From NCBI GenBank assembly GCA_025359215.1, contig JANYHE010000087.1:1-47180 (forward strand): DNA of 47,180 bases, given 5' to 3'. How positions within the stretch are numbered: position 1 is the stretch's first letter; each line of letters starts with the position of its first letter. The DNA comes from Hyphomicrobiales bacterium. GTDB taxonomy: Bacteria; Pseudomonadota; Alphaproteobacteria; Rhizobiales; Aestuariivirgaceae. Shown piece by piece: positions 1 to 47,180 of the stretch. The translations under genes and the position numbers were made by a program. The notes under the pieces were generated by a model. The model made no database searches. It was not told where the DNA came from and saw nothing but the letters and a program-made list of their open reading frames with translations.

Positions 1-2
1 TG

Positions 3-149
3 CTGGACTACGAAGCGCGCTTTCGCGAGCGCGTGATGCAGGATTTTGCCGAAAGCTATGCCCGCGGCGAGACGCCGATCCCCTGCGTACGCTGCAATGA
101 GCGCGTGAAGTTCGCCGACCTGATGCAGACGGCGCGTGATTTGGGCGCT
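3..149 (+). pseudogene. mnmA: MnmA fragment, 5'-truncated by the window and fused to an amidase
   Basis: The frame is open from base 3 and reads as the middle of tRNA-specific 2-thiouridylase MnmA, which thiolates U34 of Lys, Glu and Gln tRNAs. The recognisable stretch is [11 protein letters not shown], then [16 protein letters not shown], then ARDLGA; the Cys of the CVRCN segment matches the first catalytic Cys of the family. In a normal MnmA, ARDLGA is followed by the ADALATGHY-type segment. Here it runs, without a stop or frame change, into amidase sequence from about base 150. The ATP-binding N-terminus lies outside the window, and the C-terminal half with the second catalytic Cys is absent. 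If the join is real, mnmA is destroyed here. It could also be an assembly error. Confidence 0.75.
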
Positions 150-1445
150 GAGCGAACCACTTCACGTGCACTTGTGGAAGAGAGCTTGGCTCGCATTGCC
201 GATCCGGCAGGCGAGGGTGAGCGAGCTTTTGTTTTGGTCGATGCAGCTGGTGCTCGCGCCGCCGCCGACGTCCAAGATGCCTTGCGCAAACAGGGCAGGG
301 CGCCATCACGGTTTTCGGGCATTCCATTTTCAGTGAAAGACCTGTTTGATATCAAAGGACATGTGACAACTGCGGGATCAAAAGTTCTGGCCGATAGCCC
401 TGCTGCAATCGCCGATGCTCCTGCAATTGCGGCTTTAAAGAGCGTTGGCTTTGTGGTTTTGGGGCGTACCAATATGACAGAGTTTGCCTATTCAGGATTG
501 GGGCTTAATCCACACTATGGCACACCGAAAATTCCATTTGATAGAGACGTTGGCCGTATTCCCGGGGGGTCCTCTGCTGGTGGGGCCGTGGCGGTGGCCG
601 ACGGCATTTGCGCTTTGAGCATTGGTTCAGATACAGGTGGCTCTTGCCGCGTTCCTGCTGCTTACAACGGCATTGTCGGTTACAAACCAAGCACAGGGCG
701 CGTGAGCACGGCAGGGGCATTTCCGCTTTCGTCGAGTTTTGACTCGGTGGGCCCTATGGCAAACTCAGTGGCGTGTTGTGCTTCAGCGGATGCCATTATG
801 GCAGGTGATTGGGACGGTGTGATTGGTGGTGGACCCACAAGACCTCTACGACTTGGTGTGCTTTCAACCGTGGTGCAGGATAATCTTGAAGCGGGGGTTG
901 CCGCCGATTTTGCGCGCAGCCTTTCAAGATTGCGCAGTGCGGGCGTTGCCGTTGAAAATTTCGCGTTTGAAGATTTGAAAATACTGCCCACTCTGATGAA
1001 GAATGGGGGCATTGTTGGGGCTGAGGCTTATGCAGTGCACCGCGAGCTTCTTGCGCTTCATGGCGAGCTTTATGACCCGCGCGTGGGGGCCCGTATTCGA
1101 TTTGCTTCTGCGACCACCGAGCAAGAATATAACGTGTTGTTATTGGAACGCCAAAAGCTAATCATGAAATTCAACGAGCTGGCGCAGGGTTTTGATGCCA
1201 TCGTGATGCCGAGTGTGGCCAATATAGCGCCCCGCTTGAGTGAAATTGACTCAGATGAGGCCTATTTCAGGTTGAACGGTTTGGCGCTGAGAAATACGTA
1301 TTTTGCAAATTTCTTGGATGGCTGTGCAATTTCGATGCCTATGAATGATGTAGGATCTGCGCCAACCGGATTCATGATCATGGCCCCGCATGGCCATGAC
1401 AGAACGCTTTTTTCGGCTGCCAAAGCTATTTCAGCAATAATTTGA
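150..1445 (+). CDS. Amidase-signature family hydrolase, N-terminally fused to MnmA sequence
   Basis: This part belongs to the amidase signature family, which hydrolyses carboxamides with a Ser-cisSer-Lys triad. All three elements are visible: Lys in [14 protein letters not shown], the Ser-rich loop [15 protein letters not shown], and the nucleophile region [21 protein letters not shown]. Homologues usually have 10-20 more residues before the [14 protein letters not shown] helix. Here those are replaced in frame by the MnmA fragment, so no separate start codon is evident; GTG at 33 or ATG at 36 would start inside the MnmA part. The C-terminus looks complete, ending in TGA at 1443-1445. The substrate cannot be told: the family includes aliphatic amidases, allophanate hydrolases and GatA. 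The amidase core is intact enough to fold. Confidence 0.8.
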
Positions 1446-1515
1446 AAACTGGAGAAACTCCTAACGGTATGATTCCATTTGCCAATATTTTATTTACAGT
1501 TTGCCCTTGCAAACG

Positions 1516-1530
1516 GAACTAAAATAGAAC
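1516..1530. promoter_or_regulatory. LexA (SOS) box of recA
   Basis: GAAC at 1516-1519 and GAAC at 1527-1530 are separated by exactly 7 bases. This is the direct-repeat SOS box known for alphaproteobacterial LexA (GTTC-N7-GTTC read on the other strand). A weaker third half-site, AAAC at 1538-1541, continues the same spacing. A possible promoter overlaps it: TTGCAA at 1507-1512 and TATAAG at 1532-1537, with a long 19-base spacer, so this promoter assignment is weak. The box lies about 80 bases before the chosen recA start, as expected for LexA repression of recA. Confidence 0.85.
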
Positions 1531-1608
1531 ATATAAGAAACATGGGTGGAACATGTGTTTGATGTTTGCATCCGGGCAACGCAAATGGGATATACAGGAG
1601 TGAAAAAA

Positions 1609-2679
1609 GTGGGACAAGCGCAATTGAAAGTCGTCGACACATCTAACGATAAGAACAAAGCTTTGGAAGCTGCACTCAGCCAAATAGAGCGGGCTTTTGG
1701 CAAGGGTTCTATTATGAAATTGGGGGCCAACCAAGTTGTTGAAATCGCTTCGATTTCGACGGGTTCATTGGGTCTTGATATTGCTTTGGGCATTGGCGGC
1801 TTGCCGCGCGGTCGCGTGATTGAAATTTATGGACCAGAGTCATCCGGTAAAACAACTTTGGCTTTGCAAACAATTGCTGAATGCCAAAAGGGCGGTGGTA
1901 TTTGTGCCTTTATCGATGCAGAACACGCTTTAGATGCTGGTTATGCGCGCAAGTTGGGTGTGAATATTGGCGATTTGTTGATTTCTCAGCCTGATACGGG
2001 CGAACAGGCCCTCGAAATTGCTGATACCTTAGTACGCTCAGGTGCCGTTGAAATGCTGGTAATCGATTCGGTTGCGGCTCTCACACCAAAGGCTGAACTT
2101 GAAGGTGAAATGGGCGATAGCCTGCCCGGCTTGCAAGCCCGTTTGATGAGCCAAGCGTTGCGCAAGCTTACGGCTTCGATTTCTAAATCCAATTGCATGG
2201 TGGTGTTCATCAACCAAATTCGTATGAAGATTGGTGTTATGTTCGGCAGCCCTGAAACGACGACGGGCGGCAATGCGCTTAAATTTTACGCTTCGGTGCG
2301 TCTTGATATCCGCCGCATTGGTGCGATTAAAGACCGTGAAGAAGTGGTGGGCAATCAAACCCGCGTGAAAGTGGTCAAGAACAAAGTGGCTCCTCCATTC
2401 AAGATGGTTGAATTTGACATCATGTATGGCGAGGGCATTTCCAAGGTTGGCGAATTGGTCGATCTGGGCGTGACTGCTGGTGTGGTCGAAAAGTCGGGCT
2501 CTTGGTATTCTTACAATGGTGAGCGCATTGGCCAAGGCCGCGATAATGCCAAGAACTTCCTGAAACAAAACCCCGATATGGCCAACACGATTGAAGCGGC
2601 CATTCGCGCCAATTCAGGCTTAATTGCTGCCAAAATTACCGATGGCACTGCCAAGGCAGGAGACGACGACGAGGAGTGA
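1609..2679 (+). CDS. recA: Recombinase RecA
   Basis: RecA forms ATP-dependent filaments on single-stranded DNA, carries out strand exchange and triggers LexA self-cleavage. The frame shows the classic order: [20 protein letters not shown] near the N-terminus, Walker [10 protein letters not shown], Walker [11 protein letters not shown]-type segment, the DNA-binding loops around [19 protein letters not shown] and [13 protein letters not shown], and an acidic C-terminus ending DDDEE. The frame extends upstream to ATG 1546, but family length and the Shine-Dalgarno AGGAG at 1596-1600, eight bases before GTG 1609, favour GTG 1609 (356 aa). GTG 1600 is also in frame but overlaps the ribosome site. 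An SOS box precedes the gene and a strong terminator follows it. Confidence 0.97.
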
Positions 2680-2823
2680 TCCTCGTTGGCTCCTAAGGCC
2701 GTATAATCCCAAGTCTGTGTGTTTCTCTTCGGCCCCGGTTGGGCCGTCGCTCGGCTAATCTTGCGTTTTTGATTGGCTAGAGATGAAGCGAGGTTCGCCC
2801 CACAACGCCTCGCTCGACCCCTG

Positions 2824-2855
2824 TGCCCCCGGATCGCCCCCGGGGGCATTTTTTT
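2824..2855 (+). terminator. Rho-independent terminator after recA
   Basis: The arms TGCCCCC (2824-2830) and GGGGGCA (2842-2848) form a 7-bp stem over an 11-base loop and are followed directly by seven T residues (2849-2855). It sits in the 262-base gap between recA and alaS, so alaS should have its own promoter between here and 2942. Confidence 0.85.
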
Positions 2856-2941
2856 GAACTGGTCTCAGGTTCACGGAAATTGTGGACAAATCGACGTGCT
2901 CAGTCTTAAAGAGCGCCAATATCATTTCACTGGAAAACATT

Positions 2942-5599
2942 ATGACGGGCCTTGCGCAAATTCGTTCGACATTTCTGGACTATTTCAAAAAGCAGGGCCA
3001 CGAGATTGTGCCTTCGTCTTCGCTGGTGCCGCGCAATGATCCCACATTGATGTTTGCCAATTCCGGCATGGTGCAGTTCAAAAACGTGTTTACGGGTGCC
3101 GAAAAGCGCCCTTACACCCGCGCAACAACTGCTCAGAAATGTGTGCGGGCTGGCGGCAAACACAATGACCTCGACAATGTGGGCTATACTGCGCGCCACC
3201 ACACATTTTTTGAAATGCTGGGAAACTTTTCTTTCGGCGATTATTTTAAAGCAAATGCTGTCGAATGGGCTTGGAACTTAGTCACCAAGGAATATGGCCT
3301 GCCAGCCGATAAGCTGACTGTCACAGTCTATCACACCGACGATGAGGCCTTTAATCTTTGGAAAAAGATTGCCGGATTACCCGACAGCCGCATTATCCGC
3401 ATTCCCACCGCCGATAATTTTTGGGCGATGGGAGACACGGGACCTTGCGGTCCATGCTCTGAAATATTCTTTGATCACGGCGATAAAATCTGGGGCGGAC
3501 CTCCCGGTTCTGCCGAGGCCGATGGCGATCGTTTCATTGAAATCTGGAATCTCGTGTTCATGCAATATGAGCAGCTGAACAAGGAAGAGCGCGTGAGCCT
3601 CCCTAAGCCTTCGATTGATACGGGCATGGGTTTGGAGCGCATTGCAGCCGTGTTGCAAGGCACGCACGACAATTATGAAACGGATTTGTTCCGTGCGCTC
3701 ATTTCCAACATTGTCGAAAATACGGGCGTCCCTGCTGAAGGAAAGAATAAAGCTTCGAACCGTGTGATTGCCGATCATTTGCGGGCTTCATCCTTCCTTA
3801 TTGCCGATGGTGTGTTGCCTTCAAATGAAGGTCGTGGCTATGTGCTACGCCGCATTATGCGCCGCGCCATGCGTCATGCTGAGCTTTTGGGCATGCGCGA
3901 ACCATTAATGTGGAAATTGGTGCCAGCCTTAGTGCGCGAAATGGGAGCGGCTTACCCGGAGCTTAGCCGTGCTCAGCCCATGATTACAGAAACATTGAAG
4001 CTGGAAGAATCGCGCTTTCGCAACACGTTGCAGCGCGGCCTTAAGCTTTTGGATGAGGATTCTGCTGGTTTACAAAAAGGCGATGTGTTCTCTGGTGAAA
4101 CGGCATTTAAGCTCTATGACACCTATGGCTTCCCACTGGACCTCACGCAGGATGCTTTGCGTTCGCGTGATATCACGGTTGATACCACTGCCTTTGCCGC
4201 TTCGATGGCGAAACAAAAGGCTGATGCGCGCGCGGCTTGGAAAGGTTCGGGCGAAGCCAAAACTGAAACAGTGTGGTTTGAAATTCGCGAGCGCGTGGGC
4301 GGCACAGAATTCTTAGGTTATGACACTGAGCAGGCCGAAGGCGAAGTGATGGCCATGGCCAGTGAAGGCCGCGATGTTAGTGTTTTAAGCGCTGGTATGA
4401 GCGGCTCAATCATCGTGAACCAAACCCCATTTTATGCTGAATCGGGTGGTCAAACCGGCGACCATGGTGTGATCACCGGGGCTGATGGTTCAGTTTTTAT
4501 TGTGACAGAAACACAGAAAAAGCTGGGTGATTTGTTTGTGCACCAGGGCCGTGTTGAAAATGGCACGTTCAAACTTGGTGTGGCTGTGGAAATGAAAGTT
4601 GATCATGCGCGCCGTTCTGGCAACCGCATGCACCATTCAGCCACACATCTGTTGCACGAAGCATTGCGCCGTGTGTTGGGCGATCATGTGGCACAGAAGG
4701 GATCGCTTGTAGAACCTGGCCGACTTCGGTTTGATTTTTCTCACACCAAAGGTTTGAGTGCTGAAGAGCTGGCAAAAACAGAGGCTATTGCCAATAGCAT
4801 TGTTCTGCAAAATGATGCAGTGAGCACGCGGTTGCTTTCGGTTGATGCTGCTATTGCTGAGGGTGCCATGGCGCTGTTTGGCGAAAAATATGGTGATGAA
4901 GTGCGCGTTGTTTCCATGGGGCGCAATGAGGGCGATGCAAAGCGCCCCATCTATTCGCTTGAACTTTGCGGAGGCACGCATGTGGCCCGCACAGGCGACA
5001 TTGGGCTGGTGAAAGTGATCGCTGAAAGCGGCACGGCGGCAGGCGTTCGCCGCTTAGAAGCTTTGGCAGGCGATGCTGCGCTGGCTTATCTGAACCAACA
5101 AGATGAGCGCGTGCAAGCTGCTGCTGCCGCTTTGAAATCTTCTCCCGCTGAAATGCTGACACGCATAAAGGCTTTGCTAGACGACCGCAAAAAAATGGAA
5201 CGCGAATTGACTGAGGCGCGCAAGGCCTTGGCCATGGGGGGCGCAGGTTCTGGTGGTGGTGCTGAAATTGCCGATGTTAACGGTGTTACGTTTTTAGGCC
5301 GCGTTGTGCGCGGTGTTGCCACACAAGATTTGAAAGGCATGGCAACAGAAGGTTTGAAAAAACTGGGCTCAGGTGTTGTGGCATTGGTTGCTGTTTCTGA
5401 GGACAATAAGGGTGCTTGCGTTGTGGCCGTAAGCGCCGACTTGACCGCGCGGTTTAACGCAGTTGAATTGGTGAAGGCTGGCTCAATTGCTCTTGGTGGC
5501 AAAGGCGGCGGTGGACGGCCCGACATGGCGCAAGCCGGCGGGCCAGATGGCAACAAAGCGGATGAAGCCGTTTTGGCCGTGAAAGCCGCGTTAGGCTAA
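2942..5599 (+). CDS. alaS: Alanyl-tRNA synthetase
   Basis: This class II synthetase charges tRNA-Ala in the cytoplasm. The N-terminal catalytic core is clear ([38 protein letters not shown], and the [14 protein letters not shown] region). It is followed by the tRNA-recognition region, then the editing domain with the zinc ligand sets HHSATH and CGGTH, and a glycine-rich C-terminal C-Ala domain with [19 protein letters not shown] 2942 gives 885 aa and starts [11 protein letters not shown], matching the family N-terminus; the frame extends 20 codons further upstream (2882) but that extension has no family counterpart. It follows recA, a common alphaproteobacterial neighbourhood. Confidence 0.97.
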
Positions 5600-5738
5600 A
5601 GGCGCCTCTGTTTTGTGTCCTGATCGGGCTATTGTTCTGGCGGCAAATATCAGCTTAGACGGCGGGTTTTGAAATAGAGTAGCGAACAGAGCTGCACTGG
5701 CAACCTACGGATGTATTTGCCTTTTTTATATACCTTCT

Positions 5739-5756
5739 CAACTCTTTAGAGAGTTG
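5739..5756. other. Perfect hairpin in the alaS to histidine-kinase gap
   Basis: CAACTCT (5739-5745) and AGAGTTG (5750-5756) form a perfect 7-bp stem with a TTAG loop, followed by TTTA. It lies in the 266-base gap 5600-5865. The T run is too short for a confident terminator, so it may end alaS transcription weakly or be an operator for the signalling operon downstream. I see nothing else definite in this gap. Confidence 0.4.
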
Positions 5757-5865
5757 TTTACTATATGTTTGCGATGATCGCTTGGGGGAATTGAAATCTA
5801 TTTGCCGGGTTCTGAGCAGAATGCGGCGCTAGTTCCTGCAATTACTGACCCGAGGCTTCATAAAA

Positions 5866-7680
5866 ATGGTAAATATTATCGCGTCGAGAGCTGCTGCATA
5901 TCGGCTTTCTTGGATTATTGCTGCTTTAATGGTGCCGATTGTTTTCTTCGGCTTTTTTATGCACAAGACACTTTTTGAGGAATCACAATTATTGCATCGT
6001 GAGCAGGACGGTGCTGCTCTCATCAACCTTCTTATTCCAATCTATGTTGGTGCTGCTGGTGATAAAATTGAAGTGGCAGATATCTCGGCACTTGCCACTC
6101 TGGGACCAAAGTATGTTCAGAACTTAGACGTGAATTCGGCCTTTGATCAACTTATTAAAACCCTCAACGAAACCGAGAGGGACTATTCGGCAGTATTGGT
6201 TGCATCACGAGAATTGACGAGTGCAACAACCGATAGCTCAAAAATTATTCTGGATGCAAAGGCAGAGACCTACTATTTGGCGACGACAAGCGGTGAGGGT
6301 TTTCCCAGCCTTGTAGATCTTTTCAAGACTCTTCAAAAAGGCACGGTACGCTATCTGGTGAATAGCGCATCCAGTGCTGAAATTTTGGCACCCGTTTTGT
6401 TGGCTGTAAGTAATTTGGACCTGACGTCGGCTCAGACCATTAATAGCATTCATAAGGCCTATCAAAACTCTGATCATTCTGAAATTTATAAACCACTTTT
6501 TGAAGCGGGTGACGCAATTGATCAGCGGATTTCACGTCACAGCAAAAATATAAGTATATATTTTGCGCGTCGAGATGGGATGGCAAATAAAACTCTCTTG
6601 GAAGTTGCTCAAGATGCCCAACCCATTCTGGATGAATATCGCAATGCGTGGGGTCAAGCGAACGCTCGATTCAGTGTGCTTTTAGAGCAGCGGGCCAACG
6701 AAATTCAAAACAAAATTATTGCCAATATTTTTATTGGGGCAGCTTCCGTTATTGTTGGCCTTGGGCTCGCATTAGCAATGTTTCGTTCGACATTGAGACG
6801 TCTGGATGATGTTGAGTTGGCTCATCACCAAGCTGAAGATGCGCGCAATGAAGCGGTGGCCTTGGCCAATAGCATTTCTACGATCAATGAAGATGTGGTG
6901 CGCATCAACCATGAACTTTCGGCCAACATGAAGAAGCTCAAAAGTGCGCAAGATGAACTGGTCAAAAAGGGCCGCATGGAGCAAATGGGGCAATTGACAG
7001 CCACCATTGCTCATGAACTTCGTAACCCACTTGGTGCCGTTCGTACATCGGCATTTTTGATTGAACGCAAGATCAAAGATAAGGGTCTGGGCGTTGAGCC
7101 ACAGCTGGCGCGGATTAACAATGGCATCACGCGGTGCGATAACATAATCACGCAGCTGCTAGATTTTTCTCGCACTAAGAAATTATCGGCCAGAGCCGAT
7201 GATCTTGATCAATGGCTGGCCAAAACAATCGAAGAAGAGGCAAAGAGCCTCCCAGCGGCTGTCGAGATTCATTGCAATTTGGGGATGAATGGTTTGTTGG
7301 TGCCGTTTGATCCTTCACGATTGCAACGCGCCATTATAAATCTCGTTTCGAATGCGTCGGAGGCGATGGTGGGTAATGGTGAAGATGCTTCACGCTTTGC
7401 AGTGGCCAACCCGATCATTACGATTTGTAGTGAGGTTGTTGGTGACTTTGCAAAGATTTCAATTTCAGACAATGGACCGGGGATTTCTCCGGAAAATATA
7501 TCCAAGATCCGGGAACCTTTGTTTACGACAAAGAGCTTTGGGACGGGACTTGGGATTCCTGCGGTGGAGCAAATTGCGACACAGCATGGTGGCACTTTAG
7601 AAGTGACTTCAGTTTTAGGGCAGGGGGCGACTTTTACAATTAAAATTCCAATTGCTGGAACAATCGAGGCTGCCGCATAA
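5866..7680 (+). CDS. Membrane sensor histidine kinase (periplasmic sensor)
   Basis: A 604-residue sensor kinase. TM1 is at about residues 12-33 and TM2 at about 284-307, enclosing a roughly 250-residue, mostly helical periplasmic domain that I do not recognise. A charged coiled-coil-like linker (about 310-370) leads to the dimerisation/phosphoacceptor helix, with His383 in IAHELRNPLG. The ATPase domain has the N box NLVSNASEAM, G1 DNGPGIS, the F box EPLFTTKSFG and G2 GTGLGIP. The stop overlaps the start of the next kinase (TAATG at 7678-7682), so the two are translationally coupled. The kinase core is nearly identical to that of the next gene, indicating tandem duplication followed by sensor swapping. 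The stimulus is unknown. Confidence 0.9.
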   Translation: MVNIIASRAAAYRLSWIIAALMVPIVFFGFFMHKTLFEESQLLHREQDGAALINLLIPIYVGAAGDKIEVADISALATLGPKYVQNLDVNSAFDQLIKTLNETERDYSAVLVASRELTSATTDSSKIILDAKAETYYLATTSGEGFPSLVDLFKTLQKGTVRYLVNSASSAEILAPVLLAVSNLDLTSAQTINSIHKAYQNSDHSEIYKPLFEAGDAIDQRISRHSKNISIYFARRDGMANKTLLEVAQDAQPILDEYRNAWGQANARFSVLLEQRANEIQNKIIANIFIGAASVIVGLGLALAMFRSTLRRLDDVELAHHQAEDARNEAVALANSISTINEDVVRINHELSANMKKLKSAQDELVKKGRMEQMGQLTATIAHELRNPLGAVRTSAFLIERKIKDKGLGVEPQLARINNGITRCDNIITQLLDFSRTKKLSARADDLDQWLAKTIEEEAKSLPAAVEIHCNLGMNGLLVPFDPSRLQRAIINLVSNASEAMVGNGEDASRFAVANPIITICSEVVGDFAKISISDNGPGISPENISKIREPLFTTKSFGTGLGIPAVEQIATQHGGTLEVTSVLGQGATFTIKIPIAGTIEAAA

Positions 7681-9194
7681 TGCAAGCGTCAATTTCGACT
7701 TTGAGTAGAGAAACTCTCCTTAGTATTCTCGATAATCTTCCAACATCTATTTTTGTAAAAGATGAGAATTTGCGGTTCGTCTTTTGCAACAAGCAAAATC
7801 GTAGTCTGATCGGAAAAGACGAACACGAGCTTTATGGATTTTCGGACATTGATTTCTATGCTGAAGAGCAAGCGAAATTGTTCATGGCCGATGATCTGAA
7901 AGTAATTGGCACAGGTGTGGCAATTAAAGTTGAAGAGTTGGCTTCGCGCAAAGATGGCATGAGTATGCCAGTGCTGACGCGCAAGGCAAGAATTGAAAGT
8001 GAAGAGGGCAAAACCTATCTTATTGGCACAAACACTGACCTGACCGAAATAAAAAAACGGGAAGAGCAATATCGAGCACTTGCCGAAACAGTTCCGGTGG
8101 GCGTGTTGCAAGTTGAAGAAAGTGGCATCGTTAGTTTTGCCAATCCTTTGTTATTGGCCTATCTTCGCAGGGATGCCACTTCACTTTCTCTATCTGAAAT
8201 AAAAACAATACTGGGTCGAGAGACCGATAACTTTCCGGGACAAGCGTCGCGGTTTGAGCACACTCTTACTCATACGGATGGCACTACACGCCGAATTTTA
8301 GTGATTAGTTCTGGCTGGTTGGCGCTGAGCAAAGGGCTCAACCGTTCGGCGCTGGTGAGTGTGGTTGACGTTTCAGAAAACACGGAATTGAAGCGCATTA
8401 ACGAGGAAATTTTACGCCTGAATCAAGAACTGGCGCTTAACATGCAGCACTTGAAGGATGCCCAAGACGCTCTGGTAAAAAAAGGCCGTATGGAGCAGAT
8501 GGGGCAACTAACAGCGACTATTGCTCATGAACTGCGCAACCCGCTTGGGGCTGTTCGCACGTCAGCGTTTCTCATGGAACGGAAATTGAAAGATAAGGGC
8601 CTTGGCATCGAAGCGCAGATGCAGCGCATTAACAACGGTGTTTCGCGATGTGACAATATCATTACGCAACTTCTTGATTTTTCACGGACCCGACAGCTCA
8701 CATGCAAGTCTGCGGATTTAGATGAATGGTTGGCAAGCCTTGTGGAAGAAGAGGCCAAGCGACTGCCTGCTATTGTTCAGTTGAACTGTATGCTGGGATT
8801 GAATGGAATGTTAGTTCCGTTTGATGCCAGTCGGTTGCAGCGGGCGGTGGTTAATCTCATTTCTAATGCAGCTGAAGCGATGATTGGCAATGGCGAAAAT
8901 AAACTGGCTGAAGAAGCAGCCGAACCCTGCATTGAAATTACGACCGCTGTGCACGAGGATTTCATTCAACTTTCGGTGAAAGATAATGGTCCTGGCATTT
9001 CAGCGGCACTGATGCAGAAAATTCGTGAACCTTTGTTCACAACGAAAAGCTTTGGCACGGGTCTTGGGATTCCTGCCATCGAGCAAATTGCTTCACAACA
9101 TGGTGGGCGTTTGGAAATTACATCTGAAGTTGGTCTAGGAGCAGCCTTTATTCTGCACTTGCCGATTCATGCTACCAAGGAGGAGGCAGCATAA
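7680..9194 (+). CDS. Cytoplasmic PAS-domain histidine kinase, sister of the upstream kinase
   Basis: A 504-residue kinase with no membrane segment. The N-terminus reads as a PAS domain (ILDNLPTSIFVKDENLRFVF ... GTNTDLTEIKKREEQYRALA), followed by a second PAS-like domain from about residue 130 (ETVPVGVLQVEESGIVSFAN). Then comes the same coupling helix as the upstream kinase (KKGRMEQMGQLTATIAHEL), with His283 as phosphoacceptor, and an ATPase domain with NLISNAAEAM, DNGPGIS and SFGTGLGIP. Identity to the upstream kinase is very high from the coupling helix onward and absent before it. The start is fixed by the one-base TAATG overlap with the upstream gene. It probably feeds the same receivers (9197-10290). 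Confidence 0.9.
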   Translation: MQASISTLSRETLLSILDNLPTSIFVKDENLRFVFCNKQNRSLIGKDEHELYGFSDIDFYAEEQAKLFMADDLKVIGTGVAIKVEELASRKDGMSMPVLTRKARIESEEGKTYLIGTNTDLTEIKKREEQYRALAETVPVGVLQVEESGIVSFANPLLLAYLRRDATSLSLSEIKTILGRETDNFPGQASRFEHTLTHTDGTTRRILVISSGWLALSKGLNRSALVSVVDVSENTELKRINEEILRLNQELALNMQHLKDAQDALVKKGRMEQMGQLTATIAHELRNPLGAVRTSAFLMERKLKDKGLGIEAQMQRINNGVSRCDNIITQLLDFSRTRQLTCKSADLDEWLASLVEEEAKRLPAIVQLNCMLGLNGMLVPFDASRLQRAVVNLISNAAEAMIGNGENKLAEEAAEPCIEITTAVHEDFIQLSVKDNGPGISAALMQKIREPLFTTKSFGTGLGIPAIEQIASQHGGRLEITSEVGLGAAFILHLPIHATKEEAA

Positions 9195-9196
9195 TT

Positions 9197-9913
9197 ATGA
9201 AGTCTTTAAAAATTTTGGTTGTCGACGATGATATCGACAATGCCAATTCCTTGGGTGAATTGTTTGAGTTAGAAGGCCACCAGCCCATGGTGGTTCACAG
9301 TGGAGAAGACGCCATTGCTGCCTACGTAGATTCTAATTTTGATCTGGCATTTATGGATGTGATGATGCCTGGCTCAAACGGTGTTGAGAGTTTTCTTGAA
9401 ATTCGAAAAATGCGACCACATGCCCGCGTTTTTATGATGACCGGATATAGCGTTCAAGAGCTTTTGCGCCAAGCCATGGCGCAGGGTGCCATGGGTGTGT
9501 TGAACAAGCCGATGGATTTGAAAGCGCTTCTCACTATGGTCAATGAAGTGGGTCAAGATGGATTGGTTGTAGCGCCCGGCTTTGGACCAAATTATGCGCA
9601 GCAGTTGCGCATGATGATCAGCCAATCCGGGCAAAGCTGCAGCGTGGTGAGCGATACGCGCTTGCCGACGATGACTTATAGCGAAAATGAACTCCTGATT
9701 ATTGATCTCAATCGGCCGCTGATTGACAGTGTTGGCTATTATTCAGGGCTCAGGAAAGCCTCGCATTTGCCGCCCACTATTATTGTGACGCCGTCTCGGC
9801 TCACAACCACTGAAGGCTATGATGCTTTGAATGATTTGTGGGTGACGGGAATTTTGAATAAGCCGTTTGACCCGCTTGATCTTTTGGCTCGGCTTGAAAC
9901 ATTGGCAATTTAA
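9197..9913 (+). CDS. Two-domain response regulator: receiver plus degenerate receiver
   Basis: Residues 1-120 form a normal receiver: acidic pair in ILVVDDDIDNANS, phosphoacceptor Asp54 in AFMDVMMPG, Thr in FMMTGYS, Lys in VLNKPMD. Residues about 130-238 look like a second receiver that has lost its N-terminal acidic pair. It keeps an Asp at the phosphoacceptor position (LLIIDLNRP), a Thr (IIVTPS) and the Lys loop (ILNKPFDP). There is no DNA-binding or enzymatic output domain. It begins two bases after the second kinase stops and is followed after 11 bases by another receiver. It is likely a phosphate relay or sink, or acts by protein-protein contact. Confidence 0.85.
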   Translation: MKSLKILVVDDDIDNANSLGELFELEGHQPMVVHSGEDAIAAYVDSNFDLAFMDVMMPGSNGVESFLEIRKMRPHARVFMMTGYSVQELLRQAMAQGAMGVLNKPMDLKALLTMVNEVGQDGLVVAPGFGPNYAQQLRMMISQSGQSCSVVSDTRLPTMTYSENELLIIDLNRPLIDSVGYYSGLRKASHLPPTIIVTPSRLTTTEGYDALNDLWVTGILNKPFDPLDLLARLETLAI

Positions 9914-9924
9914 AGGAAATTATC

Positions 9925-10290
9925 GTGGCGAAGATTTTGAATATTTTGGTTGTTGATGATGACACTGAAAATGCCGACGCGCTGGCTGAACTTTTCAGTT
10001 CAGAAAACCACAAAGTGATTGTTGCCTATGACGGGCTGCAAGCGGTGGAGGCTTTTAAGACCAACCAAGTTGATCTTGGATTTTTTGATGTGATGATGCC
10101 AAATATGAACGGCATTGAAAGTTTTCTTGAAATTCGGGCGCTCAATCCACAGGCGCGGATATATTTTATGACAGGCTATAGTTCAGATGCACTGTTGGAC
10201 AAAGCCCAAGACCAAGGTGCGTTAGGTGTGTTTGGCAAGCCGACCGATCCAGCAAAATTGCTTGACGTGCTGGACCGGGAATGTGCGTAG
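9925..10290 (+). CDS. Single-domain response regulator
   Basis: A stand-alone receiver of 121 aa. It shows ILVVDDDTENADA, phosphoacceptor Asp55 in GFFDVMMPN, IYFMTGYS and FGKPTDP. It closely resembles the first receiver of the preceding gene, another sign of duplication inside this operon. Start GTG 9925 follows the ribosome-binding sequence AAAGGA and begins a normal receiver strand. It ends two bases before the converging icd gene. With no output domain it probably works like CheY or DivK, by binding a partner or shuttling phosphate. Confidence 0.88.
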   Translation: MAKILNILVVDDDTENADALAELFSSENHKVIVAYDGLQAVEAFKTNQVDLGFFDVMMPNMNGIESFLEIRALNPQARIYFMTGYSSDALLDKAQDQGALGVFGKPTDPAKLLDVLDRECA

Positions 10291-10292
10291 AA

Positions 10293-11504
10293 TCAAGCCA
10301 TTGCCTTTTGCAAATTGGCGTCAACGGCATCGATAAAGCCTTCAGTGGTGAGCCAACGTTGATCAGGCCCGACTAGAACTGCGAGATCTTTGGTCATTTT
10401 GCCTTGTTCAATGGTGGCCACTGTAACGTGTTCCAAGGTGTTGGCAAAGTTTAACAAGGCGTCGTTGTTATCAAGCTTGGCGCGGTGTTTTAGGCCGCCA
10501 GTCCATGCATAGATTGATGCAGTGGAATTGGTGGATGTGGATTTGCCCTGTTGGTGCAAACGGTAGTGGCGCGTGACTGTGCCATGGGCGGCTTCGGCCT
10601 CTACGGTTTTACCATCGGGTGTGAGTAGCACAGACGTCATTAGGCCGAGTGATCCATAACCTTGGGCAACCAGATCTGACTGCACATCTCCATCATAATT
10701 TTTGCAGGCCCAGATATAGCCGCCGGTCCATTTCATGGCGCTTGCCACCATGTCATCAATCAAACGATGCTCATAGGTGATGCCCGCCTTTTCGTAATCA
10801 GCTTTAAATTCTGCTTCATAGACGGCTTGGAAAATATCTTTGAACCTGCCGTCGTAGGCTTTCAAAATTGTATTTTTAGAAGAAAAATAAACCGGCAATT
10901 TGCGTTGTAATCCATAGTTCAAAGAGGCGCGGGCAAATTCAGTAATCGAGTCTTCCAAATTATACATGGCCAAGGCCACACCGGCGCTGGGGGCCTTGAA
11001 CACTTCGCGCTCAATTACAGCGCCATCATCACCCACGAATTTCATGGTGAGCGTGCCTTTGCCGGGGAACAGAAAGTCAGTTGCGCGATATTGATCACCA
11101 TAAGCATGGCGGCCAATGATAATTGGCTTGGTCCAACCGGGCACAAGACGCGGCACGTTTTGGCAGATGATGGGTTCACGGAAAATGCAGCCGCCCAAAA
11201 TGTTGCGGATGGTGCCATTGGGCGACTTCCACATTTGTTTGAGGCCGAATTCCTTAACGCGCGCTTCATCTGGCGTGATGGTGGCGCATTTCACGCCTAC
11301 ACCATAGAGCTTGATGGCATTGGCGGCATCGACGGTGACTTTATCATCCGTTGCATCACGGTGCTCCATGCCCAAGTCGTAATATTTCAGATCAATATCA
11401 AGGTAAGGCAAAATCAGCTTCTGCTTGATCAAATCCCAGATGATGCGCGTCATCTCATCGCCGTCGAGTTCGACTACTGGGTTTGCAACTTTAATTTTGG
11501 TCAT
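10293..11504 (-). CDS. icd: NADP-dependent isocitrate dehydrogenase (eukaryote-like type)
   Basis: This TCA-cycle enzyme oxidises isocitrate to 2-oxoglutarate and makes NADPH. The frame matches the short, eukaryote-like dimeric family used by Rhizobiales: [17 protein letters not shown], the substrate region [13 protein letters not shown] and [17 protein letters not shown], then [20 protein letters not shown], and [13 protein letters not shown] near the coenzyme site. The chosen start at 11504 gives 403 aa beginning [11 protein letters not shown], with AAGAGG upstream. A 45-codon upstream extension (to 11639) has no family counterpart and overlaps the diverging MFS gene. The 106 bases between the two starts must hold both promoters. 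It converges on the signalling operon with two bases between stops. Confidence 0.95.
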
Positions 11505-11610
11505 AGACTGCGCCTCTTGATATGCAAAAATATTGACGGGGCTATAGCAGGGGTGCGGGGATAGGGAAAGGTGCTTTGACAGGAGGCTGGGTGCATGGCA
11601 GGGATACCTT

Positions 11611-12843
11611 ATGACCATAGAATCCACGCCCTCAAGCAATGCCTTTCACTATCCAGCCTATCTGAAATATTTTATAAGTCGGGTTGGCCACAGTTTTGCT
11701 CTGCAAATTGTTTCGACTGCGATTGGTTGGCAGATCTATGCGATTACGCATCAAGCGATTTATTTGGCCTATGTTGGACTTGCGGTGTTTTTGCCGGTTT
11801 TGTTGTTGGTTCTGCCTTCTGGATATGTGGCGGATCATTATGATCGGCGCTGGGTTTCGATTGCCTGCTTTGCATTGGAAGCGCTGGCCGCCATGGGACT
11901 GGTGCTTTTTTCAATGGGCACGCAAACTCAGGTTTGGCCAGTGTTTGTCTATCTTGCATTGCTGGGCGTGGCTTCGGCATTCGGCAATCCGGCAGCTTCA
12001 GCGATTGTGCCTAATCTTCTGTCGAAGGAGGCTTTGCCCCATGCCATTTCGCTAAACTCAGTGGCATGGCAAACATCGTCGATCACGGGTCCTGTTATTG
12101 GCGGCTTGCTTTTTGGATTTGGTGCGGTGGTGCCCTATGCCGTTTCAGTTCTTCTGTTGGGCGTTGGTGTTGTCGCATTAATACTGATGGGTCGTGTGGA
12201 CCAGCACAAGAATGAACAAAGCGAGGGCGGGTTAAAAACTATGCTTGCGGGTTTTGCTTTTATTCTCAGTGAACCCATTGTTTTGGGCGCGATCTCATTG
12301 GATTTATTTGCAGTGTTGTTAGGTGGGGCGGTTGCTCTCATGCCGATTTATGCATCCGACATTTTGCATCTTAATTCTACTGGTCTCGGGCTGTTGCGCT
12401 CGGCTCCGGGCGTTGGGGCCATTGCAGTTGGGTTATGGTTATCCAAATTCGGCATTAGAGATCATGCAGGCAAAATATTGTTTGTGACTGTTGGCCTATC
12501 TGGCTTGGTAATTGTGGTGTTTGGCTATTCCATCTGGCCATGGCTTTCCATTTTAGCATTGGCGCTTTATGGCGCGTTTGACATGATCAGCGTTTATGTT
12601 CGCGAGACTTTGATGCAGCTGTGGATTCCTGATGCCGTGCGGGGCCGCGTGAATGCTGTGAATAATGTGTTTATCGGTGCATCCAATCAATTGGGTGAAG
12701 CGCGGGCCGGGTTTGTGGCAGCGGCATTTGGCGCAGTGACGGCCGCAGTTGTGGGCGGGTTTGGCACCATGATAGTGGCGGGCGCCTGGAGTTATGTGTT
12801 CCCGAAGTTAAGAGATGCGCGGAAGTTGACGGGCCCAACCTGA
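11611..12843 (+). CDS. MFS transporter, EntS-like exporter family
   Basis: A 410-residue, roughly 12-helix major facilitator. It carries the family's loop 2-3 motif ([14 protein letters not shown]) and a central charged loop ([17 protein letters not shown]) between the two six-helix halves. The overall plan ([28 protein letters not shown] at the start) resembles the MFS_3/EntS-type multidrug or siderophore exporters. The substrate cannot be inferred. The start ATG 11611 is the first Met matching the cytoplasmic N-terminus. The stop overlaps the trmJ start (TGATG at 12841-12845), so MFS, trmJ and murI form a likely operon with overlapping ends. Confidence 0.85.
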
Positions 12844-13661
12844 TGGCAGGCACTGATAAGACACGAGAGATGATCTTTGGTCCTTCACCTTCGGTGGTGT
12901 TGGTGAACCCGCAATTGGGTGAAAATATCGGTATGGCGGCCAGAGCTATGGCGAATTTTGGGTTGATGGATTTACGCCTTATCACCCCCCGTGAAGGCTG
13001 GGACCGTGAGAAGGCTGTGGGCGCAGCATCGGGCGCTGCTGAGACAGTGGAGCACATGACCATCCATGACTCACTGGAAGTTGGTTTGCGCGAATTCAAT
13101 TTTATCTATGCCACCACGGCGCGCCCGCGCGATATGGTGAAAGAGGTGATGACGCCGGAGCAGGCGGCGGCTGATATGCACAGGCGCATTGCTGCTGGTG
13201 AAAAGATTGGCATTTTGTTTGGCCGTGAACGCTGGGGGCTTTCCAATGATGAGATTTCCAAAGCGGATGTGATTATTTCAGCACCTGTCAATCCTGCTTA
13301 CGCTTCGCTTAACATTGCGCAGGCAGTTCTGCTGGTGGGTTATGAATGGTTCAAGCCGCTGGCCACCTCACTGGGGCAGGGCACTTCAGAACTGGATGCT
13401 CTCGAAGGGCCGGGGCTTCGTATGCCGGGCACCGAGCTTGCGTCTAAAGAAATACTTTATGGCATGTATGATCATTTGGAAGAAGAATTGGCCATGGCAG
13501 GTTTTTTCAAATCGCCTGAAAAGCGCCCCACTGTGATGCGCAATATTCGCAATATGTTTGCCAAGGCGCAATTATCCATCCAAGAGGTGAAGTCTTTACG
13601 CGGCATTATTTCTTCTCTGACTAGAATGCATGTGAGACGCAAAGAGGGAAACGGTGAGTAA
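12843..13661 (+). CDS. trmJ: tRNA/rRNA SPOUT methyltransferase, TrmJ-like
   Basis: The protein opens with SVVLVNPQLGENIGMAARAMANFG, which in two segments of the family marks the SPOUT/TrmH fold. It continues with GILFGRERWGLSNDEI and the knotted AdoMet-binding end APVNPAYASLNIAQAV. This family 2'-O-methylates position 32 of tRNA (TrmJ/TrmXm32). At 272 aa it is slightly longer than E. coli TrmJ, with an extra helical C-terminus (SPEKRPTVMRNIRNMFAKA) common in alphaproteobacterial members. It overlaps the MFS gene by one base and the murI start by eight. The trmJ-murI pairing near rpsD is typical of Rhizobiales. Confidence 0.88.
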   Translation: MAGTDKTREMIFGPSPSVVLVNPQLGENIGMAARAMANFGLMDLRLITPREGWDREKAVGAASGAAETVEHMTIHDSLEVGLREFNFIYATTARPRDMVKEVMTPEQAAADMHRRIAAGEKIGILFGRERWGLSNDEISKADVIISAPVNPAYASLNIAQAVLLVGYEWFKPLATSLGQGTSELDALEGPGLRMPGTELASKEILYGMYDHLEEELAMAGFFKSPEKRPTVMRNIRNMFAKAQLSIQEVKSLRGIISSLTRMHVRRKEGNGE

Positions 13662-14472
13662 ACCACGTATTCTATTGTTTGACTCTGGCATGGGCGGGCT
13701 GACGGTGGCAACCGCTGTGGCCAAGCAAATGCCCGAAGCGCATTTGGTTTATTCAGCAGACAATGCGGGCTTTCCCTATGGCGCATGGAAAGAAGATGCA
13801 CTTCGCGAACGCATTGTAAAAGTTTTGGGCGCTCTCATTGCGCGTGCGAAACCTGATGTTGTGGTGATTGCCTGCAATACGGCCTCCACCATTGCCATGG
13901 CCGCTTTGCGTGATGCGTATAAGGTGCCCTTCGTGGGCACGGTGCCAGCGATCAAACCCGCTGCAGCGCAAACTAAATCTGGCATTATTGGTGTGCTTGC
14001 AACGCCCGGCACGGTGAACCGCGAATACACCCATTCGCTCATTCACACCTATGCGTTTCACTGCAAAGTGTTTCTGCATGGGGCACCAAGACTGGCCGAA
14101 ATTGCTGAGCAGAAATTGCGCGGGCACAAGGTTGATATGGCGGAGCTGAAAGACGAAGTGGCCCCGGTTTTCAGGAAACGCGATGGTGGCCGCACAGATG
14201 TGGTGGTGCTGGGCTGCACGCATTATCCGCTGCTGACGGATGAAATTGCCGAAGTGGCCCCATGGCCGGTGATTTACATCGATCCATCATCAGCAATTGC
14301 ACGGCGCGTTGCAGACGTGGCGGAAGAGACTCCTGTTCATGGCGAGATTGAAGATGTGCCCGCACATGGCACAGTGATTCTAACCTCGGCACGGGGCGAA
14401 GCTTCGGAAACGCTGACGGCTTATGGCACCATGGGTTTCCCGCGCCATGAGGTTTTGGATTTGCCCGTCTAA
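13654..14472 (+). CDS. murI: Glutamate racemase
   Basis: MurI supplies D-glutamate for peptidoglycan. The active-site features are visible: LLFDSGMGGLTV at the N-terminus, the first catalytic Cys in VVIACNTAS, and the second in VLGCTHYPLL. The length of 272 aa fits the family. The start is GTG 13654 (MSKPRILLFDSG), inside the 3' end of trmJ with an 8-base overlap, so translation is probably coupled. Confidence 0.95.
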   Translation: MSKPRILLFDSGMGGLTVATAVAKQMPEAHLVYSADNAGFPYGAWKEDALRERIVKVLGALIARAKPDVVVIACNTASTIAMAALRDAYKVPFVGTVPAIKPAAAQTKSGIIGVLATPGTVNREYTHSLIHTYAFHCKVFLHGAPRLAEIAEQKLRGHKVDMAELKDEVAPVFRKRDGGRTDVVVLGCTHYPLLTDEIAEVAPWPVIYIDPSSAIARRVADVAEETPVHGEIEDVPAHGTVILTSARGEASETLTAYGTMGFPRHEVLDLPV

Positions 14473-14537
14473 TCCCTCTTTTCAAGTTTGATGTTTGAGA
14501 GCAAGCTCTACTCGCCAGCAAGGCAGGGAGTGCACTC

Positions 14538-15281
14538 ATGATTATTTATCCTGATCTGGAATTGCGCAAAGGCAGGCTCGTCAATTTGATCCGCAACCGG
14601 ATTGATAGCCCGCTGATTTATGATGTGGACCCGGTGGAAGCTGCCCATGATCTTGCCGCGCAAGGAGCCGAGTGGCTGCATGTTGTTGATCTTGATGCGG
14701 TGTTTAACGATGGTGACAACACTGATCTGATCAAAGAAATTATCCGCACGGTGGGCTGCTCGGTTCAGGTGGGTGGGGCGATTAGATCGATTGAAAAAGT
14801 TCATAGTTGGATGGATGTGGGTGCAAGCCGCGTGGTGATTGCAACGGCGGCGGTTAAATATCCGCATTTTGTGAAGGTAGCGGCCACCGCTTATCCCGAC
14901 GCTGTTGTGGTGAGCATTGATGCGCGTGGCGGCTTTGTGGTGGTGGATGGCTGGACAACAACGACCACTTTCACACCGACTGAATTTGCCCAACAGTTCA
15001 AAGATGTGGCTTTGGCAGCAATTGTGTTTACGGATATAGACCGCGATGAAGATTACCCAGACAGCACCATGGCGCATGCGGCAAGCCTTGCAGCAAAAGT
15101 AAGAACACCCGTGATTGTGAGTGGTGTAGTCAAAAGCTTGGATGATATTTCAACATTGTCGTTTCTGCCCAACATCACCGGTGTAATCACCAGCCGCGCC
15201 TTGTTCGGAGGTGCATTCACCTTCGCTCAAGCCAATGCGATTGCGACGGAGCAGCACGCAAAGAAAGCTCCGTTTCGGTGA
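14538..15281 (+). CDS. HisA-family paralogue (ProFAR-isomerase-like), altered active site
   Basis: A 247-residue beta-alpha barrel clearly of the HisA/HisF family: AAQGAEWLHVVDLDAVF, VQVGGAIRSIE, VVSIDARGGFVVVDGW and IVFTDIDRD all align with HisA landmarks. It differs at key spots. The N-terminal FPAIDLKDG-type segment is YPDLELRKG, so the catalytic Asp of HisA strand 1 appears to be Glu. The GGGIR phosphate loop is GGAIR. The SGGV loop near strand 7 is SGVVKSLDD. The second catalytic Asp (IDARGG) is kept. No his genes are nearby, whereas true hisA normally sits with hisF and hisH, so it is probably a paralogue with another or reduced activity. It could still be the only HisA of the genome. 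Confidence 0.75.
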   Translation: MIIYPDLELRKGRLVNLIRNRIDSPLIYDVDPVEAAHDLAAQGAEWLHVVDLDAVFNDGDNTDLIKEIIRTVGCSVQVGGAIRSIEKVHSWMDVGASRVVIATAAVKYPHFVKVAATAYPDAVVVSIDARGGFVVVDGWTTTTTFTPTEFAQQFKDVALAAIVFTDIDRDEDYPDSTMAHAASLAAKVRTPVIVSGVVKSLDDISTLSFLPNITGVITSRALFGGAFTFAQANAIATEQHAKKAPFR

Positions 15282-15304
15282 AGGAAGGGTGACTGGGAGA
15301 ATTA

Positions 15305-15625
15305 TTAAACCAAAACCTCTAACCCGTGTTTCTGCACAATGGTCAACAATTTGAGTGCCATGCCGCTGGGGCGTTTGGCTCCAGTTTCCCATTTTTCTAT
15401 TGTTGACTCACTCGTGTTGAGATAACGAGCGAAGACGGGCTGGCTGACGTTGTTCGCTTTCCGCAGTTTTTGAATTTCACGAGGTGAAAATTCTGGGGTG
15501 TTGCTCACGCAAGTTTCATCAAAGTTGCGCATGGTAGCTTTGTCGATAGCTCCAACTTTGAGCAATGCGTGTGCAGAAGCGTGAATAGCTTCGAAGGCAT
15601 AACTTTTGTAGGTTTTCTTTTTCAT
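15305..15625 (-). CDS. HigA/XRE-type antitoxin
   Basis: A 106-residue protein with an N-terminal toxin-binding part (SYAFEAIHASAHALLKVGAI, DKATMRNFDETC) and a C-terminal helix-turn-helix (EIQKLRKANNVSQPVFARYL, then NTSESTIEKWETGAKRPSG). This is the layout of XRE antitoxins paired with RelE-like toxins of the PF06296 kind. Start 15625 has AGGGAGACC upstream and overlaps the toxin stop as ATGA (15622-15625), so it is translated after the toxin. It should bind the toxin and repress the shared promoter through the palindrome at 15991-16005. Confidence 0.85.
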   Translation of the reverse strand: MKKKTYKSYAFEAIHASAHALLKVGAIDKATMRNFDETCVSNTPEFSPREIQKLRKANNVSQPVFARYLNTSESTIEKWETGAKRPSGMALKLLTIVQKHGLEVLV

Positions 15626-15981
15626 TTTGTGGTCTCCCTTATAATCTCGATCCAATCTTTGTTTTCCATTAGCGCTGCAATTTGTCGCTCAGTTAATGTT
15701 GCATAGGTCTTGGCCAGCGCTCGAAAAGCTTTCAATTCGGCTTCGTCTATATTGTCTCGATCTTTTTTGGCGAATACATATTCATAAACCCAAAAATCTT
15801 CGGCTTTGGACAATATAATTGTGCGATGTTCGTTTTTGTTCAGTCGCCTCTTAAAAACACCACCGCCCAAATCATCTGCTTGACCGAGAGCAACTTGTGC
15901 TATGGCTTTATCAAGCTCTTGGTCTGAAATGCGGGCCTTTCTGGCTGCTTTTGTAAACCAAGCTGTTTTGTAACTGCGCAT
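15622..15981 (-). CDS. RelE/ParE-superfamily toxin
   Basis: A 119-residue basic protein: FTKAARKARISDQELDKAI, then GGGVFKRRLNKNEHRTIIL, then YVFAKKDRDNIDEAELKAF. This pattern matches the RelE toxin family PF06296, whose members are expected to cleave mRNA on the ribosome or otherwise block growth. ATG 15981 is preferred over the upstream GTG 15996 because it starts the family motif (MRSYKTAWF) and leaves the promoter/operator outside the gene. The toxin comes first and the antitoxin second, as in higBA-type loci. The pair sits between the HisA paralogue and rpsD and interrupts an otherwise conserved trmJ-murI-rpsD neighbourhood. Confidence 0.85.
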   Translation of the reverse strand: MRSYKTAWFTKAARKARISDQELDKAIAQVALGQADDLGGGVFKRRLNKNEHRTIILSKAEDFWVYEYVFAKKDRDNIDEAELKAFRALAKTYATLTERQIAALMENKDWIEIIRETTK

Positions 15982-15990
15982 TCTTTTATA

Positions 15991-16005
15991 TAGCACTGAG
16001 TGCTA
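15991..16005. promoter_or_regulatory. Palindromic operator and promoter of the toxin-antitoxin pair
   Basis: TAGCACT-G-AGTGCTA is a perfect 15-base palindrome just before the toxin start. On the minus strand it lies between TTGATT (-35-like) and TATATA (-10-like), which are 17 bases apart, and overlaps the first bases of the -10. The XRE antitoxin is the natural candidate to bind here and shut off its own operon. Confidence 0.7.
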
Positions 16006-16068
16006 CAATAATCAAGACGTGCTTTGCGATTTGACATCCCCTCCCACTTCCCCTAACACGCAGCCATC

Positions 16069-16091
16069 AACAGGGCGTTCGCCCTGTTTTT
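16069..16091 (+). terminator. Hairpin with short T tail upstream of rpsD
   Basis: AACAGGGC (16069-16076) and GCCCTGTT (16081-16088) pair perfectly around GTTC, with T residues to 16091. Direction is uncertain. It lies upstream of rpsD in the 227-base gap behind the divergent toxin promoter; no plus-strand gene closer than the HisA paralogue (ends 15281) would use it, so it could instead be a leader structure of rpsD. Confidence 0.5.
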
Positions 16092-16232
16092 GCTTACCTG
16101 TGACGCGCACTCCGCGTCTGTCGGCTGGGAAACTGGTGTCTAGGAAGGTGGGTTAATTCGCTTGGGAATTACAGGAAAGTTGTTCGACTTTTCTGGTCAA
16201 TTCTGCGGCAACCGTAAAATAGGATAGAGCAA

Positions 16233-16850
16233 ATGACAAAGCGTTTAGACGCCAAGTATAAAATTGACCGCCGCATGGGTGAGAATATTTGGGGCCGCCC
16301 AAAGTCTCCTGTTAACAAGCGCGAATATGGCCCTGGCCAACATGGTCAACGCCGCAAGGGCAAGATTTCTGATTTCGGCACGCAGCTGCGCGCCAAGCAA
16401 AAGCTGAAGGCCTATTATGGCAACATCAGCGAAAAGCAATTCCGCGCTGCTTATGGTGAAGCATTGCGCATGAAGGGCGATAGCTCAGAAAACCTGATTG
16501 GTTTGCTCGAACGCCGCGTGGATGCGCTGGTGTATCGTGGCAAGTTTGCCATTACTGTGTTTGCTGCGCGTCAGCTCGTTTCGCACGGCCATCTTCGTGT
16601 GAACGGCAAGCGTTGCACCATTCCATCCATGCGCCTCAAAGTTGGCGATGTGGTTGAACTGACCACCAAGGGCAAAGAAATGGTTGCCGTTCAGGAAGCG
16701 CAAGCCACTGCCGAACGCGACATTCCAGACTACGTTGAATTTGATGCGAAAGCCGGGAGTGTGAAGTTGACCCGCGTCCCATCGCTCACGGACGTTCCAT
16801 ACCCTGTGCAAATGCAGCCCGCTTTGGTTGTGGAATTCTATTCGCGTTAA
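16233..16850 (+). CDS. rpsD: 30S ribosomal protein S4
   Basis: S4 nucleates 30S assembly by binding 16S rRNA. The sequence is unmistakable: [40 protein letters not shown], the S4 RNA-binding domain ([30 protein letters not shown]) and the end [15 protein letters not shown]. The 205-aa length is usual for alphaproteobacteria, where rpsD stands alone outside the large ribosomal operon, as here. AGGATAGAG precedes the ATG. A terminator-like hairpin follows within 26 bases of the stop. Confidence 0.98.
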
Positions 16851-16875
16851 TTTGCGATACCGATTATCGTTATTG

Positions 16876-16902
16876 GGGCTTGCAGCGATGCGAGCCCTTT
16901 TT
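16876..16902 (+). terminator. Terminator after rpsD, just before slyX
   Basis: GGGCT-T-GCA (16876-16884) pairs with TGC-G-AGCCC (16889-16897), with one G-T wobble and a GCGA loop, followed by five T residues (16898-16902). The slyX ribosome site GGAG starts only four bases after the T run, so any read-through into slyX would be limited by this hairpin. Confidence 0.75.
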
Positions 16903-16916
16903 ATTTGGAGAATGCT

Positions 16917-17120
16917 ATGAGCGATGTTGCCAGCCGCATTGATGATTTAGAAACGCGCATGGCGCACCAAGAGAAAATCATTGGTGAGTTGAATGATGTG
17001 ATCACCGCCCAATGGCGCAAGATGGAAACCCTTGATTTTCAATTGCGCAGGTTAGGTGAAGAGATGCAGTCGATTGATGTGGGCAGTGCACCTGCGAACC
17101 AAAAGCCGCCGCATTATTGA
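16917..17120 (+). CDS. slyX: SlyX family protein
   Basis: A 67-residue coiled-coil protein (RIDDLETRMAHQEKIIGELN, then LDFQLRRLGEEMQSID), with the family's proline/His-Tyr ending PPHY. SlyX proteins have no proven biochemical role. ATG 16917 has GGAG seven bases upstream; the frame continues four codons further to a TTG, which lacks a ribosome site. It converges on glsA with 23 bases between stops. Confidence 0.85.
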   Translation: MSDVASRIDDLETRMAHQEKIIGELNDVITAQWRKMETLDFQLRRLGEEMQSIDVGSAPANQKPPHY

Positions 17121-17143
17121 GTGTTACAATGACTGACTTTTCG

Positions 17144-18079
17144 TCAGCCTTGTGGATTAAACACCGACCACCCCATGGCATCAGCCAGCCGTTCTAAGGC
17201 CAGCGTGCCAATTAATGAATTGCCATATTCATTAAGCCCCGGTGACCAGACGGCGATAGAGGCAACACCCGGAACAATGGCAAGAATGCCACCACCAACA
17301 CCACTTTTTGCTGGCAATCCAACGCGGAAGGCAAAATCACCAGAGCCATCATAATGGCCGCAGGTTAGCATTATCGCGTTAACCCGTCTGGCGCGTTCTG
17401 CGGAAATAACCTGATGTCCGGTATCGGGGTGTTGCCCGCCTTGCGCCAAAAATCGGCCAGCCATCGCAAGCTGTGTGCAGTTCATGGCAATGGCGCATTG
17501 ATGGAAATAGACGCCCAGTGTTTTGTCGACTTCACCCTTCAGATTGCCATATGATTTCATATAGTGGGCCAAGGCATAATTGCGGTGGCCTGTAACTGTT
17601 TCTGATTTTGCAACAGCATGGTCGATTACAATAGTTTCGTCGCCACTCAGGAATTGGATAAACCGCAAAATCTCTCCGATGGTTTCGCGCGGTTCATGGC
17701 CTGCTGTCACCATGTCTGTTATTGCAATTGCGCCTGCATTGATGAAGGGATTTCGAGGAATGCCTTTTTCATGTTCCAACAAAACAATTGAATTGAAAGC
17801 GCTGCCTGATGGCTCGCGGCCAACACGTTTCCAAATCGCATTGCCGTGAATGCCTAAGGCCAATGTCAATGTGAAAACTTTGGATACACTTTGGATGGAA
17901 AATAGTTGCTGAATTTGGCCCACACTGTGGACAGCGCCATCATTGGTGGCGACGACCATGGCAAAGCCTGCGGGATCAACGTTCGATAGTTCGGGAATGT
18001 AATCTGCCACCTTGCCACGTTCGGTGAGGGCTGACATTTCTTTAGATATTTCAGTCAGCAATGTTCCCAAATCCGGCAT
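17144..18079 (-). CDS. glsA: Glutaminase
   Basis: GlsA hydrolyses glutamine to glutamate and ammonia, using a serine-beta-lactamase-like fold. The SxxK motif is visible in [10 protein letters not shown], followed by [16 protein letters not shown], the [11 protein letters not shown] segment, and the closing [14 protein letters not shown] loop. At 311 aa it has the usual single-domain length. It sits next to rpsD as in several Rhizobiales. It may be co-directional with the DMT gene upstream (29-base gap), though no functional link is apparent. Confidence 0.93.
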
Positions 18080-18108
18080 ATGATTCCCAATTCTTCTGTT
18101 TGGGTATG

Positions 18109-18996
18109 TTACGTCTGTTTTTGCGAACTTCCAAATTCGGCCACCGCTACGCCCGCAAGAATAATCAAACCTGCAATCAAAGTTGAGCCTGAGACTTTCT
18201 CATGAAGCACTGCCCAGCCTGAAAGAACGGCCAGCACAGGGATTAAATAAAGTGAAGCCCCCATGGTGGTGGAGCTGAGATAGGGCACAGCGAAGTTCCA
18301 TGTGACCACGCAAACGACGGTGCCGATAACCGATAGGAAGAACAGCGAGAAGAAGGCTTGACCATCGAGTGAAAGTGCTGTGGATAATGTGGAACCTGAA
18401 ATAAATGCTAATGAGGGCGGAGCGCAGAGCAGCAGCGTCCAAGCGGTGATTTTAAATGTACCATATTTGCGCAACAGCGGCTTGCTGAAAATGACGTAAA
18501 TGGCCCAAGCAATATCGCAACCCAGCAACAGCGCTCCACCCAGCAGCATATCGTTAAATTTCATGTCGCCGCCCATGTTGCCTGCGAACAAATATATTGA
18601 ACCCACGAATGAAATGATGAGGCCAATAACACTCGGGAGCGTTAACTTGTCTGCGCCAATCATTGCCGCAATCAAGGCAATCAAAAGGGGCTGCACAGCG
18701 ATGATCATACTGCCGAAACCTGCGGGCACATAGGCGTAGCCAAAAATGGAACCCAGAAAATAGCCAAACATACCGATGACGGCGACGACGAAGAGCTTGA
18801 CGAAATCAGATCTATCAATATGCCAGCCGGAATAGAGGAACAAAGGCAAGGCTGATAATGCTGTGAAGCACATGCGAATGACCATCGCGTCTGCCGGACC
18901 TGTGGTGAGAGAGAAGCTGCGTACAAATGCGGGAGCCACGCCCCAAACAAGGATAGTGAAAATAAGAGCGATAATGGCGCGGGTGGTGTTGGTCAT
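18109..18996 (-). CDS. EamA/DMT-superfamily transporter
   Basis: A 295-residue protein of about ten hydrophobic helices in two EamA repeats (first [16 protein letters not shown]; second [21 protein letters not shown]). Proteins of this family export amino acids, nucleosides or other metabolites; the substrate cannot be told from sequence. It lies downstream of gst with a 47-base gap, on the same strand as the bolA-grxD-gst group, and upstream of glsA. Confidence 0.85.
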
Positions 18997-19043
18997 GCCC
19001 GCTATTTAGCATGTCGCCCTAGGCGCACAACCGCGCCTACGAC

Positions 19044-19661
19044 TTAGCTGTCATGCGCGGATACGGCTCTTGCCACCGCAGGGCGGGCGTTCATGGCGAT
19101 GCGGTGGGCCAATATTTTGGGGAACGTGTTGATATCCACACCATCAGCTTCCATCCAATTTGTAATGGTGAAGAGATAAGCATCAGCGACCGTGAACTGA
19201 TTGCCAAAAACCCATGGGCCTTTGAGATATTCGTTTTCAATGATGGTGAAGCAATCCCGCATGTTTTGTGGGACTTTTATTTTCAAAGCTTCTTGCACCG
19301 CGGGATCATCTGACCAGCGATATCCGCGGCCCCGGTGCGAATGGTTGGGATGAACCGTTGATGAAAGGTAGGCGTTAAAGGCTTGCATTTGCGCGAGCTG
19401 AAAAAGATCAGTGGGCGCTAGATTCGCAGCTGGAAATATTTGAGCAATGTAAGTGAGAATCGCAACATTCTCGCTGAGCACGCCATGGTCGGTTGCCAAA
19501 GTTGGCACACGGCCTTTCGGGTTTAGTTTTTTGAAGGCATCACCGTTTTGCTCGCCCGCGGCAAAGTTCATGCGATAAGGCGTGAAAGTGGCACCCGCTT
19601 CTTCAAGTGCAATGTAGGGTGCGAGCGAACAGGAGTGGGGTGAATAATACAGCGTGAGCAT
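19044..19661 (-). CDS. Glutathione S-transferase
   Basis: A 205-residue two-domain GST. The thioredoxin-like N-terminus reads MLTLYYSPHSCSLAPYIALE, with the catalytic Ser/Cys cluster near residue 10 typical of beta-class bacterial GSTs. The glutathione-binding LNPKGRVPTL and SENVAILTYIAQ follow, then an all-helical C-domain with GNQFTVADAYLFTI. Its ATG shares a base with the grxD stop (TAATG), so both are in one transcript. The link with the Grx4/BolA pair suggests glutathione-dependent chemistry, but a specific substrate is not known. Confidence 0.9.
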   Translation of the reverse strand: MLTLYYSPHSCSLAPYIALEEAGATFTPYRMNFAAGEQNGDAFKKLNPKGRVPTLATDHGVLSENVAILTYIAQIFPAANLAPTDLFQLAQMQAFNAYLSSTVHPNHSHRGRGYRWSDDPAVQEALKIKVPQNMRDCFTIIENEYLKGPWVFGNQFTVADAYLFTITNWMEADGVDINTFPKILAHRIAMNARPAVARAVSAHDS

Positions 19662-19987
19662 TACGCTGCGACCACGCCCTTTTCTTCCATCAGCTGCTTC
19701 AACTCACCGGATTGATACATTTCCATCATTATATCAGCACCGCCGACAAATTCGCCCTTCACATAAAGCTGAGGCACTGTGGGCCAGTTGGTGTAATCTT
19801 TAATGCCTTGGCGAATTTCATCGTTGGCCAGAACGTTCACATCTTTGAACGGCACACCAAGGTGCTGCAAAATTTGCACGGAACGACCAGAGAAGCCGCA
19901 TTGTGGCATGTCGGTGTTGCCCTTCATAAAAAGCACAACGTCATTGTTTTTTACGGTGGTGTCGATTTGGTTGTGAATGTCGGTCAT
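19661..19987 (-). CDS. grxD: Monothiol glutaredoxin (Grx4/GrxD type)
   Basis: A 108-residue CGFS glutaredoxin that, with BolA-family partners, carries and delivers [2Fe-2S] clusters. The active site is in DMPQCGFSGRSVQIL, followed by TVPQLYVKGEFVGGADIMME. The start at 19987 gives MTDIHNQIDTTVK, as in the family; the frame is open far upstream only because it lies over bolA. It begins one base after the bolA stop, so the pair is co-translated, fitting the known physical partnership. Confidence 0.95.
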   Translation of the reverse strand: MTDIHNQIDTTVKNNDVVLFMKGNTDMPQCGFSGRSVQILQHLGVPFKDVNVLANDEIRQGIKDYTNWPTVPQLYVKGEFVGGADIMMEMYQSGELKQLMEEKGVVAA

Positions 19988-19988
19988 G

Positions 19989-20225
19989 TTAGTTCTCCAG
20001 AACTGTTGTGGTGAGAGCCAGCGCATGCAGCACGCCGCCCATGTTTCCTTTGAGTGCAGCATAGACCATTTGGTGCTGCTGCACCCGGGATTTCCCTTTG
20101 AAGGAAGATGAAGCCACAGTCGCAGAATAATGATTGCCATCGCCTGCAAGGTCTTTGATTTCGATCACAGCATCGGGCAGGGCGTCTTTGATAAACGTTT
20201 CAATTTCGGGGGCAGTCATGGCCAT
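19989..20225 (-). CDS. bolA: BolA/IbaG family protein
   Basis: A 78-residue BolA-fold protein (IETFIKDALPDAVIEIKDL, GDGNHYSATVASSSFKGKSR, QQHQMVYAALKGNMGGVLHA). Together with monothiol Grx it forms [2Fe-2S] heterodimers. Start 20225 has AAAGGA eight bases upstream; ATG 20219 and ATG 20234 are alternatives. It is the first gene of a bolA-grxD-gst unit. In other Rhizobiales this pair directly follows purL; here about 1.5 kb of other genes and repeats separate them. Confidence 0.92.
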   Translation of the reverse strand: MAMTAPEIETFIKDALPDAVIEIKDLAGDGNHYSATVASSSFKGKSRVQQHQMVYAALKGNMGGVLHALALTTTVLEN

Positions 20226-20345
20226 GTGGAGCATCCTTTTCTATAAGTCTTAAATAGGACAGTGCATTAGAAATTACCAGTGCGCCGTTGATCTGATGTG
20301 GCTTTCGAGATAATGTTTGGTCTACAAACGAAAACGGATGAATAT

Positions 20346-20924
20346 ATGTCAATTTCCCGCCGTGCATTTATAAGCTCAATGATCGCCACTGGGTTTTTGT
20401 CAAAGGCCGCAATAGCTGAACAATTTCCGATTAACATGAAACAAGAGCAGGACGTTGAGTATCCGTTCCGAATGCGTGGCATAGACTATGAAACTTCGGA
20501 GCCTGCTGGCACCATTGTGATCGATCCGCATAAGTGTTTTCTTTATCATATTCTCGGTGGCGGCAAGGCCACACGTTATGGGGTTTCGGTGGGTAAAGCC
20601 ACCCATGCCTGGGTGGGAGAAGTGACAATAAACCGTATGGCAGAATGGCCTGTGTGGGTGCCAGCACCTTACCATCTGGAGCAAATTCCTTCATTGATTA
20701 AATGGAAAGATGGAATGCCCGGCGGGCCGGACAATCCCCTCGGCGCGCGGGCCATGTATTTATATAAAGGCGAGGTGGACACTGTGAACCGCATTCACGG
20801 TGGGGCCAAGCCGGAGTGGATTGGCAAAAAAGCCACAGCCGGCTGCATCAGCTTGCTGAATGTGGATGTGGTGCATTTGTACGCCCAAGTGCAGGTGGGC
20901 ACACGGGTGGTGATGCTGGGGTGA
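20346..20924 (+). CDS. YkuD-type L,D-transpeptidase with Tat-like signal and unusual active site
   Basis: The N-terminus SRRAFISSMIATGF looks like a Tat signal. The mature part follows the ErfK/YbiS family (LGGGKATRYGVSVGKATHAW, EWPVWVPAP, MPGGPDNPLGARAMYLY), which cross-links peptidoglycan stems or attaches proteins to them. The catalytic region is IHGGAKPEWIG...ATAGCISLLN. His and Cys are present, but the usual SxGC[IV]R is AGCIS, so both the conserved Ser and the Arg after the Cys are replaced. Start ATG 20346 is the Met of the Tat signal; the frame extends 16 codons upstream. The stop overlaps the next gene's GTG. Lone extension of the cluster between bolA and purL. Confidence 0.85.
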   Translation: MSISRRAFISSMIATGFLSKAAIAEQFPINMKQEQDVEYPFRMRGIDYETSEPAGTIVIDPHKCFLYHILGGGKATRYGVSVGKATHAWVGEVTINRMAEWPVWVPAPYHLEQIPSLIKWKDGMPGGPDNPLGARAMYLYKGEVDTVNRIHGGAKPEWIGKKATAGCISLLNVDVVHLYAQVQVGTRVVMLG

Positions 20925-21370
20925 GTATTCGTCGTTTGAATGCCAGTGATTTTAATGGCGTGGCAGTGCTTTATGCTGAGCTTACTGGCGAGTCTATGCT
21001 TAAAGATGACAGGCAATTTCTGCACACTCTGGATTTTGCGGGAACGCAAATGTTTGGCGTAGAGGTGCAGGACAGAATTATCTCAATGGCGACTTTGCAC
21101 ATTTTACCGAACTTGGGTGGGGTGAGAATGGCTTATGGTTTGGTTGAAAATGTTGTGACTCTTGCGGCGTTTCAAAGGCAGGGTTTTGGTCGCGTTGTGA
21201 TGGCCGCAGTGGTTGAAGCGGCTTGGGCGGCTGGCGCTTATAAGATTATGCTGCTGACAGGTGTTGAGGCGGGGGCCGCAGGGTTTTACGAAAAGTGCGG
21301 ATTTTCAGGGGACAGCAAGATTGGGATGCAAATGAGAAGGGTGCCGACCCGAAAAGCGAGAAAAGTATAG
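20921..21370 (+). CDS. GNAT-family N-acetyltransferase
   Basis: A 149-residue GNAT protein: SIRRLNASDFNGVAVLYAEL at the start, an acetyl-CoA loop region VVTLAAFQRQGFGRVVMAAV, and the closing GAAGFYEKCGFSG motif. GTG 20921 starts it, overlapping the transpeptidase stop (GTGA), so the pair is translationally coupled. The frame stays open upstream only over the transpeptidase gene. The substrate is unknown. The gene ends directly at the start of a palindromic repeat block. Confidence 0.85.
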   Translation: MSIRRLNASDFNGVAVLYAELTGESMLKDDRQFLHTLDFAGTQMFGVEVQDRIISMATLHILPNLGGVRMAYGLVENVVTLAAFQRQGFGRVVMAAVVEAAWAAGAYKIMLLTGVEAGAAGFYEKCGFSGDSKIGMQMRRVPTRKARKV

Positions 21371-21372
21371 AG

Positions 21373-21424
21373 CCCTCATCCCCCTGTCGGGACCTTCTCC
21401 CATCCTCAGAAGGACGGGAGAAGG
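21373..21424. repeat. Half-length palindromic repeat (RIME-like)
   Basis: The segment runs from CCCTCATCC to a long hairpin whose outer arms CCTTCTCCC (21393-21401) and GGGAGAAGG (21416-21424) enclose a TCCT-CAGA-AGGA inner stem with one A-C mismatch. It matches the right half of the larger element at 26915-27037 (same CCCTCATCC...CCTTCTCCC...GGGAGAAGG order). Such mosaic palindromes are known between genes in rhizobia. Confidence 0.75.
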
Positions 21425-21427
21425 CGG

Positions 21428-21508
21428 ATGTATTGGCATGTTGAATGTGGATGTGGTGCATTTGTGCTCGCAAGTGCAGGCGGCACGCGGGTGGTGATGC
21501 TGGGGTGA
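21428..21508 (+). pseudogene. Decayed tail of a second L,D-transpeptidase gene
   Basis: This stretch closely resembles the last ~70 bases of the transpeptidase gene ending at 20924, including the shared GAATGTGGATGTGGTGCATT. Translated, it gives CIGMLNVDVVHLCSQVQ against CISLLNVDVVHLYAQVQ. Several differences are synonymous (TGT/TGC, ATT/ATC), so it probably evolved as coding sequence before decay. A one-base deletion after GTGCAG shifts the frame; the last bases (GTGGTGATGCTGGGGTGA) are identical but out of phase. Everything upstream, including the His motif, has been replaced by the palindrome at 21373-21424. Confidence 0.7.
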
Positions 21509-21530
21509 TGGTGCTGCGAATTGAGGTTCT

Positions 21531-21687
21531 TCATCCTTCTTCGCGCGTAAGCGTGGGGAAGGTGGATCGCGCCTCTTTCTTGGCGCGAGACGGATGGGGT
21601 GGTCGGAGTGGAGTTTTGCTGCCACCGCCCCATCCGTCTTGCGCAAAACCGCGCAATCCACCTTCCCCACTTCGTGGAGAAGGATGA
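21531..21687. repeat. Large imperfect inverted repeat between two genes
   Basis: The left arm (21531-21603) and the reverse complement of the right arm (21621-21687) share long runs, including GTGGGGAAGGTGGAT and AGACGGATGGGG. About 17 bases separate the arms. The element ends three bases before the purL stop on the opposite strand. It resembles non-autonomous palindromic elements (MITE or REP/RIME class). Short open frames through it are artefacts. Confidence 0.8.
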
Positions 21688-21690
21688 GAG

Positions 21691-23877
21691 TTAACTCGCC
21701 ATATAATTCGGGAACCAGCCTTCATGAGAGGTGCGCAACTCTGCCACGGCGATTTCGGTTTTGCCGATGGCAAGGGTTGGATCGGTTGTGACGGTTCCAA
21801 TGCGGATAATATCGACCCCTGCCACGTGGGCTTGGGTGATGATTTTTGCGGCTTCGGTGTGTTTGCAGGTGAGTACATAACGCGCTTGATCTTCGCTGAA
21901 GAGATGCTCGTGGCTCAAAGCATCGATGGTGGCACCGAGCGAAGTGGGCAAGGCCATTTCGATCACTGTCGTTACCAAGCCGCCGTCAGAAATGTCATGT
22001 ACTGCAGTCACTTGGCTGTGGTTGATCAAGTTTCGCACGAAGTCGCCGTTTTTCTTTTCTGTGGCTAAATCCACTGGCGGGGGCGCGCCTTCTTCGCGGC
22101 CCAGAATTTCTCTTAAATAAATGGATTGGCCCAAATGTGTGCCATGACCACCGACTAGCAAAATGGCATCGCCTACGGATTTGAAATGCTTGGTGGTCAT
22201 TTTGCTCAAATCCTTGAGCAGGCCGACACCGCCGATGGCGGGGGTGGGCAAAATGGCTTTGCCATTGGTTTCGTTATAGAGCGAAACGTTGCCGGAGACG
22301 ACTGGGTAATCCAGTGCGCGGCACGCAGCGTCGATGCCCCTCAACGCAAACACAATCTGCCCCATGATTTCGGGCTTTTCTGGATTGCCGAAATTGAGAT
22401 TATCCGTAATGGCGATGGGTTCAGCACCCACACACGTGAGATTGCGCCAGGTTTCGGCCACGGCTTGCTTGCCGCCCTCATAGGGATCGGCCTGTACATA
22501 GCGCGGTGTCACATCGGTTGAAACAGCAATTGCTTTATTGTAGCCAACGCGCACCACGCCTGCATCGCCGCCGGGAATTTGGGCGGTGTTGCTGCCGATG
22601 AGCGAGTCATATTGTTCCCAAACCCAACGCCTCGAGCACATATCGGGGCTGCCGATGATTTTGATAATGGCAGCTTTCAGGTCGGCAGGCGCTGGCACAT
22701 TGGTGAGCAGAGCGAGCTTTTTTGGTTCGACCCATGGGCGGTCATATTCCGGCGCTTCATCCCCCATTTGCTTGATCGGCAAATCAGCTTTCACTTCACC
22801 TTGATGTTTAATAATAAAGCGCAAGGTGTTGGTTGTCTTGCCGATTATGGCAAAATCCAAGCCCCATTTGTGGAAAATGGCTTCGGCTTGTTTTTCGAGT
22901 TCCGGCCGCAGCACCATCAGCATCCGCTCTTGGGATTCAGACAGCATCATTTCGTAGGCGCTCATATTTTCTTCGCGGCATGGCACCATATCTAGGTCAA
23001 GCTCGATGCCGAGATCGCCTTTCGCACCCATTTCAACTGCTGACGATGTGAGGCCCGCAGCGCCCATATCTTGAATGGCGATGACGGCACCTGAGGCCAT
23101 CAATTCCAAGCAGGCTTCGAGCAGGCATTTTTCTGTGAAGGGGTCGCCCACTTGCACGGTGGGGCGTTTTTCATCGGCCTTGTTGTCAAATTCTGCACTC
23201 GCCATGGTGGCGCCGTGGATGCCATCACGGCCCGTTTTTGCGCCAAGGTAAACCACAGGCAGGCCCACACCTTTGGCTTTGGACAGGAAAATTTTATCGG
23301 TGTCGGCAATGCCAACGGCCATGGCGTTGACCAGAATGTTGCCATTATAGCTTTCGTGAAAATTCACTTCGCCGCCGATGGTGGGAACCCCAAATGAATT
23401 TCCATAGCCGCCCACGCCCGCCACAACGCCCGAAACGAGATGGCGGGTTTTGGGATGATCAGGTGAGCCGAAACGCAGTGCATTCAGTGCTGCAATGGGA
23501 CGAGCCCCCATAGTGAACACATCGCGCAGTATGCCTCCCACACCGGTAGCTGAACCCTGATAAGGTTCAATGAAACTTGGATGGTTGTGGCTTTCCATTT
23601 TGAAGATGATGGCTTGGCCGTCATCAATATCAATCACGCCTGCATTTTCGCCGGGGCCGATCAAAACGCGCTCACCTGTGGTGGGCAGCTTTTTCAGATG
23701 TTTCTTCGATGATTTATAAGAACAATGCTCGTTCCACATGGCCGAACAAATGCCAAGTTCGGTCATGGTTGGGGTGCGGCCTAGCAGGTCTAGAAAGCGC
23801 TGATATTCATCGGGCTTCAGGCCGTGGGCTTTAACAATTTCTGGGGTGATTGCGGGTTCGGCGGCGTGTTTCATCAT
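21691..23877 (-). CDS. purL: Phosphoribosylformylglycinamidine synthase, large subunit
   Basis: The short-form PurL (728 aa) catalyses step four of purine synthesis with PurQ (glutaminase) and PurS. Landmarks: [20 protein letters not shown], the ATP-site [55 protein letters not shown], and [15 protein letters not shown]. The last is the glycine-rich segment of the AIR-synthase fold. The start is ATG 23877 (a second ATG is at 23874). It is separated from purQ by a PAP2 gene and a possible small gene, so it probably needs its own promoter. Confidence 0.97.
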
Positions 23878-23916
23878 GCTCGCCGTTTAGCGTTGTGAGC
23901 AGAGATTCACAAATGC

Positions 23917-24153
23917 TTATTCGTGTTTTTTGGACGGTGCTTTTGTTGTGTGGAGTTCGTGGTCATCAACGTATTTTCTTGCACGAAGGTGTAAGGCCTC
24001 GTTCAGCTTGCGCAATTCCTGCAATCGTTCGTCTTCGCTGGCATTGCGGCCAAATAGGGTTTTTAACACGGAATTCTCCCGGCTCGATGTTATTGCCCCC
24101 GCAATGTGGTCGTTTTTAACGGTGGGAGATTGCACAATGGTTAATTCGTGCAA
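23917..24153 (-). CDS. Possible small protein, unknown
   Basis: A 78-codon frame fills most of the 334-base gap between purL and the PAP2 gene. It encodes a hydrophilic, helix-prone sequence (NASEDERLQELRKLNEALHL, then RARKYVDDHELHTTK) with a basic C-terminus. The first start is TTG 24153 or GTG 24135; neither has a convincing ribosome site. No family is recognised. The composition looks protein-like, but overlapping frames exist on the other strand. Beyond this I see nothing in the gap. Confidence 0.35.
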   Translation of the reverse strand: MHELTIVQSPTVKNDHIAGAITSSRENSVLKTLFGRNASEDERLQELRKLNEALHLRARKYVDDHELHTTKAPSKKHE

Positions 24154-24211
24154 TTTCCAAGTGTTTTAGTTTGTTTTCAATGAAGAGAATATTTCGCACT
24201 TAATGCTTATT

Positions 24212-25252
24212 TCAGCCCGCGTTTAGTATTCGTTTCAGCGCTTTTGGCAACGGAAATGAATTTGGCTGAGTGTCGGCGATGTGGTTTGAAATGTGGCGTT
24301 CAATTTTGGTGCGCCAGACGTAAATTGCGCCCGCTGTGACGGCCATTCCGCCTAACACATCGACCAAATAATGCCCTCCAAAAATGGGTGTACCTGCTAT
24401 TATAGCTGCGCCAATTGCAATGCCAATTACAGTTGAATACCACCAACCACGGCTGCACCATGCAATGATCAAGGCCATGCAGGTGTGGAACGAGGGAAAA
24501 GACACAAGGCCTTGCATATCATCGGGCCGCAAGAGCACTGGGCCATTGCCGCGCAGGGCCAAGAGTTGATCGACATGCAGAACGCCCGTGCCAATTTGCA
24601 GGCGGGTGAGCAGCTCTTGATCACCGAGCAGGGCCATGGTGGCTTTGGCTGGGAATGCTGTGGCCATGACAATGCAGACAATGGCGGTGACCACCACGAG
24701 ATAAATAATTTCCAGCGCGCGGCGGCGATCATTTAATATAATCAAAGTGACGGCCAAAGCGGCGAGGCCACTGAATGTGATTTGATTATAGGCGAAAAAT
24801 AGAATTTCGGTGACCAGCGGCGAAGCTGTGAGCCACTTTGAATAGGCTAGCCAATCAAAGCCTAGCGCCACATCCCACGCCATCAGCCGATCATCGGCCA
24901 TAGGCATGTTGGTGGACATGGTGAGGTGGTTGAGTACCTGTAAATTACGCATGAGGAGAGCTGACAACAATACGTATAAAAGGATCGACCACAGACGGTG
25001 CAAGAACCAATCAAATTTATCAGGCTTCAGCATTCGAAAAGAGATGATTGCAAAAGCCGCAACAGTGAGAATAGCGTTGCCGGTCATCCAGTTTGGTTCG
25101 ATGGAAATGCGGGCACTGAGACCCAACCAGAGACTGTTCACTGCGAAAAGTGCAAGAACGGCAGACCATAATAACCAATGTGGAAATGCCCATTGCTTGA
25201 ATTCGGCAAGGTTGAAGGTTCTGAGTGTTGATTGCGCTGCGGTCAATTGCAT
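24212..25252 (-). CDS. Integral-membrane PAP2-family phosphatase/transferase
   Basis: A 346-residue membrane protein with a soluble N-terminus, several hydrophobic helices and the C-terminal PAP2 active-site motifs SFPSFHTCMAL (motif 2 His) and GGHYLVDVLGG (motif 3 His and Asp). The classic KxxxxxxRP motif 1 is not obvious, which fits the PAP2_3 subgroup (inositol-phosphotransferase-like) better than undecaprenyl-pyrophosphate phosphatases. It is expected to act on lipid phosphates at the outer face of the inner membrane. It lies between purQ and purL, where relatives usually have no such gene. Confidence 0.8.
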   Translation of the reverse strand: MQLTAAQSTLRTFNLAEFKQWAFPHWLLWSAVLALFAVNSLWLGLSARISIEPNWMTGNAILTVAAFAIISFRMLKPDKFDWFLHRLWSILLYVLLSALLMRNLQVLNHLTMSTNMPMADDRLMAWDVALGFDWLAYSKWLTASPLVTEILFFAYNQITFSGLAALAVTLIILNDRRRALEIIYLVVVTAIVCIVMATAFPAKATMALLGDQELLTRLQIGTGVLHVDQLLALRGNGPVLLRPDDMQGLVSFPSFHTCMALIIAWCSRGWWYSTVIGIAIGAAIIAGTPIFGGHYLVDVLGGMAVTAGAIYVWRTKIERHISNHIADTQPNSFPLPKALKRILNAG

Positions 25253-25311
25253 TTTCAGTTCCCTGTTCTGAAGTTCAGATGCGAACTTAACGAGGGAACC
25301 TTGAAATGCGG

Positions 25312-25974
25312 TTAAGCGGCCAAAAGCCCTTCAAACAAGGGCCTGCAATCCATTTTGCCATGGATCGCTTCGATCATGTTTTCGGGATGAGGCATCATGC
25401 CGATGACATTGCCTGAGGCTGAGACAATTCCTGCAATGTCATTTGTTGCCCCATTAGGATTTGTGCCCTCAGCATATCGGAACACAACGCGGCCTTCACC
25501 TTCGAGGGCTTGTAGTGTTTCTGCGTCACATAAATAATTGCCTTCGCCATGGGCAACAGGGCAGGAAACAATCTGGCCTTTGGCCATTTTGTTCGTGAAG
25601 AAAGTTTGGTTGTTTTCAATCTCTAATTTCACTTCGCGACAGACGAATTTAAGAGCCGCGTTGCGCACCAGAACGCCGGGCAAGAGGCCTGCTTCGGTAA
25701 TGATTTGAAAGCCATTGCACACACCCAGAACCTTGAGTCCTTTCAGGGCCTTGGCGCGAATATCTTGCATAATGGGTGAACGAGCCGCGATGGCACCACA
25801 GCGGAGATAATCACCATAAGAAAACCCACCGGGCACAACAACCAAATCAACATCAGGCAGGGTTGCCTCAGTATGCCAAACCGAAATGGCCTTGTGGCCA
25901 GTGGTGGCTTCAAGGGCAAGCATCATATCGCGTTCGCGATTGATGCCGGGGAAGGTGATGACGGCGGATTTCAT
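25312..25974 (-). CDS. purQ: Phosphoribosylformylglycinamidine synthase, glutaminase subunit
   Basis: PurQ is the class I glutamine amidotransferase that feeds ammonia to PurL. The catalytic Cys is in [20 protein letters not shown], and the His/Glu pair is in [12 protein letters not shown]. The [10 protein letters not shown] start and [16 protein letters not shown] are family hallmarks. The length, 220 aa, is normal. It is on the same strand as purS and purC, but the expected close purS-purQ junction is broken by a gene on the opposite strand (26040-26636). Confidence 0.97.
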
Positions 25975-26039
25975 GGCATTGGTTCCGTGTTTATGTATTG
26001 TGGTTTACAATATTGAATTTGATAGAGCCAGTGGAAACC

Positions 26040-26636
26040 ATGGACCTCTCGGAGCGTAACCAAAAAAACAACTCAACTGGGTATCAACCCAGTGAATGGC
26101 AAATATTGGCTTATTGTTTTTATGGTTTGGTTATCTGTTTTACGTGCGCTTTGACTTTTGGTGGGTTGGCCCTTCGTGACTATAGCCAATTTTCTTGGTG
26201 GCGAAATGCTACCAGCACAGTCGATCAAACAACGGATGTTTGTCGATTTAGAATAAGTAGGCCCCGTAGAAGAGAAGTTGTGGTTGATCACGATATTTTT
26301 TGTAATGATCCAGTTAAAATGAGTCAGTTTAGCTCGCAAAGATGGATTATGGTGCCAATGCTAGAAATTGGAATCCATTTTATCAACCAAAGCGGTAACG
26401 AGGTTAAAGCAAAATTTAAAGTGCCAAAAACCGAAATTAATTCGCTCAAATCTGGTGATAAATTGGATATAAAATACTCAATGATTTCTGAGACAAATGT
26501 AACCTTACGCAGCACTGTTGGTAAATCTTATGGTTCCGATTTTTTGATTTTTTTGATTTTTGGGAGTGTTTTTGTTTACTTGATTCGGTTTTCTTCAAGA
26601 CTTTTCATTAAATTGATGAGGCAGTCCAATGATTGA
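26040..26636 (+). CDS. Unknown membrane protein inserted in the pur cluster
   Basis: A 198-residue protein with one hydrophobic helix near the N-terminus (LAYCFYGLVICFTCALTFGG), a hydrophilic middle of about 110 residues, and a second helix near the C-terminus (FLIFLIFGSVFVYLIRF). The plan resembles DUF3592-type proteins, but I cannot assign it. ATG 26040 follows GTGGAAACC; the frame opens 14 codons earlier at a TTG. Base composition is plainly A/T-richer than its neighbours, with many AAA, ATT and TTT codons, and it runs against the pur genes. These are signs of acquisition. Confidence 0.7.
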   Translation: MDLSERNQKNNSTGYQPSEWQILAYCFYGLVICFTCALTFGGLALRDYSQFSWWRNATSTVDQTTDVCRFRISRPRRREVVVDHDIFCNDPVKMSQFSSQRWIMVPMLEIGIHFINQSGNEVKAKFKVPKTEINSLKSGDKLDIKYSMISETNVTLRSTVGKSYGSDFLIFLIFGSVFVYLIRFSSRLFIKLMRQSND

Positions 26637-26656
26637 GTTAACCAAATCCGCTCTCG

Positions 26657-26896
26657 TTAACCTAACTCAATCTCGTAGTTTTCAATCACAGTATTGGCAA
26701 TCAGCTTTTCGCACATTTGTTTGATGGCGGCTTCGGCTTTTGCTTTATCTGTTTCGGCCAAATCGATTTCAAAGAATTTGCCTTGGCGCACGCCGTTTAC
26801 GCCACCAAAGCCGAGAGAACCCAATGCGCCTTCGATGGCTTTGCCTTGGGGGTCGAGGACACCGTTTTTGAGGGTGACTTTGATTTTGGCTTTCAT
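26657..26896 (-). CDS. purS: Phosphoribosylformylglycinamidine synthase subunit PurS
   Basis: PurS (79 aa) bridges PurQ and PurL in the FGAM synthase complex. The frame reads MKAKIKVTLKNGVLDPQGKA, then ALGSLGFGGVNGVRQGKFFE and a helical end, as in the family. Start 26896 is the first ATG of the canonical N-terminus; the frame opens four codons earlier. It follows purC after a 123-base palindromic element. Confidence 0.95.
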   Translation of the reverse strand: MKAKIKVTLKNGVLDPQGKAIEGALGSLGFGGVNGVRQGKFFEIDLAETDKAKAEAAIKQMCEKLIANTVIENYEIELG

Positions 26897-26914
26897 AACA
26901 ATTTCCACATTTTT

Positions 26915-27037
26915 CCCTCTCCCCTTGAGGGAGAGGCTGCCCGAAGGGCGGGTGAGGGGTTGGTAGATGCGAGTCCTGCTGCCGGCAGCCCCCTCATCCG
27001 GCGCGCTGCGCCACCTTCTCCCTCGAGGGGAGAAGGG
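26915..27037. repeat. Full RIME-like palindromic element between purC and purS
   Basis: The left arm begins CCCTCTCCCCTTGAGGGAGAGG (two segments of one hairpin) and continues to GGGTGAGGGG. The right arm begins CCCCTCATCC and ends CCTTCTCCCTCGAGGGGAGAAGG (again one hairpin). Each arm folds on itself, and the arms also pair with each other. It shares its right half with the element at 21373-21424. It fills nearly all of the purC-purS gap, so it would be part of any joint transcript. Confidence 0.85.
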
Positions 27038-27047
27038 TAGAGATTTG

Positions 27048-27821
27048 TCAATCCGTTTTCACCAATTTTGGTTTGCTGCGTTCTGGCTGTTCATTAGGCT
27101 GTATAATGCCTAAGCGCCGGGCCACTTCATGGTAGGCTTCAACCAAGCCGCCCATATCGCGGCGGAAACGATCTTTATCCATCTTGTCGTTGGTTTTTGT
27201 GTCCCACAGGCGGCATGAGTCAGGGCTGATTTCATCGGCCAGAACAATGCGCATCATGTCATTTTCAAACAGCCGGCCAAATTCAATTTTGAAATCGACC
27301 AGTTTAATGCCGATGCCCAAGAACAGGCCTGTCATAAAATCATTGATGCGGATGGCCATGTGCATCATGTCATCTATTTCCATGGGTGTTGCCCAACCGA
27401 AAGAGGTGATGTGTTCTTCGCTCACCATGGGATCACCCAAGGCATCGTTCTTGTAATAAAATTCGATGATGGAGCGCGGCAAAACATGGCCTTCTTCGAG
27501 GCCAAGTTTTTTGGCCAGCGAGCCTGCGGCGACATTGCGCACCACCACTTCCAGCGGAATGATTTCAACTTCGCGCACCAATTGCTCACGCATATTAAGG
27601 CTGCGGATGAAATGGGTGGGAATGCCGATTTCGTTCAACCGTGTGAACAAATATTCGCTAATGCGCTGGTTGAGCACACCTTTGCCGTCAATAACGGCCT
27701 TTTTTTCCGCATTGAAGGCGGTGGCATCATCCTTGAAATGGACAATAACCGTGCCCGGCTCTGGACCCTCATAGAGAATCTTGGCCTTGCCTTCATATAT
27801 GCGGGTTCGCCTGCTGTTCAT
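27048..27821 (-). CDS. purC: SAICAR synthetase
   Basis: PurC ligates aspartate to CAIR in purine synthesis. Landmarks: [40 protein letters not shown], the [17 protein letters not shown]-type active-site strand (V-V-R-N-V-A-A-G-S), [24 protein letters not shown], and DKDRFRRD near the end. The 257-aa form from 27821 has GAGGA eight bases upstream; ATGs at 27836 and 27842 would add five or seven residues. First gene of the purC-purS(-purQ) direction. Confidence 0.97.
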
Positions 27822-28028
27822 GGAGAGAATCCTCATCGACACCCTAACTCAGTCACCTGTTTAGCACGGCGGCGGCATTCCCATAGCGGAACTTGCCCCG
27901 TGTGGATAATTTGCTGCCTCTTAGCGATTAATGCTGCGCTGCACAACGTCTATATGGTGTTGAAATGGTTGATTTGCTATGGGCGCATGGCTATCTGATT
28001 GTAATGATTTTGATTTGGAGTGATGCTG

Positions 28029-28349
28029 GTGACCACATTTGATAAGCGCGAAGCCGGGTTTGAGAACAAGTTTGCCCACGATGAAGCCATGCAATTTAAA
28101 GCCACAGCGAGGCGCAACAAGCTTTTAGGCGCGTGGGCCGCCGGAAAACTTGGGATTTCAGGTGCTGCGGCTGAAACCTATGCCAAAGATGTGGTGATGG
28201 CAGATTTTGAAGAAACCGGCGATGACGATGTGGTGCGTAAATTGGTGGCGGATTTTGCGGCCAAGAAGATTTCCATGTCTGAAACTGAAATTCGCGCTGC
28301 AATGGCAGAATTGATGGCGACAGCAATTTCTCAAGTTCAGGCCGGTTAA
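28029..28349 (+). CDS. DUF1476 protein, F1-ATPase zeta-type inhibitor
   Basis: A 106-residue helical protein that begins TTFDKREAGFENKFAHDEAM, the signature of the alphaproteobacterial DUF1476 family. Members characterised in Paracoccus inhibit F1-ATPase hydrolysis (zeta subunit). GTG 28029 is chosen because GGAG (28017-28020) lies eight bases upstream and the protein then starts exactly at the family N-terminus; GTG 28020 and ATG 28023 sit on the ribosome site. It is divergent from purC, a usual arrangement in relatives, with about 207 bases between starts. Confidence 0.9.
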   Translation: MTTFDKREAGFENKFAHDEAMQFKATARRNKLLGAWAAGKLGISGAAAETYAKDVVMADFEETGDDDVVRKLVADFAAKKISMSETEIRAAMAELMATAISQVQAG

Positions 28350-28351
28350 TT

Positions 28352-29113
28352 ATGGCTGGTTTGCGCGAGCGGCTGCATGATGGCAAACCTTTCTTATTCT
28401 CGTGGATGTCTATGCCCGGTTTGCATTTAGCTGGGCAAATTGCACGGCTTCCGCTGGATGGTGTGACGCTTGATTTGCAGCATGGGTTGATTGATTTTGC
28501 TGATGCCGCTGCCATGGTGGCCGCGATTAACGGTGCTGGCAAACCTGCAATAGTTCGCGTGTTGTGGAATGACCCAGGGTTAATTGGTCAAGCTTTTGAT
28601 TGTGGTGCATCCATTGTGATAGCGCCCATGGTGAATTCGAAAGCACAGGCTGAAGCTCTCGTCAAAGCCGCAAAATATCCGCCGATGGGGCAACGCAGCT
28701 GGGGTGGTTATGCCATGGTTCAGGCGGCCAAAGTGACGCCCGCTGAATATTTGAAAGTTGCCAATTCCACCACCCTGGTTTTTGCGATGATTGAAACCCG
28801 TGAAGCCTTGGACGCTCTGGATGATATTGCTTCAGTGCCGGGCCTGGATGGGTTGTTTGTGGGGCCAAGTGATCTTTCAATTGCACTTTCAAATGGCGCA
28901 GAATTGAACCGATTGAGCGCCGCAACTTTAGCCGCGATGGAAAAAGTTGCTGCGGCTTGCAAGCGCAATAATTTGGTTGCTGGAGCATTTGCGGGCACAC
29001 CGGAAATTATGAATACTTATATTGGTTTGGGTTTTAGGTTCTTGGCTGCATCAGTTGACGTGGATTTGCTTCGACTTGGAACTGACGCTGCCGTGAAGGG
29101 CGTGAATATCTAA
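28352..29113 (+). CDS. HpcH/HpaI-family class II aldolase
   Basis: A 253-residue metal-dependent aldolase barrel. The family motifs are LPLDGVTLDLQHGLIDFADA, IVIAPMVNSKAQAEALVKAA, PPMGQRSWGG, and MIETREALDALDDIASVPGL followed by DGLFVGPSDLS. In this family the MIE Glu and the PSD Asp bind Mg/Mn, and Arg/His residues act in retro-aldol cleavage of 2-keto-3-hydroxy acids. The substrate is unknown. It starts two bases after the DUF1476 stop and overlaps the next gene (TAATG), so it is part of one transcript with the NAPRTase-like gene. Confidence 0.88.
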   Translation: MAGLRERLHDGKPFLFSWMSMPGLHLAGQIARLPLDGVTLDLQHGLIDFADAAAMVAAINGAGKPAIVRVLWNDPGLIGQAFDCGASIVIAPMVNSKAQAEALVKAAKYPPMGQRSWGGYAMVQAAKVTPAEYLKVANSTTLVFAMIETREALDALDDIASVPGLDGLFVGPSDLSIALSNGAELNRLSAATLAAMEKVAAACKRNNLVAGAFAGTPEIMNTYIGLGFRFLAASVDVDLLRLGTDAAVKGVNI

Positions 29114-30333
29114 TGCTTGATCCAGCCCATGCGACCATTCTGGATCGCCTTATTGATATGGTCCACGCAGCGGGGCCTGTGGCCGCGCAGACCGATAAAT
29201 ATTTCACCAATACCGCTCGCATTGTTGATGCGCACGGCGACCAGACCGTGACATTTGCGGTGTTTATGCGGCGGCGTGTTGTGGCGGCGTTAGAGCCAGC
29301 AATACGCCTGGTTAATCGTTTCGTGCCCGATGCCACTGTGAAACGTTTTGTAGATGAAGGTGAAGTGGTGCCTTCCGAGCATAAGCTTATGGAAATCACT
29401 GGGAGCATGAAGAAGCTTTCCGAGATTGAAACACTGCTTTTGCAAAAAACGGGCTTTCCCTGTGTGAGCGCCAACAACGCTTATGAAATGTGCCGCGCTA
29501 TTCCCAATGCATCATTTATGGATATGCATGCGCGGCACGGTTCGGGTGCTGAGATGAATATTCTTGCCGCTTATGGCGCCATGGTGGGGAGCCTTGCAGC
29601 CAAGCGCGCCGACGCTTCGGTGAAGGGTTTTGTAGGTTCTAGCCAAGATTTAACATCGCCATTTTTTGGTGCGGCGCACGGCATGGGCACCATGCCCCAT
29701 GCGCTGGTTGGTTATGCGGGTGGCGATGTTTTACTTGCCATGAAAATGTTTTCTGAGACATTGCGAGATGCAAAATCTCTAATTGCGCTGGTGGATTACA
29801 CGGGTGAGGAAATTAAAGATTCACTTCGCTGTGCCAAATGGTTTTATGGCGAGGCCAAATTGCAAAATGAAGGCAAAAGTTTTGGCGTCCGCTTGGATAC
29901 ACATGGCGGACGATTTGCTGAAGGCTTGGATTACGAAAAGTCAGTTGATGTGGTTGGTCATTGGCTGAAAGTTCTTGGCGAATATAGCATCGTGGAGCAA
30001 GTGCTGGGGGGTAGGGCGTTCCAAATGGATCCCGGTAATATTCTCGTCGATAAAGTGCGGCGCATATTGTTTGGTAAAGGGGTCTCGGTTGCCTCGATCA
30101 TTCACACCCGACTGGCTTTGGATAATGCCGGTTATAAGGATGCGATGATTGTGGCGTCCTCTGGCTTTGATCCGCAGAAATGCCAAATTATGGCGGCAGC
30201 GAGGGCTCCATTGGATATGGTTGGCACAGGTAGTTTTCTGCCTGCGACACTGACGGAGACTTATGCAACGGCAGATATTATTAACTACAACGGATCGCCG
30301 CGTGTCAAAGTTGGTCGAGAATTTTTACTTTAA
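29113..30333 (+). CDS. Nicotinate phosphoribosyltransferase-like protein
   Basis: A 406-residue protein of the NAPRTase family that makes nicotinate mononucleotide from nicotinate and PRPP. The N-terminus has AQTDKYFTNTARIV and, centrally, MDMHARHGSGAEMN, GFVGSSQDLTSPFFGAAHG and MGTMPHALVGYAGGDV. The last contains the position of the catalytic/phosphorylated His loop in archaeal-type enzymes. Further on are SFGVRLDTHGGRF and DPGNILVDKVRRILF-type segments typical of the barrel. The subgroup resembles the archaeal form more than PncB. The close link with an HpcH aldolase is unusual and raises the possibility of a non-NAD role. Confidence 0.75.
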   Translation: MLDPAHATILDRLIDMVHAAGPVAAQTDKYFTNTARIVDAHGDQTVTFAVFMRRRVVAALEPAIRLVNRFVPDATVKRFVDEGEVVPSEHKLMEITGSMKKLSEIETLLLQKTGFPCVSANNAYEMCRAIPNASFMDMHARHGSGAEMNILAAYGAMVGSLAAKRADASVKGFVGSSQDLTSPFFGAAHGMGTMPHALVGYAGGDVLLAMKMFSETLRDAKSLIALVDYTGEEIKDSLRCAKWFYGEAKLQNEGKSFGVRLDTHGGRFAEGLDYEKSVDVVGHWLKVLGEYSIVEQVLGGRAFQMDPGNILVDKVRRILFGKGVSVASIIHTRLALDNAGYKDAMIVASSGFDPQKCQIMAAARAPLDMVGTGSFLPATLTETYATADIINYNGSPRVKVGREFLL

Positions 30334-30410
30334 ATGTAAGATAGATTTGCTCTAGCGGCCACAACCTGCGAGTCCTGACACAATAGTGTATGTGTGTTGG
30401 AGTAGTAGCA

Positions 30411-30938
30411 ATGTTTAAAATTGTATCTTTTGGTTTGATCAGTTTTTTGACCACAATTCTTTTGATCGACGGTGCTGAAGCAAAACATCGTTACAAAAAA
30501 TATCATCACAATCATTTTTATAAAACCCACCATCAAAAGGCCAATCACAAAAAACACATTCGCAAGCCAGCGCCGCCGCCGATTGTGGTTGCCAATGTTG
30601 ATATCTCATCGCAAACTATGCATGTTGAAGTGAATGGGTGGTCTTATGGAAATTGGCGGGTTTCAACGGCACGGGCAGGGTATTCTACACCGCATGGCAC
30701 TTTCCGTGTGCAACGTTTGGCGCGGGTTTATTACTCGAAGAAGTATGATAATTCGCCAATGCCATACTCGGTATTCTTCTATGGAGGGAATGCCATTCAT
30801 GGCACAACCCATATTAGTTCGTTGGGACGCCCCGCCTCCCATGGGTGCGTGCGCTTGGCCCCCAGCAATGCTGCCGCACTTTTCGATTTGGTTGAAGAAT
30901 ATGGCGCTTCGCGGACAAAGATTACCATCACGGATTAA
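30411..30938 (+). CDS. Secreted YkuD-type L,D-transpeptidase (canonical active site)
   Basis: A 175-residue exported protein: a Sec-type signal (KIVSFGLISFLTTILLIDGA with EAK), then an unusual His/Lys/Tyr-rich spacer (YKKYHHNHFYKTHHQKANHK, residues about 27-50), then a YkuD domain. The catalytic region IHGTTHISSLGRPASHGCVRL is canonical, in contrast to the transpeptidase at 20346. It likely makes 3-3 cross-links or anchors envelope proteins. GGAG (30399-30402) precedes ATG 30411. The basic His-rich spacer could bind metal or the anionic cell wall. Confidence 0.9.
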   Translation: MFKIVSFGLISFLTTILLIDGAEAKHRYKKYHHNHFYKTHHQKANHKKHIRKPAPPPIVVANVDISSQTMHVEVNGWSYGNWRVSTARAGYSTPHGTFRVQRLARVYYSKKYDNSPMPYSVFFYGGNAIHGTTHISSLGRPASHGCVRLAPSNAAALFDLVEEYGASRTKITITD

Positions 30939-30944
30939 TCAATC

Positions 30945-31730
30945 GTGAGCCGCGTTGCGCTCATAACGGGTGGCGCACAAGGCATTGGCGCGGCCACGGC
31001 TAAGCAGTTTTTGCTAGATGGCTTTGCAGGTGTCGTGCTGGTTGACCGCAATGCAGAGCGCCTCACACTTGAAGCGAGCGCGCTGCAAAAGTTCGGTCGT
31101 CTTGAAATGATCGTTGCCAATCTTGCTGAAGAATCTACGCCGGCCCGCGCTGTAGCTTTTGCAATTGAGAAATTTGGCAGAATTGATGTTTTGGTCAATG
31201 CTGCGGGCAACACGGCGCGCGGTGGCATTGCCGATGTGACACATGAAACTTACAAAGGCTTGTTTGCCGTCAATGTCATGGCGCCGCTGTTCATGATGCA
31301 GGAGGCTTGCAAGCACATGGTGGTTGCAAAGTCCGGTGTCATCATCAATGTGGGCAGCATGATTGCCCATGGCGGCCCGCCAAATTTGGCGACTTATAGC
31401 GCCAGCAAGGCTGCGCTTGTTGCATTGACAAAACACGCAGCCCAGGCTTTTGCATGGGAAGGCGTTCGCAGTTTTTGCATTAATCTGGGTTGGGCTTTTA
31501 CAGAAGGCGAGCAAGAGATGCAGACTCAGTTCCATGGATTGCCGCAAGATTGGAGCAAAGGCATCGGGGCGCAAATGCCATCGGGGCGCATGATCATGCC
31601 CAATGACATTGCTGAGTTGATGGCCTATCTGGTGTCACCCAGCGCCCAGATGATGAATGGCACCGTGATTGACTTCGAACAAATCCCAACCGGCATGTTC
31701 AGAACGCATCCGGTTTTAAAAGGGGAATAG
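30945..31730 (+). CDS. Short-chain dehydrogenase/reductase
   Basis: A 261-residue SDR with the cofactor loop TGGAQGIG, the acidic DRNAER region suggesting NAD, the VNAAGNTARGGI segment, catalytic Ser in NVGSMIAHGG and YSASK. The substrate is unknown. Start GTG 30945 lies six bases after the L,D-transpeptidase stop, with only a weak ribosome site. Confidence 0.88.
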   Translation: MSRVALITGGAQGIGAATAKQFLLDGFAGVVLVDRNAERLTLEASALQKFGRLEMIVANLAEESTPARAVAFAIEKFGRIDVLVNAAGNTARGGIADVTHETYKGLFAVNVMAPLFMMQEACKHMVVAKSGVIINVGSMIAHGGPPNLATYSASKAALVALTKHAAQAFAWEGVRSFCINLGWAFTEGEQEMQTQFHGLPQDWSKGIGAQMPSGRMIMPNDIAELMAYLVSPSAQMMNGTVIDFEQIPTGMFRTHPVLKGE

Positions 31731-31784
31731 AACCTAAGGATTATGGAAAGATTCTGCTGAGTCATGATTGAATGCGCTCTAAAC

Positions 31785-32600
31785 TTATGGAGTTAGCCCC
31801 ATATATTGCAGTTCCTTGATGGCATTTTCATAGCCGGGGCTTAGTTTCAAGGCCATCCGAAAATCAGCTTCTGCTTTGCCGAGTTGTTTTTGCTTCTCAT
31901 AGACCAGCCCACGATCGTAATAGGCCAACGCATAGGTGGGATCTTTTTCAATACTCAAATTGTAATCGGCTAGAGCCAAATCAATTTGGCCGGTTCCATT
32001 ATAAACAACACCACGATTATTGAGAAAGGTGCCATCTTCTGGGTTGATCGCAATGGCCTTGGTGTAATCTGCGATGGCTTGGATGTGGTTTTCCATCAAT
32101 TCGTAAGTGTTGGCGCGGTTTTTAAAGGCATAGGCATTTTCCGGATCCAAACTGATTGATTGATCAAGCGCCTATAAAGCGTCGTCATATTTTTTTAAAT
32201 TCTTTAAGGCCACACCGCGCCCAGCGTGAACATCTGATTGATCGGGTGTAAGTGCTATGGCCTTATCAAAATCGGCTAAAGCCAAATCATAGTGACCGCC
32301 ATCCAAATAGCGAAACCCACGCTTGTTGAAGACATCAAAATTGGTGGGATCGAGATTCACTGATTGCGTATAATCTGAAACTGCCAAATCATCTTCGCTT
32401 TGCTGCGCATGCGCAAAACCACGATTATAATAGGCAAGCGCCAGCTTCTGAGCTGACTCAGTTTTTGCGTCAATAATCGCGCTGCAAGCTGCTAAGCTCA
32501 CGGGAGCATCATCGGCCAAGCAGTCATCCCATGTTGAAGCTCTGGTTGGCGAAGCGAGTGTGAGTGCGATAAAAATTGAAATGGAAAAGAGTGGTTTCAT
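31785..32600 (-). pseudogene. Secreted TPR-repeat protein interrupted by an amber codon
   Basis: Starting at 32600, a signal peptide (MKPLFSISIFIALTLASPTR) is followed by Sel1/TPR-like repeats (ALAYYNRGFAHAQQSEDDLA, VFNKRGFRYLDGGHYDLALA, VHAGRGVALKNLKKYDDAL). The frame then meets TAG at 32172-32174 and continues in the same phase with further TPRs (AYAFKNRANTYELMENHIQA, then LNNRGVVYNGTGQIDLALAD, and AYYDRGLVYEKQKQLGKAEA). Without the stop it would be 271 aa. One base change (CAG to TAG) explains it. The conservation of downstream repeats suggests recent decay, or that the stop is a sequencing or base-call error. Its role would be protein-protein contact in the envelope. Confidence 0.8.
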
Positions 32601-32679
32601 GATTGGACTCTTGCTTGCGATTTGGTTCATTATTTTGGCTTCTTAACAAGCAAATTACCCTTGGTAATGTTTAGAACCA

Positions 32680-33570
32680 TTACCCCAACTCCAAAACAAC
32701 TATTTCTGGTGGGCTGCCGAACCTGATGGGGATGACGCTACAGCCCAAGCCAGCGGACACCACCAAGTGTTTTCCGCTTTCAACAATGTGGCCACGAGCA
32801 AAACGATTGCCATATTTTGAGGGAATAACAGGTGCATATCCGAAAAAGCGGATTTGGCCACCATGGGTGTGGCCGCTGACAGTTAGAGAAACGCGATCTG
32901 GAATTTCGGTAAATAGATCGGGCTCGTGGGCCATATGAATAATGGGTGTATCATCGGAAATCTGAGCAAGGGTGGCTGGCAAATCGGCTCTGCTTTCAAA
33001 TTCCCAATTGGGCTTCCGAATAGCAACTGTCGAGGCCGTGCCAGAAAGCCAAAGCGGAAAATCACCTTTTTTCAATTGCACAGCTTTGTTTTCAAGAACT
33101 GTGATGCCTGCATTTTCAAAAGCTGTTTGAGCTGCAGTAGGGCCGTGACCCAATTTTTGAGCAATTGGATCCTCCCACCAATCGTGATTGCCGCAAATTG
33201 CATAGGTGCCGAGCGGTGAATTGAGACTTTTTGCTGCTTCTGCACACTGCGCCACCGGAACTTTAGCAGTGCGAAAAGGATGGGCCGTTACGTAATCACC
33301 CAAAAGCAGATGCAGATCAGGCTGCAATGCGTTTGCGGTTTTTATAATATTCTGCCAGCGGGAGATTGGCATATGTGGTGCCACCAAATGCGGATCGGCG
33401 AGCAAAACCACGCGCAGCTTAAGCCCTGGTGTCCAGCGCGGTGGCGTGAATTTATATGTCACTGTGCGCAGGCGAAAGCCCGGTTCAATCACTGCGGCAT
33501 AGGTGAATGTGCTGAGCCCGCCCAGTGTGAGGCCGCCCAGCCAAGCCATGAATTTACGTCTCGTTATCAT
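32680..33570 (-). CDS. Tat-exported metallophosphoesterase, YaeI-like
   Basis: A 296-residue calcineurin-fold phosphoesterase. A Tat-like signal (MITRRKFMAWLGGLTLGGLS) precedes the metal-binding motifs LLADPHLVAPHM, LLLGDYVT, ICGNHDWWEDP, IIHMAHEPD and SGHTHGGQIRFFG in the family order. Close relatives include YaeI/LpxG-type phosphodiesterases that act on lipids such as UDP-diacylglucosamine; the substrate here is unknown. It ends about 80 bases before the TPR start and is preceded by the LysR gene (9 bases), possibly in one transcript. Confidence 0.88.
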   Translation of the reverse strand: MITRRKFMAWLGGLTLGGLSTFTYAAVIEPGFRLRTVTYKFTPPRWTPGLKLRVVLLADPHLVAPHMPISRWQNIIKTANALQPDLHLLLGDYVTAHPFRTAKVPVAQCAEAAKSLNSPLGTYAICGNHDWWEDPIAQKLGHGPTAAQTAFENAGITVLENKAVQLKKGDFPLWLSGTASTVAIRKPNWEFESRADLPATLAQISDDTPIIHMAHEPDLFTEIPDRVSLTVSGHTHGGQIRFFGYAPVIPSKYGNRFARGHIVESGKHLVVSAGLGCSVIPIRFGSPPEIVVLELG

Positions 33571-33579
33571 TGCATCTTA

Positions 33580-34512
33580 CTAGCTATTGGCCGCTGCTAA
33601 ATCACGCACTTGTTGGGCCTCGACCAAGCACCAATCGCGAAAGGCATTGACGATAGTGGCATCTTTGGTGTCCAACCTTGTTATGAGGTGGTATGAAAAC
33701 GCGCTGGGTGCCTTCAGTGAAAGTTCAAACGGTTTAACCAAACGCCCCGCCGCCAAATCATCCGCCACTAAATTTGAATCGCCCAATGCTACGCCTTGAC
33801 CGTCAAGTGCGGCTTGAATGCCGAGCGCTGTTTGGCTGAAATGCAATCCACTGCGATCGTCAAAATCCATAATGCCTGCGGCCTGCATCCACATGCGCCA
33901 ATTGGGCCAGAGCGAGCCTGCCTCCCAATCCAAATGGATTAATGTGTGGCGCAGCAGATCACGCGGATTTCGCAGCGGTTTTTCTTTGGTGATTAAGTCG
34001 GGTCGGCAAACAGGCGATAAGCTGTCACGGAACAGCAAATCGGAACGCAGGCCTTCATATTTTCCCGCGCCAAAGCGGATGGCGACATCGATATCATCAC
34101 GATCAAAATCGACTAGCGCGTTAGAAACGTCAACGCGCACATCGGCACCTGGAAAGGCTTGCAAAAAACTATCAAGGCGCGGCACCAGCCATTTAGCGGC
34201 CACCGAAGCCGTTGATGAAACACGAATTTGATTGCGGTTTTCCAGGCGCTTGATGCGGTGCAAAGCGCGGGTGAGAACTTCAATCGATTCATGGGCGGCT
34301 GTGTGTAGAATTTGGCCCTCTTTGGTCAGGCGCATTGTGCGGCTGGTGCGCACGAAAAGTGAAATGCGCAATTGGTCCTCTAACTCTTTAATTTGATGGC
34401 TTATCGCAGCCGGGGTCACACCCATGGCTTCAGCCGCACGGGTGAAACTCAAATGCCGAGCAGCCGCGTCAAAAGCACGGAGTGAACGCAGGCCGGGGAA
34501 GTGTTCAATCAT
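33580..34512 (-). CDS. LysR-family regulator, GcvA-like
   Basis: A 310-residue regulator with a winged helix-turn-helix N-terminus (LRAFDAAARHLSFTRAAEAM, GVTPAAISHQIKELEDQL) and a periplasmic-binding-like effector domain (VDVSNALVDFDRDDIDVAIR, then LAAGRLVKPFELSLKAP). This matches the GcvA subgroup. It is divergent from a small gene at 34634; a TTTTCA-N9-TGAAAA inverted repeat lies between them and may be its site. Whether it controls the carnitine-type operon starting at 41502 cannot be said; it is on the same strand but far from that operon's promoter. Confidence 0.9.
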   Translation of the reverse strand: MIEHFPGLRSLRAFDAAARHLSFTRAAEAMGVTPAAISHQIKELEDQLRISLFVRTSRTMRLTKEGQILHTAAHESIEVLTRALHRIKRLENRNQIRVSSTASVAAKWLVPRLDSFLQAFPGADVRVDVSNALVDFDRDDIDVAIRFGAGKYEGLRSDLLFRDSLSPVCRPDLITKEKPLRNPRDLLRHTLIHLDWEAGSLWPNWRMWMQAAGIMDFDDRSGLHFSQTALGIQAALDGQGVALGDSNLVADDLAAGRLVKPFELSLKAPSAFSYHLITRLDTKDATIVNAFRDWCLVEAQQVRDLAAANS

Positions 34513-34539
34513 GACAATATTTTGACCATTTTCAAATAT

Positions 34540-34560
34540 TTTTCACTGATGATATGAAAA
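34540..34560. promoter_or_regulatory. Candidate LysR-type binding site
   Basis: TTTTCA (34540-34545) and TGAAAA (34555-34560) are inverted around nine bases, an interrupted palindrome of the T-N11-A kind preferred by LysR regulators. A weaker second pair (TTTGA-CCAT-TTTCAAA) lies at about 34521-34536. Both are in the 121-base gap between the divergent LysR gene and the small gene at 34634. Confidence 0.5.
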
Positions 34561-34633
34561 TTAGTCGTTTTTCTTTTTAAAAGCAATGAACTATATTCCG
34601 ATCATCAACAAAAGTTAATGAAAGTTAAACATT

Positions 34634-34810
34634 ATGTCTCGCGCCATCAGTCTTGCTCTTTCCCACATCGAAACCCGTAGCTTTGCATTGCCAAGCTTTG
34701 AGCGTTTGCGCAGCAGCTTTGCGCGCGTCACCAAAGTGGAAGCCGCAGCAAGTGCCATCTATTCAGATAATCAAGCCATTCGCGCATCTTCGCGTGGCTG
34801 GATGATCTAA
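34634..34810 (+). CDS. Small unknown protein, 58 aa
   Basis: A 58-codon frame: MSRAISLALSHIETRSFALP, then SFERLRSSFARVTKVEAAAS, ending RASSRGWMI. It is Ser/Arg/Ala-rich and basic, with helix potential. No family is recognised. A strong rho-independent terminator follows 33 bases after the stop and a LysR-type palindrome lies before it, so a short transcript is well defined. The ribosome site is weak (GAAAGTTAAACATT before ATG). The rest of the 360-base stretch 34513-34872 holds only these signals. It could alternatively be a small regulatory RNA. Confidence 0.5.
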   Translation: MSRAISLALSHIETRSFALPSFERLRSSFARVTKVEAAASAIYSDNQAIRASSRGWMI

Positions 34811-34843
34811 GCTTTTCTCCGTCGCCCCCAAAGCGATAAACTG

Positions 34844-34872
34844 CCCCGTTGGTTTTGCCGACGGGGTTTTTT
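34844..34872 (+). terminator. Strong rho-independent terminator of the small gene
   Basis: CCCCGTTGG (34844-34852) pairs with CCGACGGGG (34858-34866) over a TTTTG loop with one G-T wobble, followed by six T residues (34867-34872). The T run is only on the plus strand, so it serves the small gene at 34634 rather than the caiD-like gene that converges to 34873. Confidence 0.88.
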
Positions 34873-35655
34873 CTATTTGCCTTGCCATGTGGGTTTACGC
34901 TTTTCAGCAAAGGCTTTGGCTCCTTCAAGCTGATCTTGGCTAGAATAAAGTTTGTCGACGGTTGCCAGTTTGCGCTTCGTTACCATGTCAAAAGCGACAT
35001 GGACGGGAATATGGCTGGTTTCGCGGTCAATTTCTTTGATGGCTGCGAAAACCAAGGGCGGGCCATCGGCCAATTGCGTTGCCAGTGCGCGGGCGCGGGC
35101 CATGAGTTCGGCAGCGGGCACAATTTCATTGATTAAACCCCAATGCTTAGCCTCCGTTGTGTCCATCACACGGCCTGTGAACAAAAGTTCCATTGCAACA
35201 TGATAGGGAATGCGGCGGGGCAGCTTTATTGTGGCAGCATCGGCCACTGTGCCGGACCGAATTTCGGGCAATGAGAAGGTGGCATGCTCGGCGGCAATAA
35301 TGATGTCGCAAGAAATCATAATTTCAAAGCCACCGCCAAAGGCGAGACCGTTAACCGCGCAGATCACAGGCTTGTTGAGGCCGGGCAATTGTTGCAAGCC
35401 CCCAAAGCCGCCCACACCATAATCGGAGTCCGGTGCTTCGCCTGCTGCTGCGGCTTTCAAATCCCAGCCGGGGCAGAAGAATTTATCGCCTGTGCTGGTG
35501 AGAATGGCAACGCGCAATTCAGGATCATCACGGAAGCTGGCAAAAATATCACCCATGATGCGCGAAGTGGCCGCATCAATTGCGTTGGCTTTGGGGCGGT
35601 CGATGGTGACTTCGAAGATTGCGCCGCGCTTTTCGGTTCTAATCGGAGTTGTCAT
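34873..35655 (-). CDS. caiD: CaiD-like crotonobetainyl-CoA (carnitinyl-CoA) hydratase
   Basis: A 260-residue enoyl-CoA hydratase that follows E. coli CaiD closely as I remember it: DRPKANAIDAATSRIMGDIF, FRDDPELRVAIL, KFFCPGWDLKAAAAGEAPDS, NGLAFGGGFEIMISCD, FSLPEIRSGTV, and the end FAEKRKPTW. The two Glu positions important in CaiD (FGGGFE and LPE) are kept. CaiD interconverts crotonobetainyl-CoA and carnityl-CoA. It is the last gene of a six-gene operon: its ATG overlaps the ligase stop (ATGA at 35652-35655). The neighbours carnitine dehydrogenase and a BKACE enzyme support the assignment. Confidence 0.8.
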   Translation of the reverse strand: MTTPIRTEKRGAIFEVTIDRPKANAIDAATSRIMGDIFASFRDDPELRVAILTSTGDKFFCPGWDLKAAAAGEAPDSDYGVGGFGGLQQLPGLNKPVICAVNGLAFGGGFEIMISCDIIIAAEHATFSLPEIRSGTVADAATIKLPRRIPYHVAMELLFTGRVMDTTEAKHWGLINEIVPAAELMARARALATQLADGPPLVFAAIKEIDRETSHIPVHVAFDMVTKRKLATVDKLYSSQDQLEGAKAFAEKRKPTWQGK

Positions 35656-37709
35656 GTGTTCCTCATCTTAATCAACGCATCTGCTGCTACCGCACCTTTT
35701 GGTAAAATGAAAAGTGGATTGATGTCGAGTTCTTCGATCTGATCTTTATATGTTGCTGCGAATGCGCAAACAGATTTTATGGCTTCGAGAGTGGCCTTTT
35801 GATCTCCAGACTTTCCACGAAAGCCTTCAATGAGTTTCCAAATCCGTAAACTCTTCAGTGCACGGAGGATTTCAGTTTCGGTTGTGGGTAGGATCAGCGT
35901 TACAGAGTCTTTCAGAAGCTCAGTAAATATGCCACCTGCGCCGATGACCAATGCAAGGCCAAATTGCGGGTCGCGGGTGAGGCCGATAATTAATTCAGCC
36001 ACCGCACCTTGCACCATTTTTTCGATGAGAAATTCATTGCCCAACTTGGCCATGCGGGTGGCAGAGGCTTCGACTTCGGCTGCATTGCGAAGGTTGAGGG
36101 CTACGCCGCCGGCTTCAGTTTTGTGGAGGATTGTGGTGGAGGAGATTTTGAGAGCGACAGGGTAACCGAGGGCGTTGGCGGTTTTTACGGCATCGCTGAC
36201 GCTGCAAATCTGGCCTTCGGGAACTGCAAGGCCGAATGTGTTGAGCAGCACTTTCCCTTCAAATTCGGTCAACCCGTCGGAAGACGGAACCCAGACATCC
36301 CCCATAGGCGCTTGTTGTACTGGTTCCCGACTTTCGTCGGGATGACCACTTAATTTCCAACTCTTCCCAATCATCGCCGCCGCTTCAAACGCAGTCAGTG
36401 CATCGTCCAATCCCATCATCGGCGTTATGTTATCTGCGCTCAATTGCGCAGCCATTTCCAGCGGCATGGATTCGGGCAATGAAGCCACGATTACTGCGCG
36501 GGCATTATTTGCCTTGGCTGCGGCAGTGAAAGCACGCGACGTTTTATACCATGCGGCGGGGTTCATGTGCGGGTGCGTGGGGACATCCAAGATCAACATG
36601 CCCACGTCAAAACCACCAGACAGTGTTGCTGTGAATGTCGCTTCAAGTTTGGACTCATCACCCCAAATGAAAGTGTGGTAATCGAGCGGGTTATCGACTG
36701 ACACAAACTCATTCAGCGTTGCTGCGACTTTGGTTTTCGTTGCGGCATTGAAGGGCGGAAAAGAGACACTTTTCTCCAACGCCATATCCGCCACCAAGGC
36801 AGCTTCACCGCCAGAGCAACTCAAGGAGACAAGGCGGCTATCATGCAGCGGGCCGCCGTGGTGCAGGAACTTTAGAGTTTCGGCAAAGGCGGTTACCGAT
36901 TTCATGCGGGCGATGCCGTGGCGCTCGAACAGGGCATCGTAAAGATTATCTGCTCCGGAAAGCGAAGATGTGTGGCTCATGGTGACTTTTGCGCCTTGTT
37001 CGGAGCGACCGGTTTTCAGCGCGATAACGGGCTTCTTATGGTGGCGCGCCAGTTCTGCGGCGCGGGCGAAAGCTGATATATCTTTGAGGCCCTCAATGTG
37101 AAGGCCTATGGCCGTGATGCGATCATCGGTGCACAGCGCTTCCAACATGCGGGCCATATCAACATCAGCTTGGTTGCCAATTGCGAAAAGCTGCGCCAAG
37201 GGCAGGGCGCGGCGGCTCATACCGAAATTGCAGGCAATGTTGCCTGACTGTGTGATGATGGCGACGCCGCGCTCACGAATTTCCAACCCATGTTCATCGG
37301 GCCACAAGGCACAACGCGAGAGCGTATTCACAAAGCCATAGCAGTTAGGGCCGAGCAGGGGCATTCCATTTGCTGCGTTGAGAAGTTCAGCTTGGAGTTC
37401 GGTGGCTCCCGCTTCAGCAAAGCCAGCGGCATAGATGACCGCACCGCCGCAGTTTTTAGCGCGCAACTGACGAACGATTTCAACGGTGGGCTCGCGCTTT
37501 ACCGCAACAAAGGCAGCATCGATTGGGCCTGTAATATCATCAACGGATTTCACAGTGGCAATGCCGCCCAGTTCATCACGCTTGGGGTGAACCGCCCAGA
37601 TTTTGCCAGTGAAGCCCAGTTCGCGCGTGCGCGTAATCGCGATGGCACATTCATTGCCACCGATGAAGGCGATGGACGTGGGGTTGAGTAGACGTTGCAA
37701 ATTAGCCAC
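35652..37709 (-). CDS. NDP-forming acyl-CoA ligase, probably for betaines, with in-frame palindrome
   Basis: A 685-residue ADP-forming acyl-CoA synthetase. The N-terminal CoA-binding Rossmann part starts LLNPTSIAFIGGNECAIAIT, the succinyl-CoA-ligase-like part has LLGPNCYGFVNT, IITQSGNIACNFGMSR and the acceptor region VTMSHTSSLSGADNLYDALF. A C-terminal ATP-grasp domain starts near residue 485 (EFEGKVLLNTFGLAVPEG, then GYPVALKISS). By position it would load gamma-butyrobetaine, crotonobetaine or carnitine onto CoA. The linker between the halves (residues 455-481) is encoded by a palindromic element. GTG start at 37709 overlaps the dehydrogenase stop by eight bases. Confidence 0.8.
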   Translation of the reverse strand: MANLQRLLNPTSIAFIGGNECAIAITRTRELGFTGKIWAVHPKRDELGGIATVKSVDDITGPIDAAFVAVKREPTVEIVRQLRAKNCGGAVIYAAGFAEAGATELQAELLNAANGMPLLGPNCYGFVNTLSRCALWPDEHGLEIRERGVAIITQSGNIACNFGMSRRALPLAQLFAIGNQADVDMARMLEALCTDDRITAIGLHIEGLKDISAFARAAELARHHKKPVIALKTGRSEQGAKVTMSHTSSLSGADNLYDALFERHGIARMKSVTAFAETLKFLHHGGPLHDSRLVSLSCSGGEAALVADMALEKSVSFPPFNAATKTKVAATLNEFVSVDNPLDYHTFIWGDESKLEATFTATLSGGFDVGMLILDVPTHPHMNPAAWYKTSRAFTAAAKANNARAVIVASLPESMPLEMAAQLSADNITPMMGLDDALTAFEAAAMIGKSWKLSGHPDESREPVQQAPMGDVWVPSSDGLTEFEGKVLLNTFGLAVPEGQICSVSDAVKTANALGYPVALKISSTTILHKTEAGGVALNLRNAAEVEASATRMAKLGNEFLIEKMVQGAVAELIIGLTRDPQFGLALVIGAGGIFTELLKDSVTLILPTTETEILRALKSLRIWKLIEGFRGKSGDQKATLEAIKSVCAFAATYKDQIEELDINPLFILPKGAVAADALIKMRNT
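36267..36347. repeat. 81-bp palindromic element inserted in frame in the ligase gene
   Basis: Read on the minus strand, the element starts GGTCATCCCGACGAAAGTC and ends with the inverted copy of the same 28-base arm; 22 of 28 positions match. Each arm is itself a hairpin: CCGAC-GAAA-GTCGG and CCGTC-TTCC-GACGG. The two stems differ by a compensatory A-T/T-A pair, so pairing is preserved. The element is exactly 27 codons and begins on a codon boundary (Gly455 to Thr481 of the ligase), giving GHPDESREPVQQ...VWVPSSDGLT. The layout is like REP/MITE pairs, and its position in a protein linker like Rickettsia palindromic elements. Confidence 0.85.
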
Positions 37710-38865
37710 CCAGCGGCCTCAACATGGCGCGTGAGATGATGTGGCGTTGAATTTCACTGGTACCTTCCCAGATGCGTTCAACTCTCGCGTCACGCCAGAT
37801 GCGCTCTAATGGCAAATCACTCATCAGGCCCATGCCGCCATGGATTTGAATGGCCTCATCGGCGATCATGGCCAAGGCTTCAGTGGCTTTTAGTTTCGCC
37901 ATGGCCATATCCATTTCGGTCACAGTTTTCTGATCAAATTTCCAAGCGGCATCGAAGGTGAGAAGTTCTGCTGCGCGCAGTTCCATTGCCATATCAGCCA
38001 ATTTGAAGGACACACCTTGAAATTTGCCAATCTGCTGGCCGAATTGTTGGCGATCAACTGCATATTGTGTGGCAAGTTTGAGTGCACGATCGGCGCGGCC
38101 CAAACACGTTGAGGCCACTTGCAGCCGCGTTGCCCCCAGCCATTCATTGGCCACTTCAAAGCCCTGATGCACTTCACCCAAGATTTGGGATTTGTTCACC
38201 CGACAATCTTGAAATTCTAAAATGCAATTTTGATAACCACGATGCGATACATTTTTATAGCCATCGCGCACGGTGAAACCTTTGGTGCCTTTGTCAATCA
38301 GAAAAGCAGTGATGAGTTTTTTTGGTCCACGTGCTGTTTCTTCTTCGCCAGTGGCTGCAAACAGAATGACGAACGTGGCTTCATCGGCGTGGCTGATGAA
38401 ATGTTTAGTGCCGTTGATGACGAAATCATCACCATCTTGTTTTGCGAATGTTTTCATGCCGCGCAAATCTGAGCCGATGCCAGGTTCCGTTAGCGCTAAA
38501 CAATCTGACGCCTGGCCTTTGATGGCGGGATAAAGATATTTTTCACGCTGTTCATCATTGCAGGCCAGCAGAATGTTGGATGGGCGGAACACGCTATTCC
38601 AATGCAGTGCATAGGATGCTTTGCCCAGTTCGCGCTCGTATAGGCACCACGTTAATGTGTCGAGCCCAGCACCACCCACTTCTGCTGGCATGTTGGCCGC
38701 ATAAAGGCCGGCGATCATTGCCTTGGCTTTAATTTCATCGCGCAATTCGGGCCTTAGGATTCCAGTAGCCTCCACTTCGGCTTCATGCGGATAGAGTTCT
38801 TTCTCGACGAAATCGCGCGTCGTTTTAACAATCATTTCTTGTTCTTCGGTGAGTGCGAAATTCAT
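37702..38865 (-). CDS. Acyl-CoA dehydrogenase, candidate gamma-butyrobetainyl-CoA dehydrogenase
   Basis: A 387-residue flavoprotein with all family landmarks: MNFALTEEQEMIVKTTRDFV, LALTEPGIGSDLRGMKT, GTKHFISHADEATF, RQQFGQQIGKFQGVSFKLAD, QIHGGMGLMSDLPLERIWRD, and IWEGTSEIQRHI with the catalytic Glu. The length is normal. In the operon it would oxidise a betainyl-CoA ester to crotonobetainyl-CoA, feeding CaiD; the specificity is inference, since family members differ little in sequence. It overlaps the ligase start by eight bases and follows the SDR after three bases. Confidence 0.85.
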   Translation of the reverse strand: MNFALTEEQEMIVKTTRDFVEKELYPHEAEVEATGILRPELRDEIKAKAMIAGLYAANMPAEVGGAGLDTLTWCLYERELGKASYALHWNSVFRPSNILLACNDEQREKYLYPAIKGQASDCLALTEPGIGSDLRGMKTFAKQDGDDFVINGTKHFISHADEATFVILFAATGEEETARGPKKLITAFLIDKGTKGFTVRDGYKNVSHRGYQNCILEFQDCRVNKSQILGEVHQGFEVANEWLGATRLQVASTCLGRADRALKLATQYAVDRQQFGQQIGKFQGVSFKLADMAMELRAAELLTFDAAWKFDQKTVTEMDMAMAKLKATEALAMIADEAIQIHGGMGLMSDLPLERIWRDARVERIWEGTSEIQRHIISRAMLRPLGG

Positions 38866-38868
38866 GAT

Positions 38869-39636
38869 TTACCTGATGTGGAACGTTTCGATATGGCCAT
38901 CAATCGCGATGTCTTGACCATTGATCATATAGGCCGCGGGGGAGGCGAGGAAAAGGCACAGATTGGCCACTTCTTCTGGTTCAGTGAAGCGTGACAAGGA
39001 TTGTTCCCAGACCAATTCTTTGGCCACCTCATCAGTGGGCACGCCGCGCAAGGCCGCTTCGCCTGCTGCAACCTTCATAATGCGTTCGCCTTTCACGGCA
39101 CCGGGGCAGATGGCATTGCAGCGCACGCCATGGGGACCGAGTTCAATGGCCAAAGATTTAGTGAGGCCAATTACGCCCCATTTTGCGGCGGCATAAGGTG
39201 TGCGATTGCCAAAGCCATATTGGCCGGCATTTGAAGACATGTTGATGATCAGGCCAGAACCTTGCGCCTTCATAACAGGTGCAGCGCGACGGGCACACAA
39301 AAACTGGGCATCAAGGCAGACTTCGATGCACTCTTTCCAATCGGAAAGTTCAATATCATCGACAGGCGCTGTGGGGCCTTTGATTCCTGCGTTGTTGACC
39401 ATCACATCGAGGCCACCCAGATCATCCAGCGCATCGTCAAACCATGCATCGATTTCACCTTCGCTGCGCACATTCACATGCGTGGCGGCGATTTCAGGAA
39501 ACTCTTCGCGGAAGGTTTTGAGTGCTGCCTCGTTCACATCACAAATGTGAACTTTTGCGCCTTGATCATGAAAGGCCTGTGCAATGGCGCGGCCAATGCC
39601 TGTGGCGGCTGCTGTGATCATTACGCGAGTTTGCAT
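38869..39636 (-). CDS. Short-chain dehydrogenase in the betaine operon
   Basis: A 255-residue SDR. The cofactor loop is TAAATGIG (Ala where the first Gly of TGxxxGIG is usual), with ICDVNEAAL suggesting NAD. VNNAGIKGPTAP, catalytic Ser in INMSSNAGQ, YAAAK, and the C-terminal FLASPAAYMINGQDIAIDG follow. Cleavage of dehydrocarnitine with acetyl-CoA yields acetoacetate, so reduction of acetoacetate to 3-hydroxybutyrate is one possible job; a hydroxyacid step is another. It is flanked by three bases and one base to its operon neighbours. Confidence 0.8.
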   Translation of the reverse strand: MQTRVMITAAATGIGRAIAQAFHDQGAKVHICDVNEAALKTFREEFPEIAATHVNVRSEGEIDAWFDDALDDLGGLDVMVNNAGIKGPTAPVDDIELSDWKECIEVCLDAQFLCARRAAPVMKAQGSGLIINMSSNAGQYGFGNRTPYAAAKWGVIGLTKSLAIELGPHGVRCNAICPGAVKGERIMKVAAGEAALRGVPTDEVAKELVWEQSLSRFTEPEEVANLCLFLASPAAYMINGQDIAIDGHIETFHIR

Positions 39637-39637
39637 T

Positions 39638-40621
39638 TTATTTTGCCTTCTTTTTACGGGCCTTCTCTTCTCTGTCTAACACCAAACCAGCACCGATTTT
39701 GTGCTTTTTGAACAGCTTCATCATATCGACTAAAATCGCATTGCGCTTAGCTTCCATTTGGGCGACGGTTTTGCCAGAGCTTTGCGCCTCGCAGCCTTCG
39801 ATGAGGCGAGTTTCGAGCGCATCATTCCATTTGGGGAATTTGAGATCAGTCCAAGGCAATTCCAAAGTGGGGTCAAACTGTTTCATAAAATCACGCATGC
39901 CGCCAGGGCCACCCGCGAGGTGATAGGTTTGGAATGAACCCATGAACGCCCAGCGCATGCCTGCCGAATAAATGATCGAGTCGTCTATATCGGCAGTAGA
40001 ACCCACATCCTTATCCAAGATGTGCAAAGCTTCGCGCCACAAGGCTTCTTGCAGGCGATCGCAAATGTAGCCATCGATTTCCTTCTTGAGGCGCAGCACT
40101 TGCATGCCGATGGATTCAAAATAAACCTTGGCACGGCTCATTGCGTCTTCACTGGTTTTCGTGCCGGGCACAATTTCGACGAGAGGCAAAAGATAAACCG
40201 GATTGAATGGATGGCCGATGATGACGCGTTCAGGGTGATGTACGCATTCTGATTGCAGGCGTGTTGGCAAAAAGCCTGACGAAGACGAGGAGATAATGAC
40301 GTCTGGTGGGGCAAGTACATCAATGTCTTTGAACAACTTGATTTTGAGTGCTTCGCGCTCTGGTGCGGCTTCGTGAATGAATTCTGCTTTGGTGGCCATT
40401 TCTGCCAGATCGGTGGTGAATGTGAGTTTGCCTTTTTTCTTCGGCTTGCCGAGAAGTTTTTCCATAGAAGGCCAAGCCGTCTTGATTTGGGCTTTCAGTT
40501 TTGCTTCAGCGGTTGGCGACACATCATAAGCGATAACATTAATGCCACGGATCAAAGCCCTTGCGGCCCAACCTGCACCAATCAACCCCGTTCCCGCAAT
40601 GCCTATAGTTTTTGGCTTCAT
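39638..40621 (-). CDS. lcdH: L-carnitine 3-dehydrogenase
   Basis: A 327-residue member of the 3-hydroxyacyl-CoA dehydrogenase fold: NAD loop [28 protein letters not shown]-like segment [26 protein letters not shown], the catalytic [13 protein letters not shown] and [20 protein letters not shown]. These fit carnitine dehydrogenases, which oxidise L-carnitine to 3-dehydrocarnitine with NAD. Some rhizobial homologues carry an added C-terminal thioesterase domain (recalled, not checked); this one ends in a Lys-rich tail ([10 protein letters not shown]) instead. The stop and start overlap its neighbours: the BKACE stop overlaps its ATG (ATGA). Confidence 0.85.
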
Positions 40622-41502
40622 TTTTTCAATCCTAAAATCGCGCGACCTTCATCAGGGGTTGCTACTTTCGTGCCGAGGATTTCGATGATTTTTACAGCGC
40701 GTTCAACTAAGGTTGCGTTAGAAGCAAACACGCCTTTATCGAGATAAAGATTATCTTCTAGTCCCACGCGCACATGGCCGCCCAACAATACGGCTTGGGC
40801 AACGGCTGGAAACTCATTACGGCCAATGCCAAAGGCAGCCCAGATGGCGTTCTTCGGCAATTGAGATTTCATATAAGCCATTGTTTCGGTGTTATAGGGT
40901 GCACCCCACGGAATGCCGAGGCAGAGCTGGAAGAGGGGGAGCTCATCCATCAAACCCTCTTCGCACATTTTGCTGGCGAACCACACATGACCGGAATCAA
41001 ACACTTCCATTTCAGCTTTCACACCATAAGACTGGATGAGCTTGGCTTGCTCGCGCAATTGTAAAGGCGTTTGCACCATAATATTGTTGCTATCGCCAAA
41101 ATTCATAGTGCCGCAATCAATCGTGCAAATTTCGGGGCGCAGTTCTTTGATATGGAGATAGCGTGTTTGTGGACCAACCAAATCTGTGCCGGGGCCCCAT
41201 TTCATGGGTTCCTCGCCGGGGCCAATATCGAGATCACCACCCATGCCAGCAGTGAAGTTGATGATGATGTATGAATTTTTCGCCCGGATTTTTTCCATCA
41301 CATCGCGGTAGAGATCAACATCGCGGGTGCCCTTGCCAGTTTTTACATTGCGCACATGACAATGCACAATGGTGGCGCCAGCGGCAGCTGCCTCCAACGC
41401 CGAATCTGCAATTTGTTGGGGTGTCACTGGAATGGCGGGGTGTTTGCCCACAGTATCGCCAGATCCGGTGATTGCAGCGGTGATGATGACTTTTGATTGC
41501 AT
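40618..41502 (-). CDS. BKACE-family enzyme, probable 3-dehydrocarnitine cleavage
   Basis: A 294-residue beta-keto acid cleavage enzyme (DUF849). Family features are visible: [40 protein letters not shown] with the zinc-binding His pair, [34 protein letters not shown], and [14 protein letters not shown]. These enzymes exchange the beta-keto acid with acetyl-CoA. Next to carnitine dehydrogenase the expected reaction is dehydrocarnitine plus acetyl-CoA to betainyl-CoA plus acetoacetate (CdhC in Pseudomonas). ATG 41502 has a strong AGGAGGGAG upstream; a ten-codon extension does not. It is the first gene of the operon. Confidence 0.85.
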
Positions 41503-41645
41503 GATGATCTCCCTCCTGAGACGATAGTTCAAGAGTACTGCAATAGGCTAGAGAAATGCGCCAAGCGTTGCGGTGAATCCGACATGTAGTGTTGGGCGGC
41601 AGAATCTGCTATCGATTGCGTTGGGGCAGTAAATTGGAGACGCAA

Positions 41646-42278
41646 ATGAAATTTGCACGTATTTTAACGCTGGTCTGTTTTGCAACCGTCGCCCAGTTCA
41701 GTGCGGCAAGCGCCAGCGAACAAACTTTTGCCAAACCGAAACAAGGATCATTGCGCATTGATTGGTGCCTTGTTTTTGGAGGCGCATGTGGAAAGCCCGC
41801 GGCTGATAAATTTTGCCAAGATAAGGGATTTGCCCAATCTGTTGATCAAGTGGAAGATATTGATATTGGCGCATCTGGCATTGCCACGCTTGTGCAGGGC
41901 AGTGGCCAAGTGTGCAATCAACCTAATTGTGATGGATTTACGTATATCACGTGTCAGAAGCCGGATGCCGGGCCACCTCCACCGCCGCCTCCCGGCCCAC
42001 CACCTGGTCCTGGTGGAGGTAGTGACACTCATTTTTACAAGAAGCCGAAAATTGGCGGTGCCCGTTTGAATTATTGTTTCAAAAAGGGTGTGGGTTGTGA
42101 TGGCCAGACTGCGGCAGATGCCTATTGCGATATGAAGGGCTATGATGATGCCGCTGATTTCAACCAATCCGCGCCGCTCACTGCATTTGTGCCAACCCGC
42201 TACATCGGCAACGGCAAGATCAGCAACGAAGGTTTGAGTTTTTCATTCTCGGACATTACGTGCGAAAACCAGCCTTAA
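41646..42278 (+). CDS. Secreted protein with two copies of a cysteine-rich module
   Basis: A 210-residue exported protein. A Sec signal (MKFARILTLVCFATVAQFSA) ends near ASASEQ. Module 1 starts FAKPKQGSLRIDWC and ends GFTYITC; module 2 starts FYKKPKIGGARLNYC and ends FSFSDITC. They share C...G.xC.....AAD.[FY]C..KG[FY] spacing and the ITC end. A flexible PPPPPPPGPPPGPGGG linker joins them. Module 1 has two extra cysteines (VCNQPNC) lost in module 2. I do not recognise a named family. The disulfide-rich, duplicated design suggests an envelope binding protein. ATG 41646 is the Met of the signal peptide; the frame opens 19 codons earlier. Confidence 0.8.
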   Translation: MKFARILTLVCFATVAQFSAASASEQTFAKPKQGSLRIDWCLVFGGACGKPAADKFCQDKGFAQSVDQVEDIDIGASGIATLVQGSGQVCNQPNCDGFTYITCQKPDAGPPPPPPPGPPPGPGGGSDTHFYKKPKIGGARLNYCFKKGVGCDGQTAADAYCDMKGYDDAADFNQSAPLTAFVPTRYIGNGKISNEGLSFSFSDITCENQP

Positions 42279-42331
42279 AATGTTTGGCAGGCAACACTGG
42301 TGGGTGTTGCCTGCTTCTTAAATTGACGGTT

Positions 42332-42757
42332 TCAAACGTCCGTGCCGGGAATTTCCACAAGTGTGCAACCCGCTATTTTCCAAGTTTCATCGGGCTGCTT
42401 TTGCAGAGCATAGACGGCTTCATAACGTTTGCCGTCGGCAGCAACTATTGTGACGTGCTGAATTTGACGCCCCAAACTGTCAACGGCTGCTGAGCCAAAT
42501 GTGTATTTCTGATTGTTGTAGACAGGTGCGTAACCGCGCTTCACCATGGCAATGAAATTTTCAGGTGTTTTAAATGCGCCAGTAATTACGGGGGCGGCAA
42601 ATGAAAAGGCCAAAGGGCCATTTTCAACTTTGAAAGCCTCAAGTTGACCGGAAATCACCTGTTGGACGGCGGATTTGTCTTGCGAACTCAAATCCTCGGC
42701 CTGAACAGGCGCAAAATACATAAGCGCGCAAAATAAGGTAGTGACAATTCTTAACAT
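42332..42757 (-). CDS. Exported DUF4864 protein
   Basis: A 141-residue protein with a Sec signal (MLRIVTTLFCALMYFAPVQA) and a domain of the DUF4864 kind: VQQVISGQLEAFKVENGPLA, FSFAAPVITGAFKTPENFIA, MVKRGYAPVYNNQKYTFG, and a C-terminal strand ending WKIAGCTLVE. The fold is likely NTF2-like (a cone-shaped barrel); its function is unknown. It converges on the cysteine-module gene with about 53 bases between stops. Confidence 0.8.
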   Translation of the reverse strand: MLRIVTTLFCALMYFAPVQAEDLSSQDKSAVQQVISGQLEAFKVENGPLAFSFAAPVITGAFKTPENFIAMVKRGYAPVYNNQKYTFGSAAVDSLGRQIQHVTIVAADGKRYEAVYALQKQPDETWKIAGCTLVEIPGTDV

Positions 42758-42862
42758 GGCAACCTCCGTTGAATGTGACTATGTTACGCTTAATAATTGG
42801 CACTGGTTCTAGGTGCAGTGCAGCAACACCAAGTTGTTACCAAGTTTTTGATTGAGGCTTTG

Positions 42863-43177
42863 ATGGATCACACAGTTTTAGAAACGGCCTCGATTTGGCT
42901 GGGCGAGGGGCGCAAAGTTGCCCTGGCAACCGTCATTGAAACTTGGGGATCAGCGCCGCAGCCGGTTGGCAGCCAGCTGGTGATTGATGGTGCTGGACAT
43001 TTCATGGGTTCCGTTTCCGGTGGTTGCGTCGAAGGTGCTGTGGTGACAGAGGCTTTAGACATCATTCAAACTGGTACACCGAAGGTTATGAGTTTTGGTG
43101 TGGCAGATGAAACTGCTTGGAAAGTAGGACTAGCTTGCGGTGGCAAGATTCGCGTTTACGTGGAGCCTGTTTCGTGA
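42863..43177 (+). CDS. XdhC/CoxI-family protein, N-terminal domain only
   Basis: A 104-residue protein covering the first XdhC/CoxI domain: LATVIETWGSAPQPVGSQLV and FMGSVSGGCVEGAVVTEAL, then the Cys-containing VGLACGGKIRVYVEP. XdhC-type proteins bind molybdopterin and help insert the sulfurated cofactor into xanthine-dehydrogenase or CO-dehydrogenase-type enzymes. In many bacteria this domain is fused to the Rossmann domain; here they are two genes overlapping by GTGA. ATG 42863 with GAGG upstream is the likely start. Confidence 0.85.
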   Translation: MDHTVLETASIWLGEGRKVALATVIETWGSAPQPVGSQLVIDGAGHFMGSVSGGCVEGAVVTEALDIIQTGTPKVMSFGVADETAWKVGLACGGKIRVYVEPVS

Positions 43178-43818
43178 AGGCTGAAATTCTCAGAGAGGTT
43201 ATCGAAGCCAGGGCCCAGCGCCGCGGCGTGGCTGTGGTGACTGATTTGGACACCGGGGCTCAACAGATTGTGGCGCGCGGCGATGGATTTGAAGACGCAT
43301 TTCGATTTGACAAGTCTGGCGTGGTTGACGAGAAATTTGTGGCCATTCACAATCCGCCGTTGAGGCTAATTATCATTGGTGCAGTTCATATTGCGCAGAG
43401 CATTATTCCGATTGCGCAGGCCGCAAACTACGATGTTACGGTGATTGATCCACGCGGGGCGTTTGCTTCGGGTGCACGGTTTCCTGATGTGACTCTGCTT
43501 GCAGAGTGGCCGCAGGATGTTTTGCCGGGGCTGGCACTTGATGCGCGCACCGGGTTTGTGGCGTTAACGCATGACCCTAAAATTGATGATCCGGCACTGG
43601 AATTGGCTCTCAAATCTGACGTCCTCTATATTGGCGCTCTGGGATCAAAGAAAACCCAAGCCTCACGGCGCGAAAGATTGATGGCAGCCGGCTTTAGCGA
43701 CGAACAGCTGGCCCGCATCCATGGGCCGATTGGCTTGAATATTGGTGCAGTGGGAGCGCCAGAAATTGCAATTTCAGTGATGGCCGAAATGACCCAATGT
43801 TTGCGATTGGGCGCTTAA
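43174..43818 (+). CDS. XdhC/CoxI-family protein, Rossmann domain
   Basis: A 214-residue partner of the preceding gene, with an N-terminal extension (ILREVIEARAQRRGVAVVTD) and the XdhC C-terminal Rossmann domain: LRLIIIGAVHIAQSIIPIAQ, YDVTVIDPRGAFASGARFPD, VALTHDPKIDDPALELAL, YIGALGSKKTQASRRERL, and HGPIGLNIGAVGAPEIAISV. Start GTG 43174 overlaps the preceding stop. The next gene begins directly at the stop (43819), so the three form one operon for molybdenum-hydroxylase maturation. Confidence 0.88.
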   Translation: MKAEILREVIEARAQRRGVAVVTDLDTGAQQIVARGDGFEDAFRFDKSGVVDEKFVAIHNPPLRLIIIGAVHIAQSIIPIAQAANYDVTVIDPRGAFASGARFPDVTLLAEWPQDVLPGLALDARTGFVALTHDPKIDDPALELALKSDVLYIGALGSKKTQASRRERLMAAGFSDEQLARIHGPIGLNIGAVGAPEIAISVMAEMTQCLRLGA

Positions 43819-45426
43819 ATGAAATTCGGTCCGCTTACCCTTGATGAAGCTGAGGGGGCAGTCCTTGCGCATGCTCTGCGCCTTGACGCAGGCCTTTTTA
43901 AGAAAGGACGTGTGCTTTCTGGTTCAGATATTGCGGCCTTGCGTGGTTCAGGAATTGACCATGTGATCGCTGCAAAACTTGAGGCAAGCGACGTGGCCGA
44001 AGACCAAGCAGCCCACGAAATTGCAACGGCCGTTTGCGGTGCAAATGTTAGTGCACAGGAAGCTTTTACGGGGCGGGCCAATCTTTATGCGGGGACTGCG
44101 GGGGTGCTGTTGGTTGACGAAGCTCGGGTTCGGGCAATCAATCATCGCGATGAAAGTTTGACTTTGGCTACATTGCCCAACTTTGCGCGGGTTGACGCGC
44201 GGCAGATGCTGGCCACAATCAAGATCATACCGTTCGCGGTGCCAGTGGCAGTTCGTGACGCTGCACTTAGACTTATTGGTAAGCGACCATTGATCACGGT
44301 GGCACCGTTCAAGCCTTTGCAGGTGGGCCTTATAATCACCCGCTTGCCGCAAACAAAAGACACGATCATTGCAAAATCAAAGGCTGCAATAGGTGATCGT
44401 GTTATTGGCATGGGCGGGGTGATGCACTCGGTTGTCGTTTGCAACCATGCGCAGCACGACGTGGCGCAAGCAATTCAAAACATGCGAGCTGATCTCATTC
44501 TGGTTTTTGGTGCTTCTGCAATTGTTGATCGCGCAGACGTCATTCCGGCAGCGCTTATTGCTGCGGGCGGTGTTGTGCAGCATTTGGGCATGCCTGTTGA
44601 TCCGGGCAATCTTTTAATGCTCGGGAATATTAAATACATACCAGTTATTGGTGTGCCGTCCTGTGCCCGTTCGCCCAAGACCAATGGCTTTGATTGGGTG
44701 TTAGAAAGGTTGGTGGCAGGTTTGGACGTTTCGCCGACAGATATTATGGTTTTGGGTGTGGGTGGATTGTTAGCAGAAATTCCTTCGCGGCCTTCTCCAC
44801 GTGAATATAAGCAAGCCGCCAATTCAGCGCCTCGCATTGCCGCATTGGTTTTGGCTGCGGGCTCTTCCACGCGCATGGGCAGCAATAAACTGCTGGCTGA
44901 TTTGAATGGTTCGCCGATGATTGCGCAAACCGTGAAGCGCATTGCAGCGTCGAGTATTGATAACATCACTGTTGTGACAGGCCATCAATCTGAGAGCATT
45001 GGAGCGGCACTTGAAAGCATGAAAGTGAACTTGGTTCACAACTCAAATTTTGCCGATGGTTTGGCCACTTCACTGCGCGCTGGTGTGGCCGCATTGCGAA
45101 ATTCTTGTGATGCGATTTTAGTGTGTCTGGGCGATATGCCCCTGATTGATCCACGGGATATTGATAGAATGATTGCAGCTTTTAACCCTGCAGAACAGCG
45201 CAGCATTGTGGTTCCTGTGCATGGCCACTCTTATGGTAATCCTGTACTTTGGGGTGCAGAACACTTTTCTGCGTTGCTTGCTTGTGAAGGTGATCGCGGG
45301 GCACGGGCACTTTTAGAAAACTATAAAGATGATGTGATCGAAATTTCAGTTGATACCCAAAGTGTGGTTTTGGATGCCGATACGCCGGAAGCCTTGGCGC
45401 TGATCAGATCAATTGCAAGTTCCTGA
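43819..45426 (+). CDS. Molybdopterin-binding domain fused to a MobA-like cytidylyltransferase
   Basis: A 535-residue fusion. The first ~340 residues contain a MoaB/MogA-like molybdopterin-binding domain ([55 protein letters not shown], and [13 protein letters not shown]). From about residue 347 comes an NTP-transferase domain ([67 protein letters not shown]). The latter resembles MocA, which makes molybdopterin cytosine dinucleotide for xanthine-dehydrogenase-family enzymes. Its role fits the upstream XdhC pair. The last 23 bases overlap the converging radC. Confidence 0.88.
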
Positions 45427-46105
45427 AGCTCACGTGGCCTTTGCGGCCAATGATAATATGATCTTGCACTAAAATTCCCAAGGGTTGACCAGCGGCAATT
45501 ACTTTTTTTGTCATTTCTATATCGGCCATCGATGGTGTGGGATCACCTGATGGGTGGTTGTGCACCATGACGATAGCTGTGGCCGCCAGTTCTAATGCGC
45601 GCTTGATGACTTCTCTGGCATAAACGGGTGTGTGGTCGACTGATCCGGTTTGTTGCACTTCATCGGCTATCAGTTGGTTACGCTTGTCGATGAACAGCAA
45701 CCGGAAACTTTCGATTTCGTTGAAAGCCATGGCGGCACGGCAATACTCCACGATGCCGTTCCAAGATGAAAGAATAGGTCGATTGATCACCGCACCTCTG
45801 GTGAGGCGTAATGCTGCCGCTTGGATGAGTTTAAGTTCAGTGGCCACAGCTGGCCCCACACCTTTCACTTCCATCAGGCGCTCTGGTTCGGCACTGATGA
45901 CTTCGGCAAAAGTTCCAAATCGCGCTATCAAGGCTTTGGCGATGGGTTTGGTGTCGCCGCGTTTTATGGCGCGGAACAAAACCATTTCGAGCAATTCATA
46001 ATCGGGCAGGGCGCTGGGGCCCCCTTCATTGAACCTATCGCGCAAGCGTTCTCGGTGGCCGAGATAAGTAAAGGTCGCTGCATCATCGAGCCCCCCTTTG
46101 CTCAT
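45404..46105 (-). CDS. radC: RadC/JAB-domain protein
   Basis: A 233-residue RadC family protein. The N-terminal helix-hairpin-helix segment reads [20 protein letters not shown] and [20 protein letters not shown]. The C-terminal JAB/MPN metalloprotease-like domain has [20 protein letters not shown] and the metal motif [20 protein letters not shown]. Despite its name, a DNA-repair role has not held up experimentally. It shares 23 bases, tail to tail, with the preceding fusion gene. It lies downstream of map by three bases, in the map-radC order seen in many alphaproteobacteria. Confidence 0.93.
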
Positions 46106-46108
46106 TTT

Positions 46109-46912
46109 TTAAATCCGGTAGGGTGGGCGGTGTAGGCCCTTTGGCGAGAGCGTGAAGATTTCGTATCCGGTTTCTGTCACTGCAATCGTGTGCTCAAATT
46201 GCGCAGATAAGGAACGGTCACGTGTCACAGCTGTCCAGCCATCGCTCAAAATTTTCACATGCGGTTTGCCCAGATTGATCATGGGCTCAATGGTGAAAAA
46301 CATTCCTGCTCTTAGAATTGCGCCTTCACCCTTGCGGCCATAATGCAGAATATTGGGAAGGTCGTGGAACACTTGGCCTAAGCCATGGCCACAGAAATCG
46401 CGCACGACGGAACAGCGCTCGGCCTCTGCATAGGTTTGAATGGCATAGCCAATGTCTCCCAAATGCGCGCCGGGTTTCACCACTGCGATGCCGCGCATCA
46501 GGCTTTCATAGGTGACATCAATCAACCGCTCAGCGGCACGCGGAACTTCACCCACGCCATACATGCGGCTGGAATCGCCATGCCAACCGTCAACAATCAA
46601 TGTCACATCGATGTTGACAATATCGCCGCCGCGCAAAGGTTTGTCGTTTGGAATGCCGTGACAAACAACATGATTGATGGAGGTGCAGCAGGCCTTGCGG
46701 TAGCCACGATAATTTAAAGTGGCGGGCAGGGCTTTGTGATCGCCAGCAAACTCCATAAAGAATTTGTCGATGGCCTCAGTGGTTGTGCCTTCTTGCACCA
46801 GTGGCGTGACTTCATCCAAAGCCATGGCTGTGAGATGGCCCGCTTTGCGCATGGGCTCAAAATCTTCAGGCTTGTGCAATTTGATACGGGGAGCAATTTC
46901 AGTTTTTGTCAT
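46109..46912 (-). CDS. map: Methionine aminopeptidase, type I
   Basis: Removes N-terminal Met from new proteins using two metal ions. The metal ligands are visible: Asp in NIDVTLIVDGWHGDSSRMY (two Asp), His in VVRDFCGHGLGQVFHD, Glu in TIEPMINLG and Glu in QFEHTIAVT. The 267-aa length is that of type I enzymes with the short N-terminal extension. It starts at 46912 with MTKTEIAPRIKLHKPEDFEP, divergent from the gene at 46981. Confidence 0.97.
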   Translation of the reverse strand: MTKTEIAPRIKLHKPEDFEPMRKAGHLTAMALDEVTPLVQEGTTTEAIDKFFMEFAGDHKALPATLNYRGYRKACCTSINHVVCHGIPNDKPLRGGDIVNIDVTLIVDGWHGDSSRMYGVGEVPRAAERLIDVTYESLMRGIAVVKPGAHLGDIGYAIQTYAEAERCSVVRDFCGHGLGQVFHDLPNILHYGRKGEGAILRAGMFFTIEPMINLGKPHVKILSDGWTAVTRDRSLSAQFEHTIAVTETGYEIFTLSPKGLHRPPYRI

Positions 46913-46980
46913 GGCGGCATTTTGTCAGGGGATTGGCGCGAGGTCAACTTGATCGTGTAAGAAGCAGCAAAGGAATCATC

Positions 46981-47180
46981 ATGACACAGTCTCCCACAGC
47001 CGCCGTTTTGCTTATCGGCAATGAAGTTCTCTCTGGCCGAACGAAAGATAAAAACCTTGGTTTTATAGCGGATTATCTGGCCGCGCTTGGCATTGATCTT
47101 ATGGAAGCGCGGGTTGTGGCTGATGATGAGGCCGATATTATTGCGGCGGTGAATGCGCTGAGGGCGCGGTACACTTACGT
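46981..47180 (+). CDS. CinA/MoaB-like molybdopterin-binding domain protein, 3' end cut by the window
   Basis: The first 66 codons are visible: AAVLLIGNEVLSGRTKDKNL, then GFIADYLAALGIDLMEARVV and DDEADIIAAVNAL. This is the N-terminus of the MoCF_biosynth/CinA-N domain (competence/damage-inducible protein A family). Alphaproteobacteria often have a stand-alone version next to map. AAGGA lies just before ATG 46981. The full length and any C-terminal amidase domain are outside the window. Confidence 0.85.
   Translation, partial: MTQSPTAAVLLIGNEVLSGRTKDKNLGFIADYLAALGIDLMEARVVADDEADIIAAVNALRARYTY

Follow-up and report, generated by a model that had tools for sequence, protein, structure and literature searches.

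The acyl-CoA ligase gene of the window (the whole 47,180-nucleotide stretch of DNA analysed here, which is one of the 148 contigs, C67, of the 3.02 Mb genome G000) carries an 81-bp element that is an inverted dimer of a CGTC-type REP, dispersed in the same genome. We assign a probability of about 0.7 to a reading in which such a dimer has lodged in the ligase linker, where the extra disordered residues between the CoA-ligase and ATP-grasp halves would probably be tolerated, and in which dimers of this kind are spread by a solitary GIY-YIG endonuclease. In Alphaproteobacteria, REPs are associated with GIY-YIG genes tightly and type by type; the mobilisation of the repeats by the nuclease is what we infer.

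In-frame palindromes are already known, both from the Rickettsia palindromic elements (RPEs), which lie in frame in protein genes (PMC3733652, PMC10969869), and from intragenic REPs (PMC3733652). According to the passages of a 2013 survey that describe them, CGTC REPs have a GTC head followed by AT, a 4-base loop and a CCA tail, occur mostly as dimers, are commonest in Alphaproteobacteria and sometimes lie inside genes (Di Nocera et al. 2013, PMC3733652). The same passages equate RPE-6 and RPE-4 of R. conorii with CGTC-1 and CGTC-4, and report the CGTC repeats as having no association with transposase genes, leaving the question of how these REPs spread without a transposase of their own (PMC3733652).

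The element (Table 1) is an inverted repeat on the minus strand, with 28-base arms matching at 22 of 28 positions. Scanning the window for palindromes (28-base arms, at least 22 matches, spacer up to about 60) gave two places, 36267-36347 and 21553-21670, and three block-shuffled windows held no palindrome of at least 22/28 strength. Folded as RNA, the coding strand of the element reaches -38.5 kcal/mol (z -3.33, with 0/200 shuffles as good); folded as DNA, the + strand gives a z of -2.37, with 8/200 shuffles as good. A palindrome arisen by chance, considered as a candidate, is ruled out by the genome-wide copies, the shuffled windows and the RNA-fold shuffles. The window arm is CCCGACGAAAGTCGGG, and the window arm heads read GGTC. 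The core of the first arm (36325-36346) is identical to the common genome arm, from which the core of the other (36268-36289) differs at 5 of 22 positions. The initial annotation, made from the DNA letters, had placed the element and its frame correctly, as the scan, the shuffled windows and codon arithmetic agree on its coordinates, reading frame and 22/28 palindromy; on the minus-strand CDS (35652-37709) the element starts on a codon boundary and equals residues 455-481 exactly. The compensatory base-pair change between stems that it had pointed out is present in the two arms (CCCGAC..GTCGGG in one, CCCGTC..GACGG. in the other).

Table 1. Features of the ligase region and of the REP dimer within it (positions in the window).
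Feature	Position	Strand	Remarks
acyl-CoA ligase, host gene	35652..37709	-	CoA_binding_2 / Succ_CoA_lig / ATP-grasp_5; 685 aa, GTG start
acyl-CoA dehydrogenase, upstream of ligase	37702..38865	-	junction with ligase closed in window
enoyl-CoA hydratase, downstream of ligase	34873..35655	-	operon context only
whole element	36267..36347	-	ligase residues 455-481; predicted disordered linker
first REP arm, coding sense	36320..36347	-	G + GTCATCCCGACGAAAGTCGGGAACCAG; encodes part of GHPDESREPV
spacer between arms of inverted dimer	36295..36319	-	
second, inverted REP arm, diverged	36267..36294	-	encodes VPSSDGLT; frame as PAFAGMT and PAFAGV in relatives

The nearest relatives of the ligase in named records are from Hyphomicrobiales metagenome assemblies, followed by Taklimakanibacter and Aestuariivirga, and its NCBIfam matches all lie under their cut-offs. 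TIGR02717, which covers the alpha half and scores below its cut-off, matches up to residue 441, and ATP-grasp_5 begins at residue 479. In an AlphaFold2 model (21-row alignment, mean pLDDT 83.9), residues 460-477 form a coil of pLDDT<50 between helices 434-452 and 482-490, and the sole other segment of pLDDT<50 is 244-250. The proposed interdomain-linker position is therefore supported, with the element before the ATP-grasp domain (from 479) and the low-confidence coil at 460-477. A clean insertion of 27 codons, which had been supposed as well, does not agree with the linker lengths: between 'IG' and 'TE' we count 32 residues in the window vs 25 in the element-free rows counted by hand, and the net gain is about 7 residues, not 27.

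The idea of a dispersed REP- or MITE-like palindrome translated in frame stands, since the gene frame is open through the element and a search of the genome with the arm does find other copies: TCCCGACTTTCGTCGGGATGAC has 21 matches in the 3.02 Mb when up to 3 mismatches are allowed (13 are exact), and the reversed arm, used as a control, has 0 matches in the same genome at the same threshold. Grouped by hand, the 21 matches fall in 14 places, two of which lie inside genes (the ligase and cobN) and the other 12, as judged by eye, outside main open frames. Many of the copies are inverted pairs (GTCATCCCGACGAAAGTCGGGAMCCAG, a spacer, then the arm reversed), with the heads outward and the CCA tails inward. 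A short stem with AT first, a loop of 4-5 bases and a CCA-like tail are present (ATCCCGAC-GAAA-GTCGGGA..CCAG), the first stem pair being lost (A.C) in copies continuing GGGACC; the GTC head is kept in the intact copies inspected, preceded by A, C, G or T, the head that tags the class being CGTC (or TGTC, CCTC). Movement of the element was not observed, nor was a target-site duplication seen by eye in the copies of this genome that were inspected. Being dispersed, mostly intergenic and mostly in inverted dimers, the family is like the CGTC REPs of PMC3733652, as described there, in its GTC, stem, loop, tail, dimers and intragenic copies, and differs from them in the first head base, which here is A, C, G or T, and in flanking solitary GIY-YIG genes. 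With the Rickettsia RPEs, which belong to another order and are likened here by description only (PMC3733652, PMC10969869), it shares the in-frame location in protein genes.

Most of the homologues examined lack these residues in the linker, which is what the initial annotation expected of an insertion. Calling by peptides, plus the DNA of 11 rows, places the element or a remnant of it in 5 of 29 relatives' ligases (L043, L044, L045, L048 and L054, out of L043-L071), of which all but L054 are also detected when the arm is scanned for with up to 4 mismatches; among three further, partial ligases, the one of G022 (L193) has the element and those of G016 and G017 do not. The REP sequence at this place varies: the linker arm is CCCTGCGAAGGCAGGG in G022 and CCCAGCGAAGGCTGGG in G021, a single arm (CCCGGCGAAAGCCGGG) is found in G020, and eroded remnants are seen in G003, G023 and G028. 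In both G022 and G020, the ligase arm is the sole copy of its exact sequence among the matches listed in the genome, and it need not derive from the REP family now active there. One reading frame is nevertheless shared, in the first arm (HPDESREP, HPSEGWDP, HPGESRDP) as in the second (PSSDGLT, PAFAGV, PAFAGMT). Given that, by inspection, the arm is open in its two remaining frames as well, this shared frame suggests one old insertion, followed by compensatory divergence or by overwriting with other REPs. Counted by hand, the linker measures 32 residues in the window and 50 in G021, 24-26 in G020, G003, G028 and G023, and likewise 24-26, about 25, in the element-free rows counted; these lengths imply that host sequence was trimmed. 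Conceivably, the element-free linkers are themselves REPs that have eroded completely. In G022, the contig starts inside the ligase element (C225:1-40, L193), and several fetched GIY-YIG loci likewise end at contig ends, so that the repeat may break assemblies.

In a ligase tree built without the linker columns, and with the partial, element-free G017 left out, all seven element rows fall within one 9-row group (SH-aLRT 99), which also contains the element-free L062 and G016. The presence of the element takes a minimum of 2 changes on this tree, and a strict single clade of element-bearing ligases is rejected by the AU test (p-AU 0.0001), which leaves either a single gain followed by two losses or else two gains. 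The equal lengths of 24-26 residues in the element-free rows and in four others that carry a REP arm or the remnant of one could be taken to mean that selection keeps the linker residues as an ordinary part of the ligase, the palindrome being incidental (an mRNA hairpin or chance). This we regard as extremely improbable, in view of the exact dispersed copies elsewhere in the genome, the REPs of other sequence at the same place and the predicted disorder. The initial annotation was right about the palindrome in the linker and incomplete in having missed these other-sequence REPs, the copy in cobN and the GIY-YIG flank.

The second in-frame copy of this genome lies in cobN (contig C13, about 4737-4815, within an open frame at 3457-6312), where it falls in a variable loop of CobN. 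As judged by eye, REP-like peptides occupy the same loop in 5 of 12 aligned relatives (L295, L297, L298, L299 and L303; those of L298 and L299 look eroded), and none was seen in the loop of the other seven, one partial row (L307) being left out of the alignment. In G003, the cobN arm (C38:61301) is one base off the arms flanking the GIY-YIG gene of that genome on C44. Besides the REP, the CobN of G000 (L294) has another extra stretch (..PFSSGEGGQRPDEVP..), which is similar to a peptide read next to the element on C34 (PLPSGEGARRADEVP); a comparable stretch is in 2 of the other 12 rows, and it is possibly a second kind of in-frame repeat.

On contig C34 of the same genome, five arm copies surround a gene for a 108-residue GIY-YIG protein (PF01541, 62.9 bits against a cut-off of 22.6). 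The upstream arm ends 20 nt before the ATG, the next starts 3 nt past the stop, and the flanking arm is that of the ligase. Because of these five arms, 60 solitary GIY-YIG loci of the genus were taken for a survey, out of 64 rows (G006:C42, G009:C131, G024:C26 and G021:C16 were left out; G006:C42, examined roughly with a score of 63 and an assumed centre, is counted as without a flank in the Mann-Whitney test below). Allowing up to 4 mismatches, 29 of these 60 loci have an arm no more than 300 bp from the domain; 25 have one on both sides, and in 22 the arms on both sides have their heads outward. There are 77 arms in the 48,334 bp near the domain vs 2 in the 135,511 bp elsewhere. The uvrC loci have an arm within 300 bp in 0 of 17 and further off in 1 of 17.

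A pattern-free test, in which the upstream flank is locally aligned with the reverse complement of the downstream flank and a score of at least 34 counts as matched, gives matched flanking inverted repeats at 38 of 58 genus loci, vs 0/104 windows shifted by 1 kb and 0/99 neighbouring ORFs, and at 34 of 67 loci across Alphaproteobacteria, vs 0/133 shifted windows and 1/117 neighbouring ORFs, with the proviso that both kinds of control differ from the real loci in intergenic DNA content and that the 69 class loci were taken down a list with some skipped, thus non-randomly. Unscored were L137 (no domain by profile) and L187 (short flank) in the genus, and L232 and L240 (short flanks) in the class. 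The top score among the 17 uvrC loci is 25. Phylum-wide, 5 of 25 new loci (the best-scoring ones) are flanked vs 0/50 controls, and a generality of the flanking across the phylum is weakly indicated. Solitary GIY-YIG genes with no matched flank detectable amount to 20/58 in the genus, 33/67 in the class and 20/25 in the phylum. In named records of a plasmid collection (12, hand-chosen out of 36 with a match), 10 of 12 are flanked vs 1 of 24 shifted controls; no matched flank was found in Rhizobium K1/93 or in Photobacterium GJ3, the latter of which also has the sole control match. In Neisseria such repeats are dense, so that the GIY-YIG flank there may be chance. On plasmid AZO_p3 of Azospirillum lipoferum 4B (L282), a REP dimer lies on each side of the GIY-YIG gene, which separates sufB from sufC.

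The REPs beside GIY-YIG genes in Alphaproteobacteria are also of other types, with GGCTTG, TCCTGAG and CATTCCA stems, and REP type tracks nuclease clade. With four types hand-defined by patterns after the sequences had been seen (15 of 72 flanked rows belong to none), type takes 6 changes on the nuclease tree, against a lowest value of 18 in 2000 shuffles (n=57), and 17 changes against a shuffle minimum of 30 when all flanked rows are kept (n=72). The trait of being flanked or not takes 26 changes against a minimum of 30 over 128 rows, L187, L232 and L240 counting as unflanked. All 72 flanked domains retain a Y, G, R, H and E, and 71 of them retain one more Y; these conserved Y, Y, G, R, H and E we take to be the GIY, YIG and catalytic residues.

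The number of arms is higher in genomes that have an arm-flanked GIY-YIG gene (Mann-Whitney p 0.008, 25 genus genomes, kinship uncorrected), and arm number goes with the number of all GIY-YIG matches (Spearman 0.50, p 0.012, kinship uncorrected). The main points against mobilisation by GIY-YIG are the unflanked loci and two REP-bearing draft genomes, G017, with 21 arms and only uvrC, and G008, with 44 arms and no arm-flanked gene found. Genomes such as G017, and the report of CGTC REPs without a transposase (PMC3733652), would also fit an ordinary intragenic CGTC REP, with the GIY-YIG gene a mere passenger and mobility coming from an IS, from replication slippage or from a lost transposase. 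We hold this to be unlikely, because REP type co-varies with nuclease clade across families, the active-site-like residues are conserved and the neighbouring ORFs of the same loci are without such flanks.

The inverted-dimer layout resembles that of REPINs, and Y1_Tnp (PF01797) matches exist in 9 of 41 genomes; both count in favour of mobilisation by a RAYT (an HUH transposase), as with GTAG REPs. This partner, which the initial annotation had suggested looking for, is rejected here: PF01797 has no match in G000, in G001 (225 arms) or in G018 (187 arms), and 0 of 10 RAYT loci of relatives have an arm within 600 bases of the domain, whose centre was assumed at base 1501 (wrongly for L096 and L097). 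Two of the ten have an arm further off and three have other inverted repeats scoring at least 34. The GTAG head is absent from the arm copies of G000 that were inspected, and a role of RAYT is thus very unlikely. REPINs and REPtrons, as PMC3733652 describes them, are alike in their inverted dimers and in having a nuclease or transposase gene between REPs, but the gene found here is a GIY-YIG one, not a tyrosine transposase, and the GTAG head is lacking.

Returning to the GIY-YIG nuclease as the preferred mobiliser, the junction between the acyl-CoA dehydrogenase and the ligase holds both kinds of unit. Of the 26 relatives in which it was measured, 12 resemble the window in having a gap of no more than 18 nt; a plain REP dimer lies there in G001, G006 and G018 (gaps of 111-133 nt), and G020 has 427 nt with a REP-GIY-YIG-REP unit (L163, C79:3400-3810), the GIY-YIG frame of which passes through both REP arms without a stop. 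The dimer and the gene-bearing form therefore use the same junction. The other ten relatives have other sequence in it, of 49-482 nt. At the ligase loci L059 and L069, extra frames lie in the same junction of G004 and G025; the one in G004 is presumably acetyltransferase-like, and those in G025 are small and presumably a HicB/HicA-like pair.

In the mechanism that we propose, REP - GIY-YIG gene - REP would be the autonomous form, present in G000 on C34, and the REP dimers would be non-autonomous, MITE-like copies spread by the solitary endonuclease. The nuclease might recognise and nick the REP hairpin or a target, and repair or replication might then copy the element into the break; both steps are guesses. 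Insertions would survive between genes or, if in frame, in protein loops and linkers. In the ligase, a small mobile palindrome would have inserted in frame into the interdomain linker, the place being afterwards trimmed and partly diverged. We lean slightly towards the wider proposal that solitary GIY-YIG nucleases are the missing mobilisers of the CGTC and also of the GGCTTG, TCCTGAG and CATTCCA REPs, with one hairpin per clade, and that their dimer offspring repeatedly become in-frame linkers. A co-varying nuclease between the repeats, its active-site pattern conserved, makes the spread of CGTC REPs testable with one small protein and one hairpin. Additionally, the ligase lets one trace how selfish DNA supplies linkers to proteins, with several REP arm sequences in one linker of related species and a similar situation in cobN.

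Compared with the GIY-YIG homing endonucleases, as presented in PMC1564403, the genes described here are alike in the family of the catalytic domain and in being small nuclease genes, but consist of a solitary domain beside REP hairpins. A search of solved structures with the GIY-YIG protein gave only one chain at E<0.001, that of a UPF0213 protein (1zg2). Among the matches listed in the open-licence literature, preprints apart, no paper links GIY-YIG genes to REPs: the passages of PMC9465073 that name both treat them as accessory genes separate from each other; words starting with 'palindrom' do not occur in the GIY-YIG survey PMC1564403, nor do words starting with 'transposase' or 'nuclease' in a REP survey of 2025 (PMC12306157).

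The other palindrome of the window belongs to a longer repeat of another family (21545-21680, 23/28 arms), which, counting both strands, has 36 match rows at E<=1 in its own genome. It is situated immediately past the end of the gene at 21691-23877, which we take to be purL-like, and short open frames cross it.
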